Origin: an uncultured Rhodospira sp.
GTDB taxonomy: Bacteria > Pseudomonadota > Alphaproteobacteria > Rhodospirillales > Rhodospirillaceae
Length of the DNA stretch: 64,000 bases
Assembly: GCF_937138205.1 (NCBI RefSeq)
Contig: NZ_CAKZOT010000112.1
Coordinates: forward strand, 1 to 64,000
Direction: 5' to 3'
Shown: positions 1 to 64,000 of the stretch, piece after piece
How the letters are laid out: each line of letters begins with the position of its first letter
Position numbering within the stretch: position 1 is the first letter of the stretch
Position numbers and translations under genes: made by a program
The notes under the pieces: generated by a model
Databases searched by the model: none
The model's input: only the letters and a program-made list of their open reading frames with translations
Told to the model about the DNA's origin: nothing

Positions 1-91
1 GGTCGGAATACAGCGAGTGAACGACGATATCGAGCAGCTTGGTGACCTCGGCCTGGAACGACAGGCGGTCTTCGGTCTTGGTGTCCGTCAT
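1..91 (-). CDS. htpG: HtpG (Hsp90 family chaperone), N-terminal fragment
   Basis: Read on the minus strand from an ATG at 91, the first 30 codons give a start beginning MTDTKTEDRLSFQAEV and continuing with a KLLDIVVHSLYSD segment. This is the conserved opening of bacterial Hsp90 (HtpG), where the first helix precedes the IFLRELISNA ATP-lid region. The rest of the gene lies beyond the left edge, so the ATPase, middle and dimerisation domains are not visible. HtpG is a cytosolic ATP-dependent chaperone. The gene is divergent from hpf, with about 300 bp between them. The call rests on 30 residues only. Confidence 0.8.
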   Translation of the reverse strand, partial: MTDTKTEDRLSFQAEVTKLLDIVVHSLYSD

Positions 92-192
92 GGGGGCGAC
101 CCTGCGTTTGTTCTGGGACTCTGTTGCGGTGTCGCGGCGCGGTCCGTGTCAAAGGGGGTGCGCCGGGAGGGGCTTCGGCGGGTTCATATGTG

Positions 193-221
193 CCACAGGG
201 TGGCCGCGCGCAACCCTGTGG
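193..221. other. Perfect 9-bp inverted repeat between htpG and hpf
   Basis: CCACAGGGT (193-201) and ACCCTGTGG (213-221) are perfect complements separated by 11 bases. The repeat lies about 100 bp upstream of htpG and 175 bp upstream of hpf, in a gap of about 300 bp with no convincing gene. It could be an operator or an RNA hairpin. No T-run follows on either strand, so a terminator is unlikely. It is not the CIRCE sequence, although the geometry (9-11-9) is similar. Confidence 0.5.
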
Positions 222-341
222 TTATCGCTTTCGGGTGGCGGGCCGGCGCACCTGTTCGCTGTATCTCTGCCGTCAAATTTCGGTCATGATGGAGCCTGGA
301 GACCGTTGACCCGCCCGGCCCGCCGGCTGTATCGACGGCAT

Positions 342-378
342 CCCCGGCGGTGCAACGCCGCTGGACGGGGCTTTTTTT
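342..378 (+). terminator. Terminator-like hairpin with T-run just upstream of hpf
   Basis: CCCCGGCG (342-349) can pair in two blocks with CGCC and CGGGG further on (up to 370), and seven T residues follow at 372-378. This has the form of an intrinsic terminator, yet no plus-strand gene lies upstream. It ends 18 bases before the hpf ATG. It may therefore act in the hpf leader as an attenuator, or insulate hpf from antisense or read-through transcription. Confidence 0.5.
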
Positions 379-396
379 GGTGATTGGGAGACAGCG

Positions 397-738
397 ATGC
401 CGATTCCCTTGCAGATCGCGTTTCATGGACTGGACCACTCCGACGCCGTGGAGACGCGCGTCCGGGAAAAAGTCGACAAACTGGAACAGTTCTGCGATCG
501 CATCACGAGTTGCCGGGTGGTGGTCGAGGTCCACCACAAAAACATTTCCTCCCTGCATCGCAAGGGTGAGCCGTATCACATCACGATTTCCTGCAAGGTG
601 CCGGGTGACGATCTGGTGGTGCGGCGCAGTCCCAAGGATCCCAAGGCGCACGAGGATATCGGCGTGGCCTTGCGCGATGCCTTCTCCACCATGGAACGGC
701 GCCTGAAGGACTACATGGAGCGCGTCAAGACGGGCTGA
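397..738 (+). CDS. hpf: Short ribosome hibernation promotion factor (HPF/RaiA family)
   Basis: The 113-residue protein starts MPIPLQIAFHGLDHSDAVE and has the beta-alpha-beta-beta-beta-alpha pattern of the sigma-54 modulation/S30AE family, ending in a basic helix (RRLKDYMERVK). Family members bind the 30S decoding site, block mRNA and tRNA binding, and cause inactive or dimerised ribosomes in stationary phase. Its length matches short HPF/YfiA; many alphaproteobacteria instead carry a long form with a C-terminal dimerisation domain, which is absent here. A GGGAG ribosome-binding site lies 7 bases before the ATG. Genes for a helicase and Hsp15 follow, giving an RNA/ribosome stress neighbourhood. 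A terminator-like hairpin sits in the leader. Confidence 0.85.
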   Translation: MPIPLQIAFHGLDHSDAVETRVREKVDKLEQFCDRITSCRVVVEVHHKNISSLHRKGEPYHITISCKVPGDDLVVRRSPKDPKAHEDIGVALRDAFSTMERRLKDYMERVKTG

Positions 739-820
739 GCCCGTCACCACTCGCGGACGGGCGGCCGAGGCAAACCCGGTCTTGCCAAGCCGCCCCGACG
801 GTCCCATGCTCGGGAGCGTT

Positions 821-3384
<2,564 letters not shown>

Positions 3385-3388
<4 letters not shown>

Positions 3389-3774
3389 TGGCTGACGACG
3401 CCCTGCGCATCGACAAGTGGCTGTGGCACGCACGCTTTCGCAAGACGCGGGGGCTGGCGCAGGACCTGTGCACCGGCGGGCACGTCACGCTGAACGGGGC
3501 GACCATCGCCAAGCCAAGCGTTTTGGTCCGGCCGGGGGATCAGCTTGAGCTCATCCTGGGGCCGTATCGCCGGCGGGTGCGGGTGGTGGCTTTGGGCCAG
3601 CGCCGGGGTCCGGCCCCGGAAGCGCAAGCGCTCTACGAAGAGATCGAACCGCCCGAGCGGTTGCAGGATCCCGTCATGGCGCCGACGCCGGTGCGTCCAG
3701 CGGGGAGCGGCCGTCCGACCAAGCGTGAGCGGCGGGCGTTCGAGGCCTTGCGTGGTCGCGACACTGCGGGCTAA
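3385..3774 (+). CDS. hslR: Ribosome-associated heat shock protein Hsp15 (S4 domain)
   Basis: The 129-residue protein opens LRIDKWLWHARFRKTRGLAQ, an S4 RNA-binding domain spanning about residues 7-65. In Escherichia coli Hsp15 binds free 50S subunits carrying a nascent peptidyl-tRNA and helps recycle them after abortive translation. The C-terminal tail is basic and proline-rich (PTKRERRAFEALRG), as usual in the family. It overlaps the helicase stop by 4 bp, which indicates one transcript and coupled translation. A small GGGCT/AGCCC palindrome overlaps the stop codon. Confidence 0.88.
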
Positions 3775-3894
3775 AGCCCATCGAACGGACACTTGCGGAC
3801 CCGGGCCATGAATGATTAAGTGTGGGCCATCCGGATCGCCGGTCCGGAAACCGCCTTCTTGACACATTCCTCGACATCGACGGGCCGCCGACAC

Positions 3895-4350
3895 ATGCTG
3901 GAGTCCTTGCGTAAGATCTTGTTCGGAGACGAAGTATCGGATTCCGAGGCGGGTCAGAAAGAAGTTCGGTTCGCGGCGGCGCTGCTCCTGACCGAGGCAG
4001 CCAGTTCGGACGGTGCCATAGACGACGCCGAGCGCACCCGCATTCGCGCCCTGCTCGAAAAGCGGTTCTCGCTGTCGCCCTCGGACGCCGAGAGCTTGAT
4101 GCGCGAAGCCGCCGCCGCGCAGCACGAACAGGTCGAGTTGTACGGTCCGTCGCGGGTTCTGAAGGACGCCTTCTCGTACGACCAGCGGGTCGAACTGCTG
4201 GAAATGCTGTGGGATGTCGTCTTTGCCGACGGCGTTGTGCACGAGTACGAGGCCAGCCTCATGCGGCGGTTGGGCGGGCTGTTGTACGTGGACGACCAGG
4301 ACAACGGAGCGGCCCGGAAGCGGGTTCTTGAGCGGCGCGGCTTGTCGTGA
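3895..4350 (+). CDS. TerB-like (tellurite resistance TerB domain) protein
   Basis: The product is 151 residues from the ATG at 3895. A conserved-looking start (MLESLRKILFG) precedes an all-helical domain with two acidic TerB-type signatures, EAASSDGAIDDAERTRI near residues 38-54 and VVFADGVVHEYEASLMRRL near 110-128. TerB domains are all-alpha, bind metal through acidic residues and occur in stress and phage-defence ter systems, but stand-alone copies like this are common housekeeping genes of unknown role. An in-frame extension to 3820 is possible; it looks unlike protein and lacks a ribosome-binding site. No other ter gene is nearby. Confidence 0.7.
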   Translation: MLESLRKILFGDEVSDSEAGQKEVRFAAALLLTEAASSDGAIDDAERTRIRALLEKRFSLSPSDAESLMREAAAAQHEQVELYGPSRVLKDAFSYDQRVELLEMLWDVVFADGVVHEYEASLMRRLGGLLYVDDQDNGAARKRVLERRGLS

Positions 4351-4385
4351 CGCGGTGCCGCCGTGAGGAGTGGAGTTGAACTCAT

Positions 4386-4724
4386 ATGACATACGTTGTC
4401 ACCGAAAATTGCATCAAGTGCAAGTTTCAGGATTGCGTTGAGGTTTGCCCGGTCGACTGTTTTTATGAGGGTGAGAACTTTCTCGTTATTAATCCGGACG
4501 AATGTATTGACTGCGGCGTTTGTGAACCGGAATGCCCGGCCGAGGCGATTGTGCCAGATTCGGATGACCGCGCCGCCGACTGGCTCGAGATCAACCGAGA
4601 CTTTTCCGAGCGTTGGCCGAATATAACGCGCAAAGGCGATCCTTTGCCCGACGCCGACGACTGGAAGGACAAGCCAGGCAAGCGCGACCTGCTGAGCGAA
4701 AATCCCGGCACCGGAACGACGTAA
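4386..4724 (+). CDS. fdxA: 7Fe ferredoxin FdxA ([3Fe-4S][4Fe-4S])
   Basis: The 112-residue protein has Cys at 9, 12, 17, 21 and 25 in the first half and C40-C43-C46-C50 in the second ([12 protein letters not shown]). This is the pattern of seven-iron FdxA ferredoxins: C9, C17 and C50 probably hold a [3Fe-4S] cluster, and C21, C40, C43 and C46 a [4Fe-4S] cluster. The long C-terminal tail ([18 protein letters not shown]) is characteristic of the type. It is a cytosolic low-potential electron carrier, usually found beside carD or hslR in alphaproteobacteria, as here. A GAGGAG-like ribosome-binding region lies upstream. Confidence 0.93.
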
Positions 4725-5274
4725 GGCCGATCGTCAGACCGATCGTCCGTCCGACGCGCCTTTCGAAGGGCGTGAACGCGACGGCGCGGACCGATCGGAC
4801 AGGCGTGCACAAGAGACTGGGATTTGTTGAGCTTTTGTGTTAGACAAGGCGATCCACAGGGCAATCCTGGGCATTCCCGTAGAGCGTGCTTCTTTGGTAG
4901 GATGACGGAAGTCATTCGAAAGAGGGAGGGGGTCGCGGGGTCCCGTGGCCCGTCCGTGGGGTGAGGCGGGCGCGAGAACCGCGCTGGTGGGAGCATGATG
5001 ACCCTCTAAGACATTTCGGGTCCGAGGGAGCGCGACAGCGATCAGACCATCCGTCAATCCGCCGAGGTGAGCCACCGCGCGCGGAGGCCGGAGGTGACGT
5101 CTCGGTGCGACGGTCGTCGACCAGTCCGTGGTCGGCGGCCGATTGTGTGATGAGGTGTGTGACGAGTGTCGGCGGTGGCGTGGACGGCGGTGCGGTTGCA
5201 TCGCGTCGCGCTAGGCCGCTCGCGACAGGTCGGATCTGCTGCTTGAACCGCTGTTTGTATTGAAGAGTGAGGCC
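4725..5274. other. 550-bp intergenic region before carD
   Basis: I found no convincing coding region. The codon texture of the open frames is poor and none carries a recognisable motif. The first 60 bases hold a 7-bp stem with one G-T pair around a CGA loop (CGCCTTT/AAGGGCG), a possible fdxA terminator without a T-run. Another small stem, ATGAC/GTCAT, lies near 4902-4915. The rest is GC-rich and could contain the carD promoter, a long leader or a small RNA. I could not assign a known RNA family or a tRNA. Confidence 0.4.
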
Positions 5275-5772
5275 ATGACGAAAAAGGCGCCGTTTTCCGT
5301 TGGAGATCATGTTGTGTACCCGACGCATGGCGTGGGCTTGATCGAGGCGATCGAAACCCAGACCATCGGCGGCATGGAGCTTGAGCTGTTCGTGATTTCG
5401 TTCGAGCGGGACCGCATGATCCTGCGTGTGCCGGTGGCCAAGGCGCCGAAATCGGGCCTGCGCAAGCTGTCCTCGCGCCAGGAAATGCAGACCGCGTTGA
5501 GCACCCTGAAGGGGCGCGCCCGCGTCAAGCGCACCATGTGGAGCCGCCGGGCGCAGGAGTACGAACAGAAGATCAATTCCGGCGATCCGGTCTCGATCGC
5601 CGAGGTGGTGCGCGACCTGTTCCGGGGCGCGACCCAGCCCGAGCAGTCGTATTCCGAACGCCAGATCTACGAACAGGCGTTGGAACGGCTGGTGGGTGAA
5701 CTGGCGGCCATCGAATCCATCGACGCCGACACCGCCACCCAGAAGGTCGAAAAACTACTGTCGGCGGCCTGA
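5275..5772 (+). CDS. carD: CarD family transcriptional regulator
   Basis: The 165-residue protein opens with the CarD/TRCF RNA polymerase-interaction domain (FSVGDHVVYPTHGVGLIEAI, residues 6-25) and continues with an all-helical C-terminal DNA-binding domain. CarD binds the RNA polymerase beta subunit and stabilises open promoter complexes, especially at rRNA and other growth-regulated promoters. It is essential or important in many alphaproteobacteria. The ATG at 5275 has GTGAGG a few bases upstream; an in-frame TTG at 5260 is less likely. The fdxA-carD neighbourhood is common in the class. A strong terminator hairpin follows. Confidence 0.93.
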   Translation: MTKKAPFSVGDHVVYPTHGVGLIEAIETQTIGGMELELFVISFERDRMILRVPVAKAPKSGLRKLSSRQEMQTALSTLKGRARVKRTMWSRRAQEYEQKINSGDPVSIAEVVRDLFRGATQPEQSYSERQIYEQALERLVGELAAIESIDADTATQKVEKLLSAA

Positions 5773-5778
5773 GACTCG

Positions 5779-5869
5779 CACCCCCGGTGGGGGTGTCGGT
5801 GTCAGACCGTTGATGACCATGCCGCGTCGTCCTGGACCAGACTCTCCAGGACGGCGCGGCTTGCGTTTT
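5779..5869 (+). terminator. Terminator hairpins after carD
   Basis: Two stems follow the carD stop. CACCCCC/GGGGGTG (5779-5795) has a 3-base loop. At 5821-5860 a 16- to 17-bp stem (GCCGCGTCGTCCTGGA pairing with TCCAGGACGGCGCGGC, one G-T pair) is followed by TTGCGTTTT. The second is the better intrinsic terminator and separates carD from lysK. Confidence 0.75.
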
Positions 5870-5941
5870 CGGACCACGGGTTCCAGGGTGTGGGCGCGAT
5901 CCTCTCCGCCCCGGCCGCCCGATGGCCCCGTCCAGACTAGG

Positions 5942-5966
5942 CCAGACCAGACCAGACCAGACCAGG
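5942..5966 (+). repeat. CCAGA pentanucleotide tandem repeat in the lysK leader
   Basis: Four perfect CCAGA units (5942-5961) and a fifth variant CCAGG (5962-5966) run up to 10 bases before the lysK start. A further CCAGA occurs at 5932. The last unit supplies the AGGA that could be the ribosome-binding site. Short tandem repeats like this can change length by slippage. Confidence 0.8.
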
Positions 5967-5976
5967 ACTCCGCGTG

Positions 5977-7605
5977 ATGCCCGAATCGTCCGTCGCTGCC
6001 CCCCCTGTTGACGAGACCGTCCGCGGCCTCGCCCGCGACTGCACCGCCTGGCCGTTCCAGGAGGCGCGCACGCTGCTGGACGACCGGCTCAAAGGGCAGG
6101 TGCCGGACAAGGGGTACGTGCTGTTTGAGACCGGCTACGGCCCCTCCGGCCTGCCGCACATCGGTACCTTCGGCGAGGTGGTGCGCACAACCATGGTGCG
6201 CCGGGCGTTCCAGGTTCTGGCACCGGAGATCCCGACGCGCCTGTTCGCGTTCTCGGACGACATGGACGGCCTGCGCAAGGTGCCCGACAACATCCCCAAC
6301 AAGGAAATCGTCGCCGCCCACCTGGGCAAGCCGCTGACGCGTATCCCCGATCCCTTCGGCACGCACGAAAGCTTCGGCCATCACAACAACGCCCGCCTGC
6401 GGTCGTTCCTGGACTCGTTCGGGTTCGAGTACGAATTCCAGTCGGCGACCGAGTGTTACACCTCGGGCCGCTTCGACGAGGCGTTGCTGGCCGTGCTACG
6501 CCATTACGACGCCATTCGGGACGTGGTGCTGCCGACCCTGGGCGACGAACGGCGGGCGACCTATTCGCCGTTCCTGCCCGTGTGCCCGAAGACGGGGCAG
6601 GTGTTGCAAGTGCCGGTGCTGGAGACCGATCCGGACGCCGGCACCATCGTCTACCAGGACACGGACGGAACTAGGGTCGAAACCCCGGTCACCGGCGGCC
6701 GTTGCAAGCTGCAGTGGAAGGCCGATTGGGGCACGCGCTGGCACGCGCTGGGCGTGGACTATGAGATGTCCGGCAAGGACCTGATCGACAGTGTGCGCCT
6801 GTCCAGCCGCATCTGCCGCGTTTTGGGCAGCGAGCCGCCGGTCAACCTGACGTACGAGCTGTTCCTGGACGACAAGGGACAGAAAATCTCAAAGTCGAAG
6901 GGCAACGGCCTGGCGGTCGAGGACTGGCTGAAGTACGCCAACGCCGAAAGCCTCGCCCTGTTCATGTACCAGAAGCCCAGGGCGGCCAAGAAGCTGCACT
7001 TCGACGTCATCCCGCGCAACGTCGACGACTACCTGACCTTCCTGGGGAAGTTCGAGACCCAGGAGACGAAGGACCGCCTCAACAACCCGGTCTGGCACAT
7101 CCACAACGGCACGCCGCCGCGCGAGGCGGCGCACCTGTCGTTCGGCATCCTGCTGAACCTGGCCAGTGTGTGCCACTCGGAGGATCCGGCGGTCCTATGG
7201 CACTACATCGGCCGCTACGCTCCCGGCGCCACGCCGGCGACGGCGCCGATCCTGGACGGCCTGGTGCGCCACGCCATCGCCTACTACCGGGACTTCGTGC
7301 TGCCGACCAAGCAGTACCGGCCAGCGACGGCGGCCGAGGCGAAGGCGCTGGAAGCGTTGCGCGCGGCCCTGGCCGAGGCGCCCCCGGATGCCGCCGCCGA
7401 GGACCTGCAGACCCTCGTCTACGAGATCGGCAAGGAACACGGCGAGACCTTCGGCGACCTGAAGGGCTGGTTCAAGGCGCTGTACCAGATCCTGCTGGGA
7501 CAGGATCAGGGGCCGCGCATGGGCTCGTTCATCGCGCTGTATGGGCGGAGCGAAACGCTGGCGTTGCTTGACCGGGCGATTGCGGGCGAGGATCTCTCCG
7601 CCTGA
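5977..7605 (+). CDS. lysK: Lysyl-tRNA synthetase, class I
   Basis: The protein is 542 residues from the ATG at 5977; an adjacent in-frame GTG (5974) is also possible. It carries the class I signature HIGT in the first 65 residues and KISKSKG at about 305-311, with long conserved stretches typical of archaeal-type LysRS ([19 protein letters not shown]). It charges tRNA-Lys in the cytosol. Class I LysRS replaces the class II enzyme in archaea, spirochaetes and many alphaproteobacteria, so it is expected here. The leader contains a CCAGA tandem repeat next to the start. ytoQ follows after 25 bp. Confidence 0.96.
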
Positions 7606-7630
7606 TCACACCGCAACGGAGGACGCCACC

Positions 7631-8101
7631 ATGCTTGGACCCAGCGACCTGTCCGTCTACCTCTCGGGCGAGATTCACACCGACTGGCGCGACCAGGTCA
7701 TGGCCGCGTGTGACGAGGCCGGCCTGTGCGTCGAGTTCTCCGGTCCGGTGACCGACCACGCGGCGTCGGACGACTGCGGCGCCGCGATCCTGGGCGAGGA
7801 GGACTCGGCGTTCTGGCGCGACCACAAGGGTGCCAAGGTCAACGCCATCCGCACCCGGGTGCTGATCGAACAGGCGGACGTGGTGGTGGTCCGCTTCGGG
7901 GAAAAGTACAAGCAATGGAACGCGGCGTTCGACGCCGGCTATGCCGCCGCGCTGGGGACGCCGCTGATCGTGCTGCATCCGCCGGAGCACACCCACGCGC
8001 TGAAGGAGATCAACGGCGCCGCCCTGGCCACGTGCGAGACGCCGGAGCAGGTGGCTCAAATCCTGACCTACGTGCAGACCGGGCGGTTGCCGGGGCGGTG
8101 A
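7631..8101 (+). CDS. YtoQ family protein (nucleoside 2-deoxyribosyltransferase-like fold)
   Basis: The 156-residue protein begins MLGPSDLSVYLSGEIHTDWR. The YLSGEIHTDWR opening, the VLIEQADVVVVRFGEKYKQWN stretch and the AFDAGYAAALGTPLIVLHP segment are typical of the YtoQ family, which is related to nucleoside 2-deoxyribosyltransferases. Its biochemical role is not established. GGAGG at 7618-7622 sets the ATG at 7631. The stop overlaps a GTG start of the next gene by 4 bp, so it is part of a coupled operon with two methyltransferases. Confidence 0.85.
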   Translation: MLGPSDLSVYLSGEIHTDWRDQVMAACDEAGLCVEFSGPVTDHAASDDCGAAILGEEDSAFWRDHKGAKVNAIRTRVLIEQADVVVVRFGEKYKQWNAAFDAGYAAALGTPLIVLHPPEHTHALKEINGAALATCETPEQVAQILTYVQTGRLPGR

Positions 8102-8796
8102 GTCCGGACGAGACCGCGCGGCGGGCCTTCATCCAGGCGCATACGGTGATTTCGACGGCGCCGCTGGTTCCGGACCTGCGCCTGCACCTGGCCACCGAGG
8201 TCACGCCCCTGTGGCAGGCCACCGAGGACCTGTTGCGCAAGACCGGCGTGCCGCCGCCGTTCTGGGCCTTCGCGTGGCCAGGCAGTCAGGCGTTGGCGCG
8301 GTATGTTCTCGATCATCCCGACACGGTGCGCGGTCGCGCGGTGCTGGACTTCGCCAGCGGCAGCGGCCTGGCCGGGCTGGCGGCGGCGCGGGCCGGCGCC
8401 GCGTCGGTCACCTGCGCCGACATTGATCCCATGGCGTCCGAAGCGGTGGCCTTGAACGCCGCGTTGAACGGCCTGGGCGATCGCGTCACGGCCGTGACGC
8501 GGGACCTGCTGGCCGGAGCGGGGCAGGGGGCGGCCTGGGACGTGATCCTGGCCGGCGACGTCTGTTACGAACAGCCCATGGCGGACGCGGTCACACGGTT
8601 CCTGACCGCGCACGCGCGGACCGGGGCCTTGGTCCTTTTGGCCGATCCGGGGCGTGCCTATGTGACTCGCGAGGGGACGGACCCGGTGGCCCGGTTCGCC
8701 GTGCCCACCACCCTGGAGTTGGAGGACCGCGCCGTGCGAGAGACCACGATCCTGCGCCTGCGTCCGTCCTGCCCCCCGGATCCGGGAGGGGCCTGA
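8098..8796 (+). CDS. Class I SAM methyltransferase (ETFB lysine methyltransferase-like, COG3897 type)
   Basis: The 232-residue protein starts at a GTG that overlaps the ytoQ stop (GTGA). The N-terminal part (FIQAHTVISTAPLVPDLRLH, and PPPFWAFAWPGSQALARYVL) and the SAM motif VLDFASGSGLAGLAAA match the family that includes the methyltransferase of the electron-transfer flavoprotein beta subunit. The catalytic-loop region GDVCYEQPMA is also conserved in that family. Its substrate here is unproven. Translation is coupled to ytoQ upstream and to the O-methyltransferase downstream (TGATG, 1-bp overlap). Confidence 0.8.
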   Translation: MSPDETARRAFIQAHTVISTAPLVPDLRLHLATEVTPLWQATEDLLRKTGVPPPFWAFAWPGSQALARYVLDHPDTVRGRAVLDFASGSGLAGLAAARAGAASVTCADIDPMASEAVALNAALNGLGDRVTAVTRDLLAGAGQGAAWDVILAGDVCYEQPMADAVTRFLTAHARTGALVLLADPGRAYVTREGTDPVARFAVPTTLELEDRAVRETTILRLRPSCPPDPGGA

Positions 8797-9446
8797 TGCT
8801 GGATCTTCCCGACGGGGTGGCGGATTACGTGCGACGGGTGGGCATCGATGAACCCGCCCCCCTGGCCGCGTTGCGCGAAGAAACCGAGCGCATGGAAAAC
8901 GCCCACTGGGTCAGCAGTCCGGAGCAAGGGGCGCTTCTGGGCTTCCTTGCCGGCTTGATCGGCGCGCGCAGGGCGCTCGATATCGGAACGTTCACCGGCT
9001 ACTCGGCGCTGGCGGTGGCGTACGCCCTGCCGCCGGACGGCGAGGTGCGGGCGTTCGACCACGCCCCGGCGTTCGCCGACATCGCGCGCCGCCACTGGGC
9101 CAACGCCGGCATGGCCGAGCGGTTTCACTTTCACATCGGTCCGGCCGCCAAGGCGCTGGCGACGCTGATCGCCGAAGGGCAGGGGGGCACCTTCGACATG
9201 GCGTTTATCGACGCCGACAAGGAAGGCTATGACGGGTATTACGAACAGGCGCTGACCCTGGTGCGGCCGGGCGGGCTGATCGCGCTCGACAACATGCTGT
9301 GGAAGGGGACGGTGGCCGATCCCGCCAACACCAGCGCCGACACCGTGGCGCTGCGGGCGTTGACGGCAAAGATCCGCGACGACGCGCGTGTCGACGCCTG
9401 TCTGGTGCCGATTCGGGATGGTTTGTTGCTGGCGCGGCGGCGGTGA
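8796..9446 (+). CDS. O-methyltransferase (caffeoyl-CoA OMT-like, COG4122)
   Basis: The 216-residue protein has the SAM-binding motif LDIGTFTGYSALAVA (about residues 61-75), an acidic FIDADKEGYDGYY metal/substrate motif and a DNMLWKGTV motif. These are diagnostic of cation-dependent class I O-methyltransferases of the catechol/caffeoyl-CoA type. Bacterial members methylate varied catechols and the substrate cannot be told from sequence. GGGAGGGG precedes the ATG, which overlaps the previous stop by one base. It is the last gene of the ytoQ operon. Confidence 0.88.
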   Translation: MLDLPDGVADYVRRVGIDEPAPLAALREETERMENAHWVSSPEQGALLGFLAGLIGARRALDIGTFTGYSALAVAYALPPDGEVRAFDHAPAFADIARRHWANAGMAERFHFHIGPAAKALATLIAEGQGGTFDMAFIDADKEGYDGYYEQALTLVRPGGLIALDNMLWKGTVADPANTSADTVALRALTAKIRDDARVDACLVPIRDGLLLARRR

Positions 9447-9469
9447 GGGTTTGTGCGAGTGAATTGCAT

Positions 9470-9498
9470 TTGCCTTGGCGCGGGGCGGCCGGTATAGT
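9470..9498 (+). promoter_or_regulatory. Candidate sigma-70 promoter for bfd
   Basis: TTGCCT (9470-9475) and TATAGT (9493-9498) are separated by 17 bp, in the short gap between the O-methyltransferase and bfd. Transcription would begin near 9505, just before the two possible bfd starts. An AT-richer stretch (TGAATTGCATTTGC) covers the -35 region and may hold a regulator site. Confidence 0.5.
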
Positions 9499-9539
9499 GC
9501 CATTCTCTCGGCAAGGCCAGAATGGGACCGTCCCCCGCC

Positions 9540-9764
9540 ATGTACGTCTGCAACTGCAAGGGCTTGAATGAAACCCGCGTTCGCGGGGCCATCCGCAGCG
9601 GCGTCCGCCACGTCAGCAAGGTGTTTCAGGCCTGCGGGGAAACCCCGCAATGCGCCAAGTGTGTCCACCGGATCGTCGTTCTGATCCAGGAGGAGCACGC
9701 GACCCAGCTGTGCCACCCATGGCCGGACGCGCCCAACAACGAAGACGATCGGCTGGAGGCCTGA
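9540..9764 (+). CDS. bfd: Bacterioferritin-associated [2Fe-2S] ferredoxin
   Basis: The 74-residue protein starts MYVCNCKGLNE. With this start the cysteines fall at 4, 6, 38 and 41 (CGETPQCAKC), the same positions as the four cluster ligands of Escherichia coli Bfd. Bfd binds bacterioferritin and delivers electrons that reduce and release stored iron when iron is scarce. An in-frame ATG at 9522, with AAGG upstream, would add six residues; the family start at 9540 is preferred but lacks a clear ribosome-binding site. bfr follows after 178 bp in the same direction. Confidence 0.93.
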   Translation: MYVCNCKGLNETRVRGAIRSGVRHVSKVFQACGETPQCAKCVHRIVVLIQEEHATQLCHPWPDAPNNEDDRLEA

Positions 9765-9809
9765 GGTTTTGGGCGGCTGGACCGTGGTTCACCAGGGCGT
9801 AAGCCATTT

Positions 9810-9826
9810 TCTGGAACTCTTCTAAA
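9810..9826 (+). promoter_or_regulatory. Candidate iron control element (Irr-type ICE box) before bfr
   Basis: TCTGGAA (9810-9816), CTC, TTCTAAA (9820-9826) fits the ICE pattern TTTAGAA-N3-TTCTAAA with a perfect right half and 5 of 7 matches in the left half. It lies about 117 bp upstream of the bfr ATG. In alphaproteobacteria Irr binds such elements at bacterioferritin and other iron genes. That Irr acts here is inference. Confidence 0.5.
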
Positions 9827-9942
9827 AAACCGCTTTGCGTGGGCGCCCACATGCCGTATGGCTTGGGGAGACGTTGGTGTTGCACGAGACGGCGCGATCT
9901 CGTATCGACACAACGGTTCCGAACCACGCACGGGAGGCGGGC

Positions 9943-10431
9943 ATGAAGGGTGAAAAAGTTGTTCTCGACCATCTGAACGCGGTCCTGACCAACGAATTGA
10001 CGGCCGTGAACCAGTACTTCCTCCATGCCCGGATGCTGAAGGACTGGGGCTACCTGCGTCTGGCCGACACGGTTTATCACGAATCCATCGAGGAAATGCA
10101 GCACGCCGACTGGGTGATCGAGCGCATTCTTTTCCTGGAAGGCCTGCCCAACCTGCAGGACCTGCACACACTGAGGATCGGCGAGACGGTTCCCGAGTGC
10201 TACAAGGGCGACCTTGCCCTGGAATACGGGGCGCGCGACTGCCTGGTGAAGGGCGTGGCCCTGTGCGAGGAAAAGCAGGACTTCGTGACCCGCGACCTGT
10301 TGCGCAAGATCCTGGACGACACCGAGCACCATATCGACTGGCTCGAAACCCAGATGACATTGCTGGAGCAGGTCGGCGTCAGCGGCTATCTGCAACAGCA
10401 GATGTTCGGCGGCGAAGAAGGCGAGGGATAG
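9943..10431 (+). CDS. bfr: Bacterioferritin
   Basis: The 162-residue protein has the standard bacterioferritin length and four-helix pattern. Ferroxidase-centre residues E18, E51, H54, E94 and H130 are present, as is the haem ligand M52. By ungapped comparison with E. coli Bfr, the position of Glu127 reads Thr here (DDTEHH), which is worth checking. Bfr forms a 24-subunit shell that oxidises and stores iron in the cytosol. GGGAGG precedes the ATG; a longer in-frame reading to 9835 is not supported. It follows bfd, its redox partner. A candidate ICE box lies upstream. Confidence 0.94.
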
Positions 10432-10448
10432 GTCGGGTCCGTCTTCGG

Positions 10449-11621
10449 TCACGCGAACTCGAACCGGTCGCGGCTGTCGGCGAACGCGTCGGCGGCCGGG
10501 CCGGTGAGGGCTGGTGGGAACCACAGGCGTTCGAGCCCGCCCCCGTTCCGCAGGACGGTCTCCGCCCACCGCGCGTCCGGCTCATCCAGCCGCGACCACG
10601 CCGCCGGGTCGGCCGGCAGCGCGTTCTGTCCCTTGGCCCAGAGGGCCTGAACCGCCGGGTCCGTCATGGCCTTCAGGAGCCGCTGAGCGGTCGCCGGGGC
10701 CGTGGCCCCCACTGGCACGGCCAAGCCGTCCAGCCACGCGCGGCTGCCCTCGGCGGGCACGGTGGCTACGGGCGGCGGGTCGCCCGGCCAGGTGCGCGTG
10801 AGCCAACGGGCCAGACTGTCCCAGGCGAGGCCCGCCCGCCCGGCGCCGGCCAGCCGGGCCTTCGACAGCGCGGCGCCGAAGGTCACGCTGTCGGTCCAGA
10901 CCGAGGCCAGTTGCGCGCGCCACGGGGCCAGGGTCTCGTTCACGGCCTTGAACAGATCGCGGGCGGCCGCCTTGTCCTGGCCTGCCTGCGCGAGGCGGGC
11001 ACCGTCGGCGTCCACCAGCCGCAGCGCCATCCACACGGCGGCGGCGGGTTCCATCAAGACGCGGTCCTTCAGGGAAGGGTCAAGCAACACGGACCAGGGC
11101 GGCGGCTGTTCGGCCGTGAACGCCTCGCGCACATCCGCGCCAGCGGCGAACATCACGTCCAGGCCAAGCGACAGCGGCAGAAAGCACGCCCGGCCATCGC
11201 CCTCCATGGCGCCGTGGGCGGACAGGGTGCTTCGGTGCGTCACCGGCACGTCGGCCCGCAACGGCGACAGCAGGCCGAGCCCCCGCCATGCGGCGACGTC
11301 CTCCACCCCGAGCGAGACGAGATCGACCGGCCGCGTCCGCCTATCGGGTCCGGGCGGCCCCTCCAGCGTCGCGCGCCGCACCCGGTCCAGCGCCTCGGCG
11401 GGCGTCGCCACCACGGTCACATCCAGGGCGATGCCGTGTGTCCGCTCCAGGTGGCGGCGCACTCCGTCCGTCCACTGGCCCTCATAGGCCAGGGCATGAA
11501 GCCGACGGCTGGCGCCCTCGGCCGCGGTCCCCCGAGCGGCCATCGCGCCAACCGCCGCCGCCGGGATCGCGGCCAGCAGGCGGCGGCGCGGCAGGCGCGG
11601 GGGGGCCGGTCGCGGGCTCAC
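10449..11621 (-). CDS. Periplasmic solute-binding protein, PotD-like (orphan)
   Basis: The protein is about 390 residues from a GTG that overlaps the upstream stop (GTGA); a GTG at 11639 is the alternative. It starts with a Tat-like signal (PRRRLLAAIPAAAVGAMAA). The body resembles extracellular solute-binding proteins of the polyamine/iron type: a PLSLGLDVMF segment, a WSVLLDPSLKDRV segment and a C-terminal LLKAMTDPAVQALWA region. Ligand residues cannot be assigned. No ABC permease or ATPase gene is adjacent, so it either pairs with a remote transporter or has another role. It is convergent with bfr, 17 bp apart. Confidence 0.65.
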   Translation of the reverse strand: MSPRPAPPRLPRRRLLAAIPAAAVGAMAARGTAAEGASRRLHALAYEGQWTDGVRRHLERTHGIALDVTVVATPAEALDRVRRATLEGPPGPDRRTRPVDLVSLGVEDVAAWRGLGLLSPLRADVPVTHRSTLSAHGAMEGDGRACFLPLSLGLDVMFAAGADVREAFTAEQPPPWSVLLDPSLKDRVLMEPAAAVWMALRLVDADGARLAQAGQDKAAARDLFKAVNETLAPWRAQLASVWTDSVTFGAALSKARLAGAGRAGLAWDSLARWLTRTWPGDPPPVATVPAEGSRAWLDGLAVPVGATAPATAQRLLKAMTDPAVQALWAKGQNALPADPAAWSRLDEPDARWAETVLRNGGGLERLWFPPALTGPAADAFADSRDRFEFA

Positions 11622-12031
11622 GGGGTCACGCCGGACCACTTGATGGCGCGGTAAATGCCGCGAATGGCGCGATGGACGACAATGTAGTACGCGACGAACA
11701 TGAAGACGATGCCGATGAACATCGCGAAATAGAAAAGAACCCCGAGCATCATCAGGAAGATGTAGGACCAGAACGTCTGAACCGCCTCGTCAAAGTGCGT
11801 CTGCCATTTCTCGGGCGCTTTCTTCCGGACCATATAGGAATACAGGGCACCCCCCGCCAGCGGCACGGCGGAAAACCAGATGGGCAGCGTCGGCATCGCG
11901 TGGATGGCCATGGCCAGGGGTATGAGCAGAAGCGGCAGGGACGTCAGGTACAGTGCGTGGACCGCGATCACCATGATACGGCTGATGCGGTCGCGATCCG
12001 TCGGGGTGTCCTGCTCGACAACAGTTTCCAT
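11618..12031 (-). CDS. Small integral membrane protein (DUF4870/Tic20-like)
   Basis: The 137-residue protein starts METVVEQDTPTDRDR and has about four hydrophobic segments (VHALYLTSLPLLLIPLAMAI, LPIWFSAVPLAGGALYSYMV, and two in the FLMMLGVLFYFAMFIGIVFM/FVAYYIVVHRA region). This layout and the closing YRAIKW motif recall DUF4870-type membrane proteins of unknown function. GGGAG lies 6 bases before the ATG at 12031; the adjacent ATG at 12034 is also possible. It overlaps the solute-binding gene by 4 bp, so the two may be co-translated. Confidence 0.6.
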   Translation of the reverse strand: METVVEQDTPTDRDRISRIMVIAVHALYLTSLPLLLIPLAMAIHAMPTLPIWFSAVPLAGGALYSYMVRKKAPEKWQTHFDEAVQTFWSYIFLMMLGVLFYFAMFIGIVFMFVAYYIVVHRAIRGIYRAIKWSGVTP

Positions 12032-12137
12032 CATGGGCTCCCTGCCACTGGTCCAAAAAAACATGCGGCGGGATCGTAGAGCAAATGGGGCCTGCTCGCC
12101 CACCCCTTTCGGCCCACCCCAACGGCATGGGGCACCG

Positions 12138-13934
12138 TCAGTCGGCGCGCGGATGCCGCAGGCACATCAAGGCGGTCAGATCGTCGCTCAACGGCCGGAC
12201 CATGCGCTCCAGAAACGGATCGAGGACATCCGAAAGGGTGATCCCGGCCCCGCGACGGCCCACCGCCTCGGCCAGCAGGGCGTACACGCCCTCGCGCCCC
12301 AAGGCGTTGCCCGAGTCTCGCCCGCATTCCAGCATGGCATCGCTGTACAGGAACACCATGTGGCCCGGCGGAAATGGCACTGTTCGCGTCTCGTACAGGG
12401 CGTCGGCGTCGACGCCCAACGGCACACCGGATCCATCGCCCCAGGAGACGGCGCCCGTCGCCGTGTCCGCTATGAGGGGGGGAGGGGAGGCGGCGGCGGC
12501 GTAGCGCAATTGATGGGCCTGGGTGTCGACGACGCCGTACAAAGCCGTCGCGTACTGGCCGGTGGGTAGCAGGGTGCTCAGGCGCGCCCCCAGCAGGCTC
12601 AGGTATTCGCCCGGGTGCCGCATCCACTCGGGGAACTCTGTCAGCAGGGTATGCAGGCGGAAGGTATTCAGCGCCGCCGAGATGCCATGGCCGGCAAAAT
12701 CGACCATCCACAGGGCGAACCGGTGGGCGTCGATGGGGTGCAGCCCGTACAGGTCGCCGCCCAGTTCCGAGGAGCTTTCGAAGTGGCTGCCGAGGCGGAC
12801 GGCGTGGCGTTCTTCCAGGGCGGAAATCGTGCCCGGCTCAGGCAACAGATCCTGTTGCATCCGGTGGGCCGCGCCGAGGTCTTCGTCCAGCCGGGCGCGG
12901 TACGCCTGCAGGTCGGCGTGGGTGTGGATCAGCCGTTCCTCGACCGACGCCAGACGCATGTGATCCGGCGCCCCGGCCGCCAGCGGCGCCCGGCCGGACC
13001 GGGGCACCCGATCCGGCTGGGCGATCGTGTCGTTGGCCGGCGCCGGCAGGGCGACCGACGCCTCGACTTCATTGCCGCGGCCCTTGTATTCGAGACTGTC
13101 GAAGCTGATCCTTCGGGCCAGGGCGATGCCGCGACCGTGAATGTCGAACACCCGTTGGGTGTCCATCTCAAGGTAGTCACGCCAGTTGAACCCCTCGCCT
13201 TGATCGGCGATCGTGACGGCGATCCGGTCAACCTCTCGCCGGATCGTCACTTCGACGACCCTGTCGCGGTACTCGGGCCGGCTCAGGCGATCCTCGACCT
13301 CCGCCTGGAGGCAGCCCCTGGCAAGCAGGTCCGACTTTTCCGCGTATGTTATGCCCAGGTTGCCGTGCTCGACCGCGTTGGTCATCAGTTCGGAGAGGCC
13401 GATGACCTGGCGTGGAGGGTCGGGAAACGCCACGGCGAGCGATGTCGCCAGATCACTGGCTTCCTCCAGGGTGCGGACGTGGAACCGCCCCTCCCGCAGA
13501 TGGAGAAGGGCCGATGCCTGGGTGTCGATGTCGCGCTGCAGGCGGCGCACGCGGGCGTAGTCCGCCACGGCGGCGGCCGTGACCGACAACAGGGCCTGCG
13601 GTTGATACGGCTTGGTGAGATAGTAGAAGACGCCGGCACGGATACCCTCGATGACCTCGGTTTCGCTGTCGGCGGCGGTCTGCATGATCACCGGCAACGC
13701 CTGCAGGTGGGGCGTCGCCTTGATGCGGGCCAGCACCTCCATGCCGTCCATGCGCGGCATCCGCCGGTCCAGCAGCACGACGTCGAAGCTGTCGCCTTCG
13801 CGCTCCAGCAGGTCCCAGGCCTCGTCGCCGTCGCTGGCCAGCGCGATGTCGTAGTCGAGCGCCTTCAGCAGGCCCGCCAGCATGTCGCGGCTGCGGCGGT
13901 TGTCGTCAACGACGAGGGCGCGAATCGACGGCAT
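12138..13934 (-). CDS. Response regulator fused to HATPase and PP2C (SpoIIE) phosphatase domains
   Basis: The 598-residue protein has three domains. Residues 1-120 are a receiver: acidic D10/D11, phospho-acceptor D56 (VVLLDRRMP), T86 and K108 (LTKPY). Residues about 150-300 are an RsbW-like HATPase, with N-box ELMTNAVEHG (N186), DQGEGF at 244-249 and HGRGI at 266-270. Residues about 350-598 are a SpoIIE/RsbU phosphatase with metal aspartates D394 (LGGDLYG) and D412 (VDFAGHG). Such proteins dephosphorylate, and may also phosphorylate, an anti-sigma-factor antagonist in response to a sensor kinase. No STAS antagonist or sigma factor is in the window. The chemoreceptor gene lies 41 bp upstream on the same strand and may supply the signal. 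Confidence 0.87.
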   Translation of the reverse strand: MPSIRALVVDDNRRSRDMLAGLLKALDYDIALASDGDEAWDLLEREGDSFDVVLLDRRMPRMDGMEVLARIKATPHLQALPVIMQTAADSETEVIEGIRAGVFYYLTKPYQPQALLSVTAAAVADYARVRRLQRDIDTQASALLHLREGRFHVRTLEEASDLATSLAVAFPDPPRQVIGLSELMTNAVEHGNLGITYAEKSDLLARGCLQAEVEDRLSRPEYRDRVVEVTIRREVDRIAVTIADQGEGFNWRDYLEMDTQRVFDIHGRGIALARRISFDSLEYKGRGNEVEASVALPAPANDTIAQPDRVPRSGRAPLAAGAPDHMRLASVEERLIHTHADLQAYRARLDEDLGAAHRMQQDLLPEPGTISALEERHAVRLGSHFESSSELGGDLYGLHPIDAHRFALWMVDFAGHGISAALNTFRLHTLLTEFPEWMRHPGEYLSLLGARLSTLLPTGQYATALYGVVDTQAHQLRYAAAASPPPLIADTATGAVSWGDGSGVPLGVDADALYETRTVPFPPGHMVFLYSDAMLECGRDSGNALGREGVYALLAEAVGRRGAGITLSDVLDPFLERMVRPLSDDLTALMCLRHPRAD

Positions 13935-13975
13935 GGGCGGGATGTTCCTGCGTCACGGGCGTTTTTCTTCCCGGT

Positions 13976-15973
13976 CTACGCGCCGCGCCGGGATGCGGAC
14001 CGCCCGTGCCGGGTGACAAACTGGCGCAGGGCCGCCCCTTGCTCTTCCGAGAGGTCCAGACGAACGTGGGTCGACACGTCGGTGCGGGCAATGACCGCCC
14101 CGTTCAGGGTGCCGACATCGGGCAGCGTCACGGTGAACTCCTGGCCGCGCTCGGCCTTGACGCTCTGATCCAGGGTCGCCGCCCCGCTCAGGGCGATGTC
14201 GTTGAGGAGGCAGGAGGTTGTGCGGCCGCCGCCGAAATCGAGGCTCACGGCGACGTTGACGGTCCGCAGCATGTTGTTTTCGCGGTCCTCGTCGGTGGTT
14301 GAGCGCACGATCTGTTCCAGAGCGGTCTGCATGTGGCGGATGTGGGTGCGGACCTCCTCGGCCGAATCCTTGACCTCGCGGGCATGGTGTCCGGTCTCGC
14401 CGCTGCTTTGCGAAACACGGTCGATATTGCCGGACGAGTCCTGGGTGCTGTGTGCCGCGTGTTGGGCGTTTTGCGAGATTTCGTTGGTCGCCGCGCTTTG
14501 TTCCTCGACCGCCGTCGAGATCGCCGTGGTGATCTCGTTGAGCTGGCCGACAACGGTGGTGATGCCCTTGATGGCTTCCACAGCCTCGCCGGTGGCGGTC
14601 TGCATTCCGCCGATCTGGCTGGCGATCTGCTCGGTGGCGTTGGCGGTCTGATTGGCCAGGGTCTTGACCTCGTTGGCCACCACGGCGAAGCCCTTGCCGG
14701 CCTCGCCGGCCCGCGCCGCCTCGATCGTCGCGTTCAGGGCCAGCAGGTTGGTCTGTTTCGCGATGTCGCTGATCAGGTTGACGACCTCGCCGATCTGGTT
14801 GGCGGCGCCCGCCAAGCCGGCGATCCGCTGGTTGGTGGTTTCGGCCTCCTCGACCGCGCGGTGGGCCACGGAAGCGGCGTTGGTGACCTGCTTGCCGATC
14901 TCGGCGATGGAACTGGCCATCTGTTCGGCGGCGGCGGCGACGGCATCGACGCTGGAGGAGGCCTCTCGCGAGGCCGAGGCGGCCGCCCCGGCGCCCTGTT
15001 CCGTGTCCGTGACGGCATGAGCCATGTCGACGGCGGCTTTGTGCATGGCGTCGGCCTGTTGCATGACGATGGACATGGCGCTGCGCACCTCCTCGTCCAG
15101 GGCGTTGGTCAAGGCCAGCATCTCGCCTTTCACCCTGCGCTCGTTGCGGCGGGCCAGGGCGGCCCGTTCCGAGTTCAGGCGCTCGACCTCCTTCGCGTTG
15201 TCCTTGAACACCTGCACGGCATCGGCCATCTGCCCGATCTCGTCCCGACGCCCGGTGTCGGTCACGGTGACCTCGAGATTGCCCTTGGCCAGGTCGGACA
15301 TGGTGTTCGTTAGCTGGGCCAACGGCCGGGTGATGCCACGGATGATGACAATGGCGAACCCTGCGGCGAGGACCAGAACCAGCAGGGCGATTCCCGCCAG
15401 ACGCATCGCTTTGTTGAATGCCAGGGTGTCGACATCACTGACGTAGACCCCCGTGGCGATCATCCACTGCCAGGGGCCAAAGGGCTCGGCCCAGGAGACT
15501 TTCGGCTCCGGTTTGTCGGAGCCGGGGCGCGGGAAGCGGTAGTCCACCGATCCGCCGCCGGTCCGCGCGGCCTTGATCAGGTCGACAATGAACCGCTTTC
15601 CCTCCGTGTCCGTCAGGTCGCGTTTGTCCGTGCCCTCCCAGTCGGGCCGAGGCCTTAGGGCTTGCACTGTCCCATCGTATGAGATGGCGAACACGTATTC
15701 CTTGCCGTCATTGTAGCGCATACTCCGAATCGCGTTCCGAGCCCGGGTCTTTGCCGTCTCCATGTCGATCTCGCCAGCTTCGGCGCGGCGATGGTATTCG
15801 GCGGCAAGGGCGGCGGCCGATTCGGCGACGGACCGGACGCTGCCGATCCGTTCCGTCATGATTTCGTTTCGAACCTGGAAGGACGAGAAGGCGACCAAGG
15901 CAATCAAACCCAACCCCGCGACAACGGTCGGCAGCCAAATCTTCGAACGAATGCGCACGTTTTGGAATGCCAT
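13976..15973 (-). CDS. Methyl-accepting chemotaxis protein with sCache, HAMP and C-terminal PilZ-like domains
   Basis: The 665-residue protein has a membrane segment near 13-32, a single-Cache sensor domain (about 35-185; [15 protein letters not shown] and [13 protein letters not shown] are typical), a second membrane segment near 190-212, a HAMP linker and a cytoplasmic signalling domain with the conserved hairpin ([20 protein letters not shown]). The last 90 residues resemble PilZ ([14 protein letters not shown]). The usual PilZ RxxxR motif is not seen, so cyclic-di-GMP binding is doubtful. It senses small ligands in the periplasm and signals to CheA. It is followed after 41 bp by the REC-HATPase-PP2C gene. 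Confidence 0.9.
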
Positions 15974-16056
15974 GGGTGCCTCCTGGAGATGACCACGTCG
16001 CTGGGCCGGAGCGTCGTCTTGTCGGATGCCGCTAGTCGTGTTTCGGACAAAATTGA

Positions 16057-17028
16057 TTACAGATTGTTTACATTTGACTTAGAAGTGATACAGCTTTTCG
16101 ACGTGCTGAGCAAGATCGCGTCGGCGATGAAATCTGGCCAGAGTCCGCACTCGGCAAGACGTGTGCCAACGGGTTCGTCGTTCAGAAGTCCCGTCTTCAC
16201 GAGCAGGCACCGCAGGCCTGCTCCTCGCGCGCCGAGAACGTCGGTGTGCGGGCTGTCGCCCACCATCAAAATGCGACGCGGATTGACAGTGCCATGGCGC
16301 GCCTTGACCCGCTCGTACAGTGCCGGGAACGGCTTGCCGAGGAACCGCACCGCCACGCCGTGCTGGCGCGCCGCCGCCAGGGCGAGGCTGCCCGGCTCGA
16401 TCGTCAGGGCGCCGTCATAGGGACAGGCGACGTCCGGGTTGGGGATGATCAGGGGGCGCGGCCGATGCCGCATGAGGGCGCGGAACGCGGCCAGATCCGC
16501 CTCGGTCCAATGGAAACAGTCGACCAGCACAAAGCCGTCGATGTGGTCCCAGTCCGAAGGGCTGCCGGCGGCCAGATCCTCGACCACGGACAGCGACGGG
16601 AACCGGGCGGTGATGTCGCGGGGATGAATGGCGATCACGCCCCACCCGGCGCCGCCGCCCACGGCGGCCAGGGCGTCGGGCAGCAGGTCGCGTCCCGAAA
16701 TCACGTCGTCCGCCCGGATGTCGAGACCGCGCCGGCGCAGTCCGGCGGCGACACCGGCTGGTTCGTGGGTCACGTCGTTGGTGAGCACACACACCGATAG
16801 GCCCCGGCGCCGGATATCGTCGATGGCCTCGCGCGCGCCGGGTAGCGTCTCGCTGCCTGTGTGCAGGACACCGTAGGCGTCGAGCACGACGACGGCGATG
16901 TCCTCGGTATCCAGCACCTCGGCCAGCCCATGAACCGGGCACGGGGTGACGGGCGGTGGCAGGGGCGGGAACCAATCACGGGATTGAAGATAGGTGTCCC
17001 AGGCGGTGTCGAAATCCTGGGTGAGCAT
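16057..17028 (-). CDS. HAD superfamily class IIA hydrolase-like protein (NagD-related)
   Basis: From the ATG at 17028 the product has 323 residues. HAD motif I reads [13 protein letters not shown] (D50), motif II is in CVLTNDVTH, the class IIA cap follows, and the last motif is [17 protein letters not shown]. The second aspartate of the usual DxD is replaced by Tyr (D-A-Y), as in the HAD-IIA hypothetical subgroup that has D-x-W/Y-G-V, so phosphatase activity is uncertain. The C-terminal tail ([18 protein letters not shown]) is unusual in composition. Longer in-frame starts up to 17217 run into the divergent MFS gene. No clear ribosome-binding site supports any start. Confidence 0.78.
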
Positions 17029-17204
17029 CAGGGTGGTCCGGTGTTGGGGGCGGGGACTGGCGAGGGCAGGCGCCTGCATAGCGGCGGTGGAGGTCCCTGT
17101 CCAGCGGCGGTCGACGTCCGATCGCGCCGAGAACGCCGCGCGTGGACGGTGGGGAAGGGGCCTGCTACCGTTCTCGCCCGCCTCCCCGTTTGGGTGAAAC
17201 GACC

Positions 17205-18428
17205 GTGCATTCCGCATCGACCCCGCGCGACACCCCGTCGGCGCGCAGCCTTCCCGTGGTTGTCGGCGCCACGACCCTGGTCCAGACCCTGGTGACGCTG
17301 GCCACCCTGACGGTGGCCACCCTGGGGCCGGAGATCACGGGCACCCTTGGGGTGGCGCCGGAAACGGTCGGGTATCAGATGAGCCTAGTCTACCTCGCTG
17401 GCGCTGTCTCGGCGGTGCTGGCGGGCGGAACGGTCGCCCGTCATGGCGCCGGGAGGACCAGCCAGGCCGCGCTGGTGCTGTGTGGGGCCGGATGCGCCCT
17501 GGGAAGCACCGGGAGCCTGTGGGCGCTGGCCGTGGCCTCGCCGCTGATCGGCTGGGGGTACGGCATGACCAACCCGGCCTCGTCGCACGTGCTGTTCCGC
17601 TTCACGCCCGCCCACCGGCGCAACCTGATCTTTTCGCTGAAACAGACCGGCGTGCCGCTCGGCGGAGTCGTGGCCGGGCTGATGCTGCCGACCGTGAGCC
17701 TCGCCTTCGGATGGCAAGCCGGGCTGGTCGTGACGGCCGTGCTGGCGCTGACGGTGGCGGTGGCGTTGCAGGCGGTGCGCGCGGCCTGGGACGACGACCG
17801 CCGTCCCGGCGCGCGGCGTCAGGGCACGCCGTTGGCCGGCCTGACGGTCGTGTGGCGCCACCCACCGTTGCGGGCTTTGGCCCTGATGACGTTCTGTTTC
17901 GCCGCCGTACAGTTGTGCCTCAGCACCTTCCTGGTAACCCTGCTGGTGGAGGGCCTGGAGCGATCGTTGGTGCTGGCCGGCGCCGTGGCGTCCGGCGTGC
18001 AGATCGCGGGGGCGGTGGGTCGCGTGTTCTGGGGCTGGCTGGCGGACAGGCTGGGCGGCGGCCTCGCCACGCTGGCCGCGATCGGCCTGATCTCGTTCGG
18101 CTGCGCGCTGGTCACCGGCGCGATGACGCCGGCCTGGCCGCTGTGGCCGCTGGTTGGGGTGCTGGTCGTCTTCGGCGTCTCGGCCATCGGCTGGAACGGG
18201 GTGTTCCTGGCCGAGGTGGCGCGCCTGTGCCCGCCGGGGCAGGTGGGGGCGGCCACTGGTGGCGCCCTGTTCTTCACCTTCGGTGGCGTCGCCGTTGGTC
18301 CCGCGCTGTTCTCCGCCCTGGTGCCGGTGCTGGGCGGATACGCGGTGACCTTCCCGGCCATTGGTCTGTTCGCGTTGACCGGAACCGTGCTGATCCTGCG
18401 CGCCCGCCGCCGAGAGGTGCGCTCATGA
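17205..18428 (+). CDS. MFS transporter
   Basis: From the GTG at 17205 (GGTGA upstream) the protein is 407 residues with about 12 hydrophobic segments, beginning LPVVVGATTLVQTLVTLATL. The loop after helix 2 (GTVARHGAGRTSQAAL) and the matching loop in the second half (FWGWLADRLGGGL) are the MFS A-type motifs, and helix 5 has FSLKQTGVPLGG. The substrate cannot be inferred. It is in the inner membrane. The stop overlaps the TauE/SafE start by 4 bp (ATGA), so two transporters are co-translated. Confidence 0.87.
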   Translation: MHSASTPRDTPSARSLPVVVGATTLVQTLVTLATLTVATLGPEITGTLGVAPETVGYQMSLVYLAGAVSAVLAGGTVARHGAGRTSQAALVLCGAGCALGSTGSLWALAVASPLIGWGYGMTNPASSHVLFRFTPAHRRNLIFSLKQTGVPLGGVVAGLMLPTVSLAFGWQAGLVVTAVLALTVAVALQAVRAAWDDDRRPGARRQGTPLAGLTVVWRHPPLRALALMTFCFAAVQLCLSTFLVTLLVEGLERSLVLAGAVASGVQIAGAVGRVFWGWLADRLGGGLATLAAIGLISFGCALVTGAMTPAWPLWPLVGVLVVFGVSAIGWNGVFLAEVARLCPPGQVGAATGGALFFTFGGVAVGPALFSALVPVLGGYAVTFPAIGLFALTGTVLILRARRREVRS

Positions 18429-19195
18429 TCCCCTGGGATATTCCCCTGCCGGCCTATTCGCCGACGCAATGGGCGGTGTTGTTGGGGGCCGTGCTGCTGG
18501 CGGGCGTCATCAAGGGGGCGATCGGGTTTGGTGTGCCGATCGTCACGCTGTCGATCCTGACGTTGGCTGTCCCGGTCAAGGAAGCGATCGCCCTGACCGT
18601 GCTGCCGGCGTTCGCGGGAAACCTGGCCATGATGCGCGAGGGCGGGCGGGTGCACGAGATCCTGGTCCGGTTCTGGCCCTTGTTGGTGACGAAGGCGGTT
18701 TGCATCGGCCTCGGCGCGATGCTGTTGGCCTGGATCCCAACCCGTCCGCTGCTGATGGTGCTCGGCGTGGTGATCGTCACCTTCTCGCTGTTTGGCGAGC
18801 GGATGCCCCGGTTGCGGTTGCGTCCCGGTCAGGAGAAGGTGGCGGGCGCCGTGCTGGGGGCGGTCACCGGCCTTTTGGCCGGCACCACCACCATCTTCGG
18901 CCCGCCCGTGATCATGTACATGACGGCGTTGCGGCTGGACCGGGCGACCTACGTCGCCGCCATCGGCACGTTGTGGTCGGTCGCCAACGTGCTCATGCTG
19001 ATCGCGTTCGGCGCCACGACGCTGCTGACCCCGCCGCTGGTGGTCGCGTCGCTGGCCATGGCGCCGGTCCTGCTGGCCGGCTATCCGCTTGGGCGCGCCC
19101 TGCGCCAGCGCCTGGACGACCACCTGTTCCGGCGCCTGATCATGGCCGGGCTGCTGGTGGCGGGCGGCGGGCTGATCCTGGTGGCCGTGATCTGA
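18425..19195 (+). CDS. TauE/SafE family sulfite/organic anion exporter
   Basis: The 256-residue membrane protein has about eight hydrophobic segments and the repeated GxxxG-rich family pattern (LLAGVIKGAIGFGVPIVTL near the start, and AVTGLLAGTTTIFGPPVIMYM in the second half). TauE/SafE proteins export sulfite, sulfoacetate or other small anions across the inner membrane. The ATG at 18425 has GAGAGG upstream and overlaps the MFS stop. The substrate is not known, but co-translation with an MFS protein suggests related cargo or opposite transport directions. Confidence 0.87.
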   Translation: MIPWDIPLPAYSPTQWAVLLGAVLLAGVIKGAIGFGVPIVTLSILTLAVPVKEAIALTVLPAFAGNLAMMREGGRVHEILVRFWPLLVTKAVCIGLGAMLLAWIPTRPLLMVLGVVIVTFSLFGERMPRLRLRPGQEKVAGAVLGAVTGLLAGTTTIFGPPVIMYMTALRLDRATYVAAIGTLWSVANVLMLIAFGATTLLTPPLVVASLAMAPVLLAGYPLGRALRQRLDDHLFRRLIMAGLLVAGGGLILVAVI

Positions 19196-19235
19196 GAGCC
19201 CGTCCGGACAGATCCTGAGAGCTGCACTCTCCGGA

Positions 19236-21713
19236 TCAGAACTCCATCGGCTCAATGTCCCAGATCTTGCCGGCGTAGGTGTGGATGGAGCGGTCGGACG
19301 AGAACAGCCCCATGCGCGCGACATTCAGGATGGCCTTGCGCGCCCAGGCGTCGGGATCGCGGAACGTGGTCTCGACGTTGGCCTGGGCCTCGATATAGGC
19401 GCGGAAGTCGGCCAGCACGAGGTACTGGTCGCCGCCGTCGAACAGGGTGTCGCGGATCGGGGTGTAACGGCCCACCTGCTGCGGATTGAAGTAGCCGGAA
19501 AAGATCATGTCGAGCACGCGTTTGAGGTCGGCGTCTCCGTCCGCGATCTTCCAGGGGTTGTAGCCTTTTCGCTTCGTCTCGGCGACTTCCCCGGCGGTCA
19601 GCCCGAAGATGAAGATGTTGTCGTCGCCGACCTCTTCCTTGATCTCGATGTTGGCGCCGTCCAGCGTGCCGATGGTCAAGGCCCCGTTCAGGGCGAACTT
19701 CATGTTGCCGGTGCCGGAGGCCTCGGTGCCGGCGGTGGAAATCTGCTCCGACAGGTCGGCGCCGGGAATGGTGATCTCGGCGTTCGAGACATTGTAGTTG
19801 GGCAGGAAGACGACCTTGAGAACGTCGTTGACCCGCTGGTCGTTGTTGATGGTCAGCGCCACGTCGTTGATCAGGCGGATGATCTGCTTGGCCAGGAAGT
19901 AACCCGGAGCCGCCTTGCCGCCGATGATGACGGTGCGTGGGACCGGGTTCTCCACCTTGCCGTCGCGCAGTTGGGTGTAGAGGTGGATGACGTGCAGCAC
20001 GTTCAGAAGCTGGCGTTTGTACTCGTGAATGCGCTTGACCTGGACGTCGAACAGGCTGGCGGGATCGACCGTCACGCCGGTCTGAGCCAGCAGGTGAGCG
20101 GCCAGGCGCTGCTTGTTGGCCAGCTTGATGGCGGTGAACCGCTCGCGGAACGCGGTGTCGCCCGCCAGCGGTTCCAGACCGCGCAGGGCCGTCAGGTCGG
20201 TCGTCCAGGCATCGCCGATGGCCTCGGTGATCAGGTCGGCCAGTTGCGGATTGCATTGCAACAGCCAGCGCCGCTGGGTCACGCCGTTGGTCACGTTGAC
20301 GAACTTGCCCGGGTACATTTCGTCGAACTCCGGGAACACTGTGTCACGCAGCAACTGCGTGTGCAGCGCCGCCACGCCGTTGACCCGCTTGCTGCCGACG
20401 ATCGCCAGGTGCGCCATGCGGATGCGCTGGGTGCCCTCGTCCACCAGCGACATCTTGCGCAACACCTCCATGTCGCCGGGGAAGCGGAACCGGACCTGTT
20501 GCAGGTGGTCGTGGTTGATCAGATAGATGATCTCCAGATGACGCGGCAGCACATGCTCCAGCATCCCGATGGGCCAGGTCTCCAGCGCCTCGGGCAGCAG
20601 GGTGTGGTTGGTGTAGCAGAAGGTCTCGCGCGTCACCCCCCAGGCGGTCTCCCAGCTCATTCCATGGAGATCAACCAAAAGACGCATCAGTTCGGGCACC
20701 GCGAGAGCGGGGTGCGTGTCGTTGAGTTGGATGGCGATCTTCTTGTGCAGAAGGCTAAGGTCATCGTGCACGCGCAGGTACCGGGCGAGGATGTCCTGCA
20801 GCGAGGCGGAGACGAAGAAGTACTCCTGCTTGAGGCGCAGTTCCTGGCCAAGGACCGTGGTGTCCATGGGGTACAGCACCTTGGACAGCGTCTCCGACGT
20901 GGTCTTGGCCTTCACCGCCTCGATATAGTTGCCTTCGTTGAAGAACCGCAGATCGAAGTCGGTCGTGGCCCGGGCCGCCCACAGGCGCAGGTTGGAGATC
21001 ACCGGGCTGTCGTACCCGGTCACCTTGAGGTCATAGGCAATGGCGTGGACGTCGTCGGTGTCCACCCATTCGCATCGCTCCTGGCCCTGCTCGTCGCGGA
21101 AACAGACGATGCGGCCGTGGAAACGCACGGGATAGGTCACGCTGTGGCGGACGAATTCCCACGGATTGCCGCGATGCAACCAGTTGTCGGGGTGCTCGAC
21201 CTGCTGGCCGTCATCGATGGTCTGCGAGAACATGCCGAATTCATAGCGGATGCCGTAGCCGTGTCCGGGGTAGCGATGCGTGGCGATGGAATCCAGATAA
21301 CACGCCGCCAGCCGGCCCAGGCCGCCATTGCCGAGGGCCGGGTCGGGCTCCTCCGCCGCCAGGGTATCCAGATCCTGTCCCAGCGCCTCCAGGGCCTCGC
21401 GGACCTTGTCCTCCAGGCCGAGGTCCAGCAGGTGTTTCATCAGGCGCCGGCCGGTCAGGAACTCCATGGACAGGTAGTAGACCCGCCGCATGTCGTGCCC
21501 GTACTGGGCGCGGCTGGTGCTCATGCCCTGTTCCGACAGAACGCCCTTGATCATGTGGGCGAGCGCCTGAAACCACTGGCGCGTGCCGGCGGATAGCGGA
21601 TCGTGCCCGACCACCCGCACCATATAGGCGATCAGCCCGCGCCGGATGCTCTCGGCATCTTGAAGATTGACGCGGAACTCACCGTCCAAGGCTTCCTTCA
21701 CCAACTGATCCAT
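19236..21713 (-). CDS. glgP: Glycogen/alpha-glucan phosphorylase
   Basis: The 825-residue protein matches full-length GT35 phosphorylases. The N-terminal YYLSMEFLTGRRL and GNGGLGRLAACYLDS motifs and the pyridoxal phosphate lysine motif EASGTGNMKFALNG in the last quarter are present. It releases glucose-1-phosphate from glycogen with inorganic phosphate. The ATG at 21713 (MDQLVKEAL) is chosen with GAGG upstream; a longer reading to 21839 runs through the intergenic region. It lies 65 bp downstream of glgA on the same strand, and glgC diverges from glgA, so glycogen synthesis and breakdown are clustered. Confidence 0.96.
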   Translation of the reverse strand: MDQLVKEALDGEFRVNLQDAESIRRGLIAYMVRVVGHDPLSAGTRQWFQALAHMIKGVLSEQGMSTSRAQYGHDMRRVYYLSMEFLTGRRLMKHLLDLGLEDKVREALEALGQDLDTLAAEEPDPALGNGGLGRLAACYLDSIATHRYPGHGYGIRYEFGMFSQTIDDGQQVEHPDNWLHRGNPWEFVRHSVTYPVRFHGRIVCFRDEQGQERCEWVDTDDVHAIAYDLKVTGYDSPVISNLRLWAARATTDFDLRFFNEGNYIEAVKAKTTSETLSKVLYPMDTTVLGQELRLKQEYFFVSASLQDILARYLRVHDDLSLLHKKIAIQLNDTHPALAVPELMRLLVDLHGMSWETAWGVTRETFCYTNHTLLPEALETWPIGMLEHVLPRHLEIIYLINHDHLQQVRFRFPGDMEVLRKMSLVDEGTQRIRMAHLAIVGSKRVNGVAALHTQLLRDTVFPEFDEMYPGKFVNVTNGVTQRRWLLQCNPQLADLITEAIGDAWTTDLTALRGLEPLAGDTAFRERFTAIKLANKQRLAAHLLAQTGVTVDPASLFDVQVKRIHEYKRQLLNVLHVIHLYTQLRDGKVENPVPRTVIIGGKAAPGYFLAKQIIRLINDVALTINNDQRVNDVLKVVFLPNYNVSNAEITIPGADLSEQISTAGTEASGTGNMKFALNGALTIGTLDGANIEIKEEVGDDNIFIFGLTAGEVAETKRKGYNPWKIADGDADLKRVLDMIFSGYFNPQQVGRYTPIRDTLFDGGDQYLVLADFRAYIEAQANVETTFRDPDAWARKAILNVARMGLFSSDRSIHTYAGKIWDIEPMEF

Positions 21714-21778
21714 GGTCGGGCATCCTCGTGAGCAAACGTGGTGGCGGGTAGGGTGGTCGCCAATGGCTGGCGGAAGGA

Positions 21779-23221
21779 TCAGTCCGCGTGGAGAACTTCG
21801 CCATAAAGCCCAAGGTATTCGCGGGCGGCGCGGTCCCAACTGTGGTCAAGCCTCATCCCGTTGAGCATGGTGGCCCGCCACGCGTCCGGGGTTCGGTACA
21901 GGTCTACGGTGCGGCGGACGGCGCCGATCAACTCACTGGGAAGGGGATGGTCAAACACGATGCCGGTGCCCGCGCTGGCCTCGTCAACGTCGATCACCGT
22001 ATCGGCCAGACCGCCCGTCCGGCGCACCACCGGCACGGTGCCGTAGCGCATGGCGTAAAGCTGTGTCAGGCCGCAGGGCTCGAACCGAGACGGAACCAAC
22101 AAGGCGTCGCACCCGGCCTGGATCCGATGCGACAGGCCCTCATCATAGCCGATCCGGGCGGCGACCGCATCTGGCATGGCACCGGCGGCGCCACGGACAT
22201 GCCACTCCAGCCCGGGGTCACCCGAGCCCAGGATCACGATCTGTCCACCGTTGTCGACGATCGTGGAAATGACGGACAGGGCCAGATCGATGCCCTTTTG
22301 TTCGACGAAGCGGCTGACCACGCCGAACAGCGGCGCATCGGGCCGTTCGGCGAGCCCCATTTCACGCTGCAACGCCGCCTTGCAGGCGGCCTTTCCGGAC
22401 GGGTCGTCCGCGCTGAACGGTGCCGCGATGTGCGGATCGATGGCGGGGTTCCAGTCGTCCTGATCAACACCGTTCAGAATGCCCTGAAGGTGCGCGGCGC
22501 GGTTCGACAGCAGGCCGTGCAGACCCTCGCCCCCCATCTGGGTCTGGATTTCGCGTGCGTATGTCGGGCTGACGGTGGTCAGGAACTGGCTGTAGTACAG
22601 GCCGGCCTTCAGGTAAGAGACATGGCCGTAGAACTCGAGGCCCTCGATCGAGAACAGCACATCCGGCAGTCCGACCATCGGCAGGATCTCGCGGCCGAAA
22701 ATGCCCTGATAGTGCAGATTGTGCACCGTGAAGACCGTCACCGGGCGACGGGCGCCCAACAGCGACATATAGGCGGGCGTCAGGCCGGCCTGCCAGTCGC
22801 TGGCATGGACCACATCCGGCGCCCACTCCGGCCAGGCGCCCTGGACGGCTACCATGGCGCCGACGCGTCCAAGCAACCCAAATCGCAGGAAATTGTCCGG
22901 CCAGTCGTGCCCATGTTCGTCGAGGTACGGGCCGCCGGGCCGCTCGAACAGGGCCGGGCAGTTCACCAGCAGAAGCTGGCGCCCGCCATCGGGGTCACGT
23001 GCGGGCACCAATTGCGCCCGAACGTTGGGCAACACCTCACCAAGGTTGCGGGCCGGCCCGGTCACCTCGACCCGGTCCAGAAGACCGGCATAGGCGGGCA
23101 TTAGAATGCGGGCATCCACGCCCAACCGGCCGAGGGCGAGGGGCAGGGCGCCGGCGACATCGGCCAGGCCGCCTGTCTTGACCAGCGGGTGGGCTTCCGA
23201 TGTCACGAAGAGGACGCGCAT
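21779..23221 (-). CDS. glgA: Glycogen synthase
   Basis: The 480-residue GT5 protein opens MRVLFVTSEAHPLVKTGGLA, with the KTGGLADVAG ADP-glucose-binding motif at about 15-24. The C-terminal part has VSRFVEQKGID and the LVPSRFEPCGLTQLYAMRYG motif with the conserved glutamate. It extends alpha-1,4-glucan using ADP-glucose from GlgC. The ATG at 23221 has AGGA about 9 bases upstream. It is divergent from glgC across about 230 bp and probably co-transcribed with glgP. Confidence 0.96.
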   Translation of the reverse strand: MRVLFVTSEAHPLVKTGGLADVAGALPLALGRLGVDARILMPAYAGLLDRVEVTGPARNLGEVLPNVRAQLVPARDPDGGRQLLLVNCPALFERPGGPYLDEHGHDWPDNFLRFGLLGRVGAMVAVQGAWPEWAPDVVHASDWQAGLTPAYMSLLGARRPVTVFTVHNLHYQGIFGREILPMVGLPDVLFSIEGLEFYGHVSYLKAGLYYSQFLTTVSPTYAREIQTQMGGEGLHGLLSNRAAHLQGILNGVDQDDWNPAIDPHIAAPFSADDPSGKAACKAALQREMGLAERPDAPLFGVVSRFVEQKGIDLALSVISTIVDNGGQIVILGSGDPGLEWHVRGAAGAMPDAVAARIGYDEGLSHRIQAGCDALLVPSRFEPCGLTQLYAMRYGTVPVVRRTGGLADTVIDVDEASAGTGIVFDHPLPSELIGAVRRTVDLYRTPDAWRATMLNGMRLDHSWDRAAREYLGLYGEVLHAD

Positions 23222-23455
23222 GAACGGAAATCCTGGTGTCTGTGGTGCAGTGCGCGGGACCTTACCCTTCCGTCGCCGCGAAGCAAAGCCCCGCGGCAAT
23301 GGTCGGCTGGTTTCCATCCACAACACCGTTCCGAAGCCGGGGCGATGCCGTCACATTCCGTTCATTGATTGACCGCCAGAGTCATGTAAATGTCGCGCCG
23401 ACGGCGCCACTCATGGCCAAGAAACAGGGTGCGGCACGGATAAGGAGCGAACCGA

Positions 23456-24781
23456 ATGACTGACCACGCGAGCGGGCCATCGTCACGGTATGGCCATGCG
23501 ATCGCCGATGAACTGGCCTTCGCCAATGATGTCAACCAGGCGATGCGTGGAACGCTGTCTCTGGTGCTGGCGGGAGGCCGGGGCTCCCGACTGCTCGACC
23601 TGACCGACAAGGAAAGCAAACCGGCCGTACCGTTCGGCGGCAAGTACCGGATCGTGGACTTCCCCCTGTCGAACTGCATCAACTCCGGCCTGCGCCGCAT
23701 CTGTGTTCTGACTCAGTACAAGGCCCATACACTCATCCACCACATTCAACACGGCTGGGGCTTCCTGCGCAGCGAGGTCGGCGAATTCGTCGAACTGTGG
23801 CCGGCACAGCAGCAGACGGCCTCCGCCGCCTGGTACCAGGGCACGGCCGACGCCGTGTATCAGAACATCGAGCAGATCCAGTCCCACGGCGCCGACCATA
23901 TCCTGGTGCTGGCGGGCGACCACGTCTACCGGCAGGACTACTCGAAGATGATGGCCTCGCATCTGCGGGCGGGCGCCGACGTTTCGGTGGCCTGCATCGA
24001 GGTGCCACGCATGGAGGCGACAGCCTTCGGTGTGGTCGACGTGGACGAAAACGACACCATCACCGGATTCCTGGAGAAACCCGCCGATCCGCCGGGTATT
24101 CCCGGCAAGCCCGACCGCGCCTTTGCCAGCATGGGCATCTATCTGTTCAACGCCGACTTCCTGATGGAGGTGCTGGAGGAGGATGCGCGCAATCCCAACT
24201 CGTCGCGCGACTTTGGCAAGAACATTTTGCCGGCGCTGCTGGGCCGGTCACGCATGGTCGCGCACCGCTTCGAGGAAAGCTGCGTTTATCCCCCGCACGC
24301 GCGGGACGAGCCCTACTGGCGCGACGTGGGCACGGTCGATGCCTACTGGGCGGCCAACCTGGACCTCGTGACGGTGACACCCGACCTAGATCTTTACGAT
24401 CCGGCATGGCCGATCTGGACCAGTGTGGTTCAGCGCCCCGGCGCCAAGTTCGTGTTCGACGAGAACGAACGGCGCGGGATGGCGGTCGACTCCGTGCTGT
24501 CAGCGGGGTGTATCGTCTCGGGCGGATCGGTGCGCGGGTCGCTGCTGTTCCACGACGTCCGCGTCAATTCCTATTCAGCGGTTGACCAGTGCGTCATTCT
24601 GCCCGGCGTGGACGTCGGTCGCCACGCGCGCCTGAAAAAGGCGGTGGTCGGCGCCGGGGCTCAGATTCCGGCCGGCCTGGTGGTCGGCGAGGATCCGGAA
24701 GAGGACGCGCGCCGGTTTGTCCACACCAAGGGCGGCGTGACCCTGATCACACAGGATATGCTCGACAAGCTGGAGGGGTAG
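23456..24781 (+). CDS. glgC: Glucose-1-phosphate adenylyltransferase (ADP-glucose pyrophosphorylase)
   Basis: The 441-residue protein has the nucleotide-binding start LSLVLAGGRGSRLLDLTDKE, a YQGTADAVYQN motif, the substrate motif FLEKP and a C-terminal left-handed beta-helix (SVLSAGCIVSGGSVRGSLLF). These define bacterial GlgC, the committed step of glycogen synthesis, making ADP-glucose from ATP and glucose-1-phosphate. AAGGAG lies 8 bases before the ATG. It is divergent from glgA-glgP. Branching enzyme and debranching enzyme are not in the window. Confidence 0.97.
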   Translation: MTDHASGPSSRYGHAIADELAFANDVNQAMRGTLSLVLAGGRGSRLLDLTDKESKPAVPFGGKYRIVDFPLSNCINSGLRRICVLTQYKAHTLIHHIQHGWGFLRSEVGEFVELWPAQQQTASAAWYQGTADAVYQNIEQIQSHGADHILVLAGDHVYRQDYSKMMASHLRAGADVSVACIEVPRMEATAFGVVDVDENDTITGFLEKPADPPGIPGKPDRAFASMGIYLFNADFLMEVLEEDARNPNSSRDFGKNILPALLGRSRMVAHRFEESCVYPPHARDEPYWRDVGTVDAYWAANLDLVTVTPDLDLYDPAWPIWTSVVQRPGAKFVFDENERRGMAVDSVLSAGCIVSGGSVRGSLLFHDVRVNSYSAVDQCVILPGVDVGRHARLKKAVVGAGAQIPAGLVVGEDPEEDARRFVHTKGGVTLITQDMLDKLEG

Positions 24782-24819
24782 GGCGTCTGTCCGACGCCCC
24801 CCGTGCCCCCCGAAGACCC

Positions 24820-25881
24820 CTACACGACGGCGTGGGCCGCGAGCGCCCGCGCCGTTGCGGCGATGAACGCATCCACGTCGTCCGGTGTGGTCTGAAAACT
24901 GGTCACCAGACGCACCATGCTGTCGTAGTCCGACGGCCAGTCGTGGAACGCGAACCCGGCCGTGCGCAGGTCCTCTCGGACCGGCCGTGGCAGGATTGGG
25001 AAGACCATGTTGGCCTGCACGGGATCGGGCACCTCGATCCCCGGCAGGGCAGCCAGGCTTTTACCCAGGCGGCGCGCCATGGCATTCGCGTGGGCGGCGT
25101 TACGGCACCACAGGTCGTCCTCGACATACGCCAGCAGTTGGGCCGAGACGAAGCGCATCTTGGACAGCAGGTGGCCGGCCCGCTTGCGCCGTTCGGCGAA
25201 GTCCGCCGACAGGCCGGGCCGGAGGAACACCACGGCCTCGGCCGCCCAGGCCCCGTTCTTGGTCGCCCCCAGACTGAGGACGTCGACGCCCGCGCGCCAG
25301 GTGAGATCGGCCGGCCTGCACCCCAGTGATACCAGGGCATTGGCGAACCGTGCGCCGTCCATGTGCAGGGCGAGGCCGTGCCGCCGGCAGACGTCGGCGA
25401 CCGCGCGCACCTCGTCCGCCGTGTACACGGTGCCGCACTCGGTCGCCTGGGTTACGCTCACCGCCGACGGGCGAACCCGGTGCACGGGGCGGTAGCCGGT
25501 CCGGCGAACGGCCGCGTCAAGCGCGTCGGGCCGGATCTTGCCAGCGGGGCCGGGCAGGCCGACCATCTTGGCGCCGCCCGTGAACATCTCCGGCGCGCCG
25601 CACTCATCCGTGTTGGCGTGGCTGTCCTCGTGGCAGAAGACGGCGCCGTAAGGGGGGACGAGTTGCCACAGGGCCAGGGCGTTCGCCGCCGTTCCGGTCA
25701 CCACCGGAAACACCTCGACATCGGTCTCGAACACCTCGCAAAGCCGAACGCGCAGGCGTTCGGTCCACGGGTCGGCGCCATAACTCTCGGCCGGTCCTTC
25801 GGCGGCGGCGGCCAAGGCCCGAATGATCTCCGGCGCTGCGCCGGTCACGTTGTCGCTGCGCAGGTCCATGGCTTCGGTCAC
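24820..25881 (-). CDS. Low-specificity L-threonine aldolase-type enzyme
   Basis: The 353-residue PLP fold-type I protein starts with MDLRSDNVTGAAPEI after a short lead. HEDSHANTDECGAPE and LALHMDGARFANAL are family motifs, and the PLP lysine lies in LSLGATKNGA. Family members cleave L-threonine or L-allo-threonine to glycine and acetaldehyde. A GTG at 25881 overlaps the pmbA stop (GTGA); the ATG at 25869 matches the usual family start, so either could be used. It is convergent with glgC, 38 bp apart. Confidence 0.87.
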   Translation of the reverse strand: MTEAMDLRSDNVTGAAPEIIRALAAAAEGPAESYGADPWTERLRVRLCEVFETDVEVFPVVTGTAANALALWQLVPPYGAVFCHEDSHANTDECGAPEMFTGGAKMVGLPGPAGKIRPDALDAAVRRTGYRPVHRVRPSAVSVTQATECGTVYTADEVRAVADVCRRHGLALHMDGARFANALVSLGCRPADLTWRAGVDVLSLGATKNGAWAAEAVVFLRPGLSADFAERRKRAGHLLSKMRFVSAQLLAYVEDDLWCRNAAHANAMARRLGKSLAALPGIEVPDPVQANMVFPILPRPVREDLRTAGFAFHDWPSDYDSMVRLVTSFQTTPDDVDAFIAATARALAAHAVV

Positions 25882-27221
25882 TGCCCGGCAATGGTCATGC
25901 CGTCGATGCGCACGGTCGGGCTGTCGGTGCCGTAGCGCAGCACCAGGTCATCGGCCGGGGTCAGGGCTCGGAACATCTCCTGCAACGTCCCGGCGATGGT
26001 GCATTCGCTGACGGGGTGGGTGATCTCGCCGTTCTCGATCCAGAACCCGGCCGCGCCCCGCGAGTAGTCGCCGGTGATCATGTTGATGCCTTGTCCAAAG
26101 GCCTCCGTGACATAGAAGCCTTCCTTGATGTCCGAGATCAACGCGTCCGGCGTGACGGCGCCGGGGCTGAGATAGACATTGCTGGCGCCCGGACTGGGCG
26201 GAGAGCCGGCGCCCCGGCTGGCGTGGCCGGTGCTGTCCAACCCCAGTTGACGGGCCGAACGCAGGTCCAGCAACCACGTGGTCAGACGGCCGTCGTCCAC
26301 CAACGCCATGGGACGCGTGGGCAGGCCCTCGGCGTCGCAGGGGCGGGACTTCAGCCCCCGGTGCCGGTGCGGGTCGTCCATGATCGTGATCCCGGGGGCG
26401 AACACCGGCTCGCCCATGCGGTCCTTCAGGAAACTGGTGCCCCGGGCGATCGCGACACCGTTGATCGCCCCCAGAAGGTGCCCCACCAGGGACCGGGCGA
26501 TGCGCGGATCGAATACCACCGGGGCCTTGATGGTGGCCGGCCGGCGCGCGCCCAAGCGCCGCACCGCCCGCTCGCCGGCGCTTTGCCCGACCTCGGCCGG
26601 ATCGCGCAGATCGGCGCGGAAAACGGCGGCGGAGTAGTCGTAGTCCCGCTCCATGCCGTCGCTGTCCGAGCCGGCGATGACGCTGGCAGCCAGGGAGCTG
26701 CCTGTCCGCTCGTAGCGGTGAGCGAACCCGTTCGAGGCCGCCAGAGTCACGCTGGTCAGGGACCAGCTTGCCTCGGCGCCCTCGGAGTTGGTGACCCCCG
26801 GCACGGCGCGGGCGGCGTCCTCGGCCGTTCGCGCCATCTCGGTCAGGGTCTCGGCCGAGGGTTCCGTCGGATCGCGGCTGTCGAGGACCGGCAGGTCTCG
26901 CGCGAGCTGTTCCGGTTCGGCCAAGCCACAATACGGATCCTCGGGGACTGTCCGGGCGATAGCCACGGCGCGGTCCACCAGATCCCGCAACGCCGCCGGC
27001 GAGCGCTCGGCGCTGGACACGATGCCCTGGCGGTTGCCGACGAACACCCGCAGGCCGATGTCTCCACCCTCTGCGCGTTCCAGTCGCTCCAGGGCGCCCA
27101 TGCGCCACGCCACCGAGACGGACACCCCGTCCACCAGCAAGGCATCGGCGGCGTCCGCTCCGGCCTTGCGGGCGCGGTCGATCAGGTCTTCGAGAAGGGC
27201 TTGGGAATCGGTTTCCGGCAT
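25878..27221 (-). CDS. pmbA: TldD/PmbA family metalloprotease, TldE subunit
   Basis: The 447-residue protein matches PmbA (TldE): an N-terminal ADALLVDGVSVSVAWRMG region, a central GVAIARGTSFLKDRMG segment, and a C-terminal GFYVTEAFGQGINMITGDYS with a GFWIENGEITHPV motif. TldE lacks the zinc HExxxH of TldD and works as its partner in a heterodimeric peptidase that matures microcin B17 and degrades some antitoxins. TldD is not in this window and is probably elsewhere. The stop overlaps the threonine aldolase start. Confidence 0.92.
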   Translation of the reverse strand: MPETDSQALLEDLIDRARKAGADAADALLVDGVSVSVAWRMGALERLERAEGGDIGLRVFVGNRQGIVSSAERSPAALRDLVDRAVAIARTVPEDPYCGLAEPEQLARDLPVLDSRDPTEPSAETLTEMARTAEDAARAVPGVTNSEGAEASWSLTSVTLAASNGFAHRYERTGSSLAASVIAGSDSDGMERDYDYSAAVFRADLRDPAEVGQSAGERAVRRLGARRPATIKAPVVFDPRIARSLVGHLLGAINGVAIARGTSFLKDRMGEPVFAPGITIMDDPHRHRGLKSRPCDAEGLPTRPMALVDDGRLTTWLLDLRSARQLGLDSTGHASRGAGSPPSPGASNVYLSPGAVTPDALISDIKEGFYVTEAFGQGINMITGDYSRGAAGFWIENGEITHPVSECTIAGTLQEMFRALTPADDLVLRYGTDSPTVRIDGMTIAGQ

Positions 27222-27320
27222 TCGGTCGGTCTCCGGTGGGCGAGGGAAAGCGGCGGGCCATGGGGCCTGGCGGGCGCGGGCGATCCTATAGCACCCGGTC
27301 GGGGGCTGTGAATGGTGGGC

Positions 27321-28841
27321 TCAACGCCAGATCGGGGTGCCGGAGCCGGGCAGGCCGTAGTCCCGCCACTTGCCGGTCACCCGCTCGATGATGTCGTCGG
27401 TCATACGGATTTGGGTGCCCCACTCGCGGTGCGTCTCGGGCGGCCACTTGTTGGTGGCGTCCAGGCCGATCTTGCCGCCCAGGCTGCTTTCCGGGCTGGC
27501 GAAGTCCAGGTAGTCGATGGGCGTGCCCTCGACAACGGTGATGTCGCGGGCCGGGTCCATGCGGGTCGAGATCGCCCACATCACGTCCGTCCAATCGCGG
27601 GCGTTGATGTCGTCGTCCACGACGATGACGAACTTGGTGTACATGAACTGGCGCAGGAAGGACCACACGCCCATCATCACCCGCTTGGCATGGCCCGGGT
27701 AGGCCTTGCGCATACTGACCACGGCGATGCGGTAGGAGCAGCCTTCGGGCGGCAGCCAGAAATCGACCACCTCCGGGAACTGCTGGATCAGGAAGGGAAT
27801 GAACACCTCGTTCAGGGCCTCCCCCAGCACGCTCGGCTCGTCCGGCGGGCGGCCGGTGAAGGTGCTCAGGTAGATCGGATCGCGCCGCATGGTGATGGCG
27901 GAAATGCGGAACACGGGGAACTGGTCGACCGCGTTGTAGTAGCCCGTATGATCGCCGTAGGGGCCTTCGTCGCCGAACTCGTCCAGCATGACGTGGCCCT
28001 CCAGCACGATCTCGGCGGTCGCCGGCACCTTCAGCGGCACCGTCTTGCAGTCCACCAGGTCCACCTTCTTGCCGCGCAGCAGGCCTGCGAACTGGTACTC
28101 CGACAGCGTATCGGGCACCGGCGTCACGGCGGCCAGGATCACACCAGGATCGGCACCGATCACGGCGGCGGCGGGCAGCGGTTGCTTCTTCTCGGCGGCC
28201 CAGCGGCGGTAGTGCTGGGCGCCGCCGCGATGCTTCAGCCAGCGCATCAAGGTGGTGTCGCGGCCCGTCACCTGCATCCGGTAGATGCCCAGGTTGAAGG
28301 CGTCCTCGCGCCGGCCGCCCTTGCCGCCCTGCGGCCCCTGGGTGACCACCAGCGGCCAGGTGATCAGCGGCGCCGGCTCGCCGGGCCAGCAGGTTTGCAC
28401 CGGCAGGCGGGCGAGGTCGATGTCCTGGCCGGTCCACACCACCTCCTGGCAGGGCGCGCGGGAGACGGAGCGGGGCTTCATGGCCAGCACGGTCTTCAGC
28501 AGCGGCATCATCTCCAGCGCATCGCGCCAGCCGCCGGGCGGCTCCGGCTGTTTCAGGAAGGCGAGGGTCTCGCCGACCTCGCGCAACTGCGCCGGGGTCC
28601 GGTTCATGCCCCAGGCCACGCGCTCGACGGTGCCGAACAGATTGACCAGCACCGGCATGTCATAGCGGCGGCCGTGGTCGCCCACCACGGTTTCGAACAG
28701 CACCGCCGGACCCTTTTCGGCGAGCAGGCGGGTCTGGATTTCCGTCATTTCCAGAACCGGCGAGACCGGCGTGGAGACGCGCGAAAGCCGGCCGTCCCGT
28801 TCCAGACGGTCCATGAAGTCGCGCAGGGACTCAAAGGGCAT
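27321..28841 (-). CDS. ubiD: UbiD family decarboxylase
   Basis: The 506-residue protein opens [20 protein letters not shown] and contains the UbiD hallmarks [33 protein letters not shown] (substrate/prFMN region) and [17 protein letters not shown] with the catalytic acidic residues. UbiD removes the carboxyl group of 4-hydroxy-3-polyprenylbenzoate in ubiquinone synthesis using prenylated flavin made by UbiX. UbiX is not in the window. It ends about 100 bp before pmbA in the same direction and is probably its own transcript. Confidence 0.94.
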
Positions 28842-28959
28842 GAAGGGGTCTCCGGGTCCGGACCGGCGTCCGGCGTGGCAAAGGCTCGACGAGCGTTTCC
28901 CTTACCATCTGGCGTGTTACGGCGCTATCCTGATTTCCCGCCGGAGCCGGCGGGGCCGG

Positions 28960-29253
28960 TCAGGCCCGCGCCCGCTGTTGACGGCCATGCCCGGATGACG
29001 AGGGCGCGACGGCCCGGTAGAAGTCGGCATCATGGAGCACCAACACCGAAATCGTCCGGTACCCCAGATCCTGTTCGTGGTCGGGAACAAGACGAACATG
29101 GGGCGGGATGCCGTCGAAATGGACGATCTGGCGCACCGTCCAGACGGACTGGTACTGCCCGTCGGTCTTGACGAATCGGTCGCCCACCTCAATGCCGTGC
29201 CGTGGGGTCATGTTCGCCCCCATGGCACCCATCAAGCGTCTGAAAAAGCTCAT
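28960..29253 (-). CDS. Small conserved hypothetical protein
   Basis: The 97-residue protein starts MSFFRRLMGAMGANMTPRHG. The core reads like a compact beta-rich domain (VGDRFVKTDGQYQSVWTVRQ, then IPPHVRLVPDHEQDLGYRTI, then SVLVLHDADFYR). I recall similar short proteins in other Rhodospirillales but know no function. It has no signal peptide. The codon texture is GC-rich and coding-like, which supports it as real. Upstream of treY on the same strand? No: it lies after treY's stop, 177 bp downstream, and before ubiD. Confidence 0.55.
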   Translation of the reverse strand: MSFFRRLMGAMGANMTPRHGIEVGDRFVKTDGQYQSVWTVRQIVHFDGIPPHVRLVPDHEQDLGYRTISVLVLHDADFYRAVAPSSSGHGRQQRARA

Positions 29254-29430
29254 GGTTCATGCCTCGCCGGAGGCCCGTGGGAGCGGTGACAGACGATTCA
29301 CGCACGGCCCCCGCCACGCGGAGCGACCGCCATCCCCCCGTGCTCGCGACTGTCGGCGCCCCTGCGCTCAAGTCGTGAGCCGGCCCCTTGTCTTGCCCGA
29401 TCCAAATATTGCACGGGGGGAGTCTGATAT

Positions 29431-32400
29431 TCAAGCCTCGTTCACCAGCACCGCGACTGGGGTCTCCGCCAGCAGGTGCGCGAGCGGCAGAGCGCCGTCG
29501 TGCCGGTCCGGCTGCACGGGCGGCGCATCGGGGCCGTCCAGGGCCGGACGCCACGGACCTGCGGACCAGGCTGCCTCGGCGGGCAAAAGAACCTGCGTGC
29601 TGCCCCAACCCTGCGGCAGAGGCACCGTTGTGTCCTGCATCAGGGGCCAAACCAAGCGTGGCACCACCACGATCATGGCACGGGACGCGTTCGGCGGGTT
29701 GTCGTCCGTTTCCGGGCGCGGGGCAACCCTGGCAAACGCCAGCACCCGCGATGCGTGGTCCCCGACCACGTCCAGGGGAATGTAGGATCCGCGCGCGAAC
29801 AGGGCTGGCGCACGGCGCCGGAGATCGAGCAGGGTGGCGATCAGCAGCAGTTTGACACGCCCGTCTCGCCAAGAGGGCAGATGGTCGGCCACCCGGCCAC
29901 CCTCCGACAGCCAGCGCGCCCGTGCCTCGAAATCCACCAGACGGCGGTTGTCGGGATCGACCAGGCTGAAGTCCCACAGGTCGGTGCCCTGGTACAGATC
30001 GGGGACACCGGGCACGGTCAGTTTCAGGGTCGTCTGCGCCAGACCGTTGACCGCGCCAGCGGGTGCAAGACGGGCCACGAACGCCGCCATGTCCGTCAGG
30101 AACGCGGTGGCGTACGTGGGCGACAGGACGGAGCGGACAAACCCCTCAACGCCGGCTTCGTACTCGGGGTCCTGCGCGGTCCAGGCGGTTTCCACCTTGG
30201 CCTCGCGCACGGCCTTCAACATGTAGGCCACCATGCGCTCGGCGTATGCCTCCAGGGCGCCCTCGTCCATGGCGGCGACGGCGCCGTCCGCGTCCGTCTC
30301 CGCCAGTTCCAGCGGCCAGCTGGCCAGCAGGCTCTGGTAGAACAGGTACTCGTCGTTGGCGCTGGGCGCGCGACGGTTCTCGGACAGGACCGTCAGCCGA
30401 CGCTGGTTCAAGTCCTGCCAGCGCTGGACCCGACGGCTCCAGGCGTCCGGACACTCCGAGATCAGCGCCAGGCGCGCCCGGGCATCCTCGCCGCGTTTGT
30501 GATCGTGCGTGGCGGTGGCCAGCAGGCCGAAGGGCCAGTTCTCGAGACGCGCCAGACAGGCGTGATGGAACGCGGTCGGCGACAGGCCGAACCGGTCCGG
30601 CTCGCCCCCCACTTCGTTCAGGGCCGCCAGACGGACATACCGGTAGAACGCCGTGTCCTCCATGGCCTTGGCCATCACCGGGCTGGTGAGCTGTTGCACC
30701 CGCATGGCCACGTCCAGGACCTCGTCGGGCGGGTGGCCGGCGCCCTTCAGGGCGAGATCGCCGGTCAGCGCGTCGTACAGGAAGTCGTAGATGGACAGGT
30801 CCGGCGTGCGCGCCGCCTTGCGCGCCCGGCCGATGGCCCACTGCAGGTCGCGACGGTCCTGTTCGTCGATGCGGGCATGGGGGTCCGCCTCCTCGGAAAG
30901 GTTCGCCCAGTCGGCCAGGGCGTGCGGATTGACGTACGTGCGGTACACGGGGAAGTGGGCGATCACGTTAATCAGCGCCGTGCGCAAGGCCAGCCGAGCG
31001 TAGTCCCGCGTCGCCCGCGATCGTTTCGCCAGGCGGCTCAGCCGGTTGGCCATGACGCCAATTTCGCTGGCCAGGGACTCTTCCATGACCTGCCGCTTGG
31101 CCGCGCGCACCTGGGTTTCGTAGGGGACGACGCCGCCGACACCGTGCGCATAGGCCCGCTCCAGGTCCGGCTCCCCCTCGGGATCCACAAACAGACCCAG
31201 GACCTGATTCATGAACTCGTAGCCGGTGGACCCGGCGATGGGCCAACCGTCGCGCAGGCGCTCGTGCGGCGCCAGGATTTTTTCTACGAGTAGATAGAAC
31301 GGTTGGTCGGGGCCGAACGGCGAAGGTCCAAGCAAGCCGCCCGGTTCGGCGGCCGGGTCGGCCGCGATCGTCCCGGACTCGAGGCCACGCACACGTGCGG
31401 ACCGGGCTTCGGCCTGGAGGCGCCGCATGTAGGTCTCGGGGTCCCACAACCCGTCCACGTGGTCGAGCCGAACCCCCTGCACCCGGCCCTCGGCGATCAG
31501 GCGCAGGATCAGCCGGTGCGCGGTATCGAACAGGTCCTCGCGTTCCATGCGCAGGGCGGCGAGGTCGTTGATCTCGAAGAACCGGCGGTAGTTGATCTCA
31601 TGCGCCGCGACGCGCCAGAACGCCGGGCGGTAGGACTGGCGCTCGATCAACGCATCAAGGTCGTCGAAGCTGGCCGGTCGCCCGGGCTCGCCGGCGAAGG
31701 CGGTTTCGGCGGCGGCAACCACGGCCCGGGCCTCGTCGCTCTCGTCCAAGAGTTCGGCCAACCGGCGCTTGACGACGGTGGCGGTGCGTCGCCGGCCGAG
31801 CACGCCGCCGATCTCCCGGTCGCCGGCGCGCAATGAATCGGCGCCGGCCATCACCAGGGCGAGAACATTATCCTCTGCATGGCCGGCCGCCACGCCGCGC
31901 CGCAGGATATCGCCGTAGTCATGCGGGCGAATCGGGAAGGTGTGCTCATAGTAGCGGACCACGAATCCGCCCAAATCCCGGTCGTACCGCAGCGTCAGTT
32001 CGCCCCGTTCCAGGATGGCGCCGTAGTGGTCGCCCAGGACCGGCAGCAGGATTTTGCCGTGCAGGGACGGCTCGGCCGGTTCCCAGTCGATATCGAACCA
32101 GTCGGCGTGCGGGCTCTCGCGGCCCCACTCCAGCACGTCGCGCCACCACCGGTTCTCGTCGACGCCGATGCCCATGTGATTGGGCACGAAGTCGAGGATC
32201 AGGCCGAGGCCATGGTCCAGAAGGGTATCGCTGAAGCGGCGAAACGCCTCCTCGCCGCCCAGTTCCGGGTTGATACGGCTGTGGTCGATGATGTCGTAGC
32301 CGTGCTGCGAGCCCGGCCGGGCCATCAGGATCGGCGACAGATAGACGTGGCTGATCCCCAGCGCGGCCAGGGTCGGCACCACGGCAGCGGCGGCATCGAA

Positions 32401-32517
32401 ACCAAAATCCGGCGAAAGCTGGAGCCTGAAGGTGGCGCGCGGATGATCGGGTACGGCGGCACGCCCCGCTCCGGAGGTATCCCCACCGCCCGTGCGGCCG
32501 ACCTGTTCGGACACCAT
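29431..32517 (-). CDS. treY: Malto-oligosyltrehalose synthase
   Basis: The 1028-residue GH13 protein begins with RATFRLQLSPDFGFDAAAAV and ISHVYLSPILMARPGSQHGY, the classical TreY start, and contains GVRLDHVDGLWDP with the catalytic nucleophile. TreY isomerises the reducing end of glycogen-type chains into a trehalose unit, which TreZ then releases. TreZ and TreX are not in the window. The ATG at 32517 has AGGG nearby; an in-frame TTG at 32553 would overlap frdD. It begins 32 bp after frdD, so it is probably in the frd transcript. Its substrate could come from the glg genes a few kb away. Confidence 0.95.
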   Translation of the reverse strand: MVSEQVGRTGGGDTSGAGRAAVPDHPRATFRLQLSPDFGFDAAAAVVPTLAALGISHVYLSPILMARPGSQHGYDIIDHSRINPELGGEEAFRRFSDTLLDHGLGLILDFVPNHMGIGVDENRWWRDVLEWGRESPHADWFDIDWEPAEPSLHGKILLPVLGDHYGAILERGELTLRYDRDLGGFVVRYYEHTFPIRPHDYGDILRRGVAAGHAEDNVLALVMAGADSLRAGDREIGGVLGRRRTATVVKRRLAELLDESDEARAVVAAAETAFAGEPGRPASFDDLDALIERQSYRPAFWRVAAHEINYRRFFEINDLAALRMEREDLFDTAHRLILRLIAEGRVQGVRLDHVDGLWDPETYMRRLQAEARSARVRGLESGTIAADPAAEPGGLLGPSPFGPDQPFYLLVEKILAPHERLRDGWPIAGSTGYEFMNQVLGLFVDPEGEPDLERAYAHGVGGVVPYETQVRAAKRQVMEESLASEIGVMANRLSRLAKRSRATRDYARLALRTALINVIAHFPVYRTYVNPHALADWANLSEEADPHARIDEQDRRDLQWAIGRARKAARTPDLSIYDFLYDALTGDLALKGAGHPPDEVLDVAMRVQQLTSPVMAKAMEDTAFYRYVRLAALNEVGGEPDRFGLSPTAFHHACLARLENWPFGLLATATHDHKRGEDARARLALISECPDAWSRRVQRWQDLNQRRLTVLSENRRAPSANDEYLFYQSLLASWPLELAETDADGAVAAMDEGALEAYAERMVAYMLKAVREAKVETAWTAQDPEYEAGVEGFVRSVLSPTYATAFLTDMAAFVARLAPAGAVNGLAQTTLKLTVPGVPDLYQGTDLWDFSLVDPDNRRLVDFEARARWLSEGGRVADHLPSWRDGRVKLLLIATLLDLRRRAPALFARGSYIPLDVVGDHASRVLAFARVAPRPETDDNPPNASRAMIVVVPRLVWPLMQDTTVPLPQGWGSTQVLLPAEAAWSAGPWRPALDGPDAPPVQPDRHDGALPLAHLLAETPVAVLVNEA

Positions 32518-32549
32518 GCCTCGCCCTTTCGTGACCGGGACCCGAGGGA

Positions 32550-32897
32550 TCAAATCGACAGCAGGGCCATGAGGGCGATCAGGCTGAACAACGCGGCGAA
32601 GCCATAGACGCCGCGGGCCACCAGCGCGTCATTCCGGATCCCGAAATCGTGGGCGGTGATCCGCAGTCGGTGAGCGGCGTGCCACAGCGCAAGGACAATG
32701 ATCCCGAACAGCACGATCTTGACGAGCGGGTTGCCGACGATCTCGCTCATGCGCTCGTACGACGCCTCGCCCGACCCGAACAGGCCCAGCGGCAGCAGGA
32801 ACCCGGTGATCAGGATCATGACGGGGATGACGAAGGCGGCAACGGTGCCGCCGGCGGCGAACAGGCCCCAGACGATGGGCTTGTTGGACTTGGCCAT
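32550..32897 (-). CDS. frdD: Fumarate reductase membrane subunit D
   Basis: The 115-residue protein has three hydrophobic segments (VWGLFAAGGTVAAFVIPVMI, IVLFGIIVLALWHAAHRLRI and the C-terminal FAALFSLIALMALLSI) and the HAAHRLR motif found in FrdD. Its length agrees with the 119-residue E. coli protein. With FrdC it anchors the FrdAB catalytic pair in the inner membrane and binds quinol. Two bases separate it from frdC. treY follows closely. Confidence 0.88.
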   Translation of the reverse strand: MAKSNKPIVWGLFAAGGTVAAFVIPVMILITGFLLPLGLFGSGEASYERMSEIVGNPLVKIVLFGIIVLALWHAAHRLRITAHDFGIRNDALVARGVYGFAALFSLIALMALLSI

Positions 32898-32899
32898 GG

Positions 32900-33292
32900 T
32901 CAGAGGACTCCCATCATCAGCAGGAAGACCAGCGAAACCACGCCCCAGATGATGTAGTGGGCGCTGATGATCGCCGGGCCGGGAACGAAGTCGTCACCCC
33001 TGGGAATGCGCATGGCCTTGGGCGTGACGTTGAACCAACTGATCGAGTGGTAACAGGCGAACCCGAGGGCCAGCAGGCTGAACAGAAGGCCCGACGGTGA
33101 CGAGATCCCGTTGACGTAAACGGCCCACTCGCCCGGCCCCTGGGCCAGACGCACCAAGCCCACGGTCAGGCTGGCCGCGTACAGGCCAATGAACACGCAG
33201 GTGACCTCGCGCAGCATGTACCGGATGTAGCGGCGGTTGCGCATGTACCATGTGGTCCGGGGGACCTCGCGCACATAGGGGTTGCGGCTCAT
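32900..33292 (-). CDS. frdC: Fumarate reductase membrane subunit C
   Basis: The 130-residue protein opens [20 protein letters not shown] and has the MLREVT motif that corresponds to MLREGT of E. coli FrdC, where the glutamate is near the quinone site. Three membrane segments follow. The length matches the 131-residue E. coli protein. This subunit type lacks haem, so the complex would be a type D quinol:fumarate reductase. The ATG overlaps the frdB stop by 4 bp (ATGA). Confidence 0.9.
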   Translation of the reverse strand: MSRNPYVREVPRTTWYMRNRRYIRYMLREVTCVFIGLYAASLTVGLVRLAQGPGEWAVYVNGISSPSGLLFSLLALGFACYHSISWFNVTPKAMRIPRGDDFVPGPAIISAHYIIWGVVSLVFLLMMGVL

Positions 33293-34038
33293 TTGCGCCT
33301 CCACGGCATCAGGTGCTCCAGATACCAGTCCACGGTGCTGGCGATCTTCATCTGCTGGATGGCCCCGGCGGGATCGACATCCTTGGGGCAGACCTCGGAA
33401 CAGGCGCCCACGAACGAGCATTCCCACACACCCTCGTGGGCGGCGACGACCTCTTGGCGTTGCGGGCGGCCGTGGTCACGCGAATCGAGGTTGTAGCGAT
33501 GCGTGAGCGCCAGGGCGGCGGGACCGATGAAATCGGGCGCGAGGGCGTACTGCGGACAGGCGGCGTAGCAGAGCATACAGTTAATGCACATCGAGTACTG
33601 CTGGTACTGATGGAGCTGCTTCGGTGTCTGCTTGTAGGTGCCGTCCTCGACCGTACGTTTTTTCTTGGGGATAACGTAGGGCTTCACCGCCTGCAGCTTG
33701 TCCATGAAGTCGTCCATGACGACCACCAGATCGCGCTCGATCGGGAAATGGGTCAGCGGCTCGACGCGGATGCTTCCACCGTTGGGGAAATCACGCACGA
33801 ACGCCTTGCACGACAGCATGGGCTCGCCGTTGATCATCATGCCGCAGCTGCCGCACACGGCCATGTGGCAGGACCACCGGTAGCTGAGCGTGCCGTCGAG
33901 GTTGTCCTTAATGTAGTTGAGGGCGTCCAGCACCACCCATTCTTCCTCGCACGGCACGCAATAGGCCTGGAAGCGGGGCTCGGACTCCGTTTCCGGATCG
34001 TAGCGGAGAATCTCGAACGTGATCTGCCGTTGGCTCAT
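33289..34038 (-). CDS. frdB: Fumarate reductase iron-sulfur subunit
   Basis: The 249-residue protein has a plant-type [2Fe-2S] motif ([21 protein letters not shown] region) and two ferredoxin-like motifs, [12 protein letters not shown] and [17 protein letters not shown], for the [4Fe-4S] and [3Fe-4S] clusters. It carries electrons between the membrane quinol and the flavin of FrdA. The length and the [19 protein letters not shown] stretch resemble FrdB rather than mitochondrial-type SdhB. It starts at the ATG that overlaps the frdA stop by 4 bp. Confidence 0.93.
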
Positions 34039-35795
34039 GACTTCGCTCCCGAGTAGTCGCGCACCCCGGGACGGGATTTGGTGATGACGACGTCCAGATA
34101 GTCGATGCGCGGCGCGTCCTCGCCCTGGTAATGGGCCATCGAGTGCTTGAGGTAGGTGTCGTCGTTGCGCTCCACATAGTCGAGACGCTGGTGCGAGCCG
34201 CGCGATTCCTTGCGGGCCAGGGCGCTGACGGCGACCGCCTGGGCCACGTCCAGCATGTTGTCGAGTTCCAGCAGTTGCGTGAATTCGGTGTTGAAGACCT
34301 TGCTCTTGTCCCGCAGGGCGATGCCGGACCGCCGGCTGCGCAGGTCGGCCAGGGTGTTGACCGTGTCGGTCAGCATGGCTTCGTCGCGGTAGATGCCGGC
34401 GCCTGTCTCCATGGTGTGGGTCATGGCGTTGCGAATGGCGGTCATGGTTTCCGCGCCCTCGGTCCGCTCGAACAGCGCCCGCACGCGGGCCTCGGCGGCG
34501 CTGGCCTGTTGGTCGGCGGCGGCCCTGTCCGTCTTGGGCGCGGCGGAGCGCACGTATTCGGCCGCGCTTTCGGCGGCGCGCTTGCCGAACACCAACAGTT
34601 CCGTCAGCGAGTTGGAGCCCAGGCGGTTGGCGCCGTTGATGCTGACACAGGCGCATTCGCCGGCGGCGAACAGGCCGGGCAGGGGGGTGGCGGCGTTGAT
34701 GTCGGTGTGGATGCCGCCCATCATGTAGTGCACCACGGGGCGGATGGGTACCGCCTCCTTGACGATGTCCACGCTGGCGTAGGCGTGCGCCAGCTCCTGG
34801 ACGAAGGGCAGGCGCTCGTGGATTTTCTTCTCGCCCAGGTGCGTCATGTCCAGGAGGACACAGTCGCCCCATTTGGTGGGAACCGTGTTGCCCTTTTGCT
34901 GTTCATGCCAGAAGGCTTGGCTGAGGCGGTCACGCGGCCCCAGTTCCATGGTCTTCAGGACGGTCTCGCCGAGAGGCGTCTCCGGTCCCATGCCGTAGTC
35001 CTGCAGGTAGCGGTAGCCGTCCTTGTTGCGCAGGACGCCGCCCTCGCCACGGCACCCCTCGGTCAGCAGGATGCCCGTCGCCGGCAGGCCGGTGGGGTGG
35101 TACTGCACGAACTCCATGTCCTTCAGCGGCACGCCGGCGCGATAGGCCAGGGCCATGCCGTCACCGGTCTTGATGGCGCCGTTGGTGGTGAAGGGGAAGA
35201 TTCGGCCTCCGCCGCCGGTGCACAGGATCACCGCCGGGGCCAGGAACTGCTTCATCTCGCCCGAGCGCATCTCGACGGCGCAACAGCCCTGGACCTTGCC
35301 GTCGACCACCAGCAGGTCGGTGGTGAAGACCTCGTCAAAGCGACGGATGGACTCGAACTGCAACGACGTCTGGAACAGGGTGTGCAGAAGGTGAAAGCCG
35401 GTCTTGTCGGCGGCGTACCAGGTGCGCTTGATCTTCATGCCACCGAACGGGCGAACACTGACCCGACCGTCCTTGTCCCGACTCCAGGGGCAGCCCCAGT
35501 GGTCCAGGCGGGTCAGTTCCTTGGGGGCCTCGTTGATGAAAAAATCCACCGCGTCCTGGTCGCACAGCCAGTCGCCGCCGCCGACGGTGTCGTTGAAATG
35601 CAGGTCCATGCTGTCGTCGGCTCCGGCCACGCCGGCCGCGCCGCCCTCGGCCGCGCAGGTGTGGCTGCGCATCGGATAGACCTTCGACAGCAGGGAGACG
35701 CGCAGTCCAGGGTCGGCCTCGGCCAGGGCGATGGCGGCACGCAACCCCGCACCGCCGGCGCCGACGATGACGACATCGGACTCGATGGTTTCCAT
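34035..35795 (-). CDS. frdA: Fumarate reductase flavoprotein subunit
   Basis: The 586-residue protein begins [20 protein letters not shown] (FAD-binding) and has the covalent-FAD histidine in [13 protein letters not shown] and the active-site region [17 protein letters not shown]. The subunit order A-B-C-D and the FrdC/FrdD type identify quinol:fumarate reductase rather than the usual alphaproteobacterial SdhCDAB. It reduces fumarate to succinate with quinol, or runs in reverse. GGAG precedes the ATG. All four frd genes are closely linked (4-bp overlaps for A-B and B-C). A 10-bp direct repeat lies upstream. Confidence 0.94.
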
Positions 35796-35843
35796 GAGGT
35801 GGGCTCCACGGTCTGCGATCCGGATGGTCGGAACCGGACCTGT

Positions 35844-35870
35844 TCTTGAACGATGAGGGGTCTTGAACGA
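35844..35870 (-). promoter_or_regulatory. Direct repeat upstream of frdA
   Basis: TCTTGAACGA occurs at 35844-35853 and again at 35861-35870, a period of 17 bp, about 50 bp upstream of the frdA start. Direct repeats of this spacing can bind a response regulator or activator. The sequence does not match an FNR/ANR palindrome. Read in the frdA direction, TTGACC (35880-35875) could be a -35 element, but no good -10 follows. Confidence 0.4.
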
Positions 35871-35953
35871 CGGGGGTCAAACGCTAACAGATCGGGGCGC
35901 CGGCGTGTACGCCGGATGTGATGTCCGCCCTGTGAAAGTTCGAGGGTCCACCC

Positions 35954-36769
35954 TCAGGGATTCCCGTGGGGCTCCGGCTTGTCCGCGTCATTGACCGGCG
36001 CGCGCCGCCGCGAAACGTCGCGGATCGACCAGCCGACGGCGACCAATCCGGCAAGCCCCACGGCGGCGATCGCCAGCGTTGGGGCGCCCAGGGATGTCCG
36101 CGCCGCCTGCTCCAGGCCGGCGCCGATGGTGCTGACGACGAGGATCAAGGGAACGATGCCGAGGATCGTGCCGAGCAGATAGGGACGCCAGGCGAGGCCG
36201 GTGGCCCCGCAGACGATGTTGACCACGCCATACACAAGGATCGGCACGACGCGCGCGACGATCACGGCCTTCAGACTGTGCTGGCGGATGGCGCGCACGG
36301 CCCGGCGCACCTGAGGATGACGGTCCATGAGACGGCGCAGGCCATCGCGGCCCAGGGCGCGGCCCACCTGACAGCCGATCGCCGCGCTGATCAGCGCGGC
36401 GATGGAGCTGTAGAGGCTGCCGTGCACCGGTCCGAACACCAGCGCCATGGCCAGCGTCAGCGGGATGAGGGGGGCCATCAGCAGCATCGCCGCGGCCATC
36501 AGGGCGATGGCGGCGGCTGGGGCGTAGGGCCATGCGCCCAGAGCGTCACGCCAAGCAAGCAGGGTGTCAGGCGAGACGGCTTCCGCGAGTGGCGTCAGCC
36601 GCCACACAAGCACACCGGCGCCGAGCAAGCTCGCCAGAAAAGCGGCGCGCGCCCAAGGTACCCGCCGGGGGCCGGCGGACCGTACCTCTCGGAGGGCCTC
36701 TCGGAGGCGCGGCTCCCCGCTTTCCGGCGGCGGCTGGGGTGTCGGGCACTCAGGATCCAGATGCGACAT
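35954..36769 (-). CDS. TVP38/TMEM64 family (VTT domain) membrane protein
   Basis: The 271-residue protein has a soluble N-terminus, then about six hydrophobic segments. The VTT/DedA-like core is seen in MALVFGPVHGSLYSSIAALISAAIGCQVGR and in ARVVPILVYGVVNIVCGATG. Family members are thought to act in lipid scrambling or transport. The function here is unknown. It is 158 bp from frdA's start on the same strand and is probably independent. Confidence 0.83.
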   Translation of the reverse strand: MSHLDPECPTPQPPPESGEPRLREALREVRSAGPRRVPWARAAFLASLLGAGVLVWRLTPLAEAVSPDTLLAWRDALGAWPYAPAAAIALMAAAMLLMAPLIPLTLAMALVFGPVHGSLYSSIAALISAAIGCQVGRALGRDGLRRLMDRHPQVRRAVRAIRQHSLKAVIVARVVPILVYGVVNIVCGATGLAWRPYLLGTILGIVPLILVVSTIGAGLEQAARTSLGAPTLAIAAVGLAGLVAVGWSIRDVSRRRAPVNDADKPEPHGNP

Positions 36770-36875
36770 GGCGGTAGGGTATCGCCACGCGCATCCCGAT
36801 CCCAGTGATCATTCCGCGACCAGCGCCGCGACCCGGGTGGCGATCTCGGCCGGCCGGCGCCACCGCGCGCGTCGA

Positions 36876-37118
36876 TCAGGCCACCCGCAGGCAAGCCCCC
36901 GCCACACCGTCCCGCCGTTCGACCTCGTCGAGCATGGCGATCGACGGACGCGGCGCCGGCAGCGACGCACCGCCGCGTGCCAGGGCATTCAGCGCCTTGG
37001 AGGCTTCGTTGACGGCATCGTCCACGGTCGGGCCGACGGCGCCGCAATTCCGAACGCCGACAACGTCGGCATGATAGCCGTCCGCATGATGCGAAACGAC
37101 GACAATATGACCTTTCAT
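36876..37118 (-). CDS. HicB-like small protein (solitary)
   Basis: The 80-residue protein, MKGHIVVVSHHADGYHADVV and so on, follows the HicB antitoxin fold pattern: beta strands, then GAVGPTVDDAVNEASKALNA, an equivalent of the usual GCxxxGxTxEEAxxNAxEAI helix. The C-terminal tail has no DNA-binding ribbon-helix-helix or helix-turn-helix, and no HicA toxin (about 60 residues with a GS/H motif) is next to it. It may be a stand-alone HicB-domain protein rather than an antitoxin. GGAGG lies upstream of the ATG. Confidence 0.55.
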   Translation of the reverse strand: MKGHIVVVSHHADGYHADVVGVRNCGAVGPTVDDAVNEASKALNALARGGASLPAPRPSIAMLDEVERRDGVAGACLRVA

Positions 37119-37423
37119 GACGGAAGTCCTCCATCAAGTATTGAATGGGAAAAAGCGAGGGGGCGGTCTGGAAATCGTGGGGGCCCCCGAGCCTCGTCGC
37201 GTGTCCAGGGCACGTCCGGGCGGCGCTCAACCTGCGTCGCCTCAACACCGCTGGGTCTGGGTCCTGCCCGGTGTCCGGATGGTTCGTCCGAACGGGGACG
37301 CGCGACATCGAGACGGGATAATACGGATCCGACGGGAAAACGCAACCCCCTAAAGAGAAAAAAATGTGACATTGATGAATGAAAATGATTTTATTGAAGG
37401 TCATAACCGATAGGCTGTCAGGC

Positions 37424-37440
37424 GAAATAAATTTTATTTC
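37424..37440. promoter_or_regulatory. 17-bp AT-rich palindrome upstream of ectA
   Basis: GAAATAAATTTTATTTC is a perfect inverted repeat (8-bp arms, one central base). It ends 45 bp upstream of the ectA -35 element, in an AT-rich stretch (about 37360-37480). It is a plausible operator for a dimeric regulator, for example a MarR-type EctR/CosR as known at other ect loci, but the regulator here is not identified. Confidence 0.5.
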
Positions 37441-37469
37441 CAATTATTCACTTTTCATAGCCCGCGTGA

Positions 37470-37482
37470 TGTTGTGACAACA
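37470..37482. promoter_or_regulatory. 13-bp palindrome next to the ectA -35 element
   Basis: TGTTGT-G-ACAACA is a perfect inverted repeat that ends 3 bases before the TTGACA -35 hexamer. A protein bound here would contact RNA polymerase or block it. It is a second candidate operator for osmotic or other control of ectABC. Confidence 0.45.
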
Positions 37483-37485
37483 GGG

Positions 37486-37513
37486 TTGACAATTTCCCGT
37501 GGTGAGGTATTCT
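37486..37513 (+). promoter_or_regulatory. Sigma-70 promoter for ectABC
   Basis: TTGACA (37486-37491) and TATTCT (37508-37513) are separated by 16 bp. This is the best promoter match seen in the window. Transcription would start near 37520, giving a leader of about 230 nucleotides before the ectA ATG at 37749. The region from 37119 to 37748 has no other gene that I can support. Confidence 0.65.
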
Positions 37514-37748
37514 CTTGGCCAACGAGGGGAGATCGACCGGCCCGATCTCCGTCAGCCGCCCACCGGGTGGCATCGTCGTTGGCGGTTGGGGCAACCCGAT
37601 CGCTTCACCTGAACTCCCAGGGAGCGTGGTCGTTTCCGTACGAACACTCACCGAGCCGGTGTTTCTCAGGATCATGACTGTTCCGGAACCGGATGACGCG
37701 CCGCGCATCCGGCGTGACACGCACCCTAGCCATTCGCCCGAGGGAACG

Positions 37749-38336
37749 ATGACCGAAGCATCAATCTCCTCCATCCGGACGAAGACTGCCGCCCGCCCGG
37801 TCCCACAGCCGCCGCAGACCGGTGGCGTTCACATGCGCCATCCGACCGCCGAGGACGGATCGGCCATCTGGACCCTGGCCCGCGATAGCGGCAAGCTGGA
37901 CCTGAACTCGCCCTATGCCTATCTGATGATGGGACATTTTTTCCCGCAGACCTGCATCATCGCGGAAAAGGACGACGAGCCGGTGGGCTCCGTCATCGGC
38001 TTCGCGCCGCCGGCGCGCCCGAACGCGCTGTTCGTCTGGCAGGTCGCCGTGTCCGAAACGGTGCGGGGGCAGGGTCTGGCCTCGCGCATGATCGAGCATC
38101 TGCTGTGGACGGCGCCGCTGGACGGCCAGGCCCGCTGGCTGGAAGCCTCGGTCACGCCGTCCAACGAACCGTCCGCGCGGCTGTTCAAGGGCATCGCGCG
38201 CCGCCACGGCGTCTCCTGCGAGATCGCGCCCCTGTTCGAAGAAGACGCGTTCCCGCCGCCGCACGAGGCGCAGGCCAGTTTCGAGCCGGAACACCTGTTC
38301 CGCATCGGTCCGTTGCGGCAGGCGAAGGCGGCGTAA
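37749..38336 (+). CDS. ectA: L-2,4-diaminobutyric acid acetyltransferase
   Basis: The 195-residue GNAT protein starts MTEASISSIRTKTAARPVPQ. The conserved EctA stretches are MRHPTAEDGSAIWTLARDSG, LDLNSPYAYLMMG and the acetyl-CoA site VAVSETVRGQGLASRMIEHL. It acetylates L-2,4-diaminobutyrate, the second step of ectoine synthesis. The frame stays open upstream to 37515, but GAGGGA before the ATG at 37749 and family length support the shorter form. It leads ectA-ectB-ectC. Expression is probably osmoregulated through the promoter region at 37424-37513. Confidence 0.95.
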   Translation: MTEASISSIRTKTAARPVPQPPQTGGVHMRHPTAEDGSAIWTLARDSGKLDLNSPYAYLMMGHFFPQTCIIAEKDDEPVGSVIGFAPPARPNALFVWQVAVSETVRGQGLASRMIEHLLWTAPLDGQARWLEASVTPSNEPSARLFKGIARRHGVSCEIAPLFEEDAFPPPHEAQASFEPEHLFRIGPLRQAKAA

Positions 38337-38394
38337 CGCGCTCCGCCTGCCCCAGCGAACAACCTCTTCCAGTCCCAAGAAACGGAACCGCTTC

Positions 38395-39687
38395 ATGACC
38401 TCCGCATCCCTGGATGTCTTCGATCGCCACGAGTCCGCCGTCCGCAGTTATGTCCGGTCCTTCCCGGACGTGTTCACTACCGCCAAGGGGCACCTGGTCC
38501 AGGGCGAGAGCGGCCGGTCCTACATCGATTTCTTCGCCGGGGCCGGCGCGCTCAACTACGGCCACAACGATGACGCCATGAAGGCGGCGCTGATCGAGTA
38601 CATCGCCGGGGACGGCATTGCCCACGCGCTCGACATGGGCACCACCGCCAAGGCCCGCTTCCTGGAACGCTTCCACGAGGTGATCCTGGCCCCGCGCGGC
38701 CTGGAGCATAAGGTCCTGTTCCCGGGGCCGACCGGCACCAACGCCGTCGAGGCCGCCCTGAAACTGGCCCGCAAGGTCACGGGGCGCGAAAAGATCGTCA
38801 GCTTCACCAACGCCTTCCACGGCATGACCCTGGGCTCGCTGGCGGTCACGGGCAACAGCTTCAAGCGTGGCGGTGCCGGCCTGCCGCTCGACAACACGGT
38901 CTTCATGCCGTTCGCCGATTTCCTGGAGGAAGGCTTCGACAGCCTGTCCTACCTGGAACGGATGCTGGAACACGGCGGCTCCGGCATGGACCTGCCGGCC
39001 GGCGTGATCGTCGAGACGGTGCAGGGCGAGGGCGGCATCAACGCTGCCTCCTTCGGCTGGCTGAAGCGCCTGAACGACCTGTGCGCCCGCTGGGACCTGC
39101 CGCTGATCGTGGACGACATCCAGGCGGGCTGTGGCCGAACCGGGCCGTTCTTCAGCTTCGAGCCGGCCGGCATCAAGCCGGACATCGTCTGCCTGTCCAA
39201 GTCCATCAGCGGCTACGGCCTGCCGATGGCGCTGGTTCTGGTGCGTCCTGACATGGATTTGTTCGGTCCGGGCGAACACAACGGCACCTTCCGGGGCAAC
39301 TCAACGGCTTTCGTCACCGCGACCGAGTCCTTGCGCTTCTGGACCGACGATACCCTGACCCGCGAGGTGTTGCGCAAGGGCGAGATCGTGCAAGAGGCCC
39401 TGACCGCGATGGCGGACAAGCACCCGGAACTGAAGCCGCAGGTGCGAGGCCGTGGCCTGATGTGCGGCATCGCCCTGGATGTCCCGGGCGCGGCCTCGGC
39501 CGTGTGCGCGCACGCGTTCGAGAACGGGGTCATCATGGAAACCTCCGGGCCGGACTCCGAGGTCGCCAAGCTGCTGCCGCCGCTGACCATCCCGGAGGAC
39601 GCCCTGCGCGAGGGCCTGGACATCATGGCCCGCGCCGTTGACGCCGTGGCCGCCCGCGTCGCCAACAACACCGTCGCGGCCGCCTGA
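38395..39687 (+). CDS. ectB: Diaminobutyrate--2-oxoglutarate transaminase
   Basis: The 430-residue fold-type I PLP enzyme contains YIDFFAGAGALNYGHND, TGTNAVEAALKLARKVTGRE, LIVDDIQAGCGRTGPFF and the PLP lysine in VCLSKSISGYGLPMAL, all typical of EctB. It converts L-aspartate semialdehyde to L-2,4-diaminobutyrate using glutamate. It starts 58 bp after ectA and ends 106 bp before ectC. A dedicated aspartokinase (ask_ect) and ectoine hydroxylase (ectD) are not in this cluster. Confidence 0.96.
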   Translation: MTSASLDVFDRHESAVRSYVRSFPDVFTTAKGHLVQGESGRSYIDFFAGAGALNYGHNDDAMKAALIEYIAGDGIAHALDMGTTAKARFLERFHEVILAPRGLEHKVLFPGPTGTNAVEAALKLARKVTGREKIVSFTNAFHGMTLGSLAVTGNSFKRGGAGLPLDNTVFMPFADFLEEGFDSLSYLERMLEHGGSGMDLPAGVIVETVQGEGGINAASFGWLKRLNDLCARWDLPLIVDDIQAGCGRTGPFFSFEPAGIKPDIVCLSKSISGYGLPMALVLVRPDMDLFGPGEHNGTFRGNSTAFVTATESLRFWTDDTLTREVLRKGEIVQEALTAMADKHPELKPQVRGRGLMCGIALDVPGAASAVCAHAFENGVIMETSGPDSEVAKLLPPLTIPEDALREGLDIMARAVDAVAARVANNTVAAA

Positions 39688-39793
39688 TCCGGCTCAGCCC
39701 CGATCCCTGCGTATCCCTGCCCGCGTCCCGTTTCTGGCGGCGGGCAGGGATAATTGTGTCTGAGAACAACACCTTACAGAAGAGAGTTAATCC

Positions 39794-40186
39794 ATGATCG
39801 TAAAGAAGCTCGATGACCTCGCGGGCACCGACGCCGAAGTGGATGGCGGCAACTGGGTCAGCCGCCGGTTCCTGCTGCGCAAGGACGGCATGGGCTTTTC
39901 CATGCACGACACAATCATCCGCGCCGGCACCGAGACCTACATCCACTACGCCAATCACTTGGAAGCGGTGTATTGCGTCGAGGGGGACGGCGAGATCGAG
40001 GACCTGGAGACCGGCATCGTCCATCCCCTCAAGGACGGCACGCTGTATGCGCTGAACGGCCACGAGCGGCACAAGCTGCGCGGCGGATCCCGCGACATGC
40101 GGATGGTCTGTGTCTTCAACCCGCCGCTGACCGGCCGCGAGGTGCATGACGAGAACGGCGTCTATCCGCTTTTGACCGAGGCGTGA
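39794..40186 (+). CDS. ectC: L-ectoine synthase
   Basis: The 130-residue cupin begins [20 protein letters not shown] and contains the conserved [20 protein letters not shown] and [18 protein letters not shown] with metal-binding His/Glu/Tyr residues. It closes N-acetyl-diaminobutyrate to ectoine. GAGAG is close to the ATG. The 106-bp gap after ectB is short enough for one transcript. A 9-bp stem at 40194-40220 follows the stop and may end transcription. The accessory patch starts right after it. Confidence 0.96.
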
Positions 40187-40193
40187 CCGGGTT

Positions 40194-40220
40194 CTGGCGC
40201 CGTCAGTGCGGCGGCGCCAG
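40194..40220. terminator. Hairpin between ectC and the Rpn pseudogene
   Basis: CTGGCGCCG (40194-40202) pairs perfectly with CGGCGCCAG (40212-40220), loop of 9 bases. It lies between the convergent ectC and Rpn-type genes and could serve both strands. No T-run follows, so efficiency is uncertain. Confidence 0.45.
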
Positions 40221-41153
40221 GATGTCGTCGGTGCTCTCGGCGTCGAAGAGCCGCTTTTCCCACGTTGCGAGCGTGGCCTCGTCGGCGGACAGGATACGGG
40301 CGCGATCGTGCTCCGGCAGGGGACCGAATCGGTGTTCGATCAACCGGATGAGCATTCTGGCCTGGCCTTCGGCGAGGCCTTCCTCCCGCCACTTGCGCTT
40401 CCATTCCTCGCCCAGGGTCGCCAGCATGGTTCGTACCTCCATCAGGTCGTCGGGCATGGGGCCGGGCAGGCCAACGCCCGTCATGGCCTGCCCCAGCATC
40501 TCGGTGAACAGCCGCCGCAGGTCGGCGTAGTCCGGATGCCGCCGGAACCAGGCGATGACGCCTTCGGTCAGGCGCGCGAAATCACGTGGCTCCGGCGACC
40601 GTTCCAGACGCACCAGCAGGGACGCCAGCGACTCCCGACCGACCAGATCGTCCTCGGGCATCCGGCCCATGTCCAGAAGATGATAGCGGATTCGGGGCTG
40701 CCAAGGTCACAACCGCGAGCCTTCCGGCAGGCCGATCAGGCCCGTGGTGTCGGTCGGCGCCGTCCATGGGCGGGCGCCGTTGTAGAGCACCATCAGCAGC
40801 ACAGGAGGCAGGGGGGCACCGAGCCTCAACCGGTGTTCGGCGATAATGTGCTGCCAAAGGAGGCCTTCGTAGACCTGGGCGCGCACCGCCATCCACCAGT
40901 CCGGCGTCGACTGGAACTCCAGCAGCAGGTAAAGGTAGACGTCCGGCCCGGTCTGGGTCGGCAGGCGCCAGATGACGTCACCGTCCCGGCGGGTGCCGAC
41001 GCGATGGCCGTGGAACTTGGCCGAGACCCGCGCCATCCGGGCGAAATCCAGCCCCACGGCCATGGCATCGGGCACGAAATCGCGCACCAGTTGCTCGACC
41101 ATCAGCGGGTGCGAGAACAGACGGTGATAGAGCGTGTCGGCGTCGGTTATCGT
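40203..41153 (-). pseudogene. Rpn family nuclease/putative transposase, copy 1, broken by a nonsense codon
   Basis: Reading from about 41153, the frame gives LYHRLFSHPLMVEQLVRDFV, VYLYLLLEFQSTPDWWMAVR and other hallmarks of the Rpn/PD-(D/E)XK recombination-promoting nuclease family. After GLIGLPEGSRL a TGA (40709-40707) interrupts it, and the same frame continues PWQPRIRYHLLDMGRM to the end (DDILAPPH). Copy 2 (41902-42699) has TGG (W) at this place, so this is TGG to TGA. No ATG is present at the expected start (ACG-ATA-ACC). Both points suggest an inactive gene. Rpn proteins cut DNA and promote RecA-independent recombination. Confidence 0.82.
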
Positions 41154-41168
41154 TCGATGGACGTTGGG

Positions 41169-41561
41169 TCAGGCATCTTTCAGCCCCTCCAGCCAGGCGC
41201 GCAGGGCGGCGGCGTGGGTGGGGAGATTCCGTTCAAGACCCCGCGCCAGTTCCTCGTTGTAGGTGTGGGAGGCCAGATTGCGGTCATCGACCATGGTGAG
41301 GGTGGATTCACCCGTTGGCTCATCAAGAATGCCGGCGGTGACGCACGAACGGATGGCCGCGCGCGGCGTGTTGGCGATGACTCCGTGGCGCTCCCGCAAC
41401 ACGGCCTGGGCAGCTTTCCAGGTGGCCTCGAACGAATACACGAACCGGAGTATACAGACGTCGCGGCGTTCCACGGCGGGCAGGGCATCGTTGTCCAGCG
41501 CCGCGAACAGCGTCGCCTACGCCTTTCCCGCCAGACCGAGGCGTTCCGTCACTCTGTCCAC
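41169..41561 (-). pseudogene. HEPN-domain protein (nucleotidyltransferase substrate-binding subunit), interrupted by an amber codon
   Basis: From a GTG at 41561 the frame reads VDRVTERLGLAGKA, then TAG (41519-41517), then ATLFAALDNDALPAVERRD and a HEPN-type body (FVYSFEATWKAAQAVLRERH, MVDDRNLASHTYNEELARGL). This is the HI0074/HEPN family, the toxin or substrate-binding partner of the MNT nucleotidyltransferase next to it. A later GTG at 41474 could still make a 101-residue piece that includes the RNLASHTY (RX4-6H) motif. Codon 15 is the only stop, so the mutation may be recent. The start overlaps the MNT stop by 13 bp. Confidence 0.75.
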
Positions 41562-41875
41562 GGGAGACCCTCCCTGAACACACGACCGCGAAAATCATCC
41601 GATGTCCTGCGCAGGTCCACAACGTCGCAAACCCAGGGGACGTTGGTGTCCTCCAGCGCCTCGCGAAGGTCGCCGATGATCAGGGACGACATCTCCGGCG
41701 GGGCGTCGATGGCGATGTCCACGTCGCTGCCGGGATATGCCGTGCCGGTCGCCCGGGACCCGAACAGCCACGCCCGCGCGCCCGTGCCGGCCAACGCCTT
41801 GCGCACCACCGCGCGCAACGTGGCGAGGTAGCGGGCGTGGCGGTCGGGCTCCGTTTCCTGATCCAGCGTGGTCAT
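41549..41875 (-). CDS. MNT-type nucleotidyltransferase (antitoxin of a HEPN/MNT pair)
   Basis: The 108-residue protein has the minimal nucleotidyltransferase motif in RAWLFGSRATGTAYPGSDVD (GS then DxD), followed by IAIDAPPEMSSLIIGDLREA. MNT antitoxins AMPylate a Tyr in the HEPN toxin RX4-6HXY motif. The ATG at 41875 (MTTLDQETEPDRH) is chosen; the ATG at 41890 is also possible. The gene looks intact, while the HEPN partner downstream carries an amber codon. It sits between two Rpn copies. Confidence 0.8.
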   Translation of the reverse strand: MTTLDQETEPDRHARYLATLRAVVRKALAGTGARAWLFGSRATGTAYPGSDVDIAIDAPPEMSSLIIGDLREALEDTNVPWVCDVVDLRRTSDDFRGRVFREGLPWTE

Positions 41876-41901
41876 GGCGGCGGGCCGCATCAGTGCCCCG
41901 G

Positions 41902-42699
41902 TCAGTGCGGCGGCGCCAGGATATCGTCGATACTCTGGGCGTCGAACAGCCGTTTTTCCCACGTTGCGAGCGTGGCCTCGTCGACGGAAAGAATTCGGGC
42001 GCACCGGTCATCCGAAAGCGGGCCGAAGCGGTGCTCGAGCAACCGCATGAGCATCTGCCTCTGCCCCTCGGATCGCCCCTTCGTTTCGCCTTCAGCCTTG
42101 CCTTCAGCCAAGGCTTCGGCTCGCCACTTGCGCTTCGACTCCTCGATCAGAATCTCCAGCATGGTTCGCATCTCCATCAGGTCGCGGGGCACCGGCCCCG
42201 GCAGACCACCGCCCGCCATCGCCTGACCGATCAGTTCGGTGAACAGCCGCCGCAGGTCCGTATAGTCCGGATGTGTCCGGAACCAGCCGACGACGGCGTC
42301 GATCACCTGTTTCAGGGCCTCGAGCTCGTGCGGGCGTTCCAACTGAACCAAAAGAGACGTCAGCGAATCCCGACCGGTCAACGCATCCTCGGGCATCCGG
42401 CCCATGTCCAGAAGATGATAGCGGATTCTCGGCTGCCAAGGCCACAATGGTGAGTCTTCCGGCAGGCCGATCAGGCCCGTGGTGTCGGTCGGTGCCGCCC
42501 ATGGCCGGGCGCCGTTGTAGAGCACCATCAGAAAAACCGGCGGCAGCGGGTCCCCTGGGCTCAGGCGGTGTTCGGCGATCACGTGCTGCCACAGCAGGCC
42601 CTCGTAGACCTGGGCGCGCACCGCCATCCACCAGTCCGGCGTCGACTGGAACTCCAGCAGCAGGTAGAGGTAGACGTCCGGCCCATTCAGTATAAACAT
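41902..42699 (-). pseudogene. Rpn family nuclease/putative transposase, copy 2, 5'-truncated
   Basis: The frame matches Rpn copy 1 from GPDVYLYLLLEFQSTPDWWM to the DDILAPPH end, with W in place of the nonsense codon and an extra acidic/charged stretch (EGKAEGETKGRSEGQRQ). Homology stops abruptly near 42685: upstream, the sequence becomes AT-rich and does not match copy 1. The N-terminal ~65 residues, including the start of the nuclease core, are missing. An ATG at 42699 is present by chance in the AT-rich segment and overlaps the DUF2971 stop by one base (TAATG). Confidence 0.8.
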
Positions 42700-43667
42700 T
42701 ACCTATTTAAGTCACTTAAGACTACAGAGCCCATATCAACGTTTGCTGTGTAGCATTTCACGGTTGGATTTATAGAGTTAACAAAAGACGCGAGGTGTTC
42801 TTTTTCACAATTCGGACTATGCCAGCCAAATATTAAAGAGCGGACGCGTGATTTTTCTATCGATCTTGTATATATCTCGCTTCTATCCGGTAATGTAGTT
42901 GTTTCACATAGATTTAATGGCTGTATTATTCTTCTCTCTCTTTCATAACTCCAGTCTGGATATTTGGCGAGAAAGATGGATTTGTAAGATTGTGGATCAA
43001 AAGTTACGCCTGAAATATGCCGATCATAAGTCACAGGAAGAAGTTCACCGATCAATCCGGTATCGTCTTTAGGGAAAGCGTCAGCCAAACCAGCAAACTC
43101 TACTACATACCCCTTTGCATTGTTTGAGTAGTGTGCCCACATCGGCAAGCAGTCGTATGTCCGGCTAGCGCAGAACAAGCCAATCTTGTTTCTAAAATTC
43201 TCTGCGGTAATGCCTATTTTTTTGATCATGTATTCAATATTATCATATATGTGATACTGTAATATGTTATCCGCCTGTATTGTGTCCGACGGCGCAGAAA
43301 TAACAACTTCCTTTGGGCTCAGGAGGCTCATTAGTTTTTCGGCTTGGCGTAACGCCACGATATCTTCTTGGCTATGCCCTCTTTGACGTAGTGCGTTCAA
43401 GCTTTCTTTGAGCTCTTGTTTGTCAACGGTAGGCAGTAGCTCAGAAGGATCATTCAAATCCCTAATTCTCGTAAATTTTAGCCTGCCACACAGTAAGTGT
43501 TCCACAGCCGATACGCCCGAAACGAACTTAAAAACAGAGCCGCCACTGCAATTCGTATTGTCATTTTGCGTCATTCTAGCCTTCTCCTTTCTTAACTAAA
43601 CAAAAATCATGCACTTAAACGTCTTGCAGACTCTTAATGGTGAAAAGATCAAGCCTTTTCTTTGTCA
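42686..43667. other. AT-rich segment, probable horizontal insertion
   Basis: Between the Rpn homology break (near 42685) and the uvrA stop (43668) the base composition changes from strongly GC-rich to visibly AT-rich and codon use differs. The segment holds one gene (DUF2971) with its own AAAGGAG ribosome-binding site. No transposase, integrase or long terminal repeat is visible, so the mechanism of entry is unknown. Confidence 0.7.
42699..43574 (-). CDS. DUF2971 domain-containing protein
   Basis: The 291-residue protein starts MTQNDNTNCSGGSVFKFVSG. It has the DUF2971 features: LKFTRIRDLNDPSELLPTVD near the start, IGLFCASRTYDCLPMWAHYS in the middle, KGYVVEFAG, and SIFLAKYPDWSYERERRI towards the end. 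DUF2971 proteins are common near defence and mobile genes; their biochemical function is not known. It lies in an AT-rich segment and is preceded by AAAGGAG 9 bases before the ATG. No signal peptide or membrane segment is seen. Its 3' end overlaps the truncated Rpn frame by one base. Confidence 0.82.
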   Translation of the reverse strand: MTQNDNTNCSGGSVFKFVSGVSAVEHLLCGRLKFTRIRDLNDPSELLPTVDKQELKESLNALRQRGHSQEDIVALRQAEKLMSLLSPKEVVISAPSDTIQADNILQYHIYDNIEYMIKKIGITAENFRNKIGLFCASRTYDCLPMWAHYSNNAKGYVVEFAGLADAFPKDDTGLIGELLPVTYDRHISGVTFDPQSYKSIFLAKYPDWSYERERRIIQPLNLCETTTLPDRSEIYTRSIEKSRVRSLIFGWHSPNCEKEHLASFVNSINPTVKCYTANVDMGSVVLSDLNR

Positions 43668-46526
<2,859 letters not shown>

Positions 46527-46807
46527 GGTCTTCCATGGGATCGGTGAGGCCAAGGGCGGGTTCCCGGTACATAGAAGCCTGCCGGCGTCCGGACAAGCGC
46601 GCGCCCCTGGCCGCCGTCGCGCGCGGATCTTGCGGGGTGCGGCTCCCCCCGTCATGGTGAGATGCTCGATCCGAGTCGTCTCGGGGCTTGCCCCCGGGGC
46701 CGCCTTGGTCTACACAGCCGCGCCGCCCGGGGGATTGTTCCGGGGTGGTCGTTCCCTCGACGCGATGCTGGCCGCGTGATCCCGTTGCGACGGAAGGTTT
46801 TTCTCCC

Positions 46808-47661
46808 GTGATCCAGATCGAAGGCATCTCCAAGGCATTCGGTGGCCTGCGGGCCGTCGACTCGGTGCATTTCACCGTGGCGACCGGCGGCATCACCGGC
46901 CTGATCGGTCCCAATGGTGCCGGAAAAACCACGCTGTTCTCGATCCTGGCTGGGTTTCTCAACGCCGACGAAGGGCGTGTCCTTCTGGACGGCGAGGACG
47001 TGACGGGCCTGCCACCGCACAAGCTGTTCCATCGCGGGTTGGTGCGCACGTTCCAGATCCCCAAGGAGTTCTCCCGCATGACGGTGCGGGACAACCTGAT
47101 GATCGTGCCGCCGGGCCAGTCCGGCGAGGTGCTGCCCAACGCCTGGTTCCGCTGGGGCATGGTGAAACGCCAGGACCGCGTCATCGGCGCCAAGGTCGAC
47201 GAGGTGCTGGAGTTCCTGAACCTGACCCACGTGGCCGACGAACTGGCCGGCAATCTGTCGGGCGGGCAGAAAAAGCTGCTGGAGCTGGGCCGCACCATGA
47301 TGATCGACGCCAAGGTGGTGCTGCTCGACGAGCCAGGCGCCGGCGTCAACCGCACCCTGCTGAACAACATCCGCGACGCCATCCGGCGGCTGAACCAGGA
47401 TCGCGGCTATACCTTCTGCCTGATCGAGCACGACATGGACCTGATCGCCCAGCTTTGCGATCCGGTGGTGGTGATGGCCCAGGGACGGGTGCTGACCCAG
47501 GGCTCCATGGACCAGGTCCGCGCCAACACCGAGGTGCAGGACGCCTATCTGGGCGGCGGGGTGTCCGGGCGAGGCGTGTCGGCCATGGCCGAGGACGACA
47601 TCGGCAAGGGCGGCAACGGCGCGACCGTTGGCGCGGACGGGACCGACGAGGAGTGGCGGCC

Positions 47662-47665
<4 letters not shown>
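46808..47665 (+). CDS. livG: Branched-chain amino acid-type ABC transporter ATP-binding protein (LivG-like)
   Basis: The 285-residue protein starts at a GTG (VIQIEGISKAFGGLRAVDS), with Walker A GPNGAGKTTL, signature LSGGQKKLLELG and Walker B VVLLDEPGAGVN. The LivG-type helical subdomain (FQIPKEFSRMTVRDNLMIVP) is present. The C-terminal tail (GVSGRGVSAMAEDDIGKGGN and on) is longer than usual and Gly/Asp-rich. It starts a GFHM-type operon with the order ATPase-ATPase-permease-permease. No substrate-binding protein gene is in this window. Confidence 0.9.
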
Positions 47666-48366
<701 letters not shown>

Positions 48367-48386
48367 TTCGGGGGGCTGACGGCGGA

Positions 48387-49250
48387 ATGGGCACGGAACT
48401 CCTGCAACTGGCGATCTACGGCGTGGTGTCGGGCAGCATCCTGACCCTGGGGGCCATCGGCGTTTCGCTGATCTTCGGCATCCTGCGCTTCGCCCATTTC
48501 GCCCACGGCGACCTGATGACGCTGGGCGCCTATTTCGCGTTCTCGATGGTGGTCGGGCTGGGCTTCCCGGTGTGGGCGTCGGCGCCCTTCGCCGTCGCCG
48601 GGGCCGCGCTAGCGGCGATGACCATCGACCAGACGGTCTATCGGCACCTGCGCCGCGCCTCGCCGATCATCCTGTTGATCTCCTCGTTCGGCATCGCCAT
48701 TGCCCTGCGCAGTGTCGTGCAGCTCATCTGGGGGCCGCACAACCAAGTCTACCAGAGCGGGATCCAACTGCCCTGGCGGATCGGCGATATCGTCATCAAG
48801 CCGGACCACGTCTGGATCGTCCTCGGCGCGGTGGTCCTGGTGATCCTGCTGCACCTGTTCCTGACGCGCACCAAGATGGGCAAGGCCATGCGCGCCATGA
48901 GCGACAACATGGACCTCGCCCTGGTCTCCGGCATCCCGTCCGAGCGGGTGATCCTGGTCACCTGGGCCGTGGGTGGCGGCATGGCGGCGGTCGCCGGCAT
49001 CTTCCTGGGGATGGACACGCGCCTGCACCCGGTGATGGGGTGGTCATTGCTGTTGCCGGTGTTCGCGGCGGCCATCCTGGGCGGCATCGGCCGGCCCTAC
49101 GGCGCCATCGCCGGCGGCATGGTGATCGGCCTGGCCATGGAGATGTCGACCATGGTCATCAACCCCACCTACAAACCGGCGGTGGCGTTCGCGCTGATGG
49201 TCTTGATGCTGGTCGTGCGGCCGCAGGGCCTGTTCAAGGGGAACCCGTGA
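48387..49250 (+). CDS. livH: Branched-chain amino acid-type ABC transporter permease (LivH-like)
   Basis: The 287-residue protein has about eight hydrophobic segments. ILRFAHFAHGDLMTLGAYFA and SDNMDLALVSGIPSERVILV are typical of LivH-type permeases. It starts 20 bp after livF and overlaps livM by one base. With LivM it forms the channel for an amino acid or amide-like solute. The specificity cannot be read from sequence. Confidence 0.92.
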   Translation: MGTELLQLAIYGVVSGSILTLGAIGVSLIFGILRFAHFAHGDLMTLGAYFAFSMVVGLGFPVWASAPFAVAGAALAAMTIDQTVYRHLRRASPIILLISSFGIAIALRSVVQLIWGPHNQVYQSGIQLPWRIGDIVIKPDHVWIVLGAVVLVILLHLFLTRTKMGKAMRAMSDNMDLALVSGIPSERVILVTWAVGGGMAAVAGIFLGMDTRLHPVMGWSLLLPVFAAAILGGIGRPYGAIAGGMVIGLAMEMSTMVINPTYKPAVAFALMVLMLVVRPQGLFKGNP

Positions 49251-50188
49251 TGGAACTGGGCGGGCTTGCCACCTACGGCGTCTTCTTCCTGACCCAGGCC
49301 GGCATCTACGCGGTGCTGGCGCTGGGCCTGAACGTGCAGTACGGCCTGACCGGGCAGATCAACATCGGCATCGCCGGGTTCTTCGCCGTCGGCGCCTACA
49401 CCAGCGCCATCCTGACCACGGCCACCAGCACCGCCCACCTTGGCGGGTTCGATCTGCCCTTCCTGGTGGGGATCGCCGGGGCGATGGCCACGTCGGCCGT
49501 GGTGGCGGTGGGGATCGGCTGGGTGACCATGCGGTTGCGCTCGGACTACCTGGCCATCGCCACCATCGGCATCGCCGAGATCATCCGCATCGTATTCAAG
49601 AACGAGGACTGGTTGACCAACGGCGTGCGCGGCGTGCCCGGCATTCCGCGCCCGTTCGTGGAAACCCTGGGCGCGAACCCGCTGGTGTCGCTCGGCGTCG
49701 TCACGGCGTTCGTCCTGCTGGCCTACTGGCTGGTGGAGCAGGCCCGGCGCTCGCCCTGGGGTCGCGTGCTGCGGGCGATCCGCGAGAACGAGGATGGCGT
49801 CATGGCTGCCGGCAAGAACGTGGCGCGCTTCCGCCTGCAGGCGTTCGTGTTCGGCTCCAGCCTGATGGGCATGGCCGGCGGCCTGTACGCCCACTTCATC
49901 GGCTTCATCAGCCCCGAGGCGTTCATGCCGCTGTACGGGACGTTCCTGGTGTGGGTGATGCTGATCGCCGGTGGCGCCGGCAACAACCGGGGCGCCGTGC
50001 TGGGGGCCTTCGCCATCTGGATGCTGTGGTCCGCCACCCAGTTCCTGACCGACGCCCTGGGCGCCGAGTACGCCACGCAGGCCGGCGCGCTCCGCGTGCT
50101 GCTGATCGGCGTGCTGTTGCAGGTGATCCTGATCGCCCGCCCGCAGGGCATCCTGCCGGAGCACGCGCGGCGCAAGGGGCGGGGGTAG
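49250..50188 (+). CDS. livM: Branched-chain amino acid-type ABC transporter permease (LivM-like)
   Basis: The 312-residue protein has the LivM signatures LNVQYGLTGQINIGIAGFFA, LAIATIGIAEIIRIVFKNED and RAIRENEDGVMAAGKNVARF. The ATG at 49250 overlaps the LivH stop (TGATG). It is the last gene of the four-gene cluster and is convergent with bamE. Confidence 0.92.
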   Translation: MELGGLATYGVFFLTQAGIYAVLALGLNVQYGLTGQINIGIAGFFAVGAYTSAILTTATSTAHLGGFDLPFLVGIAGAMATSAVVAVGIGWVTMRLRSDYLAIATIGIAEIIRIVFKNEDWLTNGVRGVPGIPRPFVETLGANPLVSLGVVTAFVLLAYWLVEQARRSPWGRVLRAIRENEDGVMAAGKNVARFRLQAFVFGSSLMGMAGGLYAHFIGFISPEAFMPLYGTFLVWVMLIAGGAGNNRGAVLGAFAIWMLWSATQFLTDALGAEYATQAGALRVLLIGVLLQVILIARPQGILPEHARRKGRG

Positions 50189-50211
50189 ACCCGCCCCGCG
50201 CCGGACGGCGA

Positions 50212-50715
50212 CTACAGCCCCGGAATCTCTTGTGTCAGCCCGGGGCCGTTGTCGCCCTCGAACCGGCCCAGGTTGCCGAGCAACTGCTCCAGGATCCCCA
50301 GTTCGTTGCCAAGGGTGGGGGTCTCGCGCTCCACCACCGCGACGTTCTTGCCATCGGCCAGATCCAGTTCCCGCACCTCGCTGACGACCCCGGCGTCGTC
50401 GAACGAGATCGCCACGACCCGCCGGTCCAGTTCCTCGCGCTCGAACACCGCGTACTGCTGTGTGCGGGCACTGATGTAGTACCACGTCTCGTTGTCGAAG
50501 GTGCCGGTCGCGGACGGCGTCCCCAGCAACGCGGCGACTTCGGCCCGGGTTTGCTTGCCGGCCTCGACCTCTGACAGAAGGTCGCGCTTCGGCTGGTTGC
50601 CACGGGCGCTGATTTCCGGGGCGCAGGCCCCCACGGCGAAGACGATCGCGCAGACGCCAACCGTCGCGGCCAGGCGTGAGGCCCTGAACTGACGGGAAAC
50701 CGGACGGGTGATCAC
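50212..50715 (-). CDS. bamE: Outer membrane protein assembly factor BamE (SmpA/OmlA)
   Basis: The 167-residue protein has a lipoprotein signal with lipobox FAVGAC (Cys about residue 32) and a compact BamE core: KQTRAEVAALLGTPSATGTF, ETWYYISARTQQYAVFE and DLADGKNV. BamE is a periplasmic lipoprotein of the BAM complex that inserts beta-barrel proteins. The GTG at 50715 is preceded by GGGAGAG. It is divergent from the bc1 chaperone gene, the usual arrangement in alphaproteobacteria. Confidence 0.9.
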   Translation of the reverse strand: MITRPVSRQFRASRLAATVGVCAIVFAVGACAPEISARGNQPKRDLLSEVEAGKQTRAEVAALLGTPSATGTFDNETWYYISARTQQYAVFEREELDRRVVAISFDDAGVVSEVRELDLADGKNVAVVERETPTLGNELGILEQLLGNLGRFEGDNGPGLTQEIPGL

Positions 50716-50880
50716 GGATGGCTCTCCCTTTGCCGTTGGAAGGGTCCGGCGCCGCTGCCTGGGCGGCCGATCAAGGCTTTGCACCGGACCGAGGCGGTCA
50801 CTAATATACCACCCTGACACTGCAAAAAAAGCGCCTGCCGGACGGCCACCGCCGACCGCCAAGGCTGTTGTCACGAGGGA

Positions 50881-51540
50881 ATGGACCCCGCCAGACTCAT
50901 GGTCATCAGTCGTTTTTTTGGTGCCCGCGCCCGGGCACGATCCGAAGAGCGCGCGCAGGCCCGCGCGGTCGTGGAGCGTTTGTACGGTGAGGCCGTGCGT
51001 AGCACACGCCAATCCATCTTCTACCAGGACTGGGGCGTGCCCGATACGCTCGAAGGGCGCTACGACGTCCTTGTCCTGCACGTCCATGCGCTGTTTCGCC
51101 GCCTGGGCGCCTTGCAACGGGAGCAGGCGGCCCAGACGGGACACGCGGAGGCGGACACCGATGCCGCCGGGCTCTCCCAGGCCCTGTTCGACCACATGGT
51201 CTGGGACCTGGACACCAACCTGCGCGAAGCCGGGGTCAGCGACATGCGCATCGGCGCGCGTATGAAGAAGCTCGCGAAAGGATTCTACGGGCGGGTGGCG
51301 ATCTACGACACGGCGCTGGACGCGGGCGACGAACAGGCGTTGCGAGACGCCCTGGACCGCAACGTCTATCACAAGGTAGCGGCCCCGCCGGAGGGACTGA
51401 CGGCGTTGGCCGGGTATGTTCAGGCGCTCGTGGCCGCGTCGGAAACCTGGACGTGGGACGCCCTGGCGCATGGATCGATTCACTACCCCGACCCGCAAGG
51501 CCAGCGGGTGAACATCCCTGCCAAAGAGACCGTCCGATGA
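50881..51540 (+). CDS. Ubiquinol-cytochrome c chaperone (Cbp3/UQCC1 family)
   Basis: The 219-residue protein contains the family stretches FYQDWGVPDTLEGRYDVLVL, VWDLDTNLREAGVSDMRIG and MKKLAKGFYGRVAIYDTAL. The mitochondrial relatives Cbp3/UQCC1 assist assembly of cytochrome b into the bc1 complex. The ATG at 50881 directly follows GAGGGA; a second ATG at 50899 is an alternative. The stop overlaps the DUF177 start (ATGA). Confidence 0.9.
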   Translation: MDPARLMVISRFFGARARARSEERAQARAVVERLYGEAVRSTRQSIFYQDWGVPDTLEGRYDVLVLHVHALFRRLGALQREQAAQTGHAEADTDAAGLSQALFDHMVWDLDTNLREAGVSDMRIGARMKKLAKGFYGRVAIYDTALDAGDEQALRDALDRNVYHKVAAPPEGLTALAGYVQALVAASETWTWDALAHGSIHYPDPQGQRVNIPAKETVR

Positions 51541-52112
51541 GTGATCCGCAAGACCCACACCTGGAGTTTTCGCGACCGATCGGCGTGGTGTCCCTGCCGC
51601 CCGAGGGCCGAACGGTCGGGGTCGAGGCGTCCGAGGCCGAACGCGCCGCCCTGGCCGCGCGTTTCGGCCTGACGGAACTGCATCGCTTCGCGGCGACAGT
51701 GCTGGTTCGCCCGCTGGGCGCCGGGCGCGGCGTGACACAGGTGGAAGTGTCGGCCGACCTTGAGGCGGACGTCGAACAGACCTGCGTGGTTACGCTCGAT
51801 CGGGTGCCGGGCCGGATCGCCGAGGCGGTGCGGCGGCGGTTTTCGGACGACAGCGCGACGGACGACACCGCCGCCGTGCTGGATGTCCATCCGGGGGAGG
51901 ACGACGACGAGGCCGATCCGATCGTCGACGGCACGATTGACATTGGCGAGGTTCTGGCCGAGGCGCTGGGGCTGGCGCTGGATCCGCACCCCCGCGCGCC
52001 CGGTGCCGTCTTCGACTCGGCGGCGTGGTCGGACGAGGACGACGCGGGAGAGACTGCCCCCGGAGCCTTCGCCGCCCTGGCGGCCCTCAAGACCGGGTCG
52101 TCCGGAACCTGA
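51537..52112 (+). CDS. DUF177 (YceD-like) protein
   Basis: The 191-residue protein begins [40 protein letters not shown] is the DUF177 cysteine-bearing motif and [20 protein letters not shown] is the conserved acidic helix. YceD proteins influence 23S rRNA biogenesis in some bacteria and plants, and are always found next to rpmF/plsX, as here. Translation is coupled to the upstream chaperone gene. Confidence 0.88.
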
Positions 52113-52142
52113 AAAAACACCGCGATCGTTCCGTCCGGTCGC

Positions 52143-52171
52143 TTGCGGGGCCATGCGAATTCCGCTACATA
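52143..52171 (+). promoter_or_regulatory. Weak candidate promoter for rpmF
   Basis: TTGCGG (52143-52148), 17-bp spacer, TACATA (52166-52171); the sequence GCTACATAG is near the alphaproteobacterial -10 form CTATAT. It lies about 90 bp upstream of the rpmF ATG. Confidence 0.35.
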
Positions 52172-52260
52172 GACGCGCTCGCGCCTGGGGCGCCCCGAGG
52201 CGGTGGCCTCGCTTGTTTTTCCTCAGGCTTCCTGCAGTTCAGAGAACGTGGACAGGTCCG

Positions 52261-52443
52261 ATGGCGGTACCCAAGAGCAAAATCTCGAAATCCCGGCGCA
52301 ACATGCGGCGCGCCCATCACGCCGTGAAAAGCGGCCCGTACAACGAATGCCCGAACTGCGGCGAGCTGAAGCGCCCGCACCATGTTTGCGCGCATTGTGG
52401 CCACTACGACGGCCGCGAGGTCGTCAATCCCGAGGCGGCCTGA
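52261..52443 (+). CDS. rpmF: 50S ribosomal protein L32
   Basis: The 60-residue protein starts [20 protein letters not shown] and has the zinc-ribbon cysteines CPNC and CAHC. This is the complete L32, a small component of the 50S subunit. plsX follows after about 70 bp, the standard gene order rpmF-plsX-fabH. Confidence 0.97.
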
Positions 52444-52512
52444 TAGGGTGATCCAAAGGCGCGCCTCGGCACGGGGCGGCGCCGGCAACCGTGACCGTTG
52501 AATGGGGTCCCC

Positions 52513-53574
52513 GTGAGTGCACGCCTCACTCTCTCCCTGGATGCCATGGGGGGCGATCAAGCGCCCGACATGGTCCTGAAGGGGATCAAGATCGCTCGCA
52601 CGCGCCATCCGCACGCGCATTACCTGCTGCATGGCAACGAGGCGGTGCTGGGTCCCATGGTCGAGCGGGACAAGACGCTGGCCGAGGTCTGCGACATCCG
52701 CCATGCCGAGGGCGTCGTCGGTAACGACGAAAAGCCCTCGCAAGCGTTGCGACGCGGCCGCGACAGCAGCCTTTGGCAGGCCATTCAATCGGTCAAGGAG
52801 GGCGAGGCCGCCGGCATGGTCTCGGCCGGCAACACCGGTGCCTTCATGGCCATGGCCAAGCTGTCCCTGCGCACGCTGCCGGGCATCGACCGTCCGGCGA
52901 TCGCCGCCATGATGCCCACCCAGCGGGGCGACCTGGTGATGCTTGACCTCGGGGCCAACGCCGAGTGCGACGCGGACAACTTGGTGCAGTTCGCCATCAT
53001 GGGCGAGGTGTTCGCCCGCACCGTGCTGGGCCTTGAGAAGCCCACGATCGGCCTGTTGAACATCGGTACCGAGGACCAGAAGGGCACGGAAACCCTGCGC
53101 CAGACCTCCGCCATCCTGAAGACCAGTTCGCTGCCGATCCGCTTTCACGGCTTCGTCGAGGGCGACGACATCGGCAAGGGCACGGTCGACGTGGTGGTCA
53201 CCGACGGCTTCACGGGCAATGTCGCCCTGAAGGCCATCGAGGGGACGTCCAAGCTCTATTCGGCCTTCATCCGCGGCGCGTTCGAGAGTTCGATCGTTAC
53301 GCGACTCGGGTACCTGCTTGTGCGCTCGGCCGTGAACAAGGTGCGCGCGCGTGTTGATCCGCGCCGCTACAACGGGGCCATGTTCCTCGGCTTGAACGGA
53401 ATCGCCGTCAAATCGCATGGCGGCACCGATCCGCTGGGCTTCGCCAATGCCGTCGGCGTCGCGGTCGACCTCGTGTCACACGGCTTCAACGACACCATCA
53501 AGGGCGAGTTCATGAAGGTGCAGCGCGCCTCGGGACTCGACGCCAAAGGGCTGGAAGAGGCGGCGAACGGCTGA
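52513..53574 (+). CDS. plsX: Phosphate acyltransferase PlsX
   Basis: The 353-residue protein starts at GTG 52513 ([20 protein letters not shown]); an upstream TTG at 52498 would add five residues. [31 protein letters not shown] and [19 protein letters not shown] are PlsX signatures. It makes acyl-phosphate from acyl-ACP for phospholipid synthesis. The stop overlaps fabH by one base (TGATG). Confidence 0.95.
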
Positions 53575-54548
53575 TGGTCACACGGTCGCTCCTTGTCGGA
53601 TCCGGCGCCTATCTTCCCTCCCGCGTGGTCACCAACGACGAACTGGCCCAGACCGTGGACACCAGCGATGCGTGGATCCGCGAGCGGTCGGGAATCGAGG
53701 AACGCCGGTTCGCCGCCCCCGGTGAGTTGACCTCGGATCTGGCGATCGCCGCCGCGCGCCGGGCCGTCGAGGACGCCGACATCGACCCGGCGGCCCTGGA
53801 CCTGATCGTGTTGGCGACGGCCACGCCGGATCACACGTTTCCGGCGACGGCCGCCAAGGTTCAGGCGGCGTTGGGGGCTTTCGGCTGCATTGCCTTCGAT
53901 ATCCAGGCCGTCTGCACCGGCTTCCTCTACGCCCTGGCCACGGCCGACGCCTACGTCCGAGTCGGCCAGGCCCGAACTGCCTTGGTGATCGGCGCGGAGA
54001 CATTCTCGCGCATCCTCGACTGGGAGGATCGCGCCACCTGCGTATTGTTTGGCGACGGAGCCGGGGCCGTGGTCCTGCGTGCGGGGGCAGGGCAGGGCGA
54101 CGCCACGGAGCGGGGTATTCTGTCGACCCATTTGCACGCCGACGGCCGCCAGCACGACCTTCTGTATGTGGACGGCGGACCCTCGTCGACCCAGACCACT
54201 GGATACCTCCGGATGCAGGGCAAGGAGGTGTTCCGGCACGCGGTGGCCAACATGGCGCAGGTGGCCGACGAGGCGTTGCAGGCGAACGGGATGTCGATCG
54301 ATGACCTTGACTGGCTGGTCCCACACCAAGCCAACCAGCGCATCCTCGATGGCACCGCCCGCAAAATCGGACTGTCCGCGGACAAGGTCATCTCCACGGT
54401 GGCTCGCCATGCCAACACCTCGGCGGCATCGGTGCCGCTGGCCCTGGACGAGGCCCGACGCGACGGACGCATCCGGCCGGGGCAATTGGTGCTGTTGGAA
54501 GGCATGGGCGGCGGATTCACGTGGGGATCGGCTCTGATCCGTCTGTGA
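53574..54548 (+). CDS. fabH: Beta-ketoacyl-ACP synthase III
   Basis: The 324-residue protein has the catalytic Cys in [17 protein letters not shown], His in [14 protein letters not shown] and Asn in [18 protein letters not shown]. It condenses an acyl-CoA with malonyl-ACP to begin fatty acid elongation. The start overlaps plsX. The order plsX-fabH-ihfA is conserved in alphaproteobacteria. Confidence 0.96.
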
Positions 54549-54603
54549 CGGTCCTGCGAGTGCTTCCACGGCGGTTTAATCTCGCCCCTGCAAATCACTG
54601 ATA

Positions 54604-54632
54604 TTGACGACTTTCCGCCGACCCGGTACTCT
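54604..54632 (+). promoter_or_regulatory. Candidate sigma-70 promoter for ihfA
   Basis: TTGACG (54604-54609) and TACTCT (54627-54632) are separated by 17 bp in the 280-bp gap after fabH, giving ihfA its own promoter and a leader of about 190 nucleotides. Confidence 0.5.
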
Positions 54633-54828
54633 TCGTATCTGGTTCGAGGCTTGCCCCTGTCTTGGTCCGGCCCGTCGCCCGTGGAAGCGTTCGCGGCGGA
54701 ACGGTCGTGGCGCATTCCCGCGCACCCACCCGGGCAAGACCCTCCGCCAAGAATGGACGAGATGGCCGCGCCGTTGCGTTCAGACGGACGGCGCACGTCA
54801 CGGTAAGAACACGAAGGGCCGGTGTGGC

Positions 54829-55146
54829 ATGAGCGGGCAAACGATAACGCGATCGCAACTGAGCGAGGCGGTCTACCAGGAGGTTGGCCTGTCCCGCAAC
54901 GAATCGGCCGACCTGCTTGAGTCCGTGCTGGACGAAATGTCGCAGGCCCTGGCGCGGGGCGAGACCGTGAAGATCTCGTCGTTCGGCAGCTTTTCGGTGC
55001 GCGAGAAAGGGCAGCGCGTCGGGCGAAATCCCAAGACCGGCGAAGAAGTGCCCATCATGCCGCGCAAGGTTCTGGTCTTTCGCCCTTCTCAGTTGCTGAA
55101 AACCCGCATCAACAAGGCCGCCACGGCTGGCACCGGGCGTTCGTGA
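54829..55146 (+). CDS. ihfA: Integration host factor subunit alpha
   Basis: The 105-residue HU/IHF protein starts [20 protein letters not shown]. The [20 protein letters not shown] beta-arm with [14 protein letters not shown] and the [13 protein letters not shown]-terminus identify IhfA. With IhfB it bends DNA at specific sites for transcription, replication and recombination. MerR follows with a very close start. A separate promoter is likely upstream. Confidence 0.95.
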
Positions 55147-55187
55147 TGGCCCCCGGCGCCGGCAGTCCGGATCGAAAGGAGAAGGCC

Positions 55188-55796
55188 GTGGCGGAAGGCC
55201 AGGCCCGAGACGGGGGAAGCCGTCGGTCGCAGAAGTCCGACGCCGCGTTCCGCACGATCAGCGAGGTCGCCACGGAACTGGACGTCCCCCAGCACGTTCT
55301 GCGCTTCTGGGAGACCAAGTTCACCCAGATTCGCCCCATGAAGCGCGGGGGCGGTCGGCGATACTATCGGCCCGAGGACGTCGTCCTGCTGACGACCCTG
55401 CGCGACCTGCTGTACCGCGAGGGATATACCATCAAGGGCGTGCAGAAGCTGCTGCGCGACAACGGCGCCAAGGCCCTGGTCAATACCATCAAGGAACGCC
55501 AGGAAAAGGCCGAGGGCGGCATGGTCGGCCCGGTCGGCTTGGCTATGTCCGAGGCGCGCGAAGAGGACGCCGAGACTGGAGACGAAGCGGACGAGCCATC
55601 GCAAACGGACGCGCTGGAGGCGGCCTCCATCGGGGCCGACCAGGATGACGCCGAGGCGGGCGACTCGGCCGCGTCCCTGAGCGCGCCGGTGCGCGCCGAG
55701 TTGTCAAAGGCGGTCAACGAACTGGCCACGTTGCAGGGGCTTCTGCGCCAGGCGCTGGACGCAACCCGGCCGCCGCCCCCGCCGCCGGAGTGGTGA
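55188..55796 (+). CDS. MerR family transcriptional regulator
   Basis: From GTG 55188 (AAAGGAG 6 bases upstream) the protein has 202 residues; starts at 55143/55146 overlapping the ihfA stop are also open. The helix-turn-helix domain is [20 protein letters not shown], then WETKF and a [20 protein letters not shown] wing. The middle is long and acidic/Glu-Ala rich, followed by a C-terminal helix. This gene follows ihfA in most alphaproteobacteria. Its targets are unknown. Confidence 0.88.
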
Positions 55797-55809
55797 CGGG
55801 ACCGACGGC

Positions 55810-56676
55810 TCACTCCGCTAGCGGCTGCCCCAGGCGGCCCGCCAGATCCTGGATGTACTGCCACGCGACACGGCCGGAGCGGCTGCCCCGGGTGGTGGCC
55901 CATTGCACGGCCTCCCGCCTGACGGTCTCCTCGTCGATGCTCAGCCCGTGGTGACGAACGTAGCCCAGTACGATGGAGACGAACGTCGGCTGATCCACGT
56001 TGTGGAACCCCAGCCACAGGCCGAACCGGTCCGACAGGGAAACCTTTTCCTCTACCGCCTCGCCGGCGTGCAGGGCGGTCGACTGCTCGTTCTCGACCAT
56101 CTCGCGGGCCAGCAGGTGCCGGCGGTTGGAGGTGGCGTAGAACAGCACGGTCTCCGGTCGCCCCTCAATGCCACCTTCCAGCAGCGCCTTGAGCGACTTG
56201 TAGCTGGTGTCATGCGCATCGAACGACAGGTCGTCGCAGAACAGCAGGCACCGCCGGTCCACCGACCGCAGGATCGACAACAGCCGGGGCAGGGTGGCGA
56301 TGTCCTCGCGGTGAATCTCGACCAGCGCCAGCCGGGCGTCCGGCACGTCCGCGACAATCGCCGCGTGCACGGCCTTGACCAGCGAGCTCTTGCCCGTGCC
56401 CCTCGCACCCCACAGCAAGGCGTTGTTGGCCGGCAGGCCGCGCGCGAAGCGGCGCGTGTTCTCGGCCAGGGTCTCGATCTGGCGATCAATGCCTTGCAAC
56501 AGGTCCAGGGGAATCCGGTTGACCCGTGTCACCGGCTCCAGCCACGCCCGGTCCGCGTGCCAGACGAAGGCATCGGCACCGTCCAGGTGGGCTTCCGGCG
56601 GCGGTGCCGGGGCCAGCCGCTCCAGGCTCTCCGCGATACGGTCCAGGCTGTGCGCGATGCGATCCAGGTCCGGCAT
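55810..56676 (-). CDS. DUF815-type AAA ATPase
   Basis: The 288-residue protein has Walker A WGARGTGKSSLVKAVHA, Walker B LLFCDDLSFDAHDTSYKSLK and the ATSNRRHLLAREM sensor region, the signature of DUF815 (YpfJ/PA3027-like) ATPases. Their role is not known. ATG 56676 is chosen; a TTG six bases upstream has the better-placed GGGAG. It is convergent with the MerR gene, 13 bp apart. Confidence 0.88.
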   Translation of the reverse strand: MPDLDRIAHSLDRIAESLERLAPAPPPEAHLDGADAFVWHADRAWLEPVTRVNRIPLDLLQGIDRQIETLAENTRRFARGLPANNALLWGARGTGKSSLVKAVHAAIVADVPDARLALVEIHREDIATLPRLLSILRSVDRRCLLFCDDLSFDAHDTSYKSLKALLEGGIEGRPETVLFYATSNRRHLLAREMVENEQSTALHAGEAVEEKVSLSDRFGLWLGFHNVDQPTFVSIVLGYVRHHGLSIDEETVRREAVQWATTRGSRSGRVAWQYIQDLAGRLGQPLAE

Positions 56677-56793
56677 GGTCAACGCGGGGCTCCCTCCTCG
56701 GTCTTCGCTCCGGTGGAGCGGGGGCGGCACCATACCATGGCCGCGCGGACCGGCAAGGCGGGGCGGTCAAACTCTCATCCGCCCGCGTTTGCA

Positions 56794-57459
56794 TCAGGTG
56801 CGTTCGTTCACCGGTTTCCACTGGTCGCTCCAGTTTTTTTCGTAGAGGGCCTTCACTCCGGGGGTTCCATTGATGAACGCCTCGACATCCCGTGCCCACT
56901 GGCCTTCACCCACGACCTTGAAATCCCCGTCGTCGCCCCGGTAAATCAGGGACCCAGCCAGTTCCTTGATGGTAACGCCAGCCTTTTCCATCTCATGGAC
57001 GAAGGGGGAGAACTCCGCCATGCCCGCCTGTGCGGCCTCCATCAACGAAAGAACATGGTCCTTGAAAGCGGCTTCATCGAGCCCCCCGAATTCGTCGGCA
57101 AACCGCTGGACAGCATCGACGGCGGGGCCAATGTGGGGCAGGATCGGCGCGTGTGGGAGGGGAGGCGGTTCGGACGCATGAGTCACGGCGGAGCCGCCAA
57201 TGTCTGCGCTCGCGCGCTCCTGCTGTGCGAGCAGGACTTGTCGCACTTCGGATAGCCGTGTCTTCATTTCAGGGGTCAGTTCGGATGTCGTAAGGTCGGC
57301 GCCCCGCCGCGCAACGAAGGACTGCAGACCTCGGATCTCAGCAAACGCTTCCGTATAATGGTCGTAGGCGTCCCGGGCACTGATCTTACCGCTCTTCAAC
57401 TGATCGAGGACAGCGCTGTATTGTTGGTAAACAGAATTCGCAGTCGCCGTGACATCCAT
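56794..57459 (-). CDS. Hypothetical protein, 221 residues
   Basis: I do not recognise this family. The protein starts MDVTATANSVYQQYSAVLDQ at ATG 57459 (AAAGGAG 8 bases upstream; GTG 57468 overlaps that site). It is helical with a proline-rich break in the middle (ASEPPPLPHAPILPH) and a C-terminal half with repeated charged helices (VQRFADEFGGLDEAAFKDHV, MEAAQAGMAEFSPFVHEMEK). No signal peptide or membrane segment is seen. It lies between the DUF815 ATPase (minus strand) and yajC (divergent), and has no clear partners. Confidence 0.65.
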   Translation of the reverse strand: MDVTATANSVYQQYSAVLDQLKSGKISARDAYDHYTEAFAEIRGLQSFVARRGADLTTSELTPEMKTRLSEVRQVLLAQQERASADIGGSAVTHASEPPPLPHAPILPHIGPAVDAVQRFADEFGGLDEAAFKDHVLSLMEAAQAGMAEFSPFVHEMEKAGVTIKELAGSLIYRGDDGDFKVVGEGQWARDVEAFINGTPGVKALYEKNWSDQWKPVNERT

Positions 57460-57719
57460 CTTCGTCACTCCTTTTCGAGCCGTGGCTTCGGTTCAGTATG
57501 GATGGGCGCATACCGCGAACGTCGCCGCAAGATGCGTGCCACTTTTTGACGCAATCATGACCGACCCTTCGTTTTCCGATCGCCTGCCATTCAACAGCTT
57601 TCACAACGCATTGCAGTGTGAGGCGAGTTGTTTCGCGTGTCGGAAAAACCTGCCGGATTTGATGGAGGAACCGGGTCATCTCTGCCGGGTCCGACACATC
57701 AAAGCGCGCGCCGCTGCGT

Positions 57720-57747
57720 TTGCATCGGGGGCGTGGATGAGTATAGT
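57720..57747 (+). promoter_or_regulatory. Candidate sigma-70 promoter for yajC-secDF
   Basis: TTGCAT (57720-57725) and TATAGT (57742-57747) are separated by 16 bp, 45 bp upstream of the yajC ATG. The 332-bp gap 57460-57791 otherwise contains no gene I can support; I checked for a tRNA and did not find a convincing one. Confidence 0.55.
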
Positions 57748-57791
57748 CCCGGCTCCTGAGTCCCGACACCCCGCACACAAGGAGCGCGCGG

Positions 57792-58289
57792 ATGTTCATC
57801 AGTCCCGCTTTTGCCCAGGCTGCGGCCCCCCCCGCCGGTGGCACGTTGGATGCCCTGGGGGCCTTCCTGCCCCTGATCCTGATTTTCGTCATCTTCTACT
57901 TCCTGATCATCCGCCCGCAGCAGAAGCGGATGAAGGACCACAAGGCCATGCTGGCCGCCATCCGGCGGGGCGATCGCATCGTCACCAACGGCGGCATCGT
58001 CGGCTCGGTGGTGAAGGTCACGAACGACTCAGAGCTTCTGGTTGAGATTGCAGACAACGTGCGCGTCAAGGTCATGCGCGAGATGGTGGCCGATGTCGCC
58101 TCCAAGACCGAACCCGTCGCCAGCGGCGGCGACAAGGGCAAGGGCGGCAAGGGACGCCAGGCGACCGCCAACGACACGGACGACGGCGACGACGACGCCA
58201 ACGGCGGCGATACGCCTCCGGACAATAGCGGCTCCGGCGGCTCGGGCGGCTCCGCCAGCAAGCTGAAGGGCCTGCTGTCCAAAAAGTAG
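57792..58289 (+). CDS. yajC: Preprotein translocase accessory subunit YajC
   Basis: The 165-residue protein starts MFISPAFAQAAAPPAGGTLD, has one transmembrane segment (FLPLILIFVIFYFLIIRPQQ) and the conserved RPQQKRMKDHKAMLAAIRRG and GDRIVTNGGIVGSV. The C-terminal third is a Gly/Asp/Ser-rich linker (DDGDDDANGGDTPPDNSGSG) that makes it longer than usual. It associates with SecDF-SecYEG. AAGGAG precedes the ATG. Confidence 0.94.
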   Translation: MFISPAFAQAAAPPAGGTLDALGAFLPLILIFVIFYFLIIRPQQKRMKDHKAMLAAIRRGDRIVTNGGIVGSVVKVTNDSELLVEIADNVRVKVMREMVADVASKTEPVASGGDKGKGGKGRQATANDTDDGDDDANGGDTPPDNSGSGGSGGSASKLKGLLSKK

Positions 58290-58432
58290 TCCTGGCCGCC
58301 GCTGGCGGCGGATGGCAGGGCGTCGTCCGTCCCGCGCCGGTCCGGCCAAAGTCGGTCCGCCCGCCGTCGGCCCTCGTCCGCACTCCATGACCGTGTGCCC
58401 CCTCGGGCTCCAGCAAACGGGATCACCCCGCG

Positions 58433-59995
58433 ATGCTCTATTTCGCCAAATGGAAGACCACCCTCATCGTTTTGATCTGTCTGGCGGGTGTCTTCTTTTC
58501 CGCGCCGAACGCGATCCGGGGATCGGCCGATACGCTGCCCGACTGGTGGCAGCCGGTCACGCTCGGCCTTGATCTTCAGGGCGGGTCCTACCTCCTCCTG
58601 GAAGTGGAGACCGACGTCGTGGTGGCCGAGCAGCTGGAGGCCCTGGTAGAGGGAGCCCGCGCCGAACTGCGCACCGCCCGGATCCGCTATCTGGGGCTGG
58701 GGGTCGAGGGCACGTCGGCGGTGGTCTCCATTCCCGACGCCGGGCAACGCGACGCCGCGCGCCGTCTGCTCGCCGGTCTTGATGATGACGTCGAGGTCAC
58801 GGCCGAGGACGACGGCCGGTTCGTCATGACGCTGACCGAACAGGCCATGGCGGAGCGCCGCAATCAGGCCGTCGAGCAGTCGATCGAGATCGTGCGGCGG
58901 CGCGTGGACGAGACCGGCACCCGCGAACCCACCATCCAGCGGCAAGGGCAGACCCGCATCATCGTCGAGCTTCCCGGCGTCGACGATCCGCAGCGCATCA
59001 AGGACCTGATCGGGCGCACGGCCAAGCTGACCTTCCATCTGGTGGACGAACGGGTTTCGCCCGAGGAACTCGCCAGTGGTCAGGTGCCGCCCGGCACCGT
59101 GATCCTGCCGGCGGCGGAGAACAACGCCGATGGACCGCCCACCTATCCGGTCCGCAAGCGCGTCGAGGTGTCGGGCGACCGGCTGGTGGACGCTCAGCCG
59201 AGCTTCCAGGACAACCAGCCCGTCGTCAGTTTCCGCTTCGACACGGCCGGCGGTCGCCGTTTCGGCCGGGTCACCCAGGACAACGTCGGCAAGAACCTGG
59301 CCATCGTTCTGGACGACGCGGTCATCAGCGCCCCCGTCATCCGGGAGCCGATCCTGGGCGGCTCCGGCATCATCTCCGGCAGTTTCGCGGTGCAGGAAAC
59401 GCAGGACCTGGCGTTGCTGCTGCGGGCGGGCGCTCTGCCGGCGCCGCTGACGGTGCTGGAGGAACGCACCGTCGGCCCCGGCCTTGGCGCCGACTCGATC
59501 CGGGCCGGCGCCCTGGCCAGCCTGCTCGGCTTCGCCCTGGTGGTGGTGTTCATGTTTGCCACCTACGGCCTGTTCGGCGGCATGGCCGTGGCGGCCCTGT
59601 TCGTGAACCTGTTTCTGCTGCTGGGCGCGCTCAGCCTGTTGGGCGCAACCCTGACACTGCCGGGCATCGCCGGCATCGTGCTGACCATGGGCATGGCGGT
59701 GGACGCCAACGTTCTGATTTTCGAGCGAATGCGCGAGGAGGCCCGCAACGGCCGCACCCTGCGCAACAGCATCGAGACAGGCTTCCGGCAGGCGTTCAAG
59801 GCCATCGTCGACGCCAACGTCACCACCCTGGTGGCCGCCGGCCTGCTGTTCTACTTCGGCTCCGGGCCGGTCAAGGGGTTCGCGGTGACCCTCAGCCTCG
59901 GCATCGTCTCGTCGATGTTCACCGCCGTCATGGTCACCCGCCTGATGGTCGTCACCTGGCTGCGCCGCGGCCATGCCAAAGCCCTGCCGATCTGA
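58433..59995 (+). CDS. secD: Protein translocase subunit SecD
   Basis: The 520-residue protein has an N-terminal membrane anchor (TTLIVLICLAGVFFSAPNAI), the GLDLQGGSYLLLEVETD signature, a large periplasmic P1 domain and five C-terminal membrane segments (including GMAVDANVLIFERMREEARNG). SecD with SecF uses the proton gradient to pull proteins through SecYEG. secF follows after 12 bp. Confidence 0.96.
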   Translation: MLYFAKWKTTLIVLICLAGVFFSAPNAIRGSADTLPDWWQPVTLGLDLQGGSYLLLEVETDVVVAEQLEALVEGARAELRTARIRYLGLGVEGTSAVVSIPDAGQRDAARRLLAGLDDDVEVTAEDDGRFVMTLTEQAMAERRNQAVEQSIEIVRRRVDETGTREPTIQRQGQTRIIVELPGVDDPQRIKDLIGRTAKLTFHLVDERVSPEELASGQVPPGTVILPAAENNADGPPTYPVRKRVEVSGDRLVDAQPSFQDNQPVVSFRFDTAGGRRFGRVTQDNVGKNLAIVLDDAVISAPVIREPILGGSGIISGSFAVQETQDLALLLRAGALPAPLTVLEERTVGPGLGADSIRAGALASLLGFALVVVFMFATYGLFGGMAVAALFVNLFLLLGALSLLGATLTLPGIAGIVLTMGMAVDANVLIFERMREEARNGRTLRNSIETGFRQAFKAIVDANVTTLVAAGLLFYFGSGPVKGFAVTLSLGIVSSMFTAVMVTRLMVVTWLRRGHAKALPI

Positions 59996-60007
59996 GGACC
60001 CGCCACC

Positions 60008-61105
60008 ATGCCCGCGTTGCTCAACCTCATTCCCGTCGATACCCACATCGACTTCATGAAGCGCCGCCTGGTGGCGCTCATCCTGTCCTGCGTGCTGATG
60101 GTGGCCTCTGTCGTCTCTCTGGGCGTGCAGCAGCTCAACTTCGGCATCGACTTCGCCGGCGGCGTGCTGGTCGAGGCGCGCCTGCCCGAGGCCCCGGACA
60201 TGGCGCAGCTACGCGACCGCCTGAACACCCTCGGCATGGGCGCCGTCTCGCTGACGCACATTGGCGATGACGAGCGCGATGTCATGATCCGCGTGCAGCA
60301 ACCGGACGACGCCACCGAGGAACAGGAGAACGCCACCCTGGCCGCCGTTCAGGGCGTGCTCGGCGAGGGCGTGGACTACCGCCGCGTCGAACTGGTCGGC
60401 CCCAAGGTGGGCGGCGAACTGATCGAGGCCGGCATCTGGGCGGTGACGTTGTCGATCCTGGCGATCGTTCTCTACATCTGGTTCCGGTTCGAGTGGCAGT
60501 TCGCCGTTGGCGCCATGGTGGCGTTGGTCCATGACGTGCTCATCACGCTGGGCCTGTTCTCCATCCTGCGGTTGGAGTTCGACCTGACCACCGTGGCGGC
60601 GTTGCTGACCCTGGCCGGCTATTCCATCAACGATACCGTGGTGGTGTACGACCGGGTGCGCGAGAAACTGCGCAAGTTCAAGAAGATGGACTTGGTTGAC
60701 CTGCTCAACCTGTCGCTCAACAGGACCCTGTCGCGTACCATCCTGACCTCGGTCACGACGTTGATCGCGGTGCTGTCGCTGCTGATCCTGGGCGGCGACG
60801 TCCTACGCAACTTCAGCGCCGCGTTGGCCTTCGGCATCATCATCGGCACCTACTCGACCATCTACGTGGCGGTCCCGATCCTGGTGTACTTCGACCTGCG
60901 GCGCGAGGCGATCACCGGCGAGGAACAGCCCGAGGACGGGGACGCGCCGGACGGGGTCGTGCTGGAGAAAGACACAGAGGCCGAGATCCCACACGAGCCT
61001 TCGACGCCCGCCGAACCGGAGCCCGCGCCGGCGGCCCCTCGGCCCGCGCCCACGTCCGGCTACAGCGGCAAGAAGCCCAAGAAGGGGCGGGCCAAGCGGC
61101 GGTGA
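60008..61105 (+). CDS. secF: Protein translocase subunit SecF
   Basis: The 365-residue protein has the SecF motifs FGIDFAGGVLVEARLPEAPD and GYSINDTVVVYDRVREKLRK and six membrane segments. A long C-terminal tail (about 60 residues, Glu/Pro/Ala-rich, ending in a basic KKPKKGRAKRR) is beyond the core fold. Works with SecD. The Mth938-like gene follows after 76 bp. Confidence 0.96.
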   Translation: MPALLNLIPVDTHIDFMKRRLVALILSCVLMVASVVSLGVQQLNFGIDFAGGVLVEARLPEAPDMAQLRDRLNTLGMGAVSLTHIGDDERDVMIRVQQPDDATEEQENATLAAVQGVLGEGVDYRRVELVGPKVGGELIEAGIWAVTLSILAIVLYIWFRFEWQFAVGAMVALVHDVLITLGLFSILRLEFDLTTVAALLTLAGYSINDTVVVYDRVREKLRKFKKMDLVDLLNLSLNRTLSRTILTSVTTLIAVLSLLILGGDVLRNFSAALAFGIIIGTYSTIYVAVPILVYFDLRREAITGEEQPEDGDAPDGVVLEKDTEAEIPHEPSTPAEPEPAPAAPRPAPTSGYSGKKPKKGRAKRR

Positions 61106-61181
61106 CGGTCGGGTTGACGGACCGGCCACGGATCCCACGTGAGGGGCTCCACCCAGACCGGCACAAAAAGGCGACGCGCCC

Positions 61182-61544
61182 ATGGACATCACGCCCCTCG
61201 TTCCCGCCGGCCGGCCGATCGTTCAGGCCTACGGCGATGGCGCATTCCGCATTGCCGGCCAGCAGCACGTCGGGTCGCTGATCACCTTTCGCGATCGGAT
61301 CGTCCCCTGGTCGGGCGAGATCAGTGCCGAGGGCCTGGGCGCCATTCTGGAAGCGTCCGACGAGGTCGAGGTGCTGATCGTGGGGTGCGGGGCGTCCATG
61401 ACGGTCGTGCCCGCCGCTGTGCGGACGACCTTGCGCGAGCGTGGAATCGTCACCGAGCCCATGGACACCGGCGCCGCCTGCCGCACCTGGAACGTGTTGC
61501 TGGCCGAGGACCGCCGCGCGGCGGCGGCCCTGGTGGCGGTATAG
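61182..61544 (+). CDS. Mth938-like domain protein (NDUFAF3 relative)
   Basis: The 120-residue protein starts MDITPLVPAGRPIVQAYGDG and reads through HVGSLITFRDRIVPWSGEIS and VLIVGCGASMTVVPAAVRTT, as in the Mth938/DUF498 family whose mitochondrial member NDUFAF3 assists complex I assembly. Position after secF is conserved in alphaproteobacteria. The function in bacteria is not settled. Confidence 0.86.
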   Translation: MDITPLVPAGRPIVQAYGDGAFRIAGQQHVGSLITFRDRIVPWSGEISAEGLGAILEASDEVEVLIVGCGASMTVVPAAVRTTLRERGIVTEPMDTGAACRTWNVLLAEDRRAAAALVAV

Positions 61545-61553
61545 CGGCCGGCG

Positions 61554-62201
61554 TCAGAACAACTGTCGCATGGCCGTGGCGGCCGCGTTCGGTGCGGGTG
61601 AAGGCGGAGGAGGCGACGTCTCCGCCTCGGCCACGCGGATGTCGGGGATCGTCCGGTTATCGGGGTAGATGAAGCCCAAAGCCGGATAGACCCGCCCGTA
61701 CCCGCCAGTGTCCGGGTGATGGAAGCGCACCCGGCTCCAGTCATTGCCCGGCGACACGTCGATCGCCGGCATGTGGGTGTAGACGCGCCCGCGCGTGCGG
61801 CTGTTCCAACCCCAGTTGGCATGACTGACGCGGATTTCGCGCGGCCCCAGAATGCCCGTGACCACGCCGATGTGGCCGTCAGTCAGGCGGCTGTCGGGCT
61901 TCAGGGCCAGCACGGCGTAAGGCGCCGGCCGGCTGCCGCGTCGGTACCGCCCGGCGGCCTGATCCCACCACGTGTCCGCGTCGCCCCGGATCTGAACCCC
62001 GGAGATCTCCCGCGCGTAGGGGACACACCAGACGAAATCCTCGTCGCCGCTGTAGGCCGGCACGGGCACCAATCCCTCGCCGACGTCCACCGTTCCGCAC
62101 GCCGCGAGCGTCAGCAACACGACCCCGACCAGCGCCGCCTTCTTGGCGGGGCAGGGGAGGGGGCTTCGCGGTCCTGCCATTTTGGGAATCTCTGACGTCA
62201 T
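61554..62201 (-). CDS. CHAP domain lipoprotein (putative amidase/peptidase)
   Basis: The 215-residue protein has an N-terminal signal with lipobox TLAAC and a CHAP domain. The catalytic Cys is in FVWCVPYAREISGV, the His in RLTDGHIGVVTGI, and the ISGVQIRGDADTWW and VSHANWGW segments are typical. CHAP domains are usually peptidoglycan amidases or endopeptidases. A long C-terminal Pro-rich tail is of unknown function. It is convergent with the Mth938 gene, 9 bp apart. Confidence 0.83.
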   Translation of the reverse strand: MTSEIPKMAGPRSPLPCPAKKAALVGVVLLTLAACGTVDVGEGLVPVPAYSGDEDFVWCVPYAREISGVQIRGDADTWWDQAAGRYRRGSRPAPYAVLALKPDSRLTDGHIGVVTGILGPREIRVSHANWGWNSRTRGRVYTHMPAIDVSPGNDWSRVRFHHPDTGGYGRVYPALGFIYPDNRTIPDIRVAEAETSPPPPSPAPNAAATAMRQLF

Positions 62202-62638
62202 CCCAAGCCTCTACGGTCTTATTCTAAGAATTAAGGATAGTATACCTATCTAATGCATTGTTTTCAATGGGAAAAATCCATTATACAAATGGGACCGATC
62301 GCCCGGACTGTTGCGCCTGGGCGTCAGGTTGGGTAACGAAATCACCGTGCTGGGCGGCGCGGCGGCGACGACCTAACCCGCCGTCACGGGGCTACCCGAT
62401 TCACACAACCGTGAAGGCGGCGCCTTCCGCCTGAACCCCCTCCCGACCTCCCCCATAAATGGAAGAGGAGTCTGGTTCGCATTTTTCGGTAGGCCGGAGA
62501 GCAGGCCGCGGAACGGGTGCAGTCCGGACTCCCTCCCCGTTTACGGGGAGGGTTGGGGAGGGGTTCTGTTCCGTCTTGTCGGCTCACGCGAACACTGGCG
62601 GTGAACTGTGAGTATCATAGGTCAGGGGAGATGATCGC
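62202..62638. other. Intergenic region with AT-rich patch and inverted repeats
   Basis: Bases 62215-62290 are AT-rich (unlike the surroundings), possibly a promoter for the CHAP gene on the minus strand or a remnant of transferred DNA. Bases 62411-62425 form a GAAGGC/GCCTTC stem. A larger GC-rich element at 62433-62566 is listed separately. I see no gene here. Confidence 0.5.
62433..62566. repeat. Imperfect GC-rich inverted repeat element
   Basis: A left arm (62433-62454, GAACCCCCTCCC...) and the reverse complement of a right arm (62545-62566, ...GGTTGGGGAGGGGTTC) match at 16 of 22 positions, more with small shifts, and enclose about 90 bp. Inside the right half, CCCTCCCCG (62531-62539) pairs with CGGGGAGGG (62544-62552). 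Elements with CCCTCCCC/GGGGAGGG arms are dispersed in some alphaproteobacterial genomes (recollection, not searched). Confidence 0.55.
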
Positions 62639-63076
62639 ATGGGTCTTCAAGGTGGCGCATGGACGTTCGAGGCCGGCAGCCCGCCCCTGGATGCCGTGGT
62701 GGCGGCGTTGCGCGACCGCACCGGGCTCGACCTGAAGTCGGCGTACGATGAGGATGACGACCTCACCTGTGTGGAGACCGCCCAGGCGCGGGCGATGCTT
62801 CTCCACTGGGAGCGCACCGATCACCGGATCGCGGTCTGCACGCCGATTCCGCTTCACCCGTACCTTTGGGCTCACCTGGACAAGGCGATGGCCCAGCTTG
62901 GCGGCGTGTTCGACACGTCGGACGACGTTCACTCTCCGCCCGAGCCCCTGCGTCCGGCGTTCGACCGCCCGTGGCCGGATCTGAGCTGGCGCCAGCGCGC
63001 GCTCCTCCGGCATCCGTTTCTGAAAGAGATCGCGCCACTTCGGAACCTGATCGTCGAGCGGCGCGGTCACCGCTAA
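62639..63076 (+). CDS. Hypothetical protein, 145 residues
   Basis: I do not recognise this family. The protein starts MGLQGGAWTFEAGSPPLDAV and continues with ALRDRTGLDLKSAYDEDDDL, a Trp/His-rich middle (MLLHWERTDHRIAVCTPIPL) and a basic end (RALLRHPFLKEIAPLRNLIV). AGGGGAG lies 8 bases before the ATG. No signal peptide or membrane segment is present. It is convergent with the crotonase gene, 7 bp apart. Confidence 0.55.
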   Translation: MGLQGGAWTFEAGSPPLDAVVAALRDRTGLDLKSAYDEDDDLTCVETAQARAMLLHWERTDHRIAVCTPIPLHPYLWAHLDKAMAQLGGVFDTSDDVHSPPEPLRPAFDRPWPDLSWRQRALLRHPFLKEIAPLRNLIVERRGHR

Positions 63077-63083
63077 AAGGCGG

Positions 63084-63896
63084 CTACTCCCCCGTCCATT
63101 TGGGCTCGCGCTTTTCCAGGAAGGCGTCGATGCCCTCCTCGGCGTCGCGGGCCAGCATGTTGGTGGTCATGACATCGCTGGCGTAGGCGTAGGCGTCGGC
63201 CAGCGGCATGTCGAGTTGGCGATAGAAGGCCTCTTTTCCGATGGCCAGGGTGAGCGGTGACTTGGCGGCGATGGTGCCGGCCAGGGCGGTCACGCGCCGG
63301 TCAAGCTCCGCCTCGTCGGGCACGACGGCGTTGATCAGCCCGGCCGCCAGGGCCTCGTCGGCCGTGATCGGGCGCCCGGTCAACAGCATCTCCATGGCCT
63401 GCTTGCGCCCCACGTTGCGGGTCAGCGCCACCATCGGCGTGGAGCAGAACAGGCCGATGTTCACGCCCGGTGTGGCGAACCGGGCGTCCTCGACCGCCAC
63501 GGCCAGGTCGCAGGTGGCCACCAACTGGCAGCCGGCCGCCGTCGCCATGCCGTGCACGCGGGCGATCACCGGCTTGGGCAGGCGGGTGATGGCCAGCATC
63601 AGGTTGGAGCACTGCTGGAACAGGCTTTCGTAGAAGTCCCGCCCGGTATTGGCCCGCACCTCCTTCAGGTCGTGACCGGCGCAGAAGGCGGGTCCGTTGC
63701 CGGCGAGGATCACCGCCTTCACCGAGTCGTCCTCGGCAACGGCGGTGAGCGCCGCCTGCAGGTCCGTCATCAGCGCCACCGACAGGGCGTTGCGGGCCGT
63801 CGGCCGGTTGAGCGTCAGCGTGGCGATGCCGCCGGCGTCCTCGCGCAGAAGGATCGGCTCGGACGTCGTGGTCTCGGCGGTGGCGCGGGTGGACAT
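63084..63896 (-). CDS. Enoyl-CoA hydratase/isomerase family protein (ECHDC3-like, catalytic Glu missing)
   Basis: The 270-residue crotonase has the oxyanion-hole motifs NARPTARNALS-like start (LNRPTARNALSVALM) and AGNGPAFCAGHDLKEV, and MATAAGCQLVATCDLAVAVE. At the two usual catalytic glutamates, Gln (AGCQL instead of GGCEL) and Gly (TPGVNIG instead of PEI) are present. The pattern FATPGVNIGLFCSTPMVALT matches the ECHDC3 subgroup. It is probably not a canonical enoyl-CoA hydratase. GGAGG precedes the ATG. Confidence 0.85.
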   Translation of the reverse strand: MSTRATAETTTSEPILLREDAGGIATLTLNRPTARNALSVALMTDLQAALTAVAEDDSVKAVILAGNGPAFCAGHDLKEVRANTGRDFYESLFQQCSNLMLAITRLPKPVIARVHGMATAAGCQLVATCDLAVAVEDARFATPGVNIGLFCSTPMVALTRNVGRKQAMEMLLTGRPITADEALAAGLINAVVPDEAELDRRVTALAGTIAAKSPLTLAIGKEAFYRQLDMPLADAYAYASDVMTTNMLARDAEEGIDAFLEKREPKWTGE

Positions 63897-63969
63897 GGGA
63901 AAGCCTCCGTGAATGAGCCGTGCGCCCGTCTCATGTCACCCGCCGCCCCCCATCGGTCAAGGGGGCGCG

Positions 63970-64000
63970 TCAGGGTGCGGCCACCGAGAACGGCACCTCG
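63970..64000 (-). CDS. Possible 3' end of a minus-strand gene
   Basis: Read leftward from the right edge, nine codons (EVPFSVAAP) end in TGA at 63972-63970. The rest lies outside the window. It could be the C-terminus of a protein, but nine codons cannot be assigned. A neighbour upstream of the crotonase gene on the same strand is plausible. Confidence 0.3.
   Translation of the reverse strand, partial: EVPFSVAAP

Follow-up and report, generated by a model that had tools for sequence, protein, structure and literature searches.

The window analyzed here, a stretch of 64,000 nucleotides from the genome of an uncultured Rhodospira sp. (the host), carries the four genes of a quinol:fumarate reductase directly followed by treY, and this arrangement raises the question of which reaction and which quinone the enzyme serves, and whether a trehalose gene behind it has any functional meaning. 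Rhodospira trueperi and Roseospira are placed in the same genus as the host genome. We consider it probable, as one account, that the enzyme is a reductase for anaerobic fumarate respiration with rhodoquinol, and possibly menaquinol, as the electron donor, and that a native treY was relocated behind frdD.

Identity of the frdABCD operon

All five genes are on the minus strand and point the same way, in the order frdA-frdB-frdC-frdD-treY. The flavoprotein gene frdA (34035..35795) scores 949.9 bits against NF006686 (cut-off, 854), and the iron-sulfur subunit gene frdB (33289..34038) scores 382.7 bits against NF009051 (cut-off, 333) with two additional codons 5' of the start included. The membrane anchors are encoded by frdC (32900..33292), with 123.7 bits to Pfam Fumarate_red_C (cut-off, 24.2), and frdD (32550..32897), with 103.2 bits to NF003977 (cut-off, 60); i.e., each of the four genes of an E. 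coli-type quinol:fumarate reductase is matched by a curated or Pfam model. Two NCBIfam FrdC models also match FrdC, under their cut-offs (81.7 versus 143 and 69.2 versus 234). An ATGA overlap joins frdA to frdB and frdB to frdC, and frdC and frdD are spaced by 2 bp. The last gene, treY (29431..32517, minus strand), encodes a maltooligosyltrehalose synthase (961.2 bits to TIGR02401; cut-off, 498.65). The description of a complete E. coli-type frdABCD and treY in one cluster, as given in the earlier note, agrees with the family scores, the gene order, and the coordinates.

The best solved relatives of FrdA, FrdB, FrdC, and FrdD are chains A to D of the E. coli quinol:fumarate reductase (1kf6), and the host set shares with E. 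coli FrdABCD (1kf6, 1l0v) the gene order, the four subunits, the context of the FAD-binding histidine, the iron-sulfur subunit, and the two membrane anchors. FrdA contains both AAEGG and the context of the histidine that we take to be the site of FAD attachment. The residues that we assume to form the quinone site, i.e., the Glu of MLRE in FrdC, a Lys in FrdB, and a Trp in FrdD, are present in alignments read by eye. On the other hand, the next gene is treY here and ampC in E. coli K-12, and the host genome also carries rquA. Judged by its sequence, frdABCD is an ordinary E. coli-type reductase with an unusual neighbor, treY.

A second complex II in the host genome

The host genome has a separate sdhA on contig C36, which encodes a flavoprotein with 977.4 bits to sdhA_forward (cut-off, 727.35) and adjoins sdhB. 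There is one further Succ_DH_flav_C match in this genome besides FrdA, and exactly two PF02910 matches were found in each of the six genomes of the genus. After the FAD histidine, the host SdhA has AAQGG where FrdA has AAEGG, a difference that we presume from E. coli work to separate Sdh from Frd; the literature search did not find a paper on it. Because an SdhA-type flavoprotein and SdhB are encoded elsewhere in the genome, the frd set is not the sole complex II. The earlier note had called for a search for a separate succinate dehydrogenase, which is thus present, and the contrary case that it raised, that frd is the only such enzyme and works aerobically, does not hold with a second sdhA/sdhB pair.

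In principle, a complex II enzyme can run in either direction, and one genome of the order (G344) has frd with neither rquA nor menD over the cut-off, as would suit a complex working chiefly in succinate oxidation, with ubiquinone, as an additional succinate dehydrogenase. This reading is very improbable in view of the SdhA/SdhB pair already present, the Frd-type family scores, and the co-occurrence of frd with rquA described below. We infer instead that FrdABCD acts in the direction of fumarate reduction, in anaerobic fumarate respiration beside the separate succinate dehydrogenase.

Distribution and origin of frd

Pfam FrdC was matched at E <= 0.001 in 13 of 385 genomes of the class, 5 of them over the cut-off; full matches of more than 120 bits were found in 4, the host included, and the fifth, a partial match of 24.6 bits, was not counted. 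In the order sample, 39 of 199 genomes had FrdC matches, 36 of them over the cut-off. The earlier statement that such an enzyme is uncommon in the class is borne out by the class sample (4/385), whereas within the order the enzyme occurs regularly (36/199).

Among the best 80 of 589 FrdA matches, the nearest named sequence is that of R. trueperi (90% identity), and those of three Roseospira species are 78 to 82% identical. A FrdBCD tree was rooted on E. coli and built from 112 of 114 loci, with some genomes represented twice; L060 and L107 were left out owing to missing subunits, and the other loci were chosen by likeness to the host FrdA. The alphaproteobacterial sequences are basal and paraphyletic in this tree, and the genus (node support, 0.861) groups with L023 of family f196 (support, 0.996). 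A recent enterobacterial import of frd was considered and is unsupported by the basal, paraphyletic position of the alphaproteobacterial sequences in this E. coli-rooted tree.

The quinone partner of the reductase

The rquA gene is located at C91:49875-50525, downstream of a Polyketide_cyc-family gene and on a different contig from frd (C112). It scores 301.6 bits against NF038261, and a second scan of the host RquA gave 301.2 bits (cut-off in both, 175). Its presence over the cut-off in the host, and in all six genus genomes, makes rhodoquinone a credible donor and lends sequence support to the earlier guess that the enzyme works with this quinone. The accessible text of PMC9814641 names D118 and D143 in the RquA protein from R. 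rubrum. Two Asp residues that lie 25 residues apart are invariant in the ten aligned RquA sequences and present in the host RquA; they were equated with the R. rubrum pair by context and spacing, with R. rubrum RquA itself standing outside the alignment.

In the order sample, rquA was found over the cut-off in 31 of the 36 frd genomes versus 31 of the 163 others (Fisher p 3e-14, a value that ignores kinship and scores six sub-cut-off rquA matches as absent). Genomes with both genes occur in 12 of the 13 families that hold frd, and rquA lies within 6 kb of frd on the same contig in 12 of the 36 frd genomes. The five frd genomes without rquA over the cut-off consist of two with weaker RquA-like matches (G431 and G444), two with menD (G555 and G565), and one with neither (G344; loci L005 and L155), which belongs to the same family as the host and has frdABCD. 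Since rquA occurs without FrdC in 31 genomes of the order, its presence does not require this reductase.

The gene directly after frdD is rquA in many relatives titled as beta- or gammaproteobacteria, and rquA lies no more than 1 kb from frdD in 34 of 64 loci with non-alphaproteobacterial titles and at least 1.5 kb of sequence after frdD. One of the nonalphaproteobacterial loci, L063, scores 321.2 bits against NF038261, and two alphaproteobacterial examples score 293.5 and 294.3 bits (cut-off, 175). That rquA lies near genes for complex II has been noted before (PMC5953543, accessible text). The accessible text of PMC8269255 reports frdABCD and rquA for Candidatus Thiosymbion oneisti, in which rhodoquinone was proposed to substitute for the missing menaquinone; the host likewise combines frdABCD and rquA in one genome but has men genes too.

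Just 3' of frdD, rquA-like genes are found at L050, L051, L053-L055, L059, L073-L075, L090, L094, L120, and L121, in records titled Contendobacter, Competibacteraceae, Xanthomonadales, Lysobacterales, or Gammaproteobacteria; by tblastn alone, they are 54 to 70% identical to the L063 RquA. For complete genomes, the accessible part of PMC11707229 gives a single gammaproteobacterial species with the rhodoquinone pathway. The RquA-like genes near frd at L103 and L105 are distant from the others (27% identity), and that of L103, at 111.1 bits versus the cut-off of 175, may be a paralogue.

The men genes of the host are an addition that the rhodoquinone guess did not foresee. Contig C77 carries a menF-D-B-C cluster and menE, in which menD and menB are over the cut-off, and menC (123.5 versus 130.55) and menE (276 versus 330.15) are under it. 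The isochorismate synthase encoded upstream of menD is 73% identical to its R. trueperi orthologue, which scores 272.9 bits (cut-off, 224.75). A MenA-like prenyltransferase (155.1 bits) is encoded at C57:7180-8001 of the host genome (G000). Two of the six genus genomes, the host and R. trueperi (G529), have menD over the cut-off; the MenA-like match is over the cut-off in all six, including the four without menD, and is therefore unspecific. It is also missing from the menD-bearing genome G510 and under the cut-off in G393. The MenA-like match was accordingly rejected as proof of menaquinone. The futalosine route was over the cut-off in none of 30 relatives, with one match at E <= 0.001.

With E. 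coli quinol:fumarate reductase using menaquinol, the physiological donor in the host species might be menaquinol rather than rhodoquinol. The menF-D-B-C cluster with menE on C77, the MenA-like match on C57, and the two frd genomes of the order that have menD without rquA (G555 and G565) are in line with this idea, which we nevertheless consider improbable, as menD is over the cut-off in 2/6 genus genomes versus frd and rquA present in 6/6, and the MenA-like match is unspecific. Rhodoquinone as the partner of frd is well supported by gene content, and the reductase is very probably fed by rhodoquinone through an rquA encoded elsewhere in the genome. Electrons would most likely reach the enzyme from rhodoquinol, which RquA, encoded on the other contig, would make available by converting ubiquinone to rhodoquinone, and possibly also from menaquinol. 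The prediction is that Rhodospira and Roseospira, a cultured genus, can respire fumarate with rhodoquinone.

Both rquA and menD are over the cut-off in 5 of the 199 order genomes, three of which (the host, G393, and G529) also have frd. R. trueperi and the host may combine ubiquinone, rhodoquinone, and menaquinone; MK-7 is the menaquinone ascribed to R. trueperi. RquA together with the menaquinone pathway is given for 5 of 84 genomes in the accessible text of PMC11707229.

Probable relocation of treY within the genus

TreY is a full-length maltooligosyltrehalose synthase, and TreZ and GlgX are also encoded in the host genome, by genes that adjoin each other on another contig (C113). In four of the six genus genomes (the host, R. 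trueperi, R. navarrensis, and R. marina), treY lies 3' of frdD, and glgX-treZ is located elsewhere. In the other two, Roseospira visakhapatnamensis (G579, L167) and G581 (L184), treY follows treZ. The treZ-treY adjacency was also found in five outgroup genomes, G394 (L149 and L157) and G416, G493, G442, and G535 (L150, L151, L152, and L156). TreY is 70 to 77% identical within the genus in full-length matches and about 48 to 51% identical to the outgroups, and these identities fit one inherited gene. The glgX-treZ-treY set of R. visakhapatnamensis resembles that of the host in having glgX, treZ, and a TreY of 70% identity, whereas the host treY stands apart from treZ, behind frdD. In the FrdBCD tree, from which G581 is absent, R. 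visakhapatnamensis splits off before the four frdD-treY species; the support is moderate, at 0.861 for the node of the genus and 0.795 for that of the four.

The position of treY is best read as a relocation of the native gene, and a single relocation within the genus is the simplest reading of these placements. The native treY would have left its place next to treZ, in the simplest case in one event, and landed behind frdD. The move is a small evolutionary curiosity, and it offers a natural within-genus comparison of treY beside treZ with treY behind frd. Fumarate reductase, glycogen, and treY genes are described for Defluviicoccus (PMC9041414); a frd-treY cluster was found neither in the accessible text of that paper nor by the literature search outside subscription papers. 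The word treY was likewise not found in the accessible text of PMC7824335 on the solutes of R. trueperi, R. marina, and R. navarrensis.

Transcription and the proposed redox link

As stated in the earlier note, the ATG of treY follows the frdD stop codon by 32 bp. This gap (32518..32549, minus strand) folds no better than its shuffles and contains no sigma-70-like or terminator-like match. Measured to the best-placed treY ATG, the gap is 66 bp in R. trueperi, 123 bp in R. marina, and 298 or 313 bp in R. navarrensis. Folding relative to shuffles gave z values of 1.1 in the host and 0.6 in R. trueperi, and strong hairpins were seen in R. marina (z, -3.1) and R. navarrensis (z, -4.1 and -7.0). 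Gap lengths and folding make co-transcription of frdD and treY likely in the host and R. trueperi; for R. marina, as for R. navarrensis, it is doubtful. The host treY would probably ride on frd transcription, and GlgX and TreZ would be made from their separate locus. No promoter-like match was found in 29200-36100, a weakly informative result given that shuffles expect 0.6.

The region 5' of frdA (35796..35953, minus strand), presumed to hold the promoter, has no FNR-like box at up to two mismatches, nor was one found in the 211 to 315 bp upstream of frdA in five species. FNR-type regulation of frdA was rejected; at three mismatches, one box appears, in R. marina. In R. trueperi (L154), a two-mismatch FNR-like site was seen 33 bp 5' of the rquA open reading frame; it is among 5 sites of this kind in 19.9 kb, and the host (L153) lacks an equivalent.

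The earlier note further proposed that treY ties solute synthesis to the redox state. If the arrangement were adaptive, the frd promoter would drive treY and thereby trehalose formation from glycogen under anoxia. The short gaps of 32 and 66 bp without notable folding, the retention of the arrangement across FrdA divergence to 82% identity, and the co-occurrence of frd and treY in the order (17 of 36 frd genomes versus 5 of 163 others) would be expected under such selection, which we regard as unlikely given the long gaps with strong hairpins in Roseospira marina and navarrensis, the glgX-treZ genes that remain elsewhere, and the fact that 11 of the 17 co-occurring genomes come from family f201. 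For this last reason, the co-occurrence was discounted as functional evidence; it points to a common way of life rather than to a regulatory connection. In the FrdBCD tree, L080, titled Defluviicoccus, pairs with L034 of family f201.

It is comparatively improbable that the frd operon captured treY so as to couple trehalose formation from glycogen to anaerobic fumarate respiration with a reductase using both rhodoquinol and menaquinol; if so, the species would unite rhodoquinol and menaquinol pathways, a rare pair. With gaps of 123 bp in one species and about 300 bp in another, both holding strong hairpins, conservation of a redox-trehalose coupling is not demonstrated, and the proposed tie is further weakened by its restriction to four of six genomes and by glgX-treZ lying elsewhere. 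As a neighbor of frd, treY is an unusual gene and probably an incidental one.

Other genes in the window

The ectoine genes (37515..40186, plus strand) comprise ectB and ectC, identified by family match, and ectA, a GNAT acetyltransferase named by its position. Ectoine genes also lie near frd in R. trueperi (L045) and Roseospira marina (L047), and ectABC is listed for R. trueperi, R. marina, and R. navarrensis in the accessible text of PMC7824335. At 41169-42004 (minus strand), a nucleotidyltransferase and a nucleotidyltransferase substrate-binding protein form a pair that may be an MNT-HEPN type module; it is flanked by a YhgA-like transposase/DUF4351 gene and a second DUF4351-like gene. A 291-amino-acid open reading frame at 42699-43574 (minus strand) lies in a patch of lower GC content (0.536 at 42001-44000) and was possibly acquired.
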